The notes beneath the pieces are model-generated. The model saw only the letters and a list, made by a program, of their open reading frames with translations. It was not told the origin of the DNA and made no database searches. Source: Gemmatimonadetes bacterium bin94 (GTDB taxonomy: Bacteria > Gemmatimonadota > Gemmatimonadetes > Longimicrobiales > Gaopeijiaceae). From it: a stretch of 49,431 nucleotides of DNA. How positions within the stretch are numbered: the first letter of the stretch is position 1; each line of letters begins with the position of its first letter. This document shows, one piece after another, positions 1 through 49,431 of the stretch. The stretch is taken from NCBI GenBank assembly GCA_002238865.1, contig MPNE01000030.1:1-49431 (forward strand). Direction: 5' to 3'. Position numbers and translations under genes: made by a program.

Positions 1-4
1 ACAC

Positions 5-62
5 GCCGTGTTGAACACGGCGGCTGGCGAGGGGTGCTGCGCCCCCCTTCGAACCCCCGGCC
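5..62 (+). repeat. Palindromic 3'-end repeat, copy 1
   Basis: A perfect palindrome around CCGTGTTGAACACGG is followed by GGCTGGCGAGGGG, a second hairpin pairing a G-run with a C-run across GCTGCGC, and the tail CTTCGAACCCCCGG. The same three-part layout recurs near 7.74, 10.19, 11.56 (reverse), 35.66 and 41.0 kb (reverse). It precedes the mobilisation genes; what lies to its left is outside the window. Confidence 0.7.
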
Positions 63-130
63 TGTCGCGTCCCTGCCGGAGCAGCGGACGCGTGGGGGCG
101 AGGCCCCCGAACCCCGTCTCCGGTGCGACC

Positions 131-469
131 GTGGCTGAGCATCGCACCGTGATGGTCGCCGCCCGGGTCACGCCCGCGGAACACGCCGCCTGGCGGGAGA
201 AGGCGGCTGAGGCGGGCGTGTCGCCGTCCGCGCTGCTGCGCGAGGCGATGGCGCGGACCCGGACCTGGACCGCGTCGGCGCGGGCCGTCGAGCGTGAGCG
301 TACCCGCCAGATCGCGCGCATCGGAAACAACCTGAACCAGCTGGCGCGCTGGGTGAACACCCACAAGACGGTGGCCGAGGCCGTCTCGGTGATCGCGCAC
401 CTCGTTTCGTTCGAGCGCTCGGTGCTCCGTGTCGCCCGCATCGGCGAGGAGGGCGCCGATGCTCGTTAA
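131..469 (+). CDS. MobC-like mobilisation accessory protein
   Basis: Small basic protein of about 112 residues with the layout of relaxosome accessory proteins (MobC, ribbon-helix-helix type): an N-terminal RVTPAEH strand, an A-x-x-A-G-V-S-P-S-A-L-L-R helix, then the conserved RIGNNLNQLARWVN stretch. Such proteins bind oriT and help the relaxase nick it. The GTG at 131 is chosen because MAEHRTVMVAARVTP matches the usual family N-terminus; ATG 152 is the alternative, and neither has a clear ribosome site. Its last 11 bases overlap the relaxase start, indicating translational coupling. The family call is secure; the exact start is not. Confidence 0.8.
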   Translation: MAEHRTVMVAARVTPAEHAAWREKAAEAGVSPSALLREAMARTRTWTASARAVERERTRQIARIGNNLNQLARWVNTHKTVAEAVSVIAHLVSFERSVLRVARIGEEGADAR

Positions 470-1511
470 GTTCCTGTCCCACGGGAAGGGATCGGCCCGG
501 GCGGCGGTCGAGTATCTCGTCGGCGAGCGGGACGCGGCAGGACACGAGCGCGAAGGCGTCGAAGTGCTGCGCGGGAACCCGGACATGGTGGCCGCCGTGG
601 CCGACTCCCTCGGCTTCGAGCGCAAGTACACGTCGGCCGTGATCGCGTGGGCGCCCGACGACCGCCCCACCGACGAGCAGATCGAAGCCGTCCTCGACGA
701 GTTCGAGAAGACCGCTTGGGCGGGACTGGAGCCGGACCGCTACGCGTGGACGGCCGTCCTGCACCGCGAGCGCGGCGGTGGCGTCCACGCGCACATCCTC
801 GCCGCGCAGTGCGACCTACAGACCGGGCGGAGCTTGAACATCGCGCCCCCCGGCTGGCGCAAAACCTATGCCCCGCTTCGCGACACTTTCAACCACGAGC
901 ATAGCTGGAGCCGCCCGGACGACCCGTCGCGAGCCAGGGCCCATCGGCCGGGCCACGTGGCCTACATCGAGGCGTCGAAGCTGCGGGCCGGACTCGAACA
1001 CGAGGCGGACCCTCGCACACTGATCCGCGACTACTTGGTGCAGCGCGTCGAGCACGGTGCGGTCAAGGGCCGCGCCGACGTGGTCTCCGCGCTGGAGGAC
1101 GTCGGCCTGGACGTGCCGCGCCAGGGACAGAACTACATCACCGCCCGCGATCCCGACAGCGGGAAGCGGTGGCGGCTGAAGGGAGAACTCTATGAACGAG
1201 ACTTCGAGCCCAAGCGACTTGACCTCCCGGCTGAAGAGCCGGCCGGAGGCCGACCGGAAGGAGATCGAGGAGACGGCCACGCACGAGCTCAGGCGGCTTG
1301 GCGAGAGCTTAAGCGCCGTCAGAAGCGACGCGCTGCGTTCCATCGAGGCAGATACGGAGGAGGCGACCGGGCGGATGCGCGAGTTGCTGATGAAGGCCTG
1401 GATCCGGCCGCTCGTGGTCGGCATGAGCCTCTTCCGCAAGTGCTTCCAGAGACGCATGTTGTTGTGAACATGCAACTTAGGAGTTTGGATGGTTGGACTC
1501 CCGCCGATTGA
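459..1511 (+). CDS. Relaxase (MobA/VirD2-type mobilisation nuclease)
   Basis: About 350 residues. Relaxases nick one strand at oriT and stay covalently bound through a tyrosine. Visible motifs: an N-terminal AVEYL with candidate catalytic Tyr19, LRGNP near 37-41, and the metal-binding triad in LHRERGGGVHAHIL (His102, His110, His112), followed by LNIAPPGW, a typical family motif. The start ATG at 459 has GAGGAGG about 6 bases upstream and overlaps the mobC stop. The arginine-rich C-terminal third overlaps an MbeB-like frame, as in ColE1-type mob regions. With the adjacent integrase this looks like an integrative mobilisable element rather than a self-transmissible one; no mating-pair genes are visible. 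Confidence 0.9.
   Translation: MLVKFLSHGKGSARAAVEYLVGERDAAGHEREGVEVLRGNPDMVAAVADSLGFERKYTSAVIAWAPDDRPTDEQIEAVLDEFEKTAWAGLEPDRYAWTAVLHRERGGGVHAHILAAQCDLQTGRSLNIAPPGWRKTYAPLRDTFNHEHSWSRPDDPSRARAHRPGHVAYIEASKLRAGLEHEADPRTLIRDYLVQRVEHGAVKGRADVVSALEDVGLDVPRQGQNYITARDPDSGKRWRLKGELYERDFEPKRLDLPAEEPAGGRPEGDRGDGHARAQAAWRELKRRQKRRAAFHRGRYGGGDRADARVADEGLDPAARGRHEPLPQVLPETHVVVNMQLRSLDGWTPAD
1192..1467 (+). CDS. MbeB-like mobilisation protein, overlapping the relaxase
   Basis: A 91-residue frame nested in a different reading frame within the relaxase gene. It starts at ATG 1192 with GGGAGAACTCT just upstream. The protein is helical and charged (ADRKEIEETATHELRRLGES, then SIEADTEEATGRMRELLMKA) and ends in a short hydrophobic stretch, WIRPLVVGMSLF, resembling the C-terminal membrane segment of MbeB-like proteins. 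ColE1-type plasmids encode MbeB nested in mbeA, so the arrangement supports the call. The normal glycine-rich end after the hydrophobic stretch is replaced by FRKCFQRRMLL, so the tail may be truncated or frameshifted. Confidence 0.65.
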   Translation: MNETSSPSDLTSRLKSRPEADRKEIEETATHELRRLGESLSAVRSDALRSIEADTEEATGRMRELLMKAWIRPLVVGMSLFRKCFQRRMLL

Positions 1512-1529
1512 TTCCCGCTCATTGGGATC

Positions 1530-2339
1530 TTATCGGGCGCGGACCCTCCGGCGGCTTTCCAGAGCCGTCCTGAGTTGTCCCGTGTTGGCCTGCTGATAGC
1601 AGCGCAGAACCGTCTGGGGGTTCTTCCACCCGCCGAGTTCGCAGAGCACTTTGAGCGGCTGGTCCATCAGGTCGCTGGCAAACTTCCGCCTGAGCGAGTG
1701 CCAGCCGCGCCCACGCTTCGGTTCGAGCTTCGCAAGGGTTTCGGCCCTGGACCACCACTTCAGCGCCATGGAACGACCGAGACACTGCGCGGGTTGTGGC
1801 GGCGCGGGCAGCACCGGACCGTCGCCGTTTCCGGGATTCATCCGCCGCGCCTCCTCCAGGACGGCCACCGCCTCGTCGGTCAGCGGCGTAGTGTGCTCAT
1901 AGCCCGTCTTCTCGTGCTTCGCCCGCCACCGCACCATCGCGCTCTCGAAGTCGATGTCCGACCACGTGAGATTGCGTATGGCCCCGATCCTGTGGCCGGT
2001 TTCGTGCGCGAGCACGAGCCCGACGCGGAACCGCCAGTCCACCCGGCGCGACACCTTCAGAAGTGCCCGGTATTCCTCCTCTGTCAGAACGACGCGGGTG
2101 GGGTTCTTCGCCCTGGGCTTCCTGAGACCCTTCAGCGGGTTCCTGTCGAGCAGCGGGCGGCCGTGCTCGTCCCTCGACCTCACCGCCCAGTTCAGCACCG
2201 CCATCAGGAACGTCAGGTCCCATTCGATGGTGCGGTTGCCCACGGGCCTTCCACTGGGACCAATCCTGCCCGCCCGCCGCTCCCGTATGAACCTGTCCCA
2301 ATCGCGCCGGGACAGCGGATCATCTAAGGGCTGAATCAC
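1530..2339 (-). pseudogene. Tyrosine recombinase, N-terminally truncated
   Basis: The 269-residue frame holds a complete phage-integrase catalytic domain: GHRIGAIRNL (first catalytic Arg), KTGYEH, WHSLRRKFA (H-x-x-R) and LGGWKNPQTVLRCY with the nucleophilic Tyr near the end. The full-length relative at 46.6-47.7 kb carries roughly 128 more residues (arm-binding and core-binding segments) ahead of the matching DWDRFI point. Here the frame opens at GTG 2339, exactly where a ~125-bp repeat begins, so the 5' part was lost at that junction. Catalytic residues remain, but without DNA-binding domains activity is doubtful. It converges on the mobilisation genes. Confidence 0.85.
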
Positions 2340-2460
2340 GGCAGGAGATCACGTAAGTCTAATCAGGACTGCACGATCTGCGCTTCCTGCCGTTGGACTG
2401 GACCCTGCTGGACCGTGCCCCGAAAGCGGGAAAAGCGGCCTTGAATGGCGGGACTCCCGC
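2333..2460 (+). repeat. ~125-bp att-like repeat, copy A
   Basis: Starts AATCACGGCAGGAGATCACG, contains the 16-bp word GGACTGCACGATCTGC at 2366-2381, then GTTGGACTGGACC, a CCCCGAAAGCGGG near-hairpin with a GAAA loop, and ends with AATGGCGGGA followed by TCCCGCGCCC. Copies lie at about 28.09 and 41.07 kb. It abuts the truncated integrase start. The 2461-2864 stretch after it holds no convincing gene; a short GACT tandem repeat sits near 2770. Confidence 0.75.
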
Positions 2461-2804
2461 GCCCGCACCACCCACTTCGCTGAAGGCCTCCGAAGCTCAC
2501 CTCGCGTACATCTCGGGACGCCATGTCGGCGGCGAATCGGCGATCCGACCTACCGGAGCGCCGCGCCGGGATTCTTCAGGGCGTGGGCACCACCTCACGC
2601 ATGGAGGTTCCGGCGATCCACAAGCCGCGTCCGCGGGAGCTGGCTGACGACCGTCATTGGTCGTGAGCCATGTGCAGGACCGCGAGGTGAGCGGCAGGCC
2701 GAAAGGTACACTCGGGCCGCGATTCTTGCCAGACTGAGTCTTGTTCAACGGCAAAGCCTGAACGCGGGGCCGACTGACTGACTGACCGGGTTGGAATCCG
2801 CTCG

Positions 2805-3242
2805 TCAGCGAGACAGAAGCCGACCCGTGTATACTTGCGCGGGGGTGGGGTGCTTCATATCCTCATGGCGTCGCCGACAGTGCTGGTCACCGATCAGGAC
2901 CTCCAGCCCCTCGCCGGCATCGCCGTGGCGAGGTGGGACGCCGATCAGGTCAAGCGGGAAGGAGTGACCGACGCCGATGGCGTCTGGACTGATCCGAACG
3001 TCCGCAAAGGCAACTACCGCGTCGAGGCCGCCGGCGCCACGCCCGCAACCTGCCGTGTCAAGGCCCAGGAAAGGGCGCAATGCGCCATGGTCGTGGATGT
3101 AGTCCTCGCCAACCTGAAACTCGTGGCCCGTCACGGTCACGACAACCGGCTCAGGCGACACATCGAACGGACCCCAATCGCACCCTGCTCCAACCACCAA
3201 GGATCCGCAGATCGCCAGACCCGCCAAAGCCCGACGGCACAC
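2805..3242 (-). pseudogene. Lipoprotein N-terminus, body not convincing
   Basis: The frame starts MCRRALAGLAICGSLVVGAG followed by a lipobox Cys and DWGPFDVSPEPVVVTVTG, a good lipoprotein signal and linker. After about residue 45 the reading loses protein character and is antisense to the regulatory-like domain on the plus strand. The signal peptide is credible; the downstream part probably is not. The pair could be one gene broken by a small inversion near 3.1 kb. Confidence 0.4.
2865..3119 (+). pseudogene. Carboxypeptidase-regulatory-like domain fragment
   Basis: From ATG 2865 the frame reads as one compact transthyretin-like fold: VLVTDQDLQPLAGIAVARW, GVTDADGVWTD, GNYRVEAAGA and a C-x(8)-C pair near the end, with strongly GC-rich third positions. 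No signal peptide precedes it, and beyond about 3120 the frame turns into what looks like antisense of a lipoprotein signal region. It may be the body of a lipoprotein gene inverted relative to its own signal sequence, which lies on the opposite strand at 3080-3242. Small intact gene is the alternative. Confidence 0.4.
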
Positions 3243-3279
3243 GTCAACGCCCCCAATCGAAGGTCATGCACATCATGGT

Positions 3280-3912
3280 CTACCTCAGGTAGGCTACGCC
3301 GACGAGCAGGGACGTCATGCGATAACCGCCGAACTCAATCTCACTGTAGGATTCACTGGTCAGTTCATGCCCGTACTGGAGATCCAGTGTGAGGTCCCAC
3401 TGCGGCGACATCGGGATATCCAAGCCCGCGCCCGCGCCCACACCCGCGATGAAGTCCTCGTCGCGCGTTCTGCACTCTTGCGCTGGCGTGTCGTCGAGCG
3501 AAGTCTCATAGCAACCGGCGGCTAACCCGAAGATCCCGCCGCCCCCAAGACGCAGGGTGAGCCGGTCGTTCAACAGGATGTCCCCCATCCACAGCAACTG
3601 CGCGTCGATGTAGTGCTGGCTCCTGTGGAAACGTCGTGAGTTGTAGAAGCATGGCGGGATCTCTCCGGGCTCAATGCTGATTTCGGGCGGGTCGAGGCAG
3701 GCACTGTCTTCATAGCCTCTGCGCGCGTAGGAGACGCCGAGACGGAAGCCCCAGGCGGATGTCGCCGAGACGCCTACCGTCACGCCAATGCTGGGGTCCT
3801 CGGTAGCGAAGCGCGAGCTGTTGGCGCCAGCGTTGAGGCCGACCTGGGTGACGGTGGGCGAAGCCGCCGCTCCGAACAGGCTCGCCACGATCAGGATAGC
3901 GAGTTTGTCCAT
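3280..3912 (-). CDS. Outer-membrane beta-barrel protein (porin-like)
   Basis: 210 residues starting MDKLAILIVASLFGAAASP, a Sec signal peptide, followed by alternating-residue strands: VTQVGLNAG, GVTVGVSATSAWGFRLGVSYARRGY, a loop with two cysteines, YIDAQLLWMGDILLNDRLTLRLGGG, a second Cys-bearing loop, GVGAGAGLDIPMSPQWDLTLDLQYGHEL, and a final strand ending in LLVGVAYLR. This is an eight-strand-type barrel resembling the PorT/OmpA-like beta-barrel group common in this type of genome. The paired loop cysteines may form disulfides. Likely the last gene of the minus-strand group. Function beyond an envelope barrel is unknown. Confidence 0.75.
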   Translation of the reverse strand: MDKLAILIVASLFGAAASPTVTQVGLNAGANSSRFATEDPSIGVTVGVSATSAWGFRLGVSYARRGYEDSACLDPPEISIEPGEIPPCFYNSRRFHRSQHYIDAQLLWMGDILLNDRLTLRLGGGGIFGLAAGCYETSLDDTPAQECRTRDEDFIAGVGAGAGLDIPMSPQWDLTLDLQYGHELTSESYSEIEFGGYRMTSLLVGVAYLR

Positions 3913-4069
3913 GATCCGATTACTCGGCTGTGTCCTGCTTCCAGGTTTCGCGGATGGTTCTCGATCAATCTCCGCTTCGGCGCTGCCAGACTTCGTATAG
4001 TAGGGCCAGCATCCTCGGTCGCTGACCGTGGCAAGCAGATGTGGCGTTGGTCGCTCTTGGAGGGCATTC

Positions 4070-4522
4070 TCACCGCCCGAACCCTATCGGCACCCGAAAC
4101 TTCACCAAGTCCACGGGCCGGTCCACGCCGGGCGAAAAGGAGTAGTACGCCATCTTCTCGATGGTGTAGTGGGCGAGGAACCCGCTGAGCGCGCCGAGGA
4201 GCGCGCCGTTGAGCGCCGAGCCCGCAATGCTTCTCCCGCAAATGCCGGCGCCGTTCTTCTCCTCTTGGCGGTTCCCGTTCCCGCCGTCCTCGTCGGCGCT
4301 GTGGTCGCAGAGGGCTGCGGTGAGGAACGCGCCTGCGGCCGCACCGCCGCCCACAAACCACTTCATGTACGAAACGTATTCATCGTTTCGGGCATTTGCG
4401 AAATGCAGGGCAGGGGCGGACAAAAGCCCCACGGCCGGACCGGGACGCTTCCCAACGGCGTGCTGGCCGGCCAGCGGTACCGCTGCCAGAAGGGCGACCA
4501 GAACGCTAGCGAGGTGTCTCAT
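4070..4522 (-). CDS. Small secreted/membrane protein of unknown function
   Basis: 150 residues from ATG 4522: signal peptide MRHLASVLVALLAAVPLAGQ, then YMKWFVGGGAAAGAFLTAALCDH and GSALNGALLGALSGFLAHYTIEK, two glycine/alanine-rich hydrophobic stretches of glycine-zipper type that suggest membrane association. It overlaps the 3' end of the upstream lipoprotein gene by 17 bases, so the two are probably translated together. I do not recognise a family. Confidence 0.6.
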   Translation of the reverse strand: MRHLASVLVALLAAVPLAGQHAVGKRPGPAVGLLSAPALHFANARNDEYVSYMKWFVGGGAAAGAFLTAALCDHSADEDGGNGNRQEEKNGAGICGRSIAGSALNGALLGALSGFLAHYTIEKMAYYSFSPGVDRPVDLVKFRVPIGFGR

Positions 4523-5162
4523 GGGGTGTGAGAAGCCAGCGGCGGATCCGAACCCCACCCACCCCTTCTATTCGTCGAGGCAGTTCGCCGGACTTCCAAC
4601 GCGTTATCCATTCCTGGTAGCTGGCGCTCTCCGTGTGGTCCGCTGACCCTGAGAGAGTCAGGATGCCGGTCGATGTAACCTGCGCGACTCCCAGTTCCTT
4701 TCCGCGCTCAGGAACCCCGTCGGTGGTCGCCTCCGATACTGTGTGGACAGGGACAAGGTGAGCCGTCAGCTTGATGCCGTCGACCCGGCTGCACTCTGCT
4801 GGCTTCGCGACGATCCCGTCCGCTCTCCACAGAGCATATCCTGGTGCAATGATCTCCACATCGTAGGTGCCAGGACGACCCGGGCCACCAGTGAGCAAGT
4901 CATCGATACCAACCATTGTCTCTACGTAAGCACCGTCCATCAGGACGCCGACTGCGGCCACACCAGGAGCTTGACCTGTCGATGAATCCAGTACAGTAAC
5001 CTGAATCGCATAGTCTATCGAGGGTGGACAGACTTTCGGCCCAAGGAGTTCGCACCCCTGCACGAGTAGGAGGGCCACGGCCACCATACCGAGCCTCAGT
5101 CGTCTGTCTGCCGGGGGTTTCCCTTGAAGATCTCCGCGTCTTCCCTCTATGGAGGCGGACAT
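4506..5162 (-). CDS. Lipoprotein with carboxypeptidase-regulatory-like domain
   Basis: 218 residues from ATG 5162, which has GGGAAG about 5 bases upstream. Signal MVAVALLLVQGC gives a lipobox Cys near residue 34, then an Ig/transthyretin-like segment (YAIQVTVLDSSTGQAPGVAA, GPGRPGTYDVEIIAPGYALW) of the kind that decorates surface lipoproteins. A shorter start at the MVAVALL methionine is possible. The C-terminal part (VTSTGILTLSGSADHTESAS) is unassigned. It sits downstream of another lipoprotein gene and overlaps the next gene in the same direction, so a small lipoprotein operon is likely. Confidence 0.65.
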   Translation of the reverse strand: MSASIEGRRGDLQGKPPADRRLRLGMVAVALLLVQGCELLGPKVCPPSIDYAIQVTVLDSSTGQAPGVAAVGVLMDGAYVETMVGIDDLLTGGPGRPGTYDVEIIAPGYALWRADGIVAKPAECSRVDGIKLTAHLVPVHTVSEATTDGVPERGKELGVAQVTSTGILTLSGSADHTESASYQEWITRWKSGELPRRIEGVGGVRIRRWLLTPHETPR

Positions 5163-5254
5163 GCACTTCCCGACATGGAGGTGTGGCTTCCGGAAACGTC
5201 GGTGCCGACCCTCATGCACGAGGCATACCGCTTTCCAGAAACTCCCACCAAGGT
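5163..5254 (-). pseudogene. Remnant of a duplicated lipoprotein 3' end
   Basis: Between the two lipoprotein genes the minus strand encodes LNLGGSFWKAVCLVHEGR, closely matching the C-terminus of the preceding gene (SGGKYWKALYLIHQRARN). It has no start and is probably what remains of a tandem duplicate. Confidence 0.5.
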
Positions 5255-5737
5255 TCAGTTCCGCGCACGCTGGTGGATGAGGTACAGCGCCTTCCAGTAC
5301 TTTCCGCCGGAATCGGCGTATTCGCAGCCGAGCAGTCCGTCGATTCGGTTTCCGCCCGACACCTTGCCGTTGAGAGTGCACTGCATCGTGCGCGCACGGT
5401 ACCGAAGCTCGAACTGCCAATCGATTTCATCCCGGCGAAAACAGTGATACCCACGAAACGTCCCTCGTGTCGTGTCGCCGTGGGGACCTTGGTGGAAAGA
5501 GCGATCGGTCACGAAGGTGCCGCTGCTTCCATCATGCTCCACATCGAACTGCCACCATGGGTACGTGTCCCTCGTGGTGAACGGCGCTTCCCGCCCCTCC
5601 CATATGCCATCTAGCGGGGGCGGCGGTGGCGTCATGGACTCGCCGAACAGGCCCGAGTCGTAGGCACAGTCGTCTCCACACGCGACCGCGAGGACGGTCA
5701 ACACCAGGATCGCGCACCTTCTGAGACTCAAGTTCAT
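5255..5737 (-). CDS. Small lipoprotein of unknown function
   Basis: 160 residues from ATG 5737, with AGGAGG six bases upstream, a strong start. Signal peptide LRRCAILVLTVLAVAC gives a lipobox Cys, followed by GDDCAYDSGLFGES and a proline run. The body has the alternating strand pattern of a small beta-sandwich or lipocalin-like fold (IWEGREAPFTTRDTYPWWQF, GTFVTDRSF, IDWQFELRYRARTMQCTLNG) and ends GGKYWKALYLIHQRARN. Several cysteines may be disulfide-bonded. First gene of the 5737-4070 minus-strand group. I do not recognise the family. Confidence 0.65.
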   Translation of the reverse strand: MNLSLRRCAILVLTVLAVACGDDCAYDSGLFGESMTPPPPPLDGIWEGREAPFTTRDTYPWWQFDVEHDGSSGTFVTDRSFHQGPHGDTTRGTFRGYHCFRRDEIDWQFELRYRARTMQCTLNGKVSGGNRIDGLLGCEYADSGGKYWKALYLIHQRARN

Positions 5738-5774
5738 GAACGCCTCCTGAAGAGAAGTCAAGCTTCCTAGCGCC

Positions 5775-6185
5775 CTAACCGACTATGGTGTACTCCGTAG
5801 CCACCACAGTGCAACGCACCGCAGCCCGGTCGTTATGGGGCCACTGCTCCATGTCGAGCGACCACTCGGCGCGGGAGTGCTTCGGCATATGGGTCGAGTA
5901 CCAGGAAAAGGGTCGCGCCGGTCCGACGAACGCGGTCACAGTCACGTCAGCAAGCTCGATGTTGGCCACGCCAAAGGCCCTCAGAGTGAGCCGAGGCCCA
6001 TCCACCGTCGGGTGGGTACGGCACTCGGTGACCCTGGCATTGAGTGCCAGCCGGGTGGTCACCGGGTAGCTCTGCGTCTTCGTCGAGCCGTCGCGCGCTG
6101 TGGCGGTGATGGTGACCACTATGTCTAGAGTAGATCTAACGGTTTTATATAAACGACTTACGTAGACGATGATGCGGGTGTCCCC
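5775..6185 (-). pseudogene. Fragment of a secreted beta-rich protein, 5' end missing
   Basis: The frame is open from 6185 (just after an in-frame TGA) to 5775, but the only usable start is GTG 6119, which would leave no signal peptide. The sequence is Ig-like: YKTVRSTLDIVVTITATARD, then KTQSYPVTTRLALNARVTEC, ELADVTVTAFVG, ending VRCTVVATEYTIVG. It resembles the tail of one of the small envelope proteins nearby that lost its front. The DNA around 6125-6160 is unusually AT-rich (TATATAAA), unlike its surroundings, marking a likely junction. Confidence 0.45.
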
Positions 6186-6263
6186 TCATCCCATCCCACT
6201 TCCCGAACGGGAACGTGCCGGTCCGCTGAGGATCTCCCCGGACGCTGACGCCTGCTTGCATGG

Positions 6264-7439
6264 TCATTGGCTTTGGCCGAATCGAAGAGCCGACGGAAGC
6301 TGAATGCTGGCGACCCTCTGCAAGCCCAGCGAGTCGGTCACGACTCCCAACATTCGCGAGTCCGATATCCTGTACGGTCTGAATCCTCCGGGCAGGGTCA
6401 CCCGCGAGTATCTCGGTTCTTCGGCTGCCAAGGCGATTGTCCGCCAACGGCGGCCCTGCCCAAGCGGATGAGATCCACCGTCGAATTCCTGAATCCAAAC
6501 CCGCCCCGTGGCACACCGGAGATCGACGCCGAGCGGGGTTGTCGGGGCGAACTGATCCCGGCTTCCGGCCTCCGCTTGCTCCAGCATCGGTTGGATTTCG
6601 CTGCCGACTTGCCGTCCCTGCAACTCGGCTTCCATCTGGCCACGCAGATACGCCAGCCTGTCATCGCGGGTCAGCGGCTTGCCTTCCCACGGCACCAACA
6701 AGGAGTCTCGTGTCTCCCAGCTTGCCCCGACCAGATAGAGGTGCCGGGCAATCGGATCCAGCAGCGCAATTCGGTCGTCGGGACACACGTCCCAAAGGGG
6801 CACGGCCGAGAGAATGGTCCCGGCTCTCTGGTCCTCGTGCGGCGCGCCACGGAGTTCCATGAAATCGACTACGTGTTCGACGCTCCCGTCGTCATCGAAC
6901 CGGGCCAATCTCCCACTCCATACAGCGGCAGCGGAATTCACCGCCTCACGATACTCGGCCCTTACAGTACCTTCCGTGGCCGTGGCGACACGCAGGGGGT
7001 CTCCGAAGGTCACGACATCGATGTCCCCCCGAACAGTGCCCAATCGACCCGCGTCCCAGGTCGAGACGAGCGTTCCGGTCGCCGAGAACGTGCGATACAA
7101 CCTCGCCGCCGCGTCCCAGAGGGTGATCTCACCGACGGCGCCCCCGTCCACCAGGGCCAGTGCCGACCGCACCTCATTCGGACCGTCGCCATGCCGTCCG
7201 AACGCAACGACCTCGACGCCCTGCCGGAATCCATGCACGAGGGGATCGGCGGTAGTAAGCACCCAAACGAGGCTGTCCGTCTCCACTACATCGACGATGT
7301 CCCACAAGTCGCCCCGAGGAGACTCCCAAGCCATCTGGTCGGGATCGATGCCGATGGTCGCGGGTTCGGCATCCCGAGCCCCATCGCAAGAACAGAGCAG
7401 GAGCGGGAGCATAGCGGAACGAGAAAAGATCTTGCGCAT
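6264..7439 (-). CDS. Six-bladed beta-propeller lipoprotein
   Basis: 391 residues. MRKIFSRSAMLPLLLCSC gives a lipoprotein signal with the acylated Cys at residue 18 or earlier. The body carries the hallmark first-blade turn FGRHGDGPNEV (family signature G-x-G-P-G-E-F) and repeated blade strands such as VVETDSLVWVLTTADP, DGGAVGEITLWDAAARLY, DVCPDDRIALLDPIARHLYL and RVWIQEFD. Members are NHL/TolB-like propellers secreted in Bacteroidota and Gemmatimonadota; ligands are unknown. A 461-residue frame on the opposite strand is a shadow. No partner gene is adjacent on the same strand, unlike the pair at 35.7-38.5 kb. Confidence 0.8.
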   Translation of the reverse strand: MRKIFSRSAMLPLLLCSCDGARDAEPATIGIDPDQMAWESPRGDLWDIVDVVETDSLVWVLTTADPLVHGFRQGVEVVAFGRHGDGPNEVRSALALVDGGAVGEITLWDAAARLYRTFSATGTLVSTWDAGRLGTVRGDIDVVTFGDPLRVATATEGTVRAEYREAVNSAAAVWSGRLARFDDDGSVEHVVDFMELRGAPHEDQRAGTILSAVPLWDVCPDDRIALLDPIARHLYLVGASWETRDSLLVPWEGKPLTRDDRLAYLRGQMEAELQGRQVGSEIQPMLEQAEAGSRDQFAPTTPLGVDLRCATGRVWIQEFDGGSHPLGQGRRWRTIALAAEEPRYSRVTLPGGFRPYRISDSRMLGVVTDSLGLQRVASIQLPSALRFGQSQ

Positions 7440-8095
7440 GGTTCAGCCTCAGTCTCTGTGGCGCACGGAAGGCATGGAGGAGGAATAGTTCCGTTTCCAG
7501 TGGCGCTCCTCGGTGGGGCTCCAAATCGGAAGGCACTTCCCCATTCATCGTACAGGTTCATCGGTGCCTGCGCGACAAAGCACCAAGCGAATGGGGACGA
7601 GTCCGTCACGCGCTCCAGCGCGGGAGGGCGAAGACTGGCTTTTTTCCGCTAACCGGCTCAAGCCAGCCGACTCCCCGTTTTAAAACGAGGGTGGGGAGGG
7701 GGGGGGCGAGGACTGTCTGGTGCCCGATACCGGTCTCAAGCCAGCCGACTCCGTGTTGAACACGGAGGCTGGCAAGGGGGTGGCTGCGCCCCCCTTAGAC
7801 CCCCGGCATTTGGCGGCGGCCGCCGGTGAAGCTGCCGCGAGGAAGACGCTGGCGGTGACGCTTCGCAGAAGGTGCGCCGTCATGGCGGCTCAGCCGCGTC
7901 ACCCTGGCGGGGCAAACCCGCCCGGCGAGAGAGGGCGACCGCGCTAGCCGTCGCCGTCTGCGGCGGCCGACCGCCTTCCGGGATCCACCCGCTCCAGATG
8001 ACCGCTTTGTGGAGCGCAACCGACTCGACTATCCTTCCGGGCGGACGCGGATTCGCGTCCGCGGCACCGAAGCGCCCAGAAAGAGGGCTGACACG
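7440..8095. other. Gene-free stretch with tandem repeat copies
   Basis: No convincing gene on either strand. It contains a degenerate repeat block at about 7656-7710 (AAGCCAGCCGACTCC plus a G-run) followed by the well-preserved copy at 7738-7808. The rest is GC-rich with no coding signature. Confidence 0.5.
7738..7808 (+). repeat. Palindromic 3'-end repeat, copy 2
   Basis: Best-preserved copy. GCCAGCC pairs with GGCTGGC around the inner palindrome CCGTGTTGAACACGG; then AAGGGGG pairs with CCCCCTT across TGGCTGCGC; then the tail AGACCCCCGGCA. An identical entry motif, AAGCCAGCCGACTCC, occurs about 80 bases earlier as a partial copy. Confidence 0.8.
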
Positions 8096-8644
8096 ATGGG
8101 CATGCGGATCACACGTACCCACACCGTCGCAGCCGCCCTTCTACTGGCAGGATGCGCGACTTCCGGCCCGAAGCCCGGTGCCTACGAGGACATCTTGGCG
8201 ATCGGCGCAACCTACCCTGCCGGGAAGTTGCCGATCACGCGGATCAACCGGCTGTTCGGTCGTGACCCCGACGCGACCATAGAGGTTGTGGTAGGTCACC
8301 GTGAGACGCGGACCGAGGAAGTCACCCACGAGTCTGTTCGGCTCACCTATCCCGAGGACCACAGATGCCGTTTGAATTTCAGTGACGCGCCCGCGCGGTT
8401 GAACGAGTTCATGGAGTGCGTAGCAAGATCGCAGGACGCCATCTTCGGTGTCATCGTCAGCGAAGTGGTGTCCGACGACATCACCCTCCACACGATATGG
8501 GGGTTCCATGTACAGCCCCGCCATGGGGGGCAGGGCCATGCGGCCGTCATGGCGATCGCCGGAGCGTATCCCGCTGCGCCACCGCAAGGCCCGTACGGGG
8601 CGCAAACCCAAGACCGGCGAGCCTGTCGAGGTTCCGCCCCGTGA
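8096..8644 (+). CDS. Lipoprotein of unknown function
   Basis: 182 residues from ATG 8096. MRITRTHTVAAALLLAGC is a clear lipoprotein signal. The body (ATIEVVVGHRETRTEEVTHE, then RLTYPEDHRCRLNF, NEFMECVARSQDAIFGVIVS and DDITLHTIWGFHV) is mixed alpha/beta with two cysteines. The arginine/proline-rich last 35 residues look less protein-like and may follow a lost stop. The 385 bases between it and the next gene hold nothing I recognise. Family unknown. Confidence 0.6.
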   Translation: MGMRITRTHTVAAALLLAGCATSGPKPGAYEDILAIGATYPAGKLPITRINRLFGRDPDATIEVVVGHRETRTEEVTHESVRLTYPEDHRCRLNFSDAPARLNEFMECVARSQDAIFGVIVSEVVSDDITLHTIWGFHVQPRHGGQGHAAVMAIAGAYPAAPPQGPYGAQTQDRRACRGSAP

Positions 8645-9030
8645 AGTGCCTGTCTTCGAGCCTTCGAGGCACCTTCGCAGCCGGGTGGCCGGGAGCTTAC
8701 GCGCCCTGTAACGGGGGAGAGCCGTTGGATGCCATTTGGCAAGCCGTAGCCGGACCGTGGAAACCGGACGGCGGGGCGAGACCGGATGCCCCGCTCGGCC
8801 AGAGGCGCCCCTCAAGTTATCATAGTGAAGCGGAGGGGTCTGGCCACCCTTCCGACGAGGAGAAAGGCGTCGCGGTTTACGAGAATGACTCCATTACCGC
8901 AGTGCTACTCTCCGTGGAGCCACCAGATCGCATTGAGATCGACGAGGCCGCGCGCAATCACCCGGCCCGAGGCACTCTGGCTGGTGTTGGACAGCCACAG
9001 CATCAGCGGCTGGGAAGGGATAGCCGAACC

Positions 9031-9555
9031 ATGAAGACATTGCTTGTCACCGTGCTCTTGGCGGCCCTACTAGCCGCCGCACCCGTGTCCGCACAGCGTA
9101 CGAGCCGTCTTCACCTGGGCGTCACCGTCACGTCGATGCACGGCCACGTATGGGAGAACACGATGGCTGGCGCCTATGGAGGCGTGTCGTTCGATATGCG
9201 CGACTACCTTCGCCTCGGTGTCCTCTACGTCCAGAAAGGACGGGTCTGGGGGGACCGCTTGAACTCGACCGGGGAACGCGTGCACTCGATCGAGGTGCCC
9301 GTGCTCTACAAGCACACGATCGCCAAGAACACTCACCTTCTGGTGGGCGCGGCACCCAGCTACGACTACTATCTCGACATTGGCGAGGTGATCGGCCTGG
9401 CCACACGAGCGGAAGACTACCCCTTCGGTGTAGAGGTGGCGTACGTCCATGGCCTGGTGCGCGATACCGGCTTCACGCACGGCAGTGAACCCGGACATCG
9501 AGTGCTCAGGATCGGCGTTGAGATCCCGCTGAGGGCCGGAGAGCGAGCACGATGA
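9031..9555 (+). CDS. Outer-membrane beta-barrel protein
   Basis: 174 residues. ATG 9031 has AAGGGA about 9 bases upstream and starts MKTLLVTVLLAALLAAAPVS followed by AQ, a Sec signal with a standard cleavage site. Amphipathic strands follow: RLHLGVTVTSMHG, GAYGGVSFDMRDYLRLGVLY, HSIEVPVLYKHTI, HLLVGAAPSYDYYLD, PFGVEVAYVHGLV and a final VLRIGVEIPLRAG. This fits the small porin-like barrel family also seen at 3.3-3.9 kb. Its stop overlaps the start of the next barrel gene by four bases (ATGA), so the two are co-translated. Confidence 0.75.
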   Translation: MKTLLVTVLLAALLAAAPVSAQRTSRLHLGVTVTSMHGHVWENTMAGAYGGVSFDMRDYLRLGVLYVQKGRVWGDRLNSTGERVHSIEVPVLYKHTIAKNTHLLVGAAPSYDYYLDIGEVIGLATRAEDYPFGVEVAYVHGLVRDTGFTHGSEPGHRVLRIGVEIPLRAGERAR

Positions 9556-10061
9556 GAGCCATCCCGATCCTTTTCATGGCGGTGCTCGCCACCTTGCCGG
9601 CCTCGGCTCAGGAAGTCGGCTGGTACGCAGGCCCCACCTTAGGGTGGTTCAACACCCGCTTCGGATCACGACTCGGCCTCAACGCCGGCGTGTCGTTCCA
9701 GCGGTTCGATGAGCACCCCAACCTCCGGGTCGACCTGCGCTACGTTCAAAGGGGAGGCGGTTGTTGCCCGATCCACTCCCTGCAAGCGCCCGTGCTCTAC
9801 ACGACCATGCTCACTGCGACCGGCTACGTTTTCGTGGGTCCGGCGCTGGCGATCGGCTACGCCTATGACCAGGAACGCATCGCAGACCTGAGCGCGGTGG
9901 GGGGGTTCGGCTTGGAGTTGTACCGCACCGAGACCAAGGTGATCGGTTGCGAAGCCGCGTACAGCGTCAGCCTTCCACTGTACCACCTGAGCTACTACGG
10001 CTTCGAGACCGTCGATGACCCCCTGCAGGGGTTGAGCCTCAACTTCATTCTTCGGTTATGA
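9552..10061 (+). CDS. Outer-membrane beta-barrel protein
   Basis: 169 residues starting MRAIPILFMAVLATLPASAQ, a Sec signal. Strand pattern: VGWYAGPTLGWFNTRFG, LGLNAGVSFQRFD, LRVDLRYVQRGGG, LQAPVLYTTML, YVFVGPALAIGYAYD, VGGFGLELYR, IGCEAAYSVSLPLY, ending in LSLNFILRL with a terminal hydrophobic residue as expected for BAM substrates. The core RVDLRYVQRGG and LQAPVLYTTM resemble LGVLYVQKGR and IEVPVLYKHT in the upstream gene, so the two are probably an old tandem duplication. Translationally coupled to it through an ATGA overlap. Confidence 0.75.
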   Translation: MRAIPILFMAVLATLPASAQEVGWYAGPTLGWFNTRFGSRLGLNAGVSFQRFDEHPNLRVDLRYVQRGGGCCPIHSLQAPVLYTTMLTATGYVFVGPALAIGYAYDQERIADLSAVGGFGLELYRTETKVIGCEAAYSVSLPLYHLSYYGFETVDDPLQGLSLNFILRL

Positions 10062-10185
10062 CAGGACACGCCGCAGCCCCGTTGTTTCCCGGGCTGCCCC
10101 CTCACGGAGCTGCGGCGAAAGCCATTCGAGGTCGCCGCCCGCTCCATCGGCCTTGGTCCGGCGGGCCACGACGGTGCAGCACGCC

Positions 10186-10250
10186 GGTCGAGCCGCCGTC
10201 GAGACGGCGTTGCAGCCGAGGGGATGCTGTGCTCCCCTTCGAACCCCTGG
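10186..10250 (+). repeat. Palindromic 3'-end repeat, copy 3
   Basis: GCCGCCGTCGAGACGGCG palindrome, then GCAGCCGAGGGG paired with CCCCTTC across ATGCTGTGCT, then GAACCCCTGG. It lies about 125 bases after the barrel gene pair and shows the same three-part layout with a different palindrome sequence. Confidence 0.65.
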
Positions 10251-10303
10251 TCGGTCCTCACTCCGTGGATGACGCTTGAACTCCGACTAGCGGCTACGGG
10301 GGC

Positions 10304-11491
10304 ATGAGCCGCTATCTTCTCGTCGTGGTTCCACACTCACTCTGCGACCGGCGAAGGAGAACACGACCCATCCGCACCGCCTTCTTTTCGCGCCCTGCCC
10401 GCAATGCGTTCGGAGCCCGCGCGGCTCTCAACGCGACGATGGTCCTGGCCATGATGGGATGCGGTGTGGACAGAGTGCCCTCGACCCCGGTCAATCTCTT
10501 CGATGAAGCGGCGGGGACGGTGGTCACGAGACGCTTGGCTTTCGATACGCTGTGGGTGTACGGAGGGGCGGGCGATACGATCATGCTCAACGCCGACCGC
10601 GTGGCGGCGTTTCCGGACGGTGACGCTGCTGTCCTTGATATGTTTGGTCGGCGGGTTCACAGGGTGGGTGTCGGCGGCGTCGCCTGGTCGTGGGGAACCA
10701 GGGGTGAAGGGCCGGGAGAAATCGACCATGTGAGGGACTTGGACGTGAATGCCGAGGGAGAAGTCGTGCTTGCCGATTCCCGCAACGGCAGGCTGCACTG
10801 GCTGGCGGGGGACGGAAGCTGGCTCCGAGAGGTCGGGCTGCCGGAGGGCTCGATCAACGTGGATGCGGTCGCGGCGCTGGGGGACGGTCACTACATACTC
10901 TCCTCGCTGATGTACGGCACCGCTCTCGCGACCCTTGAGTCTACGCCACCAGGTACGATCGCGGCCAACCGGTGGGTGCGGGTGTCCGCAGAGGGCGAAA
11001 TCGAGGGGCTCGTACCCTTCCCTTGGGACGGCTTCCGCTCAATGTCCTTTTTTCAGACGGTTGGCAATATCGCTGGTGCCCGATCACTGTCCGCGAGCGG
11101 TGGCCGGCGGTGGGTATTCGGGTTTGGCTTGGGCAACGGCTTCTTCGTCTTCAACGACAGTGTGGCCGAGGCGTACCCCTACGTGCGCCATGCCGACTTC
11201 CCGGAGGTTGAAGCGGGAGGCTTGGGGGGCGGCAGGGACGGGTTCCGGGTCAGCTATCGCGAAGGCCGTCCGGACCGCGTGGCCCGTGACGTGGCGATTC
11301 GAGGTGACACCGTGTATGTGCTTGCGGGCAACCACTGGGAAATCGATCGCTACGAGTCAACTACCGGCCAATACCTGGATTCGGTGCTGCTACCCGTGCC
11401 GTTGTCCCGGTTTGCGCTGGCCCGCGATGCGCTGGTCGGCATCGTTGCCGGGGGGATGTACCCGCAGGTCATCGCGCTGCGAGCCAAGTAG
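10304..11491 (+). CDS. Six-bladed beta-propeller protein
   Basis: 395 residues from ATG 10304. The hydrophobic MVLAMMGC with lipobox-like Cys begins at residue 46 (ATG 10439), so the true start may lie further in; the upstream part is arginine-rich and without clear ribosome site. The propeller signature is intact in WGTRGEGPGEIDHVRDLDVN, followed by blade strands GEVVLADSRNGRLHWLAGDG, VDAVAALGDGHYILSSLMYG, AVAEAYPYVRHAD-like and AIRGDTVYVLAGNHWEIDRY. Same family as the other three propellers in the window. It stands alone, with a reverse-oriented palindromic repeat about 70 bases after its TAG stop. Confidence 0.75.
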   Translation: MSRYLLVVVPHSLCDRRRRTRPIRTAFFSRPARNAFGARAALNATMVLAMMGCGVDRVPSTPVNLFDEAAGTVVTRRLAFDTLWVYGGAGDTIMLNADRVAAFPDGDAAVLDMFGRRVHRVGVGGVAWSWGTRGEGPGEIDHVRDLDVNAEGEVVLADSRNGRLHWLAGDGSWLREVGLPEGSINVDAVAALGDGHYILSSLMYGTALATLESTPPGTIAANRWVRVSAEGEIEGLVPFPWDGFRSMSFFQTVGNIAGARSLSASGGRRWVFGFGLGNGFFVFNDSVAEAYPYVRHADFPEVEAGGLGGGRDGFRVSYREGRPDRVARDVAIRGDTVYVLAGNHWEIDRYESTTGQYLDSVLLPVPLSRFALARDALVGIVAGGMYPQVIALRAK

Positions 11492-11988
11492 CTGCCCGGC
11501 TCTTGGCATCGGGCTGCCAGTGTCGCACGACGGCACTCGCCGGACTGCGAGCGCTTTTGGGGGGATCGAAGGGGGAGGCGCGCGCCCCCTCGCCAGCCGC
11601 AACGTTGAACGTTGCGTGTGCTGGCTTGTCCACAGAAACAGTGGTTCAAGCCAGCCCGGCGGAGCCGCCGTCCCCTCCGCTCCGGGCATCGCCCGGAACA
11701 CCCTTGGCGACGACGGCGGCGCTCCCTCCCGCGAGACCGCATGCCACCCTACCCCCCTACCCCTCGGGAACCCGAGATCTTCGCTCTCTGGCGATCCTGG
11801 GGCCCGTAGGATACCCGAAATGCCCCTAGAAACCGTCTGCGAGGCCGTGGGCGGATGCTGTGGCACGTTCATGTCAGGTCTCGATGCCCGCTCGTCGGTC
11901 CGCGAGGTACTTTGCCCAGTCGTTGGATTAGCCGCCGCCCGCCGGTGCCCCGCACCGGACCGCATCCGACCGAAGCACTACCACGCGG
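11492..11988. other. Gene-free stretch with reverse repeat
   Basis: Contains the reverse-oriented repeat copy at 11560-11628 and a CAAGCCAGCCCGGCGGAG relic next to it. Beyond that no convincing coding sequence; a plus-strand frame from about 11820 is arginine/proline-rich and looks like a shadow. Confidence 0.45.
11560..11628 (-). repeat. Palindromic 3'-end repeat, copy 4 (reverse)
   Basis: Read on the minus strand: GCAACGTTCAACGTTGC palindrome, GGCTGGCGAGGGGGC, a C-run partner ending in CTTCGATCCCCCC. It has the same orientation of parts as copies 1-3 but faces the end of the propeller gene. Confidence 0.75.
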
Positions 11989-12369
11989 GTGAGCCCTGTG
12001 ACAGATTCCGATGTCCTGAGGGAGGTTCCGTTGCCGCACGGATCACGAGCCCAGAGGCTGGATTACCAGCACGAATACCGCAAGCGCCCCGAGGTGCAGG
12101 CCCGCGACCGGGAGTACCGTCGCGAGTACCGGCGGCGGCCGGATGTGATCGCGCGGCGCAAGGCGCGCCAAAACGACTACCAGCGCAGGTACCGCGGCAG
12201 GCCGGAGGTCGCCGAGCGGACGCTGCACCGCCGCCGCGACGAATCCAGAAGGCACGAAAAGACCTACTGGCCGCGCTTCCGTCTGGCCTGCCGGCTGGCC
12301 AAGGAGTGGGGTGACCGACACTTGACTTCAAAGCATTTGGCCGCCGTGGGGCTGAAAAGCTCCTGCTGA
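11989..12369 (+). CDS. Basic repeat protein of unknown function
   Basis: About 126 residues, strongly basic, starting at GTG 11989. The core is a tandem repeat: YQHEYRKRPEVQARDREY, YRREYRRRPDVIARRKARQN, DYQRRYRGRPEVAERTL, roughly one YxxxYRxRPEVxAR unit per 19-20 residues. Such arginine/tyrosine repeats usually coat nucleic acid. The end, FRLACRLAKEWGDRHLTSKH, is helical. It converges on the P4-type integrase remnant and may be mobile-element cargo. Similar R-R-P-E-V repeat proteins occur beside phage and island integrases, but I cannot assign a function. Confidence 0.5.
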   Translation: MSPVTDSDVLREVPLPHGSRAQRLDYQHEYRKRPEVQARDREYRREYRRRPDVIARRKARQNDYQRRYRGRPEVAERTLHRRRDESRRHEKTYWPRFRLACRLAKEWGDRHLTSKHLAAVGLKSSC

Positions 12370-12402
12370 ACTGTTCCACCGTAACGCTGCCAAGCACCGA
12401 CG

Positions 12403-13463
12403 CTAGCGCGCGAGATACTCCGCCCACTCATCCATGAGCCGCCGCCGACGCTCGAACAGGTCGGATCGCATGTAGGCGGCCTCCACCTTGTTCTTCACGA
12501 TGTGTGCCAGCGCCGCCTCGACGACCTCCCTTGGATGATCCGTTTCCTCGGCCGCCCAGTCCCGGAACGACGACCGGAACCCGTGCGGAACCGCCGCGAT
12601 CCCCAGCCTCTCAAGCATCTGCCGAACCTGCTTCTCGGCAAGCTCCCGTCCGTGCCCTCTCGCGAAGACGATGGAACTCTCGTCGTTCAGCCTCCGCGCC
12701 TCGTCGAGGATCTCCAGCGCCCGCCCGCACAGCGGCACACGGTGCTTCCGATTCGCCTTCATGCGCTTGGCCGGGACCGTCCACACGCTCTCCCGGTGGT
12801 CCATCTCCGGCCACACGGCCCACCGCACCTCGCCCCACCGAGCCGCCGTCAGGACTAGGAACTCGAAGGCCAGCTTGACAACGGGCAGGGAATCGGACGC
12901 CCGCACCTTCTCAAGCGCCGCCGCGACCTCGCGGTGCGGCAGCGCCTTCATGTGCCGCACCACGTCGTTCTGAGGACCGAGCACCCGCCCGACGCGGTCG
13001 CAAGGGTTGTCTGGCCGCAGTTCCATCGCCACGGCCCACTCCAGTACGGCGCGCATCCGTCGGCGCAATGTCCGGGCGGTGGGGGGCTTCACATGCCAGA
13101 TCGGGGCGAGCACTTCGTAGATGTCCGCCCCCGTGACCTCGGTGACCGGCATCTTGCCGATGCGCCCGAACGCGAAGCGCTCCAAGCTGCTCAGCCACGC
13201 CCTCGGGTACTTCGGATTGCGCCAACCGGCCTTCTGCTGCTCGACGACCTTGGCCGCCGCTTCCGCAAAGGTCGGGACTCCCTGCGCCGGGCGCTTGTCC
13301 GCAAGCGGGTCCCCGCCCTCGCGGGCCAGCTTCCGGTTGGCCCGCGCCTTCTCGCGGGCCTCGGCCAGCGAGACAAGGGCGACGCTGCCGAGTCCGAGCT
13401 CCCGCCGCCGTCCGCGAATGACGAGGCGTTGAATCCAGCTGCGGGCTCCGCTTCGAATGCTCG
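12403..13463 (-). pseudogene. P4-type integrase, N-terminal arm missing
   Basis: The reading frame is open from 13463 (just after an in-frame TGA) to 12403 and reads as an island/prophage integrase: GARSWIQRLVIRGRRRELGL, TFAEAAAKVV, APIWHVKPPTARTLRRRMRA, LTAARWGEVRWAVWPEMD (catalytic Arg), KHRVPL, HGFRSSFRDWA (H-x-x-R) and LAHIVKNKVEAAYMRSDL with the C-terminal Tyr. The first ~40 residues of the arm-binding domain are absent and no ATG or GTG is found before the core; TTG 13185 would delete more. Probably inactive. A shorter fragment of the same gene type lies at 40.7-40.9 kb. Confidence 0.8.
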
Positions 13464-13773
13464 CTGATCACATTGAACGCAGCGGGATCGACACATCGCG
13501 GCGAAGGTGCCAGCCCAATGCTGGAGCACGCCGAAGCCAGCGAGCAGGCAACGGCCACGCCGGGGGTAGCACTGTCGGCAAGTGTCTTCAGACGGTCGAG
13601 AACGTCCATGAAGTCCTTTCGTCTCTCTGGTGGCGCTGGGCCGGGACGCGCGAGGCTAACCGCACGTCTCATTGCGACGGGTCGCCCAAGGCGTCAGAAT
13701 GTGCCATGCCGTTCCACGCAGTGCGATTTGGACACCCTGCTCGGAGTCTCCCCATGACTAAGGTACACAGAGA

Positions 13774-14109
13774 ATGACCAAGAGTTTCGCGGAGCAGGTC
13801 TACAGTGCCGTGAAGCGGATTCCCAAGGGGAGAGTCGCAAGCTATTCGGACGTAGCCCTAATTGCAGGTCGTCCGGGTGCCCAGCAGGCGGTAGGAAACG
13901 CTTTGGCAAAACTCGGCGATCTTGAGGAGGACGTTCCTTGGTGGCGGGTGGTCCGTGCCTCCGGCGAGCCGGTGAGCATCTCCCCAATCGACGACATGAT
14001 TCGCAGGCTCCGGCTGGAAACGGAAGGGGTGCAACCTTCCCCTGGCTCAGGCAGAATCTCCTTGGAGCAGTATGGATGCCTGCTGCCTGCCACCTCGATG
14101 ACCGAATAG
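13774..14109 (+). CDS. Alkyltransferase-like protein (MGMT DNA-binding domain)
   Basis: 111 residues matching the C-terminal domain of O6-alkylguanine DNA alkyltransferase: FAEQVYSAVKRIPKGRVASY (winged-helix recognition region), ALIAGRPGAQQAVGNALAK, then VPWWRVVRASGEPVS. In true MGMT the active site is PCHRV; here the Cys position is Trp (PWWRV), which defines alkyltransferase-like proteins. These bind O6-alkylguanine, flip it, and hand the lesion to nucleotide excision repair instead of transferring the alkyl group. Length and lack of an N-terminal domain fit the family. ATG 13774 has no strong ribosome site. No partner gene is adjacent. Confidence 0.85.
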   Translation: MTKSFAEQVYSAVKRIPKGRVASYSDVALIAGRPGAQQAVGNALAKLGDLEEDVPWWRVVRASGEPVSISPIDDMIRRLRLETEGVQPSPGSGRISLEQYGCLLPATSMTE

Positions 14110-14210
14110 GCCAGGGGACCCAGGTGCACGGTGCGACCCCCGCCGCTCTCCCGAAGCGTCAGGCCGGCTTTGAGTTCTCGCGCGTGAGCAAGTTCACCGT
14201 GAGTTTAGCC

Positions 14211-14453
14211 ATGGCCATCTGGCTGTGCGACGTGACCTTTCACGGTGAGCGGGTCGGGAAGATACTCCGGATCCGTGGCGGTCGCTACACGGTCATGGCA
14301 TGTCTCAACGACGACGGCAAGCCGACCGGGCTGCTGTCCGATTACCACGGTGCGGTCCTGACGAGACGCAAGGGCACGAGCTACGACGCCCTGGTCGCGC
14401 TGATCCGGGCCGGTGACGGCTTCCCTGCCAACAACGGACTAAGGCGGTACTGA
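14211..14453 (+). CDS. Small hypothetical protein
   Basis: About 80 residues (ATG 14211; GTG 14184 is an alternative). Compact alpha/beta look: MAIWLCDVTFHGERVGKILR, GGRYTVMACLNDDGKPTGLL, RKGTSYDALVALIRAGDGFP. No family recognised. It follows the alkyltransferase-like gene by about 100 bases in the same direction. The next 190 bases (to 14640) have lower GC and no convincing gene. Confidence 0.45.
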   Translation: MAIWLCDVTFHGERVGKILRIRGGRYTVMACLNDDGKPTGLLSDYHGAVLTRRKGTSYDALVALIRAGDGFPANNGLRRY

Positions 14454-14727
14454 CCATGCCCTGTCCGAAGACGATGCTTCCTCGACTTGCGATTACGAAC
14501 GAGCTCAAAGAGCGGAAGAACAGACTCAGTAAGACTGATTCGCGGCACATTGCGAAGCCATCGGCGGCGGCTATACCCATACAAATCACTCGTGTCGAAT
14601 CGTTTGAACTTGAAATCCTGGCTGTCAGACCTGGGTCCCGATTAGCTTGACGGTGAACTCTACGAGAACGTCACCGAACGGCAAGGCCGTGGACTTCCTC
14701 ACCGGTAAGATGAAAAGGCAGATGTGA

Positions 14728-14820
14728 ATGGGTCCGGTTACTCCAACGTTTGTGGCGGCGGTCGGATTGCTCGTGCTGGTCGCGGCCCTGATCGTCGCAT
14801 GGCTCCGCCGGAGGCGCTGA
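14728..14820 (+). CDS. 30-residue single-pass membrane peptide
   Basis: MGPVTPTFVAAVGLLVLVAA then LIVAWLRRRR: one transmembrane helix with a positively charged C-terminus (N-out/C-in expected). The start overlaps the stop of a 26-residue frame (TTG 14647 to TGA 14727, ending in KMKRQM) as ATGTGAATG, suggesting coupling. A similar-sized peptide lies at 32106. Function unknown. Confidence 0.4.
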   Translation: MGPVTPTFVAAVGLLVLVAALIVAWLRRRR

Positions 14821-14993
14821 CGCGTGATCGAAGAACCGGCGCTCGGACAGTGTCCGGGCGAGAGTTCGCACCAGTGCTGCGGACCCGGAGCGACCAACAG
14901 TGCCTTTGGGGAACACGGCACGTCTTGCGATAACCGACCCCGATGGCGACCCGCCCGGCGGGTCACGTGGAGCAGTTCAGAGGGAAGGGATAC

Positions 14994-15209
14994 TTGGCAA
15001 ACGACGCGATTGAGATGGAAGGGACCGTAACCGAGGTCCTTCCCAGTGCGAACTTCAGGGTCAGACTTGAGAATGGCCATGTGATACTGGCCTATCTCTC
15101 GGGCAAGATGAGGAAGTACTACATCCGGGTGTTGGCGGGAGATCGGATCAAGGTGGAGCTGTCACCCTACGACCTGTCACGGGGAAGGATCACCTACCGC
15201 CATAAGTAA
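14994..15209 (+). CDS. infA: Translation initiation factor IF-1
   Basis: 71 residues, an OB-fold protein binding the 30S A-site during initiation. Diagnostic sequence: [60 protein letters not shown], with the usual -RHK ending. An upstream ATG at 14943 would add 17 non-homologous residues; TTG 14994 gives [10 protein letters not shown], matches the standard length, and has GGAAGG six bases upstream. A core gene alone among accessory genes may be a second infA copy carried by the island, or a chromosomal anchor; no ribosomal-protein neighbours are present. Confidence 0.95.
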
Positions 15210-15793
15210 CCGATGGCGCGCCGCCGCCGGAGGGTCAAAGGTGCGGGTAAGTGATCAACTCCCTGCGGTTTGCGACCGGCGGCTGAGCAGCTTTGCACCG
15301 AGGACCCGAATAACGCGGAGCGACTGACGGCAGCGCCGGATTTCAGCCTTGCTCTCGCATCCGACGGCAAATCGGCGGTATTGTGCAGACTCCCGCGGGA
15401 GCGAATCACGGGGAGGAATTGTCTAAGTGAACCAGGACTGCACGATCTGCCGCCCTCGCCGCAAAGACGGTACCTGACTCCATCGTGTCGCGATGGCGGG
15501 GAACACGCACCCTTTGGCGGGAATCCTAAAGGGCGGGCAACCGCCGACGCGGCAGAGAGCACTGTCCGTCGCCGGTCGGTGACGTGGTCGGCGACCCAGA
15601 GCCTGGGGAGCTTGCCGGGCAACGGCCCGGTGGGCGCTGTTCCGGGCGGTGCCCCGCGAGGCGTGACGGACGTTTGTCCGCAGTCTGGCTCAGGCCCGCT
15701 TGGCCGGTAGAGCGGCCAACGCCGCGTAGAAGGACAACACACGGCGTTCTGGCACGGGGCGTGACCGACCAATCCGCTCCGCCCGTAGGCGCA
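15210..15793. other. Gene-free stretch with att-like core
   Basis: Holds the 16-bp word GGACTGCACGATCTGC at 15435-15450, preceded by TCTAAGTGAACCA and followed by a diverged tail containing GTCGCGATGGCGGGG. No convincing coding sequence on either strand; frames here are arginine/proline-rich shadows. Confidence 0.5.
15435..15450 (+). repeat. Att-like 16-bp core, copy B
   Basis: Exact copy of GGACTGCACGATCTGC. Only the core and a few flanking bases match the longer copies, so the surrounding element is largely eroded. Confidence 0.6.
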
Positions 15794-18085
15794 TCAGTCT
15801 CTGAGTTCGGCGAGCTTCGCGCGGGCTTCGCGGGCGGGCGCGAACGATTCGTCCGCGGGTTCCCAGGCCAACAGCGCGCTCCCGAGGTGCGCCAAGGCAC
15901 CCGCGGTATCGCCGCTCGCTTCGAGCACCTTGGCCAGCTCGAGGTGGGTGTGCGGATCGGAAGGCACGAGGCGAAGCGCCTCCCGCAGTTCCGCCTCGGC
16001 CTCGTCCAGGCGGCCCGCCTTTCGCAGCGTGCCCCCGATCCAGCGATACCACTCGAGGGTTCGGTCATCCCGGGACAGGGCATCCCGGTAGTGGCGTTCA
16101 GCCGCAATGTAGTTGCCGTCCAGCTCCTCGATCCGTCCAAGGGCGGCGATCAGGGACGGACGGAACCGGTCGGCCCCCCACGTCTCGATCCAATCCGACG
16201 CGGCGCGGTAGGTGGCCCGCGCGGCCGCCCTTTCCCCCGCTTCGAGCGCGATTCGAATCCGCCACTGCGCGACGTAGTAGGGGTCGTGCTCCGGCGCATC
16301 GAGGTCAAGCTGGGACCGCAGAGCCTCGAAAAGGACGGCGGCATCCTCCTGCCGCTCCGCTTCGAGATAGATGCCGATGTCGGCGAGCCGGTACTCGGCG
16401 ATCTCGAGTGGCGTGTACACCCCCGACACCTCTTCCAGCAAGGCCCGGGCAGTCCGGATCGCGTCCCCCATTCGTCCCCGGAACCTATAGTAATCTTTCA
16501 GTTCGTCCAGCACCTGAGCCTTCTGCCGGGGCGTCCGGGCCAGTTCCAACGCACGCTCATATGCAGCCCGCGCCGCGTCGAAGCGGCCTGCGTGGAGGTC
16601 CAGCGAAGCGAGTTCGGCGACCGGCTCCGGGTTGAGGGGATCGACGATGATCGCCCGCTCGAGATGCTCGCGCGCGACGCCGTACGCCCCGAGCCGTGTG
16701 TGGATTCGGGCCAGATCCAGGTGCCCGGTGTAGTCCGCGGGAATCCGCCTCGCGTACTGTTCGAGGGCGGCCAGTGCCTGATCGTCGTCACCGAGGTTCT
16801 CGTAAGCCTCCGCCAGTTCCTTGAGTAGCGCATGGTTGTCGGGACTCAGCCGATATCGCGTCTGGAGCGTCTGGATCAGACCGTCCCAGTCGCCCCGGAT
16901 CGACTGGCCGAGGGCGTAGTATTCGAGGGCGGCCGGGTCCTCGGGATGGAGCGCGACCCACATTTCAATGACGGCCCATCCTTGATCCGGCTGCTCCGTC
17001 AGAAAGTAGTAGTCGGCCCTGGCCTTGAAACCCAGCCGTTCCGGGAACCGGTAGAGGTGGTCCAGGGCGGCCCGCAGGGCGGTGACGGCTTCCTCCGGCC
17101 GGTTGTTGTCCACGTACACCGCGGACAGATCGTACTGAGCCACGGCGAAAGTCGGATCGAGCGCCGTCGCGGCTCGCAGCCCGTTCAGGGCGGCGTCCAC
17201 GTCCGCCGGATGGGAGAGAAGCAGCGCATACGCCCTTCCGAAGGCCGCCAAGGCCCCTTCGTCCTCGGTCAGACGATCCCGGACCGGGAGATCTTCGATC
17301 CCGTCCCGGTCGGGAATGTCGAGTGCCTCGGCGAGTGTTTCCGACATCTCATCGACTAGCGCCAGAAGGTCGGCTCCCTCGTGCACGGTCTCGCTGACGC
17401 GGGTGCCGGTGCCCGCGTCGTCGAGTGCCAGAGTCACCCTATATCCGGCCTCCATCCGATCGACGGTACCGCTGACGATGAACGTCGCGTGCAGCAGTTC
17501 CGCCACCGCGCGTCTTAGCGCCAGCGGGATGGGGCCCCCACGCTGAAGCCCGTACTCCGCAAGGCGCTCGTTGAACACGGAGAGCGAGACGGGTTCGAAG
17601 AAGTCGTCCGCGGCCAGATCCAGCTCGAGCGCGAGCGGAGCCATGTAGGTGAGCCAAAGCTCCTCCTCCGCCAGTCCCGGCCCGGCGTGGAAACGGGACA
17701 GTGCCGTCCGTTTCCGGTACTCCGGCTTCGCCACGGTGCGTTCCACTGTTGCCCCTTCCAACTCGAACGCGGCCGTCGTCGTCCGCGCCCCGAGGTCGGC
17801 CTCCCGGAACCAGAGGATGAGGACCGCCGCCGCGACCGCGACGTTCACCGGAATCCCGATCTTCTCGGCCATCGGCACCTCGTCCCGGCCGGGGCGGCCG
17901 TGAAACCACCCGAGCATCGCCACACTCGGAAACAGAAGCAGAAGCGCCGACATGACGATTCTCGGCAGGTACGGCGACAGGAGAAACTCGGCAACGATGA
18001 ACGCGGCGCACTCGACGAGTGCCCAAGAAGCGCCAGCGTAGACCGCGAGCACCTGCGGCACGCGCCGCTCGAAAAGGTTCCGCAT
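15794..18085 (-). CDS. Membrane-anchored TPR protein
   Basis: 763 residues. The N-terminus has three hydrophobic helices: about 12-35 (VLAVYAGASWALVECAAFIV), 40-60 (LPRIVMSALLLLFPSVAMLG) and 78-94 (IPVNVAVAAAVLILWF). Residues ~190-260 (LHATFIVSGTVDRMEAGYRV) resemble the TolB/FlgO-like domain often found in such proteins. From ~290 to the end there are about ten TPR-like helix pairs (e.g. PTFAVAQYDLSAVYVDNNRP, SDPHTHLELAKVLEASGDTA). Start ATG 18085 has GGAGG about 11 bases upstream. TPR membrane proteins of this form usually scaffold envelope complexes or act downstream of regulators; the specific role is unknown. Monocistronic. Confidence 0.8.
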   Translation of the reverse strand: MRNLFERRVPQVLAVYAGASWALVECAAFIVAEFLLSPYLPRIVMSALLLLFPSVAMLGWFHGRPGRDEVPMAEKIGIPVNVAVAAAVLILWFREADLGARTTTAAFELEGATVERTVAKPEYRKRTALSRFHAGPGLAEEELWLTYMAPLALELDLAADDFFEPVSLSVFNERLAEYGLQRGGPIPLALRRAVAELLHATFIVSGTVDRMEAGYRVTLALDDAGTGTRVSETVHEGADLLALVDEMSETLAEALDIPDRDGIEDLPVRDRLTEDEGALAAFGRAYALLLSHPADVDAALNGLRAATALDPTFAVAQYDLSAVYVDNNRPEEAVTALRAALDHLYRFPERLGFKARADYYFLTEQPDQGWAVIEMWVALHPEDPAALEYYALGQSIRGDWDGLIQTLQTRYRLSPDNHALLKELAEAYENLGDDDQALAALEQYARRIPADYTGHLDLARIHTRLGAYGVAREHLERAIIVDPLNPEPVAELASLDLHAGRFDAARAAYERALELARTPRQKAQVLDELKDYYRFRGRMGDAIRTARALLEEVSGVYTPLEIAEYRLADIGIYLEAERQEDAAVLFEALRSQLDLDAPEHDPYYVAQWRIRIALEAGERAAARATYRAASDWIETWGADRFRPSLIAALGRIEELDGNYIAAERHYRDALSRDDRTLEWYRWIGGTLRKAGRLDEAEAELREALRLVPSDPHTHLELAKVLEASGDTAGALAHLGSALLAWEPADESFAPAREARAKLAELRD

Positions 18086-18386
18086 CAGGCCCGGCCTCCG
18101 TTGGCTCCCTTTCAGACTCCGGCACCTCTCTCTCGGAAGCCGAGCGATACCCGGGGTGGACAGGTTACGCCCAGCCCTTGGCCGCCTTCCTTCTCTTCAG
18201 AAACGATCGGGAGATACGAGATTGCCTTTCGCGCCCCCTGGGGCCGAGGCCGATTCCGGCTGAGGCCAACGTTCATCGCAATACGCTCGGTGGTCGCCTG
18301 TCAACTGTCAACCCTCGGGTCAGGGCGCGGCCGCTACGCCATGATGATTGCCTCGTTGACGGCGTGGATGGGAGAGAGGAGATGCC

Positions 18387-18506
18387 TCATCGTCCACGGG
18401 CTTGAGCCCGACGATCCGCCGGTCGCACTGGAAAAGGATCGACCCCCTGGTGGGCAACATAGACGGTTGCCAAGAGACCGAGAACGATGGTCAGGTAGCG
18501 CTTCAT
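18387..18506 (-). CDS. 39-residue secreted or anchored peptide
   Basis: ATG 18506 has an excellent ribosome site (GGGAAGGAAACG). The peptide starts MKRYLTIVLGLLATVYVAHQ, a signal peptide or anchor, then becomes proline/arginine-rich (PFPVRPADRR). The other frame at the same point continues with a more protein-like LKPVDDEASPLS, so a frameshift is possible. The rest of 18086-18699 holds no other gene I can support. Confidence 0.35.
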   Translation of the reverse strand: MKRYLTIVLGLLATVYVAHQGVDPFPVRPADRRAQARGR

Positions 18507-18699
18507 CGTTTCCTTCCCAAGGGGGAGTATGACTTTCGATTCGTCGGTGGGACCTCGCATCAAGCCAAGGTGAGGAGCAGCTGACTGATCTGCAAGGGAA
18601 GCCCCGCGACGGGTGATGAGTGCGTTGATGGCGAGGAAGCGGACGAGAACCTATCGTGAAGCGATGTTCTGACGGCTAGGTAAGAGAGGCTATCGATTC

Positions 18700-19596
18700 G
18701 TGACCCACGGCATTGAGGACATCGCTCGTCGCTACTACAGGGCGGAGGGCGAAAGCAAGGCTCCGTGGGGCACTACCGTTTTGGTCGTCGTCATTCTCAC
18801 GATTGTGGCAGTGCAGCTGGCAGCTAGAGGTGGCGCGGCGGCGACAACCATAGGGTTGTTAGCCTTGGGGATCGCCTGTGCCGGTGTCCCCGCGCTTGTC
18901 GCAAGGAGGCATTTGTCCCGAGGGCTGGCGGCGTTTCGAGAGGGTGATCCGAATGCGGTGCGACCTGTCTGTGCGTTGGCCATGCGCGAGTTCCGAAAGC
19001 AAATCGAGGCCCATCGTGCCAGGACCCTTGGAAGCGAGTCGGACTGGCAGATCGCTCGCGGGACAGTCGCCAAGAAGGCGGATGAGGCCCAGCGTGCTGT
19101 GGCCTACTGGCGAGGCCGACAACGGCAGGAACCGGACAACGAGGTGGCGGCCACTCAACTCAGCGTCGCGCGTAGCATCGAACAGAAGCTCCGGACGGCC
19201 CTGAGTAAGCTGGACGCGAAGGCGGACGCGCTACTGCGTTTCTACAACGACTGCGACGCTAAGCTGTCCCTTATGGATCGCTACAACAGGGACATGGACG
19301 AGTCGCGCCGCCTGGAGGAGTTGTCGGGGAGCATCGACTCCGCAATCGCAGCGGCGGAGGGCACCCTCACCGCGATTGGCGCACAGTTCGTCCGAGAGGC
19401 CGAAGCGATGGGGCACGCACTCGGCGGGTTGGCGCGTATCCAGATAGAATCGCTCGCCGGTGAAGTCCCGCTTGACAACATCGAGCACCTCGCCGACCGC
19501 ATCATCGCGAGTTCGGATGCGCAACGCCGTGCGGTTGAGGACCTGGACAGCGCGTTGTTGACAGGCCACCGGCGCGAGAGTGCGAGTCACCTGTGA
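18700..19596 (+). CDS. Membrane protein with coiled coil, function unknown
   Basis: 298 residues from GTG 18700 (AGAGAGG upstream). Two adjacent transmembrane helices at about 25-42 (TTVLVVVILTIVAVQLAA) and 47-68 (ATTIGLLALGIACAGVPALV) are followed by a long charged helical domain: ~150-190 (AATQLSVARSIEQKLRTALS, KLDAKADALLRFYNDCDAKL) and a second helix with IDSAIAAAEGTLTAIGAQFV. The topology (hairpin anchor, cytoplasmic coiled coil) resembles DUF- or PspA-adjacent membrane proteins but no motif is diagnostic. Its stop overlaps the next start, and it heads a co-directional run ending in an ABC exporter. Confidence 0.6.
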   Translation: MTHGIEDIARRYYRAEGESKAPWGTTVLVVVILTIVAVQLAARGGAAATTIGLLALGIACAGVPALVARRHLSRGLAAFREGDPNAVRPVCALAMREFRKQIEAHRARTLGSESDWQIARGTVAKKADEAQRAVAYWRGRQRQEPDNEVAATQLSVARSIEQKLRTALSKLDAKADALLRFYNDCDAKLSLMDRYNRDMDESRRLEELSGSIDSAIAAAEGTLTAIGAQFVREAEAMGHALGGLARIQIESLAGEVPLDNIEHLADRIIASSDAQRRAVEDLDSALLTGHRRESASHL

Positions 19597-19904
19597 GCAT
19601 GCTCAAGGAGCGAGCCGAACTGGTCCGCCAAACCTGGTCGGAAGTCATCCGGCACGCCGGCAACCGCTGGGCGTTCTTTGATCCGGAGGGAAGACTACTC
19701 GGCAGCGATCATCCCGCGACAGTCCGACAAGACGACATGGACTTGGACCACGTTGACGTGTGGCGGCTCGAACCGCAGCCCGCCGACGATAATGGCGCAC
19801 CGGAACGCCGGGTGCCTCAACACGGGGCAGCGGCGGTCGTGCTCGTGGTTCACGTGCTCGGAGCCAGGCCGACATGGTTGCCACCTTCATCATCTTCGCC
19901 GTAA
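19593..19904 (+). CDS. Small hypothetical protein
   Basis: GTG 19593 overlaps the preceding TGA (GTGA); ATG 19599 is also possible. The first 65 residues look like protein (MLKERAELVRQTWSEVIRHA, RWAFFDPEGRLLGSDHPATV, DLDHVDVWRLEPQ); the last 35 are low-complexity and may reflect a frameshift. No family recognised. Confidence 0.4.
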   Translation: MSMLKERAELVRQTWSEVIRHAGNRWAFFDPEGRLLGSDHPATVRQDDMDLDHVDVWRLEPQPADDNGAPERRVPQHGAAAVVLVVHVLGARPTWLPPSSSSP

Positions 19905-19922
19905 CCGGGGTTGGGAGTTCCA

Positions 19923-20135
19923 ATGAACGTCCGCATCATCCGAATCGTCATCGCCGCCCTCATGTTCGCCGCCTGGATGCAAAATGAAGCGGCGCTATGG
20001 ATCGCCGAGCAGACCATCCCGAGTACCTACGACGCCTCAGCCAGCGTGTTCTTCAGCGCGTGCCTCACGCTCACGTTCTTCATAGCGTGTCTGTACGTCG
20101 CGATCGGCCCGCAGAGTCCGGGGAACGGGAGGTAG
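19923..20135 (+). CDS. Small two-helix membrane protein
   Basis: 70 residues from ATG 19923 with GGGAG upstream. MNVRIIRIVIAALMFAAWMQ and SASVFFSACLTLTFFIACLY form two transmembrane helices separated by a short polar loop. It sits 30 bases ahead of the ABC exporter genes and may belong to the same transcript. Function unknown. Confidence 0.5.
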   Translation: MNVRIIRIVIAALMFAAWMQNEAALWIAEQTIPSTYDASASVFFSACLTLTFFIACLYVAIGPQSPGNGR

Positions 20136-20165
20136 GGGCTCTCTTGTCCACGTAGACCGTTACAT

Positions 20166-21137
20166 ATGGCAAACACCGGACCACCACGGGCGCCCGACAT
20201 GCACGCAATCCAGCTCTTCGACCTGACAAAGCGCTACGGGACCAGCACCGCGAAATCGGTGCTGGCCGTGGACCGGATTTCCTTCGCCGTCGAGGAGGGC
20301 CAGGTGTTCGGTTTCCTCGGTCCCAACGGAAGCGGCAAGACGACCACTATCGGGATGCTCGTGGGCACCATCAAGCCTACGGGCGGCCGCTTCACCCTGT
20401 TGGGAGCTTCCGGCCCCAAGGGCCTCATGGCCGCCCGTGCCCGCGTCGGCGCCACGCTGGAGACGCCCAACTTCTACCCGCACATGAGCGGTCGCGACAA
20501 CCTGCTTGTTGCTGCGGCGGTCAAGGGCGTGGGCCGCCCCCGCATCGAGGAGTGCCTGGAACTGGTCGGCCTGTCCGACCGCGCGAAGCACCGCTTCAAG
20601 ACCTATTCGCTCGGGATGAAGCAGCGGCTGGCGCTCGCGGCCACCATGCTGAACGACCCCGAACTGATCATCCTCGACGAGCCCGCCAACGGGCTCGATC
20701 CCCAGGGAATCCGCGAGATCCGCGAGATCATCCGCATTCTGGCCGACCGCGGCAAGACGATCTTTCTGTCGAGCCATCTGCTCGCGGAAGTCGAGCGCAC
20801 CTGCTCCCATTTCGCGATCATCCGCCAAGGGAGGATCGTTGCCTGGGGTGCTGTGGCGGAGGTGGTGGGCGAAGGAAGCGCGGTGTTGCTACGCGCGGAG
20901 GACACCGAAGCCCTCGCGGGCGCAATGCAGACGTATCCGGAAGCGACTTCGGTGCGTCGGACCGACGAAGGCATCGTCGCTACGCTGGAAGCTGACGACT
21001 TGGCCAGCGTGACACGCTACCTGGCGGGACAGGGGATCTACCTGTCCCATCTGGCACCGTACCGGCCGAGCTTGGAGGAGGTTTTCATCGACGTTACCCA
21101 AGGTGCCGTGGATTCGATGACGGAGATCGCATCTTGA
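20166..21137 (+). CDS. ABC-2 type transporter ATP-binding protein
   Basis: 323 residues, the ATPase of an ABC exporter. Walker A GPNGSGKTT at 52-60, signature YSLGMKQRL at about 147-155, Walker B LIILDEP at 167-173, and switch His204 in FLSSHL. The C-terminal ~100 residues (VLLRAEDTEALAGAMQTYPE, then LEEVFIDVT) match the accessory domain of CcmA/DrrA-like ATPases that power export of lipids, antibiotics or polysaccharide. The start at ATG 20166 lacks a strong ribosome site; the methionine twelve codons in is an alternative. It overlaps the permease start by four bases. Substrate cannot be read from the sequence. Confidence 0.9.
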   Translation: MANTGPPRAPDMHAIQLFDLTKRYGTSTAKSVLAVDRISFAVEEGQVFGFLGPNGSGKTTTIGMLVGTIKPTGGRFTLLGASGPKGLMAARARVGATLETPNFYPHMSGRDNLLVAAAVKGVGRPRIEECLELVGLSDRAKHRFKTYSLGMKQRLALAATMLNDPELIILDEPANGLDPQGIREIREIIRILADRGKTIFLSSHLLAEVERTCSHFAIIRQGRIVAWGAVAEVVGEGSAVLLRAEDTEALAGAMQTYPEATSVRRTDEGIVATLEADDLASVTRYLAGQGIYLSHLAPYRPSLEEVFIDVTQGAVDSMTEIAS

Positions 21138-21958
21138 AGGTCGTGGGCGTGCTTCTGCGGATCGAGTGGCTCAAGACGGTCAAGCGGCGAGCCTTCTGGG
21201 TGGCCGTGGGCGCATTTGCCGTCTTCACCGCGATTCCCGCAGTCGAAGGCGTCCGCGGCGCCCGCCGGAATCCGAACCTGTCATATGCCCTCCCGGAGAG
21301 CTGGCCTGACATCTTGGGCGCCGCGACCGGGATCGGACCGTTTTTCGCCGGCGTGCTGATGATCCTGCTCGTAGCACCCGAGTTCACTTGGCGCACGGCG
21401 CGCCAGAACGTGATCGACGGCCTCAGCAAGGAGAGGTTCTACGCGGGGAAGGTCATGTTGCTCGCCGGACTCGTCCTGCTCTTCATCGCAACGGCGGTGC
21501 TCATCGGCGTTGGTGGAACGCTGCTCAGCCCGAGCGAAGGCGGCCTCGGCATCCTGCGGCCGACGGATCTCAGCTATATGGGCGGTCTCGCCTTGAGCCT
21601 GCTGCTCGTCGGGAGTGCTGGGCTGATGCTCTCGGTGCTCATCCGTTCCTCGGGACCCGCGCTGGGCATCCTCTTCCTCTACCTCATCGTCGAGGAAGCG
21701 ATCATTGGGCTGATCTCGCAAGCGGGCGGGGCTCTGCGGCGCTCGGCCGAGTACTTTCCGTTCAACATTCTCGATCAACTCGGCGACGACCTCGCCCACT
21801 ACCCGGAGGTATTGGCCGATGTCAACGCGAAACGCACGGAACGTGGACTCGAATCTTGGGAGTTCCTCGATGTCGAGGTGCTCGCGGTCGCGGCGCTGGC
21901 CTACAGCGCCATCTTCCTCGGGGCCGCGTTTCTGAGCATGCGCCAGCGCGACCTGTAG
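21134..21958 (+). CDS. ABC-2 type transporter permease
   Basis: 274 residues, starting at TTG 21134 within the upstream gene's stop (TTGA). Six hydrophobic segments: RAFWVAVGAFAVFTAIPAVE, FFAGVLMILLVAPEF, AGKVMLLAGLVLLFIATAVL, GGLALSLLLVGSAGLMLSVL, PALGILFLYLIVEEAIIGLI and VAALAYSAIFLGAAFLSM. The motif RTARQNVIDGLSKERFYAGK is characteristic of ABC-2 permeases of the bacitracin/lantibiotic-immunity type. With the upstream ATPase it forms one transporter. TAGTAG double stop. Confidence 0.85.
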   Translation: MKVVGVLLRIEWLKTVKRRAFWVAVGAFAVFTAIPAVEGVRGARRNPNLSYALPESWPDILGAATGIGPFFAGVLMILLVAPEFTWRTARQNVIDGLSKERFYAGKVMLLAGLVLLFIATAVLIGVGGTLLSPSEGGLGILRPTDLSYMGGLALSLLLVGSAGLMLSVLIRSSGPALGILFLYLIVEEAIIGLISQAGGALRRSAEYFPFNILDQLGDDLAHYPEVLADVNAKRTERGLESWEFLDVEVLAVAALAYSAIFLGAAFLSMRQRDL

Positions 21959-22079
21959 TAGGCATTTCGGACAGTGACAGATCGACTGGTTGGCTACCTA
22001 CGCCGCCGGCAACGAGAACTCTGTGCGTGCCCGGTTGGCTGCAATATTGCGGAACTCGCGCCAGCCGTACCAGTACTCG

Positions 22080-22790
22080 CCCTAGTCGGACGTGTCGCGT
22101 TGCGATCCACGCCCCCCTCGCGGGAGTACCCCAGGCGTGGGGTGGGATGGCGTGCACATCCCAACCATCGCCGTGCCGTACCAGGCACCCCGAAGGGTGG
22201 TCGCTCCCGCCACGACCGCACCCTTCGGCACGGCATTGCCGTTCGTGCGGACGTGGTGCAACCTCAACGCGGGCGGTGCGATGTGGAGATCCTGCAAGCG
22301 CACGTGAACACGGCGATTCCGTGCACATGCACCCCGGTGTCGATGTGCACGCGCGGTACGCCACCGGCCCGGCCGAATCGACGGTCAAGATCCGTCCCTC
22401 GAAATCGGCTCGAACGCCATACCGAATCGCCTTGGATCAATCCCTCCGGGTAGGCCCGATCGGAGCATAACCCTTATCTCAACGAGGCGGTGAAGGCAGC
22501 CGTTGAGACTGCCCAGTTCCTCGACCGTCGAGGTATCTTAGCGGGGGTCTGCGTGGACGAACACGGCGCGAACGGAGTCCAGCGCCACGGGAATCCCGGG
22601 GGGAAAGTACCGCCGGGCGCCGCCAGCCGCCCGCCAGCAGACGCGGCCGGGCAGCAGGGCGCGGTGGAGGCCGAGCGCCTCGAACGCAGCGACCTTCTCG
22701 GACTCGGTCGGGAGCCGGGGCGGACCCGGATGCTCGATCAAGTAGGCGGACCGTCGACCGGTTCCGACGATAGTTATCCTCATTCCCAGA
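22080..22790 (-). pseudogene. Decayed copy of the 48.4-49.3 kb mobilisation region
   Basis: On the minus strand, 22545-22790 encodes YLIEHPGPPRLPTESEKVAA, FEALGLHRALLPGRVCWRAA and YFPPGIPVALDSVRAVFVHA, matching IEHPDLPWLPTEQEKVSAFE and its continuation in the gene at 48101. The copy then jumps to the 3' end of that gene (VWRSSRF-like DNA near 22430) and continues through the downstream noncoding block at 22130-22215. Start and middle are gone. It is evidence that a second element of this type was once inserted here. No other gene is seen from 21959 to 22904. Confidence 0.75.
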
Positions 22791-22904
22791 TATATGCGGC
22801 AGCTTGACAGTCCCGGGACGACCGCCTTCCTTCCCATTCCTAACCGCCACCACGGCCCCTGCGGGGCGCTGCAGCACTCAAGCCGATGGAGTGAAGGAGG
22901 ACCG

Positions 22905-23312
22905 ATGACCACGAGGTACGCAGTTTCGACGGACCTGGTGCGGCGCTACGGCTATCCTGCCGCGCGGGTCATGCTGGCCGCGATCTTCCTGCTCACCGGC
23001 TGGGACAAGCTCGCGGACAGGCATGACGCGGCGATGGACATCGCGGAGGTCGGCCTGCCTGCCCCGGTGGTTCTCGCGGTTCTGGCCGGAGTCGTGGAAC
23101 TGGTATGCGGGGTGCTGCTCGCCGTGGGGTGGCGGGCGGCTTGGGCGGCGGGCGGCCTGTTTCTGTTCCTGCTCCCGGTGACGGTGCTGCTCGAGAACCC
23201 CTTGGCGGCGTCCGCCGATTTCGGCACACTGATCGACTTCCTCAAGAATCTCGCGATCATGGGCGGTTTGCTGATGGTCGTGCTGTGGGAGCGCCGACGC
23301 GACGCCCGCTGA
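22905..23312 (+). CDS. DoxX family membrane protein
   Basis: 135 residues from ATG 22905, with GAAGGAGG just upstream. Four transmembrane helices: PAARVMLAAIFLLTGWDKLA, PVVLAVLAGVVELVCGVLLA, AAWAAGGLFLFLLPVTVLLE and LKNLAIMGGLLMVVLWERR. The R-x-x-L-A-x-I-F-x-x-x-G-x-D-K-L opening and the F-L-K-N-L-A-I-x-G-G motif in the last helix are diagnostic of DoxX proteins, which are linked to quinone/thiosulfate metabolism or redox stress in some bacteria. A stand-alone gene with no obvious partner. Confidence 0.85.
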   Translation: MTTRYAVSTDLVRRYGYPAARVMLAAIFLLTGWDKLADRHDAAMDIAEVGLPAPVVLAVLAGVVELVCGVLLAVGWRAAWAAGGLFLFLLPVTVLLENPLAASADFGTLIDFLKNLAIMGGLLMVVLWERRRDAR

Positions 23313-23374
23313 CCCCATTGGAGGCTCGCTGCCACTTGGCGTGGCCTGTGGTTCGGGTGCACATCACACTCCCG

Positions 23375-24718
23375 TCAGAAGAACCGCCGGCCCCGGTTCG
23401 CGCCCATCCTCGGGTTCACGATGTTATTGGTGACCGAGCCGAACGTGAAACTGAAGCCCACCTCGAACTCGAACTCGAACTCAGTTCCGAGCTGCCGGCG
23501 CTGGAGAAGCACATCCTCGTCGGCGATATCCTCGCGCGGCACGTAGAGCTGGTCCTTGACGCGCGCGACGCCCCCCGAAACGCTTAGGTTCAGCCCGCGC
23601 GCGATCCGGTATTCAACGCGCCCGAAGAGGTCGATGCGGTGCTGCGAGGGGTCGTGAAGGAACACGGACGCCTCGAGCGCGCTGTTGATCTCTCCCCAGG
23701 GCTGCTGGAACCGCGCCGCGACCTCGATGCGCTGTTCGGCGTGGGTCTCTCCGGTCTTGTCGAAGAGCGTGACCTCCTCGTAGTCGAACGAGGCGAGGCC
23801 GAGCGAATACAGCACCGTGATCTGCCGCCGCGTCGATTCGGCGTACGGAAAGAGGCTGTACTGGACGGCGGGCGCGGCCCGGATCGCGAGATCCTGGTTC
23901 ACGTGGGTGGATGTGAGCGCGGACGCGCGCGCCCCGGCGGACCAGTGCGAACCGAGGCTCCAGACGATCAGTCCTTCGTGATTGATGCTGCGCGACGGGC
24001 TGGTCAGCATCGTGCCGTCGCTGAACTCGAATTGGTCCCTCTCCCAGCGGCCGTCGGAGCTGAGGTCGATCTTGAGGCTCTCGGTAGTTCGGCTCGCCGA
24101 GAGCGACCCGTCGAAGGACCGGGAGCTTCGGCGGCTCTCCCCCTCCCATTCCGCTCCGACGCTGGTGCGGAACACCCACAAGTTCCATGGATCGTCGGCC
24201 GCCGCGGCTTGCTGAGTCGCGTCCGCCGCCGGCGCCGCGTAGCGGACATCGAGAAGCGGTCCCGCGGCGGTGGCGGTGACGTGGGGGACGAGCCCGAGCC
24301 TGAACGCGCGGGCCAGGCCCTCGCGCACCTCGTCCTCGGTGTCGCTCTGGCTGGAGACGAACCGCAGCGTGTCCGTCGGGCCGGCACGATCGGCCAGACG
24401 CAGGAAGAACAGGTTCCACGCCTCGCCGCCGCCTCCGGTGTCTTGCGAAGTCACCAGGACGTGGAGTTCGGCGTCCGCCCGGTCGCGCACGTAGTCGACG
24501 AACGGGACCTCGCGGCGGAAGTGGTCGAAGTCGCATCGCTCGCAGTCTAAGAACACCCGCAGCAGGTTGTCCCGGCCCACGCCGCCGCCCCGCTCCTGTG
24601 CCGCTGCCCCGGCCGTTCCGGCCATGATGGCCGTGTAGGCGATGGCCGCGCGGAGAAGAATCCGCGTCCGCCCGGCAGACAGCCGCCCGGCGCTGATCCG
24701 CCTTACCCTGGACTCCAT
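23375..24718 (-). CDS. Predicted outer-membrane protein
   Basis: 447 residues from ATG 24718, with GAGGAG at about 7 bases. A signal peptide (ILLRAAIAYTAIMAGTAGAA) precedes an N-terminal soluble domain of ~140 residues containing VFLDCERCDFDHFRREVPFV, DYVRDRADAELHVLVTSQD and LRFVSSQSDTEDEVREGLAR. A C-terminal barrel-like half follows with alternating strands (SLGLASFDYEEVTLFDKTGE, TEFEFEFEVGFSFTFGSV) and terminal Phe. The CERCDFDHFRREVPFVDYV pattern is typical of a conserved uncharacterised group in Gemmatimonadota and related phyla. It converges on doxX and lies downstream of a two-component system read in the same direction. Confidence 0.75.
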   Translation of the reverse strand: MESRVRRISAGRLSAGRTRILLRAAIAYTAIMAGTAGAAAQERGGGVGRDNLLRVFLDCERCDFDHFRREVPFVDYVRDRADAELHVLVTSQDTGGGGEAWNLFFLRLADRAGPTDTLRFVSSQSDTEDEVREGLARAFRLGLVPHVTATAAGPLLDVRYAAPAADATQQAAAADDPWNLWVFRTSVGAEWEGESRRSSRSFDGSLSASRTTESLKIDLSSDGRWERDQFEFSDGTMLTSPSRSINHEGLIVWSLGSHWSAGARASALTSTHVNQDLAIRAAPAVQYSLFPYAESTRRQITVLYSLGLASFDYEEVTLFDKTGETHAEQRIEVAARFQQPWGEINSALEASVFLHDPSQHRIDLFGRVEYRIARGLNLSVSGGVARVKDQLYVPREDIADEDVLLQRRQLGTEFEFEFEVGFSFTFGSVTNNIVNPRMGANRGRRFF

Positions 24719-24808
24719 GTTCGGCTCCTCGCTGTACGTTGACTCGTTCGAGTCCCGCAATCTGGCGGAGCCGCGGCGCTGAATGGTGGAGCCCGGGTCA
24801 AAATATTG

Positions 24809-25516
24809 TCAGGAAGTTGTCTGGGCCTTCGGCCGATCCTGGCGGAGCCGGTATCCGCGGCGGTGCGCGGTGAGAATGTGGCGAGGCTCGGCCGGGTCTT
24901 CCTCGAGCTTGCGCCTCAACTCGGCGATGTGCGTGTCCACCGTGCGGCTCAAGACCGCAGCTCCGTACCCCCAGACCTCCGTCATCAGCCATGCCCGGCT
25001 CGCCACGGTTCCCCGCCTGCGCACGAGCGCCACCAGCAGGTCGAATTCCTTCGGCGTGAGGTGGACCTCCACACCGCGCCGCAGGACCGTCCGGTGATCC
25101 ACGCGGATCTCGATGTCCCCGAACGCCTCGGTAGCCGCGGATTCCCCGCCGCGTCCCGCGCGCCGGAGGATCGCGCTCACCCGGCCCAACAGTTCGAGCA
25201 CGCTGAACGGCTTCGTCACGTAGTCGTCCGCACCAAGCCGGAAGCCCATCACCTTGTCGGCTTCCTCACCCTTCGCCGTCAGGATCAGGACCGGCACGTC
25301 AACCCCTCGGTCGCGCAGGGAGCGCAGCACCCGGTAGCCGTCCATCTGCGGGAGCATGAGGTCGAGCACCACCAAGTCCGGCTCACCGGCCAGCACGGCT
25401 TCGAGGCCCGCGCGTCCGTCCGCAGCCACCTCGACGGCATGTCCGTCGATCTCGAGGTTGTTGCGCAGCCCGTACGCGATGCGCGCGTTGTCCTCGACGA
25501 TGAGGATGCGGGCCAC
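24809..25516 (-). CDS. OmpR/PhoB-family response regulator
   Basis: 235 residues. Receiver domain 1-120: acidic pair Glu8/Asp9 (IVEDN), phosphoacceptor Asp52 in VVLDLMLPQMDG, conserved Thr80 and Lys102 (YVTKPFS). C-terminal winged helix 135-230: VHLTPKEFDLLVALVRRRG, LMTEVWGYG, RTVDTHIAELRRKLEEDP, HILTAHRRGYRL. It follows the kinase by five bases and is the second gene of that operon. It may regulate the outer-membrane gene about 90 bases downstream, an inference from position only. Confidence 0.93.
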   Translation of the reverse strand: MARILIVEDNARIAYGLRNNLEIDGHAVEVAADGRAGLEAVLAGEPDLVVLDLMLPQMDGYRVLRSLRDRGVDVPVLILTAKGEEADKVMGFRLGADDYVTKPFSVLELLGRVSAILRRAGRGGESAATEAFGDIEIRVDHRTVLRRGVEVHLTPKEFDLLVALVRRRGTVASRAWLMTEVWGYGAAVLSRTVDTHIAELRRKLEEDPAEPRHILTAHRRGYRLRQDRPKAQTTS

Positions 25517-25521
25517 GGGCT

Positions 25522-27135
25522 TCAGGCCTCCTCGGTCTGCGATGCAAGGGGAAGCTCGATCACGAATCGGGCACCGGTTGCCGGCGCGCGCCGGGCCTCT
25601 TCGACTCGTACGCGACCCCCCAGTGCCTCGATGACCTTCCGAACCACGGAGAGCCCGATCCCGGACCCACCCGCCGCAGATGCCCTATCCCGGTCGAGCC
25701 GCACATACGGGTCCCAGATGCGCTCGCGCTCCGCAGGCGGCACGCCCGGCCCTGCATCCTCAACCCAAACGGCGGCGGCCCCCGGCGCACGATTCACGCC
25801 GACTTCGATGCGCTGCCCGGACGCGCCGTACTTGACCGCATTGTCGAGCAGGTTGAGCACCGCCTGCCGCGTGGATTCGATATCGGTTAGGCACACGACG
25901 CCCGGATCGACGCGCCGTTCGACCGCGACGCCCTGAGCCACCGCCAGCGGCTCGAAGCCCTCGACGACTCCGTCGACCAAGACGCCCAGGTCGGTCTCGA
26001 CCGGGTTCAGCACCAGCGCGTCGCGGAGCCCCTGCGAGAACATGAGCACGTTGTCGACTTGGTGTGCGAGCCGCTTCGCCTCGTCCACGATGATTTCGGC
26101 GGCGCGCAGCCGCTCCTCATCGTTCCGCACGCGGCCCAGCACCAGCGTTTCGCCGAACATGCGGATCTGGGTCAGCGGAGTGCGCAACTGGTGGGACACG
26201 CCGGACACGAAGTCCTCGCGTAGCGCCACGAGCGCCGCTTCCCGCCGCAGCTGCCACACCGCCGCACCCAGGAGTCCGGAAGTCAGCAACAGAAGCGCCA
26301 CGATGAACGGCATGCGCGAGCGGGGCACGCCTCCCGCGACCAGGCGGTCGATCGCTTCCGGACGGACCCGGAGTTCCAGTGTCATGCCCCCAAGGCTCTC
26401 GGCCAGCCCGAGTTCGACGGAGATGTCGGACGCCGCGTCCGGCGAGGACTCGTACACGAGGTGCCCGTGGGGGCTGCGGACGCGGGCGACGAAGAGCTGG
26501 CCGTTGGCGAGTCCGTGGGTCAAGGCCGCCGGGAGCAGAGCCTCCTCCTCGAAAGCGCGCGCGAGCGCCGGAACGAATGCGTCCGTGTTGAGCACCATGC
26601 CGAAGACCGTCGCCGATGCCCGCCCCTCATGGGACAGTTCCTGAACCAGCGCATGCGGGCCGGTGGACGAGAAAAGCGTGCGTATGTCGTGATCGTCCGG
26701 GTGGCGGTGGAAGTAGGCCGCCGCCTCTTCCGTGGCCCATCGGGCGACTAAGGGATCCGCGTCGCCCGCGACCGATATCTCGCCTGCCGGAAACTCGATG
26801 CGGAAGAAGAGTTCGGCCTCGTCAACGGCCGGCCAGCGCCTTGCCCGGGCCGCCATCCGCACGCGTTCGAGCGTCAGTGGACCTCCCGCGCCGCGACCCA
26901 GGCTCGACTCGATGGCCTCGATGCCCTCGTCGAGCAGCTCGAACTCGACCTCCCCACGCGCCTCGAATCCGAAGTTCGTGGCCGCGAAATACGCGTGATC
27001 GCGTACGCTCTCGGCCGCGAGCGCCGCGCGAGCCCGGCCGGCGCTCCACGCCTCGTAGCCGAGCGCGGCCGTCAGTGCGGCCGTCAGCGCCAGAAGCGCT
27101 AGCATGAAGGTCCATCCCGGACGGTGTCTGGCCAT
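25522..27135 (-). CDS. Sensor histidine kinase
   Basis: 537 residues. TM1 at ~9-27, periplasmic sensor ~28-272 with no recognised fold, TM2 at ~275-295 (MPFIVALLLLTSGLLGAAVW). HisKA with phosphoacceptor His315 in FVSGVSHQLRTPLTQ, then an HATPase: N-box VLNLLDNAVKYG, G1 VEDAGPGVP, F-box RIWDPYVRLDRD, G2 GGSGIGLSVVRKVIEAL. A bona fide class I kinase whose periplasmic region should bind an unknown envelope signal. First gene of the operon with the OmpR-type regulator. Upstream is the deleted group II intron. Confidence 0.92.
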   Translation of the reverse strand: MARHRPGWTFMLALLALTAALTAALGYEAWSAGRARAALAAESVRDHAYFAATNFGFEARGEVEFELLDEGIEAIESSLGRGAGGPLTLERVRMAARARRWPAVDEAELFFRIEFPAGEISVAGDADPLVARWATEEAAAYFHRHPDDHDIRTLFSSTGPHALVQELSHEGRASATVFGMVLNTDAFVPALARAFEEEALLPAALTHGLANGQLFVARVRSPHGHLVYESSPDAASDISVELGLAESLGGMTLELRVRPEAIDRLVAGGVPRSRMPFIVALLLLTSGLLGAAVWQLRREAALVALREDFVSGVSHQLRTPLTQIRMFGETLVLGRVRNDEERLRAAEIIVDEAKRLAHQVDNVLMFSQGLRDALVLNPVETDLGVLVDGVVEGFEPLAVAQGVAVERRVDPGVVCLTDIESTRQAVLNLLDNAVKYGASGQRIEVGVNRAPGAAAVWVEDAGPGVPPAERERIWDPYVRLDRDRASAAGGSGIGLSVVRKVIEALGGRVRVEEARRAPATGARFVIELPLASQTEEA

Positions 27136-27383
27136 GCCCCCAAACTACATCCCCGTAAAGCGGGGCTCCAACTCAGGGGTGATGCGAGCCGAGCACGCCG
27201 GGCATCACGACCGAGCCGCCTCGACTTAATGCCCGTGGGCGGGCAAGCCGTTGGCGGTGCGGATCAAGGTGACGAGGCGGAGCACATGAGGCGCGAATCA
27301 CGGTAGAGTCGAGGGCTGGCGCGCCGACCGTAGGGTCCGGTGGCTATTCCGTCGCTTTCGCTCCGGGCCGCAGACCGGCTCCC
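27136..27383. other. Upstream region of the sensor kinase
   Basis: No gene seen between the kinase start and the intron relic. The kinase promoter should lie here but I find no convincing -35/-10 pair. Confidence 0.3.
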
Positions 27384-28082
27384 GTAGTCACGTTTCCAGC
27401 CCCCGCTCATCGAACCGGACGTGCGAATCTCCCGCATCCGGCTCTCAGTCGGGATCATGCCTTCGCCCACGGAAGGTGTCGTGTCGTCAGCGCAAGGCGC
27501 GTGAGGCCGCATTCCTCCCACAGCCATCGCGGTGGGAAAATCGCACGCATCTTCCTGACTTCACCTTGTGCTTCCGGCAGAACCACTGTCGCAGCCGCAG
27601 GGCCGCGTACGCATCCACAGCGGCGTAGGCCGGACTGATCTGGCCGAGTGTGAAGTAGTTTGCCTAACCGGACAGCATCCGGTTGAGACGCCCTGCCTCT
27701 CGCGGGGTTTCGGTTGCCGCATGCACGGCACCGACGGGGCTTCCCGTGTTTCCACGCATTCCATTTCCACATGTGCCGACGCCACTACCCCGGCGGAAAC
27801 CGACCGGTGTCCCGTGGCTCTCTTCCCGGCCGGTCGGCGGCCTTCCCCTTCGGCCCGCGTGGTCGCTGGGCCTCCTACCGACTTAGCTCGTCTCTTGGCC
27901 GTCTCCACCTGTTTCCGGCTTCGTGCCCGTTTAGGGTATCGCGTATTGTGCGAGGCCCTTCTGCCACAGTGCTTCAGCCCATGTCGTTACGTCCATGCAC
28001 CGCTCTGGCTGCTACCGGCTGGAGCGACAGTTGCCGGGCGGGACTTGCACCCGCTAGGAAGGCGCGCCTTTCCACGGCGCAC
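27384..28082 (-). mobile_element. Group II intron with most of its reverse transcriptase deleted
   Basis: On the minus strand the 5' end GTGCGCCGTGG begins at 28082 and continues through intron domain I-like sequence (GCGGGTGCAAGTCCCGCC). Near the 3' end, 27411-27443 reads GAGCCGGATGCGGGAGATTC followed by GCACGTCCGGTTCG, a textbook domain V hairpin. Just upstream, 27540-27680 encodes the maturase/X-domain tail of an intron-encoded protein (TLGQISPAYAAVDAYAALRL, RQWFCRKHKVKSG), preceded by an in-frame TAG. Only ~700 bp remain, so the reverse-transcriptase domains are deleted. It could move only if supplied in trans. Its 5' end abuts the att-like repeat at 28.09 kb. Confidence 0.85.
27411..27443 (-). 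ncRNA. Group II intron domain V
   Basis: The 34-nt catalytic hairpin: GAGCCGGATGCG and CGCACGTCCGGTTC pair around a GGAGATT loop. The AGC-type catalytic triad at the stem base is present as GAGCC. This is the most diagnostic part of the relic. Confidence 0.85.
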
Positions 28083-28090
28083 GCAAAGAA

Positions 28091-28225
28091 TCACGTAACG
28101 TCAATCGGGACTGCACGATCTGCCATTCCTGTCGTTGTACGGGATTCCGCTGTACCGTGTCGCGAAAGCGGGAAAACCGGGTGTGAATGGCGGGATTCCC
28201 GCGCCCGCGTCCTCCTCGCCGCCGG
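28091..28225 (+). repeat. ~125-bp att-like repeat, copy C
   Basis: Starts TCACGTAACGTCAATC, carries GGACTGCACGATCTGC at 28108-28123, then GTCGCGAAAGCGGGAAAACC and GAATGGCGGGATTCCCGCGC. Compared with copies A and D it lacks about ten bases near its left end, next to the group II intron boundary. Confidence 0.75.
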
Positions 28226-28380
28226 AGGTCGCGGAGGCGAGCCTCGCCCACTGGGAGATGGTTCTCAGCGCCAAGACCGTCGAGGGCTACATCGCGCGGC
28301 CCTGGGGCTGCACACGCGGCGTGACATCGTGCGATTCGCGCTCGAAAGCCGGACCCCTGCGGGACGAGGCCGAGCAGTAG
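28226..28380 (+). pseudogene. C-terminal relic of a NarL-type response regulator
   Basis: Encodes VLSAKTVEGYIAR and, in a shifted frame, LGLHTRRDIVRFALES, matching FLSPRTVEGYLARAKTKLGL and the following residues of the intact regulator at 30812, up to a final GAGCAGTAG. About 12 bases are deleted and the frame shifts. The receiver domain is gone. Confidence 0.7.
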
Positions 28381-28407
28381 AGGAAGCGCCGTCTTTTCTC
28401 GCAGCCC

Positions 28408-28442
28408 GGGAAAACACCCCCACGGCTTGGGGGTGTTTTCCC
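28408..28442 (+). terminator. Perfect 14-bp stem after the regulator relic
   Basis: GGGAAAACACCCCC (28408-28421) pairs with GGGGGTGTTTTCCC (28429-28442) across a 7-base loop. A near-identical hairpin follows the intact regulator gene at 31492-31527. Because the A and T runs are inside the stem it can work in either direction. Confidence 0.7.
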
Positions 28443-28454
28443 TCACGAATTGGG

Positions 28455-28495
28455 GGGTCTTCCCGCTATTGAGCCTGACATGGGTTGCCGATACT
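28455..28495 (+). promoter_or_regulatory. Candidate regulator box and promoter, copy 1
   Basis: GGGTCTTCCC (28455-28464) is followed 4 bases later by TTGAGC, a 15-base spacer and GATACT. The same block, with GGGTTTTCCC, lies at 31540-31580. It is 90 bases ahead of the lipoprotein gene at 28584. Boxes just upstream of a -35 are typical of activator sites. Confidence 0.45.
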
Positions 28496-28583
28496 GGATA
28501 TGCCGGATCGGATGTGCCGGTCCCGGCCAACTGAAACGGGCCGCTTGACCACTCAAATCGGCCCAGAAAGAGAGAGGCACACC

Positions 28584-29216
28584 ATGTCAACGCGCTCGAT
28601 GCCCGCAATTGCACTCATGGTCGCACTGGTGGCGGCCTGCGAAGAGGACCCGGTCGCACCAAGCTACCAGCCCCCGGACGAGCCCGCCCAGGAGCTCACG
28701 CAGGACGAGGCCGTGGCACTGTTCCGCGGAATCACCCGGCTGTCGCTCAACGACGACGCCAACCCCATCCACCCCGGCAGCGTCATGGTCCAGTGTCCGC
28801 ACGGGGGACAGGTCGAAGTGATCGAGACCATCGATGAGTTTCAGGCGGATGGGGGCCTGCAGGGGACGGACATTAGCCTCACGATCGTGCCGGTCGCGTG
28901 CCGGATGAACAATCACGGCTACGCGTTCCTGATTGACGGCGAACCGAGCCTCGACTCCCAGCTGCACTTCGAGACTGTCACGCCTGGGTTGTTCAGGGAG
29001 GTCGTCAGGATCCAAGGCTCGATCGCCGGAGCCCTTGCCTGGAAACTGAACCTGCGCTCGGGCAGCTGTCGGATCGACGGCCAGGTAGAGGCGACGGCAA
29101 GCGTGGTTCGGGATCCCGACAACCCGGCCACGGGCTTTTTCCACGGGTCGGTGTGCGGCCATGAGGTGAAGATCGACATGTCGGAGTCGCTGATGCCGCT
29201 GAATTTCCCCATCTGA
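28584..29216 (+). CDS. Lipoprotein of unknown function
   Basis: 210 residues from ATG 28584 (AGAGAGG upstream). MPAIALMVALVAACEED is a clear lipobox, followed by a proline-rich linker (VAPSYQPPDEPAQEL). The body is beta-rich (GSVMVQCPHGGQVEVIETID, ISLTIVPVACRMNNHGYAFL, LNLRSGSCRIDGQVEATAS, GFFHGSVCGHEVKIDMSES) with four cysteines in probable disulfides. It lies just after the duplicated terminator/promoter block and just before the two-component system, so it is a plausible target of that system. Family not recognised. Confidence 0.7.
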   Translation: MSTRSMPAIALMVALVAACEEDPVAPSYQPPDEPAQELTQDEAVALFRGITRLSLNDDANPIHPGSVMVQCPHGGQVEVIETIDEFQADGGLQGTDISLTIVPVACRMNNHGYAFLIDGEPSLDSQLHFETVTPGLFREVVRIQGSIAGALAWKLNLRSGSCRIDGQVEATASVVRDPDNPATGFFHGSVCGHEVKIDMSESLMPLNFPI

Positions 29217-29237
29217 AGGAACGGCCTGGAAGGAGTT

Positions 29238-29278
29238 CATGGGGGCTGGGGGCCTTTGACCCCCGGCCCCTGCGGCTT
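29238..29278 (+). repeat. Degenerate palindromic-repeat tail
   Basis: GGGGGCTGGGGGCCTTTGAC followed by CCCCGGCCCCTGCGGCTTTG resembles the hairpin-plus-tail half of the 3'-end repeat family (compare 40983-41030) without the leading palindrome. It lies 20 bases after a lipoprotein gene. Confidence 0.4.
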
Positions 29279-29404
29279 TGCTTCTGGCCCGCCCCGAAGA
29301 CTTCTTCTGGAAGATCTCGCCCATGGTCGTCATTATCGGCCAGCCGACACGTGTCGAAGTTGGCAGGCGTGGGAGAACGATTTCAAGCAACTTGGAGGAT
29401 CATC

Positions 29405-29635
29405 GTGAACGGGCTGGATACCGGATTCTTGGCGGGAACAGCGATTGTAGGCGTACGCATGGTGGCCCGGAAGGCCAAGAGGCGCAGCCTACGTCTGTTC
29501 GTTTCCGAGCACAGTAGCCTCGCGCGTGAGCGCGCGCGTGGCTGGGCGGATCGACGAGTGAGCCTGCTTCTGGCGCCCGGGATGGCACAGAACGAAGACT
29601 TGGTGGATCAGCTCAGGCGGAGCGGGCTGATCTGA
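29405..29635 (+). CDS. Small hypothetical protein ahead of the kinase
   Basis: 76 residues from GTG 29405; GGAGG seven bases upstream supports this start over the longer frame. Short hydrophobic N-terminus (TGFLAGTAIVGVRMVA) then basic and helical (RRSLRLFVSEHSSLARERAR, GMAQNEDLVDQLRRSGLI). It precedes the histidine kinase by about 100 bases in the same direction. No family recognised. Confidence 0.5.
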   Translation: MNGLDTGFLAGTAIVGVRMVARKAKRRSLRLFVSEHSSLARERARGWADRRVSLLLAPGMAQNEDLVDQLRRSGLI

Positions 29636-29739
29636 CGGAGAATCACCAATGCCCGCTCCGATCCCCGTTGACATTGTCCGGCCGAGCACTTCTCGTGTGT
29701 GAGGGTCGTCCGGTGCCGGAACCCCGCGGCGGCCGCGCG

Positions 29740-30818
29740 ATGTCGATTCGTTCCAGCGACGGAATGGAGAAGCCGTTGCTCAGCGACAGGGACTACAGGG
29801 CCGTGTTCGAAGCGGCGCCGGACGCGATGCTCATCGTGGACGCCGGCGGCGTGATCCGGGATCTGAACCCGCAAGCGCTGACGATGTTCGGGTGGAGCCG
29901 CGAAGAGATGGAGGGATCGGGCGTGGAACGACTGGTTCCCGCCGCCAGCCGCACCCGGCACGAGCAGCACCGCTTGCGCTACGCCGAGGCACCGCGTCCG
30001 CGGCCGATGGGGCAAGGACTCGAGTTGCAGGCTTTGCGCAAGGACGGCACAAGCTTCCCGGTGGAGATCAGCCTGAGCCCCGGCGAACTGGCATCGGGGC
30101 CGGGACGCGTGATTTGCACGATCCGCGACATCTCGGGCTGGAAGCGGATGCGGTGGCTGGCCCGAATGAAGGTGAGGGCGGCAGAGAATGAGCGAAGGCA
30201 CCTTTCCCGCGAGTTGCACGACGAGTTCCTGCAGTTCCTCGTGGCGTTCAAGATCAGGGGGAAGCTTCTGGCGGACGAGCCGGACCGGGAGGAGAGAGAA
30301 CGGGCATGGGCGGTGATCGCCGACGAGATCCTTGACGCGATCCGGGGGGTAAAGCGGATGATTCGCGGGCTGAGGTCCCCGAAACTCGAACAGCAAGGGC
30401 TGGTTTCCGCGCTCGCCACCCTGTTTCGCGATGCCCGGAAGGTGCACGGAGTCACGATCCACGCCAGCCTCAGCCTCAAGTGGGTGGCCGACGAGCTGGA
30501 TCGGGTGACCGTCCTGGCCCTGTACCGGATCGTGCAGGAGGCCGTGACCAACGCGGCGACGCACGCAAAGGTGAGCGAGGCTGCCGTGACGCTCAGATCG
30601 GCGACCGGTATGATCATCGCGGAGATCCAGGACGAAGGATGCGGGTTCGAGTTGCCGGATCCCGGAGCAGCTCCAGACGAAGGCCACATCGGCCTCGTCG
30701 GCATGCGCGAGAGAGCGGAGGCGGTCGGGGCAGCCTCACCGTACAGACCTCGCCGGGCCAGGGAACCACGGTTCGGGCCGTCGTGCCGATGGTGGCTCCG
30801 GATGGTGAACAATGGTGA
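29740..30818 (+). CDS. NarL-type PAS histidine kinase, frameshifted near its end
   Basis: Soluble kinase. PAS domain ~20-130 (YRAVFEAAPDAMLIVDAGGV, FGWSREEMEGSGVERLVP, RKDGTSFPVEISLSPGE), then HisKA_3 with His159 in ERRHLSRELHDEFLQ (numbering from ATG 29740) and HATPase: N-box IVQEAVTNAATHAK, G1 IQDEGCGF, G2 HIGLVGMRERAEAVG. After VG the frame breaks: one G appears missing in the GGGG run near 30730, and the adjacent frame continues GSLTVQTSPGQGTTVRAVVP to TGA 30818. Without repair the protein has a foreign 100-residue tail. In the repaired frame the stop overlaps the regulator ATG by seven bases. Sequencing error or true mutation cannot be told apart. Confidence 0.85.
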
Positions 30819-31465
30819 GGGTGCTTCTGGTCGACGACCACATTGTGGTGCGCGCCGGTCTGAAGGCATTGCTCGAGTCGACCGGGCGGGTGGATGTCGT
30901 GGGCGAAGCTTCGTCGGGGGCGGCGGCCGTGGACAAGGCGCGGGCTCTGGAGCCGGACATCGTCATCATGGACTTGGCGATGCCTGGGATGGGCGGTGTC
31001 CAGGCGACGCGCCACATCACAGAACTTGGACTTGAGACGAAGGTCCTGGTGCTCACGATCCACGACGAGGACGAGTACCTCGTTCCCGCCCTCGACGCCG
31101 GCGCCGCGGGCTTTCTGAACAAGTCCGTCGCCGACACCGATCTCATGGGAGCTATAGAAGCGATCGTACGCGGCCACTCCTATCTGCCGCGCCGCGCGAC
31201 CACCTTGCTCGCGCGGCGGAAAGCACAGGTCACCTCGAGCCGCAAGCCGGGGCCCGAGGCACTTTCCTCTCGTGAGCGTGCCGCGATTGAATTGTACGCA
31301 AGGGGCTGCTCGACCTCCGAAGCCGCCGAGGAGATGTTTCTCAGCCCGAGGACCGTCGAAGGCTACCTCGCGCGGGCCAAGACGAAGCTGGGTCTGCACA
31401 CCCGGCGCGACATCGTGCGCTTCGCCCTAGAAGCCGGACTCCTACAGGCCGAAAGCGAGCAGTAG
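30812..31465 (+). CDS. NarL/FixJ-family response regulator
   Basis: 217 residues. Receiver: Asp9/Asp10? acidic pair in VDDH, phosphoacceptor Asp54 in IVIMDLAMPGMGG, Lys104 in FLNKS. LuxR-type helix-turn-helix at ~150-210: LSSRERAAIELYARGCSTSE, AAEEMFLSPRTVEGYLARA, LGLHTRRDIVRFALE. Partner of the overlapping kinase. A relic of a second regulator with the same C-terminus, terminator and promoter block lies 3 kb upstream, so the locus has been duplicated. Likely binding sites are the GGGTTTTCCC boxes near 28.46, 31.54 and 38.87 kb (inference). Confidence 0.92.
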   Translation: MVRVLLVDDHIVVRAGLKALLESTGRVDVVGEASSGAAAVDKARALEPDIVIMDLAMPGMGGVQATRHITELGLETKVLVLTIHDEDEYLVPALDAGAAGFLNKSVADTDLMGAIEAIVRGHSYLPRRATTLLARRKAQVTSSRKPGPEALSSRERAAIELYARGCSTSEAAEEMFLSPRTVEGYLARAKTKLGLHTRRDIVRFALEAGLLQAESEQ

Positions 31466-31491
31466 CGCACTCCGCCTCCTCTCAGGGTAAG

Positions 31492-31527
31492 GGGAAAACA
31501 CCCCCATGGCTTTGGGGGTGTTTTCCC
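31492..31527 (+). terminator. Perfect 14-bp stem after the regulator gene
   Basis: GGGAAAACACCCCC pairs with GGGGGTGTTTTCCC across an 8-base loop, 27 bases after the regulator stop. Same arms as the hairpin at 28408-28442; only the loop differs. Confidence 0.75.
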
Positions 31528-31539
31528 TCATGGATTGCA

Positions 31540-31580
31540 GGGTTTTCCCGCTATTGAGCCTGACATGCGTTGCCGATACT
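31540..31580 (+). promoter_or_regulatory. Candidate regulator box and promoter, copy 2
   Basis: Perfect palindrome GGGTTTTCCC (31540-31549), four bases, TTGAGC (31554-31559), 15-base spacer, GATACT (31575-31580). It is about 55 bases before the next start codon. The CTATTGAGCCTGACATG block is shared with the copy at 28.46 kb. Confidence 0.5.
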
Positions 31581-31632
31581 AGGGGGTGTGCCGGTCTCCC
31601 GGTCTGAAGCAACACGGAAAAGGAGCCATGAG

Positions 31633-31890
31633 ATGATCGTTGAAATCAGGGTCCAGCCATCGCAGCACGGCGGTTGCGGGGACGAATATGTGCGGCTGGC
31701 CGACATGGCGACCATGGGCGAGGTCTTTGAAGAACTCGCCGCCACGGCACTGCACTACACCAGGATCCGGGATCGGTGCCACCGGGCAAGCGCCAGGTCT
31801 CCCAGCGGCAAGATGCTGGCGACAGTCGGCGTGAGCCCGGACTCGCTTCCGTTCGATGAGCAGGAAGATGCTCGTGAAGACGCTGCATAG
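31633..31890 (+). CDS. Small hypothetical protein
   Basis: 85 residues from ATG 31633; AGGAG about 9 bases upstream. MIVEIRVQPSQHGGCGDEYV, RLADMATMGEVFEELAATAL, HYTRIRDRCHRASARS, then an acidic tail (DEQEDAREDAA). A compact alpha/beta protein without signal peptide. A second frame starting inside its 3' end (ATG 31868) reads MLVKTLHRVPGERGGIGTVV followed by a strong transmembrane helix, then loses protein character, perhaps through a frameshift. First gene after the regulator-box promoter. Function unknown. Confidence 0.5.
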   Translation: MIVEIRVQPSQHGGCGDEYVRLADMATMGEVFEELAATALHYTRIRDRCHRASARSPSGKMLATVGVSPDSLPFDEQEDAREDAA

Positions 31891-32105
31891 GGTCCCCGGC
31901 GAGCGGGGTGGGATCGGAACGGTCGTCGTCGGACTCGGCCTTGGGCTGGCGCTCACCGCTCTCTGGGGCCTGCGCCATCGCCGGATGTCTGATTCCGCTG
32001 GCACCTCGCGGCGGGCGCAGTCTGCTGGCGAGTGCATCCGCGCCGGTTCGCTGAAACCGCAGCGTTGCCCGACAACCGGATCCAGCGAGGCCAAGGGGGT
32101 CGACT

Positions 32106-32198
32106 ATGAGTGGCAACGTCGCGGTGTTTCTGCTGGTGCTCCTCCTGCTTTGCGGAGGGGCAATCCTGGTGATTCTGCACCGCGAAACCGAACCATGA
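32106..32198 (+). CDS. 30-residue single-pass membrane peptide
   Basis: MSGNVAVFLLVLLLLCGGAI then LVILHRETEP: one transmembrane helix with a charged tail, the same size class as the peptide at 14728. Its stop overlaps the next start as ATGA (32195-32198). Function unknown. Confidence 0.4.
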   Translation: MSGNVAVFLLVLLLLCGGAILVILHRETEP

Positions 32199-32476
32199 AC
32201 ACGCTTTTCGCCACCGTGCGCACGGCAGCCTTGGCCGCCGCGCCAGGTGTTCGCCGCCGCGGGGCTTGCCTCGCGCCCTTACAACGCGAAAAGGGTATGC
32301 GGCAAGCTGGCTCTCTCCCGATGGAGTGGACGCCCCCTCCCGGCGGCATCGCGATGTGCCATGATGGTACTGAGCGACTAGTCGGCCATCTGAGGGAGGA
32401 GGCATCCAACGGAGGAGGATTCGCAAAGAGCGACTTAGGTGGCTGCGGCGTTGCCGTCGGGGAAAGACCCAAATGA
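32195..32476 (+). CDS. Uncertain linker frame before the TonB receptor
   Basis: 93 residues, with ATGA overlaps at both ends (with the 30-residue peptide and with the TonB receptor). The sequence is arginine/glycine-rich and not convincing as a fold. Kept only because of the coupled starts. Confidence 0.25.
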   Translation: MNTLFATVRTAALAAAPGVRRRGACLAPLQREKGMRQAGSLPMEWTPPPGGIAMCHDGTERLVGHLREEASNGGGFAKSDLGGCGVAVGERPK

Positions 32477-34791
32477 TCGGCGCACTTCTGATTGTCTCCC
32501 TCCAGCAGATGACCCTTGCAGGTGTTGTCCGCGACAGCATCGACCTGGAACCGATTGCGTTCGCGCGCGTGTCCGTTGTCGCGACCGAGGCGGGCGCTAC
32601 AGCCACGGCAGGGCTTTCCGACCGCTTTGGGGCATTCGTCATACCGGACGCACCGCGCGGGCGGGCAGTTCGCGTGGAGGTGAGCGCCTTCGGCTACGAG
32701 TCATGGGCGCAGAGCTATGATCGGATTCCCGACGAAGCCGTCCGGGTTCTGCTGCTGCCGGCCCCCGTGGGACTCGAAGGCGTCGAGGTGAATGCGAGGG
32801 GGCGGGCCGGCGACCCGATTTCACTGTCGCGCGACGCGTTCGTCGTGGACTCGGCACTAATGCGGACGTTGCCGACGATCCTTGAGACGGACGTGCTCCG
32901 GGCCACCGCAGTATCGCCCTCGGCATCAGCGGCTTCAGATTACGCCTCGATTCCGTATGTCCGTGGCGGCACGAGCGAAGGCACTCCCGTACTGCTCGAC
33001 GGCGTCCGGCTGTTCAACGCCTTCCATCTGGGAGGCTTCCTGTCGGCGATCAACGCCGAGGTCGTCGAGCGTGCTGCGCTTCTTCCGGGCTCGGGCGCGG
33101 AAGCGTTGCGGATCGGGTCGCTCTCCGGCGCGATCGATATCGCGACCCGGGACGGAGCGCGCGACCGGCACCGGGTGGCGGGATCGCTGGGCATGGCTTC
33201 CTCCCGGCTGTCGATCGAGGGACCCGTCGGAGAAGGCGCCTCCTACCTGTTGGACGGGCGCCGAACCTATATCGACGGCTTTACCCGCCTGCTTGAGAAA
33301 GCGCGAGTCGTCGAGCAGCACACGCCGTACTTCTTCCAGGATGTACATGTCAAGGTGACGAAGGACTTGGGCGGAGTCCGGCGCTTCTCCGTGAGCGCGT
33401 ATGTCAATTCCGAGGCGCTGGAGAACTTCGACTCCCAGGAGACCAGGACGCTTGGGCTTGAGTGGGGCAACGCGGCGTTTTCGGTACACTACCGGGACCG
33501 GCTGGGCGCGAACGGGCTTCTCGATGCGACCATCGGGCGCAGCCGCTTCACGAGTGACATGCTGGGGCTGGGAGGAGGCCGCGCGTCGTACCTGAACGGG
33601 ACGCTGCGCGAATATGAGCCGCCGAGCGACACGCTGCTGTCCGGCGGGGGATCGATGAGCGAGGATCGTGCGGACCTGCGGCTTACTTGGCACGCGGGCC
33701 ACACCACTGTAGTCGCCAGCGCGCAGGCGATGAGATTCTCGGCTGAGCACTTGTACGATCTCGGCGACGATTTCGAGGCGGACGACGGCTACTTCTTCTC
33801 ACCCTTGGACATCCGGGGGAGCCGCTGGCGCCTCGCCGCCTATACCAGTGTCGATGTGGCACTCGGTCGGGATCTGTCGTCGCGGGCCGGCGTGCGGATC
33901 GACCGCTTCCAAGGGTTGGTGACCGCCGTCGCGCCCTTCGCCGAACTGGACTACGCGGGTTCGTGGTGGGATATCCGAGTTTCGGCCTCGCAGTCCCGTC
34001 AGGGGGTGTCGTCACTGCGCAACGAGGAGGCGCTGGGAGCAAGCTTCCTCGCGTACGACCTTCTGGTCCCCATCGGTTCCGGTCCCGTTCCCCGCAACAC
34101 CCAGCTTTCCGTCGGTTGGGAGGGCTCTATGGGAGCGCTTCGCCTGCGGATTGACGCGTATGCGAGAAGGCTCGACGACCTGAGACTACCCGCGCTTGGG
34201 GAGAGACCCATCACTGCCGCCACCCTCGGCGACCCCTCGCTAAGGGAGGTGGCCAGCGGCACGGCGCGAGGGATCGAGGCTTCGTGGAGTTGGCGCGGAG
34301 ACGCGGGGATATCGGTGCTGGGGAGCTACCGGTGGGCGAAGGTGTCGCGAAGCGTGGGCGCGACCACCTACACGCCACGATTCCACCGGGACCACGAATT
34401 CGAACTCGGCACGTCTTATGATCGGGTAGCCTCGTCGTGGTCCGCGCGCGTCTCGCTGCGATCCGGGCAGCCGACGACCCCGTTGGAGGCCATTGTTCCC
34501 ATCGAATCGCACCCATTCGGCGTGGTTCGGTTCGTGCCTCTTGGCGGGGTGTACAACTCAGGCAGGCTGCCGCACTATGCCCGCATCGACTTGGGGTGGC
34601 GCCGACCCACCGAGGTCTCGTGGTTCGGGGGCGGGTCGGTCGTCCCCTACCTGTCGGTTGCCAACCTGTTTAGCCTGCCCAACGTCGTCGGGTTGCGGGT
34701 GGACACCGAGGGTGCCGACAGGGAGATCAAGAGAGTGTATCTGCCCCAGCTTCCGATGATTCCGTTCATCGGGGTGGAGTTCCGGTTTTGA
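32473..34791 (+). CDS. TonB-dependent outer-membrane receptor
   Basis: 772 residues starting MIGALLIVSLQQMTLAGVVR, a signal followed by a carboxypeptidase-regulatory domain (~16-90: SDRFGAFVIPDAPRGRAVRV). Plug domain ~100-230: LPTILETDVLRATAVSPSAS, YVRGGTSEGTPVLLDGVRLF, IGSLSGAIDIATRDG. The barrel follows to the end, closing with LPMIPFIGVEFRF and terminal Phe. It imports a substrate bound at the surface using TonB energy; the absence of a classic TonB box in the visible N-terminus is typical of receptors with a regulatory domain. The stop overlaps the following lipoprotein start (TTGA), so the pair acts as a unit. Confidence 0.9.
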   Translation: MIGALLIVSLQQMTLAGVVRDSIDLEPIAFARVSVVATEAGATATAGLSDRFGAFVIPDAPRGRAVRVEVSAFGYESWAQSYDRIPDEAVRVLLLPAPVGLEGVEVNARGRAGDPISLSRDAFVVDSALMRTLPTILETDVLRATAVSPSASAASDYASIPYVRGGTSEGTPVLLDGVRLFNAFHLGGFLSAINAEVVERAALLPGSGAEALRIGSLSGAIDIATRDGARDRHRVAGSLGMASSRLSIEGPVGEGASYLLDGRRTYIDGFTRLLEKARVVEQHTPYFFQDVHVKVTKDLGGVRRFSVSAYVNSEALENFDSQETRTLGLEWGNAAFSVHYRDRLGANGLLDATIGRSRFTSDMLGLGGGRASYLNGTLREYEPPSDTLLSGGGSMSEDRADLRLTWHAGHTTVVASAQAMRFSAEHLYDLGDDFEADDGYFFSPLDIRGSRWRLAAYTSVDVALGRDLSSRAGVRIDRFQGLVTAVAPFAELDYAGSWWDIRVSASQSRQGVSSLRNEEALGASFLAYDLLVPIGSGPVPRNTQLSVGWEGSMGALRLRIDAYARRLDDLRLPALGERPITAATLGDPSLREVASGTARGIEASWSWRGDAGISVLGSYRWAKVSRSVGATTYTPRFHRDHEFELGTSYDRVASSWSARVSLRSGQPTTPLEAIVPIESHPFGVVRFVPLGGVYNSGRLPHYARIDLGWRRPTEVSWFGGGSVVPYLSVANLFSLPNVVGLRVDTEGADREIKRVYLPQLPMIPFIGVEFRF

Positions 34792-35639
34792 GGGCACGTG
34801 CGCTTCCCGTTCTGTCGGTCGCCCTATCCGCCGCGACGGCCTGTGACGACTTCACACGTCCGGCCGATCCGCTCGAGGCGGACCCCGACGTGGTCACGGT
34901 TGCCATCGTGCTCGTCGCAGGCGAGCACGGCGCCCGCATGCTGGCCGTTCATCCTCACCGCCCCCGCTCGGCCTCCGCGCCCGAATTGGACGCGGTCTTG
35001 AAGGGACCCGGTTGGACGGCCGGGTTCTCTGACACGGTGCCGCTGGAGTCATGCACGCTCGCCGGTCCCGACAGGTGGCCTGGCCCGGTAACCTGTCTCC
35101 GGGCCTTGCTCCCGGAGCCCATTCTGCCGGAGGTCCGATACGGAATCGCGGGGACCGCGCTGCCGGGCGCCTTCAGTGGCACGGTGGTCGTGCCCGCCGC
35201 GCCCGTCATGCTGGAGCCGGGAGACACCGTGGAGCTTCCGCCGCCCCCCGACGGGAGGCGGATCAAGGTTGGGGTGCGTTACCGGGTCGCACCCGACGTG
35301 GGCACCGTGCAGGCCGAGATTCCAGAAGCGTTCGAGATCTTAGAGGATGGAACAGAAGTCGAAGTCGAGGTGGGCCTGCTCGGCATCGTTCCCCCTAACC
35401 TCGAGGGTGCCGGGGCGGAGACAACGCTGTCGGTGCGATACCGGGACAGGCCGATGCGGTTCTCCTTGAGGCTGCTGGGATTGGGACGGAACTATACGAA
35501 CTTCGTGGCGTACACGAGCACCTTCCCACTGCCGCAGCCATGGCCCAGCTTTGGCATTGAGGGGGAAGGTGTTTACGGCTACTTTGCCGCCGCCGCGCCT
35601 TCGCGGGCGACGCAGATCCGAGTGGGGCAAGCTCGCTAG
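34788..35639 (+). CDS. Surface lipoprotein partner of the TonB receptor
   Basis: 283 residues from TTG 34788, overlapping the receptor stop. RALPVLSVALSAATACDDFT gives a lipobox Cys. Ig-like strands follow (VVTVAIVLVAGEHGARMLAV, SFSGTVVVPAAPVMLEPGD-like region), then a hydrophobic beta-rich C-terminus. The arrangement (TonB receptor followed by a DUF4249-like lipoprotein) is common in Bacteroidota and Gemmatimonadota and suggests a substrate-capturing lid, though I cannot confirm the family. A palindromic repeat sits directly after the stop. Confidence 0.75.
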   Translation: MRARALPVLSVALSAATACDDFTRPADPLEADPDVVTVAIVLVAGEHGARMLAVHPHRPRSASAPELDAVLKGPGWTAGFSDTVPLESCTLAGPDRWPGPVTCLRALLPEPILPEVRYGIAGTALPGAFSGTVVVPAAPVMLEPGDTVELPPPPDGRRIKVGVRYRVAPDVGTVQAEIPEAFEILEDGTEVEVEVGLLGIVPPNLEGAGAETTLSVRYRDRPMRFSLRLLGLGRNYTNFVAYTSTFPLPQPWPSFGIEGEGVYGYFAAAAPSRATQIRVGQAR

Positions 35640-35655
35640 GACCCGTTATTCATTC

Positions 35656-35723
35656 AAAAGCCAGCCGACTCCGGTGAACATCGCGATCTGGCGAGGGGGG
35701 CCCAGGCCCCCCTCAACCCCCCG
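35656..35723 (+). repeat. Palindromic 3'-end repeat, copy 5
   Basis: AAGCCAGCCGACTCCGGTGA, then CTGGCGAGGGGGGCCC paired with the following C-run, then TCAACCCCCCG. It lies between converging genes, 17 bases after the lipoprotein stop and just before the propeller stop on the other strand. Confidence 0.7.
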
Positions 35724-35725
35724 AA

Positions 35726-36952
35726 TCACCGGGGCCGCACTCTTCCGGTTTGGCCGTTCTCCTCGGCCCCGCGCAGCACCGCATACACCTCAACGCTTTC
35801 CTCTTCCAACTCCGTGCGGCGCAGCAACACGGCGATGCGGGAATTGCCGCCAAGCAGCGTCTTGTTGGAGTCGAGCGCAATCGTTGCACGCAGCGCTTCA
35901 TCTCGGGCACTCGCCACGAACCAAACGGTGTTCCCGCCGGTGCCAGGTTCGGTCTGGTAGGGGTCAACCCAGATGTCATCCCCCATCGCCACGACCCGCT
36001 GCACCGGCGCGGCGGTCTTACCCGATGCTGCCCGTTGCACGGCGTCGTACACCGTCCGCAATCTGGCCCGGTACTGACGATCTACAGACGAGACAACGCT
36101 GTCGCCGTATTCCGACAGCCGGGGCCCCAGGGGAGGATGTTGGTCCAGCGGCAACGCGATTTCGACGGGAGGACCGCCGCCCCCGGCATCGTGCAACTCG
36201 ATGACCGGACGATCCATCGGCACGAAGAACCACCGGCCGGCCGCAGTTCCCAGATGCGCGGTTCCCAGTACCGGTATGCGGTACGTTGTCGTGCCGGACA
36301 TCGTGGACGTCGTTTCCGAAAAGGAGTAGCTGTAGGCGAACCAGCGGCGTTCGAGACCGACCGTTTCTCGTGATCGTGCCCTGAGCAGCGCGACGGCGGA
36401 ACGTGTCTCGAAGAGCTGATTCGCGCCTTGAGGCGGTGGCTCCCGCGCGGCAAGTATCCACTCGTGAGCCGAAACGGCCCCATATGAAAACGCGGCGCGG
36501 CCGGCGAGTCGAGGAATCAAGTAGACTTCCGGTTCGCCACCCGGGACCCACACGGTGCCACGGTGCAAGGAGCCATCGAAGGCGACGACGGTATCACCGA
36601 TGGCCGAGATCGCTCCGATTGATTGGAACTCGCCGGGGCCATCGCCCTGCCGGCCCAGCGTTGCTGATACCCTGCCGGTGGCGTCCAGGACCAGTAGGCG
36701 CCGGTTGCCGGAATCGCTGACGACAACGCTTCCGTTACCGAGAACGACAGCGCCTCCGACGCGGTGCAGAAGCTCGGCACCGTCGTGACCGACCCTGAAC
36801 AATGGCGACTCGGCGAGACGCCATTCCGGGAGCTGGGCGCGCTGCTCGTCCGGACCTTGGAGCGCCCGGGCGGATTCAGCGGTGGCGTGACCCGCGGCGA
36901 GCGTAAAGGTGCACAGGCACCGAACAAGCTTGGTCGAGAGTGAGGATCCCAT
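35726..36952 (-). CDS. Six-bladed beta-propeller protein B (operon with Cys-rich peptide)
   Basis: 408 residues from ATG 36952, GGAG upstream. MGSSLSTKLVRCLCTFTLAA then GHATA is a Sec signal peptide rather than a lipobox. The signature TLGRQGDGPGEFQSIGAISA is complete, followed by blades such as IGDTVVAFDGSLHRGTVWVP, FSYGAVSAHEWILAAREPP, AHLGTAAGRWFFVPMDRPVI and VAMGDDIWVDPY. It lies 16 bases downstream of the cysteine-rich gene and is the last gene of the 38775-35726 operon. Propellers of this family commonly neighbour small secreted Cys-rich peptides in Bacteroidota; the physical link here suggests binding or surface display of the peptide. Confidence 0.8.
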   Translation of the reverse strand: MGSSLSTKLVRCLCTFTLAAGHATAESARALQGPDEQRAQLPEWRLAESPLFRVGHDGAELLHRVGGAVVLGNGSVVVSDSGNRRLLVLDATGRVSATLGRQGDGPGEFQSIGAISAIGDTVVAFDGSLHRGTVWVPGGEPEVYLIPRLAGRAAFSYGAVSAHEWILAAREPPPQGANQLFETRSAVALLRARSRETVGLERRWFAYSYSFSETTSTMSGTTTYRIPVLGTAHLGTAAGRWFFVPMDRPVIELHDAGGGGPPVEIALPLDQHPPLGPRLSEYGDSVVSSVDRQYRARLRTVYDAVQRAASGKTAAPVQRVVAMGDDIWVDPYQTEPGTGGNTVWFVASARDEALRATIALDSNKTLLGGNSRIAVLLRRTELEEESVEVYAVLRGAEENGQTGRVRPR

Positions 36953-36968
36953 TGGTCGTCATTCGCTC

Positions 36969-37307
36969 CTATAGGCACTTGCACGATGGGCCGAGGAGCC
37001 CGCATTTGCAGCACGCGGTGTGCCCGTCGTCGCAGTCAACACTGCACCCGAACTTGCCGCAGCTAACACTACATGAACTACTGTTTGGCCCGCCAGCCTC
37101 ACAGGCACTGCTCCCGGCCACTCCGAAAAGGTGAACATAGGCGTCGTCGGACAGTCACTGGTCGGGAAGCTCCAAGTCCCAGCCGACCGTATGGGCGAGT
37201 CCGTATCCGTCAATCGTCCAGGCCGCTGGGCCGGCCCGCAAACTGATCGCGGTCAATAGCAGCAAACACAGCGTCAATCCAGCTTCGGCAGTCCCGAGCC
37301 GCTTCAC
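36969..37307 (-). CDS. Cysteine-rich secreted peptide with an internal TGA
   Basis: GTG 37307 overlaps the propeller stop (GTGA). Residues 1-29 are a signal peptide (AGLTLCLLLLTAISLRAGPA then AW). A TGA interrupts the frame at 37155-37157; the same frame then continues 61 codons to TAG 36969-36971, ending SSCSVSCGKFGCSVDCDDGH then ACCKCGLLGPSCKCL, with ten cysteines. Read as written, the gene makes a 50-residue peptide without the Cys-rich part. The TGA may be a point mutation, a sequencing error or a recoded codon; no convincing SECIS hairpin is seen right after it. The Cys pattern resembles secreted peptides found beside propellers in Bacteroidota (NVEALA-like, by memory and not verified). 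Confidence 0.6.
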
Positions 37308-38527
37308 CGCCGGCCGCCTCTCTCTTCTTCGGCGACGGGAGCAACCACGATCCGCTCGACGTCAAGCGTATCCTGGACGACGCCGACCGCCATGGCTTCG
37401 TCGGCCCAGAAGAGCCTGAACCTCTCTGGAAAGTGGTAGGCTTGTCGTTTCCTTGCGAGTTCGGAGTAGGCGGCCCACCTGCGGGATCCCGGAAAAACCT
37501 GATCCGCTCCGCTCTGCGGTGGCACATAATCCGCCACCCACAACCGGCCGTCCCGACCGACAACGATCGCACCCATGGCGGGAAGAGAATCGGGATATGG
37601 CAGGAGCTCCAGTTCGGCTAGCCTCGCGGCTCGAAGCGGCGTCGGGGGCCTTCGTTCCACCTGACTCCTGCGGATCGTGAGATCGGCCTCTTTTTGTGGA
37701 AGTGAGAGGGCCCTCCTACCTGAATCGAAGCGTACGGATTCGAGCGGCATCCCAGCGGAGCTGACGCGCATCGCTCGGGGAAACCGGGTCGAACCGAAGT
37801 AGACAACGGAATCGTCGGCTGCCGCGAACGCCCGCGGGGAAAACGGAGCCATGCCCCTCGCGAACCTCGAAGAACGATACCGGTACAACATGGCCCCAGC
37901 GGTCTCGCCGATCGCTTGGAATCCACGGCCTTCCGGCGACGTGAGAAAGACCGTTACGAGACGCGAATGCGAGACTCCGGGCTCGTCGTACCGATCGTCT
38001 ACAGCTTCTGCCGTCCATAGCAATCTTCCGTCTCGCAGGGACCCACGAAGGGTCGGGAAGCGCAGATCGACCGGCAGGTCCTCGATTGACACCCACCGGA
38101 CTCGGCCCCCTTCATACGGCCACAGCGAAGCCCGGTACTCCCAGCGGTCGAAAGCCAGAACCGAATCACCTCGGTATTCGAACACCCCGCCCAGCCTCTG
38201 GAACTCGTCCGGTCCATCGCCGATGCCACCCAGGCTCTTGCGCGGGTCTCCATCCATGTTGAAGAACCTGACCGTACCATCGCCCGAATTCCCGATTACC
38301 ACGACTCCGGCTTCCCTGTCTACGAACGCACCAACGATGTCCTGGAAGTCCGTGCCGCCGTCGCCCGACCAGTCGCCCAGAACCAGGAGGGGCCGTGGTG
38401 CGCTGAAGGCTACACTGTCAGGTGGACCCACGGAATCCGGTCGAGCACCCGGGTCTCCGCAGCTGATCGACCACAACGCGAGCAAGATCAAAGGGGAGCG
38501 TCCGATGCGACTTGGAACTGTGTCCAA
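37304..38527 (-). CDS. Six-bladed beta-propeller lipoprotein A (operon with Cys-rich peptide)
   Basis: 407 residues. TTG 38527 is chosen because AAGGAG lies about 9 bases upstream and it yields the signal RSPLILLALWSISC with a lipobox Cys; the longer open frame overlaps the preceding peptide gene. Signature: LGGIGDGPDEFQRLGGVFEY. Blades include YRGDSVLAFDRWEYRASLWP, GSLRDGRLLWTAEAVDDRYD, FAAADDSVVYFGSTRFPRAM and VVGRDGRLWVADYVPPQ. The start is 26 bases after the upstream Cys-rich gene and the stop overlaps the next peptide gene. Probably the acylated, surface-exposed member of a peptide-binding pair. Confidence 0.82.
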   Translation of the reverse strand: MDTVPSRIGRSPLILLALWSISCGDPGARPDSVGPPDSVAFSAPRPLLVLGDWSGDGGTDFQDIVGAFVDREAGVVVIGNSGDGTVRFFNMDGDPRKSLGGIGDGPDEFQRLGGVFEYRGDSVLAFDRWEYRASLWPYEGGRVRWVSIEDLPVDLRFPTLRGSLRDGRLLWTAEAVDDRYDEPGVSHSRLVTVFLTSPEGRGFQAIGETAGAMLYRYRSSRFARGMAPFSPRAFAAADDSVVYFGSTRFPRAMRVSSAGMPLESVRFDSGRRALSLPQKEADLTIRRSQVERRPPTPLRAARLAELELLPYPDSLPAMGAIVVGRDGRLWVADYVPPQSGADQVFPGSRRWAAYSELARKRQAYHFPERFRLFWADEAMAVGVVQDTLDVERIVVAPVAEEERGGRR

Positions 38528-38553
38528 TGTACTGCCGCTCCTTGGTCCGTGGT

Positions 38554-38775
38554 CTACCACGAACAGTTCTCTTCGTAGCAGTCGTCGTAATCGGGGTCGC
38601 ACTTCTCCCGGGCTTCTTCGGTCGAGAGCCCTTCCGCGCAGCTGTCCCACTCGTCAAGACATGCACACTGGCACGCTGGAGGAGTGTCACACACGGCCAT
38701 CGCTTTGCCTGTCGGAAGCAAGACAACGGCAAAGAGCATCAAGTTGAGCCCGCACAGAACCAGTCGTCGTTTCAT
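38554..38775 (-). CDS. Cysteine-rich secreted peptide
   Basis: 73 residues from ATG 38775, AAAGG eight bases upstream. MKRRLVLCGLNLMLFAVVLL PTGKAMA is a standard Sec signal; the mature part of about 46 residues begins VCDTPPACQCACLDEWDSCA and ends DPDYDDCYEENCSW with eight cysteines and many acidic residues. The even cysteine number suggests four disulfides after export. First gene of the peptide-propeller operon. The three GGGAAAACCC boxes lie 90-140 bases upstream. Candidate roles are a secreted signal, toxin or matrix peptide; none can be chosen from sequence alone. Confidence 0.7.
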   Translation of the reverse strand: MKRRLVLCGLNLMLFAVVLLPTGKAMAVCDTPPACQCACLDEWDSCAEGLSTEEAREKCDPDYDDCYEENCSW

Positions 38776-38863
38776 GATGGTGCCTTTCTCTTTACGGAGT
38801 CGGTCATAGCGTGGTCCGGTCGTGGCACTCTAACAATGGCAACCGATGTGCGGCCCTCCTAGA

Positions 38864-38918
38864 GGGAAAACCCTGAACTCAAGTAGGGGAAAACCCTGAA
38901 CTCAGTAGGGAAAATCCC
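38864..38918. promoter_or_regulatory. Three GGGAAAACCC boxes in phase
   Basis: GGGAAAACCC at 38864-38873 and 38887-38896, and GGGAAAATCCC at 38908-38918, spaced 23 and 21 bp (about two helical turns). The first two are followed by the identical TGAACTCA. They lie between the divergent Cys-peptide operon and the lipoprotein at 39125 and match the palindrome near both two-component cassettes. Confidence 0.6.
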
Positions 38919-39124
38919 CCCAAGCGCCATGAACGGGTTGAGCTTGATGGCGGGAGAATTGGCCGTGCGGCTCTGCCAGGATTTCCCGCCGGGTTTCAGA
39001 CCACAGGCGCCGGCGTCAACTCGACCTTCTCCCGGCGAGGATCGGTCTGGCGCTTGGAACCGACCAGTTCGCCACGTGTATTTTCATGTAAGGGCACGGA
39101 TCGTGCCAAGAAAGGAGATTGACC

Positions 39125-39714
39125 ATGTGGTATCGCCGAGTCCTCTTGCTCCCGCTGTTCACGCTCGCCTGCGACAACCCCGTGGCTCCACTGGCTTGCG
39201 TCGATCCGCTTCCCGTCTATGCCATCCGCGAATACCCGATGAAGTACGAGATCTGCTTCGATTCGCCCAGCGGAGAAGCTCTGACCTATACGGCGAAGAG
39301 TTCGAACACGGATGTCGTTACCGCCGATGTCGCTGGCGACATGCTGATCGTGACCGGCCAAGCCGTGGGCGAAGCCCGGGTCACGGTGACGGCGAGGACC
39401 GCCCGCGGTGCGGTCGGGACAGTCGACTACCAAGTCGTGGCCAGGAACGCCTGGGACGGCGAGATCACCAAGTGCGTCATGACGCCCGCACCCGACGAGG
39501 GCACGGACTATGATCTCGAATACTGGTTGAGGGCCAATGTCGACCTCGTCAATGTTGCCGTTCGGCTGACCCTCGGCGGCGTTGACGGGGCAGCCGTCCC
39601 TTTCGATTCCTGAGCGAGGGCCAGCGAATCGACTTCTACGTGAACGGGTGGATGCGCGACAGTCCGACCAGCGACACGTGTCGTCTGGATCTCGACTACG
39701 TGATCGCGGGCTAG
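39125..39714 (+). pseudogene. Ig-like lipoprotein, frameshifted near its 3' end
   Basis: ATG 39125 with AGGAG upstream. MWYRRVLLLPLFTLACDNPV gives a lipobox Cys. A Big_2-like segment follows (YTAKSSNTDVVTADVAGDML, IVTGQAVGEARVTVTARTAR). The frame stops at TGA 39611-39613 after VPFDS, but the neighbouring frame continues FLSEGQRIDFYVNGWMRDSP, then CRLDLDYVIAG and TAG 39712-39714, so one base was gained or lost near 39605. Either allele would still produce a nearly complete lipoprotein. Divergent from the Cys-peptide operon across the triple box. Confidence 0.65.
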
Positions 39715-40035
39715 CTTTACCGGGACGGGTGTTCCGGCGGGCAACTGTCGTTGGTGCATCGATCCCTGGGCGACATGGCTTCCCAGCCTCATCGACCGGG
39801 GATCATCCGGATGGTGGAGAACTGCTCGCAAGTCTGCTTCGCCGCAACCGATCCGATGCGGTTCAGGAGTTCCAGGTCCCCTGAAATCGGACGGTCCTCA
39901 GCGGGGAGATCGACCGCCCACGGCCACCCGTAGCGCGAGCCCGCCCGGAATGGGTACCGGCTTCCAGATGTCGCTCTAGATGGAGGTGCCCACTTGGAGG
40001 CTGCCACCGGCCGGAACCCAGGCTCCGTGACGGCT

Positions 40036-40479
40036 TCACCGGACTCGTACTCCCCCACTCACGCCGGCACAACGTTCCAGGAGTTGCTCGGCGTTCGCCA
40101 AGCCCTCGTCGCTCGGGCCCTCGTCGCTCGGCCACTCGTCGTCGGGCTCGACGACGAGGGACGCTGTGACGTTCAACTGGGGCTTCGACCCCTCGGAAGT
40201 AGTCTCGCTCACCATAAGGATATCTGTGCTTCGATGGTTGCAGAAAAACCCACACCGCCGCTGCCGCTCGCCTCTGACGAAGCCTGTCGCGCGGTCCCCG
40301 TCGGTGATCGTATACCCCAACTCGACAAGCGTCGCGCTAACGCAATCGAGCCCTCCTGCCTGACCTGTAACTGGCCGACTCAGCATCCGCGGTACACTAC
40401 CCAGGCACCCACCGAATGCCACCACTCCTGCCGCCATTATCATCGGCCACCTCAACGAGAGCGTGGTCTTCTTCGTCAC
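40036..40479 (-). CDS. Small lipoprotein with short tandem repeat
   Basis: 147 residues from GTG 40479 (AGGAGA upstream). WPMIMAAGVVAFGGC is the lipobox signal. Body GLDCVSATLVELGYTITDGD, RATGFVRGERQRRCGFFC, VSETTSEGSKPQLNVTAS; then PSDEGPSDEGLANAEQL, an acidic repeat from a 12-bp tandem. A frame continuing past the stop (40058-39789) is weakly protein-like and could be a lost extension. The stretch 39715-40035 otherwise holds no gene. Family unknown. Confidence 0.55.
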   Translation of the reverse strand: MTKKTTLSLRWPMIMAAGVVAFGGCLGSVPRMLSRPVTGQAGGLDCVSATLVELGYTITDGDRATGFVRGERQRRCGFFCNHRSTDILMVSETTSEGSKPQLNVTASLVVEPDDEWPSDEGPSDEGLANAEQLLERCAGVSGGVRVR

Positions 40480-40719
40480 TTCGGTCTCCTCTCCCACCAA
40501 GCAGGGCTGACAAACCTCGTCTTGGCGGACCTGGTCCGTTGTGGGCTTTCATACCATCGGGGTCACTGACATGTTCCGCGGGATCGAGCGACAGCGAGTC
40601 TCCTGTTTTTCACCGCATTGGGCCGGGATTCCGTCCGTTACCTCTGGTGCCCGGTTCGGCACGGTCACTTGGAAGCTTGCAGGGCCGCAAGGATCGCGTG
40701 CGGTCACAGTAACGCAACG

Positions 40720-40945
40720 CTTTGCCCCGATCTGGCATGTGAAGCCGCCGACCGCCCAGACGTCGTGCCGTCGCATTCGCGCCGTCTTGGAATGCGCCGC
40801 GGCGACGGAACTGCGGACGGACAACCCCTGCCACCGAATCCTCCACCTGCTGGATCCCCAGCACGACGTTGTCCGGCATCATCACGCCCTGCCTCACGGG
40901 AAGTCGCGGCGGCCATCGAGAAGGCGCGGGCGGCAGATCCGGAGG
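40720..40945 (+). pseudogene. Fragment of a P4-type integrase
   Basis: FAPIWHVKPPTAQTSCRRIR, AVLECAAATELRTDNPCHRI and LDPQHDVVRHHHALPH match the middle of the integrase at 12.4-13.5 kb (APIWHVKPPTARTLRRRMRA and on), then shift frame to SREVAAAIEKARAADPE. No catalytic residues remain. The rest of 40480-41066 holds only this and a reverse palindromic repeat. Confidence 0.75.
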
Positions 40946-40982
40946 CGACCCCGGCCTGCACCGCGCCGCCGATGGCGCGAAA

Positions 40983-41030
40983 GCCCCTTGGGGTCAAAGG
41001 GGGGCGGAGCCGCCCCTTGCCAGTCCGCGA
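40983..41030 (-). repeat. Palindromic 3'-end repeat, copy 6 (reverse)
   Basis: On the minus strand: GCGATGTAAAACATTCGC palindrome just upstream, then ACTGGCAAGGGGCGGCTCCG, its C-run partner, TTTGACCCC and AAGGGGCTTTCGCGC. It lies between the integrase fragment and the att-like repeat. Confidence 0.6.
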
Positions 41031-41066
41031 ATGTTTTACATCGCGTCGGCGGATCCGCTGAGGCCC

Positions 41067-41188
41067 AAATCACGGCAGGAGATAACGTAAGTCTAACTGG
41101 GACTGCACGATCTGCCAATCTTGCCGTTGGACTGGACCCTGCTGGACCGTGCCGCGAAAGCGGGAAAACCGGACTCGAATGGCGGGAA
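41067..41188 (+). repeat. ~125-bp att-like repeat, copy D
   Basis: AAATCACGGCAGGAGATAAC, core GGACTGCACGATCTGC at 41100-41115, GTTGGACTGGACC, CCGCGAAAGCGGGAAAACCG (a perfect GAAA-loop hairpin) and GAATGGCGGGAATCACC. Nearest relative of copy A. It ends within a base or two of the stop codon of the large ATPase gene. Confidence 0.75.
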
Positions 41189-44100
41189 TCACCGAACCTC
41201 CGATTCTACGTCTTCTTGCCGAACTATCATATCGGAGTGTCGCGGTTCCCTTTCCGCACACTGCGCCCACATGTCAGCATAGAAGCCGTATCGAAGCTGG
41301 CCGCGATTCCGCGTCCATGGGATGGGAAAGACTCGCGGATTATCCGTCTCCGTGCGATCGACTACATAGAGCCAGTATTCCACGTCGTCCTCTGTGTGCT
41401 GGAGGGCGTCCTCCACCTGGCGCGCGGTAAGAAGCACGCTCGCATCCTCCGCGAAATCCCCCTTGACACCCTTCACTTCGATGCGTCGCTGCCGCCCCGC
41501 CACGGGGTCGTCGCTGAGAACATCGAAGCCCGGTTGACCGGCTGGCATTTCCTTAGCCGGGCGTTTGTGCCGTATCTCGTACTTGACCACGGCAGCGCGC
41601 GCCTTCTTATCGTCCTTCGGTGGAGTACTGGTCTTGGTTGGCTCGACCGCATCCGAGCCCCCCGCACCGGACACCGAGGACGCCCTTCCCTGATTCCTGC
41701 CGATGAGGATCGCGAATTGGTCTGCTGCGGGGCTCGAATCAGGCGCTGTCTTTTTCGATTGGGTGGCCCGACCCTTGGGTGCGACCCTGCGGCTTTGGTC
41801 GTCGGGCGGTTCCCGGCGCGAATCCGGGCCAGTTCCAGTCGTGCCTGCTGGCTCCGGATCAACGGGACCTCTCGGCAGGGGTTCTCCCGTGTCTGTTTCA
41901 GGTCTATCGATCGTTGGCTCCGGTACGGACAACCCTAGGCCGCTGGCGAGCACTTTCAGATTCTCAGAAAACCGTTCATCCTCCTCAAGGTAACCAAGCG
42001 CTGCCGTGAGCCGCGGTATCGAGTTACCTCGCTGTCCCAACTGGAAATGCTCGACGAGTTGCTCAGCCGCTTCCGTACCGAAGGTCGCTGGAGTCCCAGT
42101 GACCATGAGTTCATCATGGACGAGATAGGCGGTGACTTGGTGCCTCTCACCTTCGACCCGCAACTCAAGGTGTAGGCGGCATGTAATCCTGCTCAGGGGT
42201 TGGCGGCCCTCAAGGGTGCCAAGAGCCGCCACAAGTCTCTTTAGATTACCCATCCACGGCGGTCGGGGAAGCTCACGTCCTTCACTTATCTTGATCTTGG
42301 TCGAAAGGCACGCGATCCCAAGTTCGGCCGCAACGAGGCGAATCTGTTCTGGGGCACCTCCGAGGTGTGCGGCTGAGATGGCTACCCGGTTGGCTGTAAG
42401 CAGTTGTCGAATGAAGGGGGATCGGACATCATCGACAACGAGTGAGTCGCTGATCTCATGCCAACGACCCTTGCCATAGAGCCGAGCCTCTTGCTTTGCG
42501 TCGCGCCAGACTCCACGGTCCAGATCGTCGCGCTCCAAGTCTTGAAGGACGTAGCGATACGCGGACGCTATGTGGGCTCGGATCTCATCCACGGACTCCG
42601 GCCTACGTCTCCAGCATTCAGAGAGGTATCCGAGAGCCTGCCGGCCCGTGGTTGTGGTGGGCCACTCGACTTCAATTCGATTCACCGCCGCAGCCAAGCC
42701 CGCCTCGACAGAGGAAAGCGCCACCACCCATCCGCCGAGGTCACTTCGCGTCCCGGGACGACCAGCCTCTTGCACTACACGATCCAACGGGACGCCTCGT
42801 AGCCTCACGGAGCGAAGTGTGGAGGTCAGCTCGACGCGCGTCACGGTGCCCGCCTCGATCTCTGCCAGCGCCTCATCGAGCAAGCCCGCCAGTTCGGCGT
42901 CCGGCAAGTTCGATGAGCCCTGCCTCTCCAGCCGGCGTAGCACGGGAGAGCGGGAGATGTCGGCGCCGAAACGAACCCCTTCCTGCACCAGGCGGTTCAC
43001 TAAGCCGGGGTCAATATCCGCGAGGGGCGCATCTTCGTAGTCGGGGTCGGCGTGGAGCAGCAGGTCTGCGGGCCTCCTGCGTTGGCCATCTTCACAGAGA
43101 ATCCACGGAAGCTGCTCCAGTGCTTTGACCCACAGCGAGCGTCGTTCTCCGTCAGTTGTCTTCGGGCCATGGTAGCTGCTGGTCGCCTTCCGCGTACCCT
43201 TGCGGGCAAGAAGGGTATATTCGCGTGAAAGCCACCTCTGTAGGGCGTCAAGTGGGACGGTTTGAACCTTGAAGGGCAGGTCGTAGTCGAGCATAGTCCA
43301 CCCCGACGCGAGCGCGGCAGGCTTAATCTGGTCCACCTCGATCCCGAGTAGCTTGCCGACGGCCTCCTTGTCGTAGCCGACAGGGACGCGCCGTTCCTTG
43401 AGCGTTGCGTCACCGCGAACCCCCAGTCCTTCGATGAAGCGCACCGCCGCCTGCTGGTCGTCGATGAGAGCGTAGTCCTCCACGAGCGCTGGCACGCTCG
43501 GGAAGAGCCGGCGCCGATCCTGTCCACCCGGCACGAGCGGATCCGCCAGCAATGCTGCGGATGGCTTGTGCGCACCACCTTCGGTCAGGACCAGCGGCAC
43601 GAGGTCTTGGCGGTTCGCACCGCGGGCAACGGCCCAATCCAGGAGTTCGACGAGCGGGAAGGCGTCGCCGTCTCCGGCATCGGTGCAAACCTGCCGAACG
43701 ATGTCTTTCAACCGCTGCTCCCGGTGCCGTTCCTGCAGCCAGGTGACGCCTGGGTGGGAGGTGCGATGTCGATTGACAAGCGCGCGGATTCTCGGTGGCA
43801 GGCGTTGTTCGGCGGCAGGCAAGAAGCCAGCGAGCGCCTCGGCGACCACAGCCCCACTCGGTTCCTTGACGGACGGCGGTTCTTCGTTGAGCCAGCACGT
43901 ATCGTCGGCGGGGAGCCACCCGTCGGCTTCCGTAGGGACGACGGGTGCGTGGTGCCATTTCTGCTCGGAGACGCACGACCAAAGCGCAAAGAGCGCGTCG
44001 GTGTTCCCCTCCACCGCAGACCACCAAGGCGGTAGCGTGACAGTCCACTCTACGGCATCAGGATCGATGTCGAGTCCCCACCCAAGCCAGTTGGCGAACT

Positions 44101-45493
44101 GCACGGCGCGACTCCCCAAGAGACCTTCATCCATCAGGTCGCGGTCAAACAGCAAATCTGGACGCCACGCCGGGCGTTTTCCAAACTCGCTGAGAAACCG
44201 GCCGGGTAGGCGCACGATCTCTTGCGGTGTGGAGAATCGTCTGGTTTCTGGGCGGAGAACCGGAACGATCTTGAGATCCCCGAGCAAACGGATGAAATCG
44301 CACCGTAGGGCACCAAGTACATCGGAGACCTCCCCTTCGAGCCGGGTGGGGTTAGACAGTATCCGGTAACCCCGGCTCATGGCGGATTCCGACTGCTCCT
44401 TCAGCCAAAGAAGTATTTCTCGCACAAGCATCGGGACTTGCTGCACGATTGCTTCCTGCCAAGGATCTCCTCTGATGGCCCGGAGGCTCTGACGTTCCAG
44501 GTTGACCAGCCAGTCCGCCTGCAAATGGAATCCGAAGGGAATGGACACCCGAGTCGGAAGTGTCGCGTAGACCCGACCTTGGGACGGTGGGTTCGGTAAC
44601 CCGTCCTCGTCCAAGGGCACGAGCGCCACGACGCTCCGCTTCGGCCGCTCTGACCCACTGGCCTCTTGGTACGTGAGGTCCTGGCGCGCCTCCAAGAACC
44701 GTCGCATCGCGGCGTCATCCGGGCGATAGCATGACACGAAGAATCGCCACCGCCGAGAGAGCCCATCGGGCGCGCGACGAACTTCGACCACTCCGTCCCG
44801 CACCGAGAGGTCCCAAGTGACATCGTCGATGCACACCTGCTCCAAGCCCCGCAACGCGAGCACGGACAACGGAGTTGGGTCTTCTGGGGACGCTAGGCGC
44901 GCTAGGTCGTCGGCCAAGCGGGCCGCCGGGGCTACGGGACGAGTAAGGTGAAAGGCGGTAGTGTAACCAGCATCGGGATCGAGCCGCTCACGGTCCCAGT
45001 GTGGCTGTAGGGCGTCGAACCAGTCAGAGACCGTGGCGCCGAGCGCCCCGTGGCGCTTTCCGATGTCGAACCTAATGCGCCAGCCGAAACCCGAAATCCG
45101 CGCTGTTCGAAACCGATTGAAGACTGACTTGAATCCAACTCCCATGAACCCGATGGCGTCCTGCCCCTTGGTCGAAGCACCAATCTAAGACAGCCCATCC
45201 ACAGCAGGTTCGTCCAACGCAGCGTCCCCATCATGCTGGAACAACAGCGACCCACCGTTGGTCCTCCAGTAGATTCGTCGAGCACCCGCATCGATTGCGT
45301 TCTGTGACAATTCGTAGACGTAGGCCCACGGGTGCGGGTGTCCGGCAGCGAGCATGGTCGCGACCATCTTGCGTGCAGGTGGGCCAAAGTGCCCGTCGTT
45401 CTCGCGGCGCACCTGCTCGACGAAGGCGCGCCGTTCCCGCTCGCCTACATTCACTGTCACGCCCCGGTCCTTCCCAGACGTTACCTCGCTCAT
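41189..45493 (-). pseudogene. Bergerat-fold ATPase/DUF3883 protein with internal TAG
   Basis: Two collinear open frames join in frame: 45493-45188 (102 residues) and 45184-41189, separated only by TAG at 45185-45187. Together 1,434 codons. N-terminal sacsin-like ATPase: N-box ELSQNAIDAGARRIYW, G1 HDGDA, then STKGQDAIGFMGVGFKSVF across the junction; the stop falls between G1 and the conserved I-G-A-S-T-K. The long middle has no clear motif. C-terminal DUF3883 (NOV_C): GFDVLSD, RIEVKGVKGDF, LTARQVEDALQHTEDDVEYW, LYVVDRTETD, with an E-x-K reminiscent of PD-(D/E)XK nucleases. Such proteins are found near restriction and defence loci. As written, the ATPase is split; other genes here use TAG as a normal stop. 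Confidence 0.85.
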
Positions 45494-46125
45494 GAGCCCT
45501 GCTCGGGGGAAGGACGTGGTGGATCAGTCGGATGCAGCATGCCGCCCCTCCGGCTGAAGAGCCCCCACGACGCACGGCCTCCCCTTGGTTCGAATGCAGG
45601 TCGGTGACCCGCCGGAGGCTGGCGGTCGGGAGTTCGAAGACCTCGATGCCGAACGGACCCTTCCCAACGAAAGGGCCTTTGGCCGTGCGGTCATCGCCTT
45701 ACTGGGAGGAGTTTCGAGGTCACAGAGCATGGGGGATGGCATGGTCAAGGTTCAGCGGGTGGAGACTCAAGCAACCAACCTAAACGTAGCTGGGGCAGCG
45801 GTGCGTGGGCATCCCCTCAGCCCGCCGCTGGGTGGTAGGGAGAGGACTACTCGCTCGGAATCCCGAGAGAAGAGGATGGACGGGGTGTATCCGCCGTCCA
45901 CCGGCGGGCGCGCCCTATGTCCGGTGCCCATCCGGGCCACCACCAATCGAGCTTGTGAGAACCGTTAGGGTGTTCGCCGAAGCGTCGACGGGGGCGTTCT
46001 GACAAGCCGCTGGCGACGGCATCCGACGAGGCTGAGACCTCCTGACACGACCTCGAACGTTCTGGAACAGTGGGGTACTTCCTACCGGGTTGACACGCTT
46101 ACGGGTCGCTCTTCAGCGTTCGGAC
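45494..46125. other. Stretch with no assigned gene
   Basis: A plus-strand frame from 45585 to 45968 (126 residues, GMVKVQRVETQATNLNVAGA) is open, but I do not recognise it and cannot tell a real gene from mobile-element debris. No partner gene for the ATPase is visible here. Confidence 0.3.
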
Positions 46126-46359
46126 ATGGAAACGGTGAAGCAGGAGTTCAACTCGTTCGCGGGTGGGGTTCACGGACGCGCACCCGAACAGGCGCCGCGT
46201 GGGTTGCACATGCCGGTCGCGCGGAGCTTGGCCGCCGCGGAGCGCGTGCCCGACAAGACGCTGGCCGGACTCTACGGCGGCCGCGTCGTCGAGGTCGCCG
46301 GGGAGGACCACCGGCTCCTCGAATCAGACGCTTACCGGGCGGCGATCACGTCGAACTGA
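46126..46359 (+). CDS. Small hypothetical protein
   Basis: 77 residues from ATG 46126, with GC-rich third codon positions. METVKQEFNSFAGGVHGRAP, RSLAAAERVPDKTLAGLYGG, RVVEVAGEDHRLLESDAYRA. No signal peptide, no known motif. No strong ribosome site. It lies between the ATPase gene and the second integrase and may be island cargo. The 217 bases after it hold nothing recognisable. Confidence 0.35.
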   Translation: METVKQEFNSFAGGVHGRAPEQAPRGLHMPVARSLAAAERVPDKTLAGLYGGRVVEVAGEDHRLLESDAYRAAITSN

Positions 46360-46577
46360 AGCCTCGGGCTGAGGGGGGCATTAGCGCGTCGACGAGGCGG
46401 ATCCCGCGCGTCGAGCCAGCCCGTTCACGGGCGCGGCCCACGGGGGCGTTGGGCGCTGTTAAGGCGTCCAGCCAGCCTACCCAACACACTAACACAGGTT
46501 TGCATCTTCCTGTGATCGTTGAGCTTACGGATTTCTGCGGCTCGATTCCCTCCGAATGACTCCCTCCGATTGGGATC

Positions 46578-47737
46578 TCAGGTGCGATCCCTCGGGCGGC
46601 TTTCCAACGCCGTCCGAAGCTGTCCAGCGTCGGCCTGCTGATAGCAACGTAGCACCGTCTGCGGGCTCTTCCATCCGCCAAGCTCACAGAGCACCTTGAG
46701 CGGAAGATCCATCAGGTCCGTCGCGAACTTCCGCCGCAGCGAGTGCCAGCCCCGGCCCGGCTTCGGCTCCAGTCCCGAGAGGGTCTGGGCCTTCTTCCAC
46801 CACAGAAAGGCGGAAACGCGGTTCGCGCACCTCGTGGCATCCCTCGACGAAGGCAGCACCGGGCCGTTCTTCTTCCCCCGGCCCATCCCTCGCGCCTCCT
46901 CCAAGACGGCGAGCGCCTCGGCGGTCAAGGGCGTGATGTGCTCGTACCCAGTCTTCTCGTGCTCCGCGTCCACCGGATGGTCCTGTCCTCGAAGTCGATG
47001 TCGGGCCAGCGGAGTTCACGGATCGCACCGATACGGTGCCCCGTCTCGTGCGCGAGCACAAGCGCGACATGGAACCGCCACCCGACCTGCCGCGACACCT
47101 TCAGCATCGCCCGGTACTCGTCCCCGGTGAGAACGACCCGGTTCGGGTTCTTCTCCCTGGGCTTCCTGAGGCCCTTCAGCGGGTTGGAGTCGAGGAGGAG
47201 CCTCCCCTCCTCGTCCCGGGACCTTGCGGCCCAGTTGAGCACCGTCATCAGGAACGTCAGGTCCCATGCGATGGTGCGGTTGCCGACGGGCTGGCCCGAG
47301 CGTCCGGCCCTGCCCGCTCTCCGTGCTTGGATGAACCGGTCCCAATCGCGCTGCGAGAGCGTTTCGGGCCTCCGGTCCCTGCCGAAGAAGTCGAGGAACA
47401 TTGTCGCCGCGACCCTGTCGCGCCGCCGGGTCCTCTCGCCCTTCGTGGGCGTCACCTCTTCCCCGTAGATTTCAAAAAGCCGTCCCAGCGTGAGCGGCTC
47501 GGGCTCGGCTTCCGCCTTGCCGTTCAGCTCCGGGCTTGCGAACCCTGCGGCGAATTCGTCCGCCTGCCGTTTGGCTCGGGTCCAGTCACGGTGACCCAAG
47601 GACCTCGTGAGCCTGCGCCCGTTCTCCCGCCACTCCATCTGGTACAAGCCGGTTTTCCGGTCGGGAAAGACCCGGACCCGGTTCCGGCCCCATTCGCCGG
47701 CGCCGTAGGAGCGCCGACTTCGTTTCGTGCGTGCCAT
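46578..47737 (-). pseudogene. Tyrosine recombinase, full length but frameshifted
   Basis: Close relative of the integrase at 1.5-2.3 kb, with the N-terminal part intact: start ATG 47737, arm-binding segment (NRVRVFPDRKTGLYQMEWRE), core-binding region, then RDWDRFIQARRAGRAG and catalytic ETGHRIGAIRELRWPDIDF. At about 46975 one base is missing: the frame leaves IRWTRSTRRLG and the adjacent frame resumes AEHEKTGYEHITPLT, WHSLRRKFATDL and LGGWKSPQTVLRCY. Unless this is a sequencing error, no active enzyme is made. A GGACTGCACGATCTGC core lies 20 bases outside its start. Confidence 0.88.
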
Positions 47738-47757
47738 CGTTCGATTCCTCTCTCGAT

Positions 47758-47773
47758 GGACTGCACGATCTGC
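47758..47773 (+). repeat. Att-like 16-bp core, copy E
   Basis: Exact GGACTGCACGATCTGC, 21 bases outside the start codon of the frameshifted integrase. The flanks do not match the ~125-bp repeat, so only the core is shared. The 47774-48100 stretch carries no convincing gene. Confidence 0.65.
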
Positions 47774-48100
47774 GCAACGGAATCTCGCTGGCCGAAGGCT
47801 GCTTGACCAGTGCGGGGCACCCGTGCCGTTCGCTTCCCGACCGCGCCCGAGCGCCTCGTCAGGCTCTACCGGAACCGATGCAGGAGCGGCTGCCGGAGAC
47901 CGTTCCGGATCCAGAAACGCACCGGACGGCTCTGGACGAATGCCCGAGGACGCGACTTGACGCCGCCGAAGGCGCTCTCCCGATTGCTACCGGCAGTGAC
48001 ACCCTCACCAGCCACTGTGGTCCCCACCACGGAGTCCGGGGCCTACTGCGGGAGCGCGAACCCTCATGTACCGCAAATCCATTGATCAACGGGGGTCGCG

Positions 48101-49036
48101 TTGATCGACCATCTGAAGGGTCGCGAGAAGGCGCTGGAGCCGTTCGGCCTGACGGGCCGCCGCGCCGAGTGGGTCGCCTTGGCGAGCCTGCATGGCGGCG
48201 TGTTCAACCGCTCGCAGCTTTCGGCGTGGTTCGGCATGGACCGCTTCAAGACGCTCCGGTTCGTGCAGGCCCTGACGCGGAGAAGGCTCGCCGCCGAGGA
48301 GATGGTCGGAGATCTGAAGGTCTGCCGGATCTGCGCGCGCGGCATCTACCGGGCTCTCGGTGCCGAGGGCGTCCGCACCCGGAGGATCACCTCGACCGAG
48401 GTGGCCATGCGCCGCGTGCTCTCGTTCGACTACGTGATCGAGCATCCGGACCTGCCCTGGCTCCCGACCGAGCAGGAGAAGGTCTCCGCGTTCGAGGCGC
48501 TCGACATGGGACGCTCGCTCATGCCCGTCCGCGTCTACCGGGGCGCCGCAGGGGGTGCGCAGCACTACTTCCCCCGCGGGATGCCCGTGGCGCTGGACTC
48601 GCGCCGCGCCGTGTTCGTCCACGCCGATCCCGGCTACGACACCTCGACCGCGCTCCGTTCGTGGCGGGACCGGCACCAGAAGCTCTGGCAGGCACTGAGG
48701 GACCTGGCCTTGTCGGTCGAGGTCGTCGGGGTCGCGTGCGCCCGGAGACCGCTTGACCGGGCGCGGACGATCCTCGGAAACTGGACCAATACGGAAACGG
48801 CTCCACGTCCCATCCACCCGCCCGGGACCGCCGCTGCGGCCCGGCGCGAGATCACGCGCATCGAGAATGCGATCGTCGGCATGGACGACGCGGGGGTCGA
48901 GGAAATGGGCGGTTTCCAAGCCTGCCTCCACAGGATGGTCGAGCTGGAAGATATGCTCCGATCCATGCGTCCGGCAGGGACGATCGACGGCCATTCGGTG
49001 TGGCGTTCGAGCCGCTTCCGTGGGCGCGGGATTTGA
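48101..49036 (+). CDS. Mobilisation-region protein with winged-helix N-terminus
   Basis: 311 residues from TTG 48101 (GGGGG upstream, weak). Residues ~15-70 look like a winged helix: LTGRRAEWVALASLHGGVFN, RSQLSAWFGMDRFKTLRFVQ. The middle (YVIEHPDLPWLPTEQEKVSA, FEALDMGRSLMPVRVYRGAA, MPVALDSRRAVFVHADPGYD) is globular and the end helical (AAAARREITRIENAIVGMDD). It vaguely resembles replication-relaxation proteins of integrative elements, but I cannot confirm this. A decayed copy lies at 22.1-22.8 kb on the other strand, linked to the same downstream block. Confidence 0.6.
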   Translation: MIDHLKGREKALEPFGLTGRRAEWVALASLHGGVFNRSQLSAWFGMDRFKTLRFVQALTRRRLAAEEMVGDLKVCRICARGIYRALGAEGVRTRRITSTEVAMRRVLSFDYVIEHPDLPWLPTEQEKVSAFEALDMGRSLMPVRVYRGAAGGAQHYFPRGMPVALDSRRAVFVHADPGYDTSTALRSWRDRHQKLWQALRDLALSVEVVGVACARRPLDRARTILGNWTNTETAPRPIHPPGTAAAARREITRIENAIVGMDDAGVEEMGGFQACLHRMVELEDMLRSMRPAGTIDGHSVWRSSRFRGRGI

Positions 49037-49315
49037 CCGCTCGTGGACGGGGGCCGTTGCCGATCCAGAGTGCACATGTGACATTGGGGTCGTTGTGCAC
49101 GATAATCACGCTCGGATGTGACACGCCGCCGATTCCGCAAGTTGCGGACTTCATTGCGTTTGCGGCGAGTGCACCGTGGCGGCCGTGGCGCGCGGGCGCT
49201 TGCGGCCGTTGACGGGAGCGACCCACCCTTCGGGGTGCCTGGTACGGCACGGCGACGGTCGGGATGTGCACGGCCATCCCAACCTCGCCTGGGGTCGCTC
49301 CCGGTCCATCAGTCC
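49037..49315 (+). other. Conserved noncoding block after the mobilisation-region gene
   Basis: From about 49224 the sequence CACCCTTCGGGGTGCCTGGT, then ACGGCACGGCGACGGTCGGG and ATGTGCAC, is nearly the same as the reverse complement of 22130-22215. Retention in the decayed copy while the gene itself was deleted suggests a functional site such as oriT or a regulatory RNA. CACCC-TTCG-GGGTG is a perfect small hairpin. Confidence 0.5.
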
Positions 49316-49431
49316 TTGGCAGGAAGGCTGTCGGTCACCGGAGACGGTCGCGGCCCGAAGCCGAAGGCGACTGCTGCGGCCAAAGCCATCGGGCACGGCT
49401 TCGCTTTCGGCGCGGTCGGCGGGATGTTCGC
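49316..49431 (+). CDS. Start of a possible transfer gene, cut by the window end
   Basis: From TTG 49316 one frame reads MAGRLSVTGDGRGPKPKATA, AAKAIGHGFAFGAVGGMF up to the end, a charged segment leading into what looks like a hydrophobic helix. This would fit the N-terminus of a membrane-bound transfer or coupling protein, but too little is present to decide. Other frames are arginine-rich. Confidence 0.3.
   Translation, partial: MAGRLSVTGDGRGPKPKATAAAKAIGHGFAFGAVGGMF

Follow-up and report, generated by a model that had tools for sequence, protein, structure and literature searches.

The minus strand of a 49,431-nucleotide contig (C5, here called the window) from a draft genome of 4.42 Mb in 83 contigs (97.5% complete) carries a long frame with the look of a defence gene, and a single amber codon interrupts it. 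The question is whether the stop marks a gene that was recently lost, one that is held silent, a boundary between two genes, an old pseudogene or an error of the assembly. The best reading is a recently inactivated or population-polymorphic allele, and not regulation or recoding. In full, and with a probability of roughly 0.7, we read the locus as an anti-phage gene of the Tiamat (TmtA) kind that acts through a single protein, is carried by a mobile element, was functional until recently and is now disrupted by one nonsense mutation.

The frame, its stop codon and its domains

The features of the gene are as follows.

41189-45493, minus strand: Tiamat-like gene, 1,434 codons with a single in-frame TAG
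45185-45187, minus strand: the in-frame TAG at codon 103, in the ATPase part after the G1 box and ahead of the G2 box
41189-45145, minus strand: the part of the frame that starts at the next Met beyond the TAG, without the N and G1 boxes
45104-45322, minus strand: sacsin N-terminal ATP-binding-like domain (NF047352), residues 58-130, cut by the TAG
41327-41602, minus strand: NOV_C/DUF3883 domain (PF13020), residues 1298-1389, with a PD-(D/E)XK-like E-V-K

The frame is a real gene, since chance would place about 42.5 stops in 1,434 random codons of the same composition, and the other five frames contain 23 to 44. A reading made from the letters of the window alone, here the sequence-only reading, had reported this frame with its one amber codon and had placed the codon inside the ATPase core, and both observations are confirmed. 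The TAG follows 'ELSQNAIDAGA' and 'HDGD', which are the N and G1 boxes, and precedes 'IGFMGVGFKS', the G2 box. The frame continues past the stop, as had also been noted, and the next Met lies 14 codons further on. This Met falls inside the G2 box ('FMGVGFKS'), and therefore reinitiation after the TAG would yield no working ATPase. Wider decay of the region is rejected, as among the neighbours checked only the integrase is really frameshifted; the genes at 37307-38653 and 48101-49036 only seem broken, with the interruptions lying upstream of their likely starts.

The N-terminal residues 58-130 match NF047352 over the cut-off (E 9.6e-15), and a profile built from the N-terminal ~400 residues and six relatives retrieves sacsin structures at E 5.5e-22 and Hsp90/HtpG at E ~1e-8. 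At the other end of the protein PF13020 is matched, also over its cut-off (E 4.8e-8), and the D...E-V-K pattern of this part is common to five relatives in the alignment, which bears out the PD-(D/E)XK-like spacing that the sequence-only reading had pointed to. Work on conflict systems (PMC3710099) described DUF3883 as a novel restriction-endonuclease domain of defence operons. A profile search found no relative of the DUF3883 part among solved structures, and the model that AlphaFold built from the sequence alone was meaningless (pLDDT 37).

Going by family and architecture, the intact product of ~1,430 aa would join an N-terminal sacsin/Hsp90-type ATPase to a C-terminal restriction-endonuclease-like DUF3883 domain. 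Infection would be sensed and lead to ATP-driven closure of the N-terminal clamp, and this closure may license the C-terminal nuclease against DNA. In the present genome the translated chain would be 102 residues long and break off midway through the ATP site, probably leaving no working ATPase.

Relation to Tiamat and to other sacsin-like proteins

Tiamat (TmtA) is described as a single-gene anti-phage system (Millman et al. 2022, as cited in PMC12926258). Among named defence families TmtA is the best match to the gene, with seven PADLOC models at E-values from 1.5e-31 to 6e-6, and going by these profile matches the gene is a divergent relative of TmtA. The Tiamat-like assignment is new and was absent from the sequence-only reading. 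The 1,434 codons fit the size of the matched models (1,302-1,782 positions), and the gene resembles Tiamat in being a single gene of similar length with an N-terminal sacsin/Hsp90-type (GHKL-type) ATPase and a C-terminal NOV_C/DUF3883 domain. It differs in that a nonsense codon interrupts the ATPase and in that no TmtA model covers its central ~900 residues. Both ends alone align; no model matches the gene end to end, and the top-scoring one covers 126 residues of its 1,563 positions. A second Tiamat encoded in the same genome is matched over its full length, and an alignment of the two proteins gave nothing beyond chance. Because the TmtA models align at both ends only, the gene is named 'Tiamat-like' and membership of the family is not assigned.

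Bacterial and archaeal proteins that combine a sacsin-like ATPase with DUF3883 (e.g. Halosimplex WP_274326343) have the same ATPase motifs and a variable residue at the TAG column, but they are shorter (~820-1,100 aa), and their N-terminal part is only ~24-40% identical. By profile, the N-terminal domain belongs to the fold family of the sacsin and Hsp90 N-terminal ATPases. Unlike sacsin, the present gene is bacterial and has a nuclease-like C-terminus, and the HEPN or DnaJ part of sacsin was not detected in it. For the Tiamat-like gene, a role in anti-phage defence is suggested by the domains at its two ends, taken with its neighbourhood.

The sister copy, the age of the stop and the rival explanations

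The gene is present in two of the 23 genomes of the genus, with the TAG in one only and the other 21 genomes without the gene, and no further copy was found among ~300 genomes of the phylum. The sister genome of the same genus is Gemmatimonadota MAG RHO1_bin_51, whose isolate name suggests an association with a sponge. The sister copy (contig C51 of G003) is 81% identical in amino acids, has a sense codon at the TAG site and contains no stop and no frameshift over ~1,364 alignable codons; it runs into the end of a short contig, and the comparison ends ~60 codons before the end of the gene. The comparison with sister genomes that the sequence-only reading had proposed thus yielded an open version. 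The alignment of relatives that it had likewise proposed shows sense codons and no stop at this position in seven relatives, with variable residues flanked by well-conserved neighbours. Since the column is variable, the TAG is not a conserved recoding site. A conserved stop is likewise rejected, as the relatives carry varied residues at this codon.

Between the two copies dS is 0.29 and dN 0.10, a ratio of 0.34 that is pairwise and leaves the amino-acid changes unassigned to either branch. A lineage unconstrained since the split would be expected to have gathered ~21 stops; as the gene has one, and no frameshift, the lesion is young. One stop is compatible with an unconstrained share of at most ~22% of the time since the split, by a simple Poisson estimate uncorrected for codon usage. 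The DNA identity between the two genomes is 86% for the gene versus 79% for prfA, which would fit transfer within the genus or strong constraint. A phage origin was considered and rejected, as viral contigs and phage records contained no relative; a plasmid search gave three distant matches.

A real, young nonsense mutation ranks above an artefact, in which the TAG would be a consensus error or a minority base from mixed strains in the metagenome assembly and the gene would be intact in the living population. The artefact is the less likely of the two, at odds that still deserve attention. The gene lies on one contig of a fragmented draft, and the adjoining integrase has a one-base frameshift (the copy most like it, in G021, has its break elsewhere), as might be seen with such errors. 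However, errors of this sort take the form of an indel more often than of a substitution that makes a stop. The remaining ~1,433 codons are uninterrupted, as are the neighbouring ORFs that were examined, where the two apparent breaks lie outside the likely coding parts. The frameshifted integrase might also be taken to point to an old pseudogene in general decay, an alternative already named by the sequence-only reading; the count of one stop against the ~21 expected, with no frameshift in the gene itself, makes this very improbable.

The sequence-only reading had offered a stand-alone defence effector that was either recently inactivated or kept off by its nonsense codon, and the two halves fared differently. 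Recent inactivation fits the TmtA-like matches, the open sister copy and the single stop with no frameshift. For a regulated off-state, the amber codon would be read through at a low level or suppressed under stress, and a toxic defence protein would stay silent until needed. The two open parts are separated by one stop only, and autoimmunity is, in general, a reason for silencing such a gene. But the proposed search for suppressor tRNA genes found no CTA anticodon (amber suppressor) among the 43 tRNA genes found in the assembly, RF1 (prfA) is present, and a stop confined to one of the two carriers, at a variable column and absent from the sister and from distant relatives, does not look like a conserved switch. 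We give this half very little credence, and recoding by a suppressor tRNA is rejected on the same tRNA and RF1 evidence. It is equally improbable that the locus is two functional genes whose products, an N-terminal piece of 102 aa and a piece of 1,318 aa from the internal ATG, cooperate. Both pieces are open, but the cut crosses the ATP site between boxes that are needed in one fold, the internal start within the G2 box has no convincing ribosome-binding site, and the sister has a single gene.

If the favoured reading of a recently disrupted Tiamat-like gene is right, the locus catches a costly immune gene as a natural population loses or silences it and a related species keeps it, and it would be evidence for single-gene defences coming and going on mobile DNA. 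Gene loss itself is ordinary biology, and the repeat and recombinase beside the gene, which may belong to a moving element, are the more interesting lead.

The adjoining repeat, its core and the integrase

The features beside the gene are as follows.

41049-41190, plus strand: 142-bp dispersed repeat ('B' site), abutting the stop codon of the gene, with the core GGACTGCACGATCTGC at 41100-41115
47758-47773, plus strand: the same 16-bp core GGACTGCACGATCTGC ('A' site), beside the integrase start and in direct orientation to the core at 41100
46578-47737, minus strand: tyrosine recombinase (phrog_1-type integrase), with one frameshift near 46968-46970

Because so few genomes of the genus carry the gene and an integrase and a repeat adjoin it, the gene is probably mobile. 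Relatives of the integrase occur in 10-20+ copies per genus genome, and the 142-bp repeat is dispersed through all genus genomes examined. Exact copies of GGACTGCACGATCTGC number 43 in the present genome, 39 in G003 and 11 in G021, and the reversed control gave none. Of the 43, about 18 belong to the integrase-side class and most others to the 142-bp class, where the core is flanked by 8-bp palindromic arms that have changes on both sides in several copies.

A locus labelled lon, after weak PADLOC matches to Lon-like proteases, has an insertion that opens with the 142-bp repeat in three genomes, each time beside a CTGCCAAAATGGCAG-like palindrome (CTGCCAATATGGCAG in G021). Most other genomes compared have uninterrupted host synteny there, without the insertion. 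Since the lon insertions start with the repeat and most genomes lack them, we take the repeat to mark where an inserted element ends on one side; its end cargo would be the Tiamat-like gene, which may have moved with it. The excess of palindromes to the left of the repeat is modest overall. An integron reading of the repeat, for which GTCTAAC/GTTGGAC was tempting, is rejected: the RYYYAAC/GTTRRRY-like stretches, candidates for the R'/R'' boxes of attC, are unconserved among the copies, and NCBIfam matches of the integrase fragments include no IntI model.

Defence-type genes adjoin other copies of the repeat.

7624-13536 of locus L103 (contig C63 of the present genome, G000), minus strand: second Tiamat, open and full-length, 1,971 codons (PDLC03971, E 2.7e-197)
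L110 (contig C2 of the present genome): HmaC-like ATPase, on the inner side of a repeat copy
L127 (G001): ZorD-like SNF2-Mrr protein, on the inner side of a repeat copy
L109, L208, L186 and L102: Upx-, type II restriction endonuclease-, PDC-M48B- and PD-Lambda-5-like genes, respectively, on the inner side of repeat copies

The second Tiamat has its 3' end ~50 bp from a 142-bp repeat, with an integrase match on the far side. With Lon-like and generic ATPase matches excluded from the count, defence-type matches amount to 8/24 on the cargo side of the repeat versus 1/20 on the opposite side (one-sided Fisher p 0.02). Leaving out the cases noticed before the comparison gives 4/19 versus 1/20 (p 0.15), and the enrichment is a lead, not a result.

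It is possible, though we would wager against it, that an undescribed family of mobile elements, spread through the genus, carries the Tiamat-like gene as cargo. Such a family would have a ~140-bp repeat end with short palindromic arms and a 16-bp core, the same core beside the start of a multi-copy tyrosine recombinase, insertion next to small palindromes and one large accessory gene that ends at the repeat, and it would be a somewhat integron-like system of single-gene defence cassettes without IntI or attC. Its cargo would often be defence genes (Tiamat, Hma-, ZorD-, Upx- and PD-Lambda-5-like genes and restriction enzymes) or LRR/Ig-type genes. A family of this kind could explain how single large defence genes spread in Gemmatimonadota, and would serve as a simple DNA tag in the search for more defence genes.

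Large LRR and bacterial Ig-like/cadherin-like proteins adjoin repeat copies at L180, L181 and L189; proteins of this kind are reported for sponge symbionts. Repeat or core sites in the window lie at 41049-41190, 2315-2456, 28090-28208, 15435 and 47758. The repeat-class cores at 2366, 15435, 28108 and 41100 have one orientation and are 12.7-13.1 kb apart, perhaps by chance. A truncated second integrase copy at 1496-2317, 75% identical, runs directly into the repeat at 2315-2456. The window also contains a second dispersed repeat of ~215 bp with many copies in the genus, at 12892-13107 and at 40724-40938, the latter ~110 bp to the left of the 142-bp repeat, and a group II intron match (Rfam RF00029, 44.3 bits) at 27303-27446 on the minus strand.
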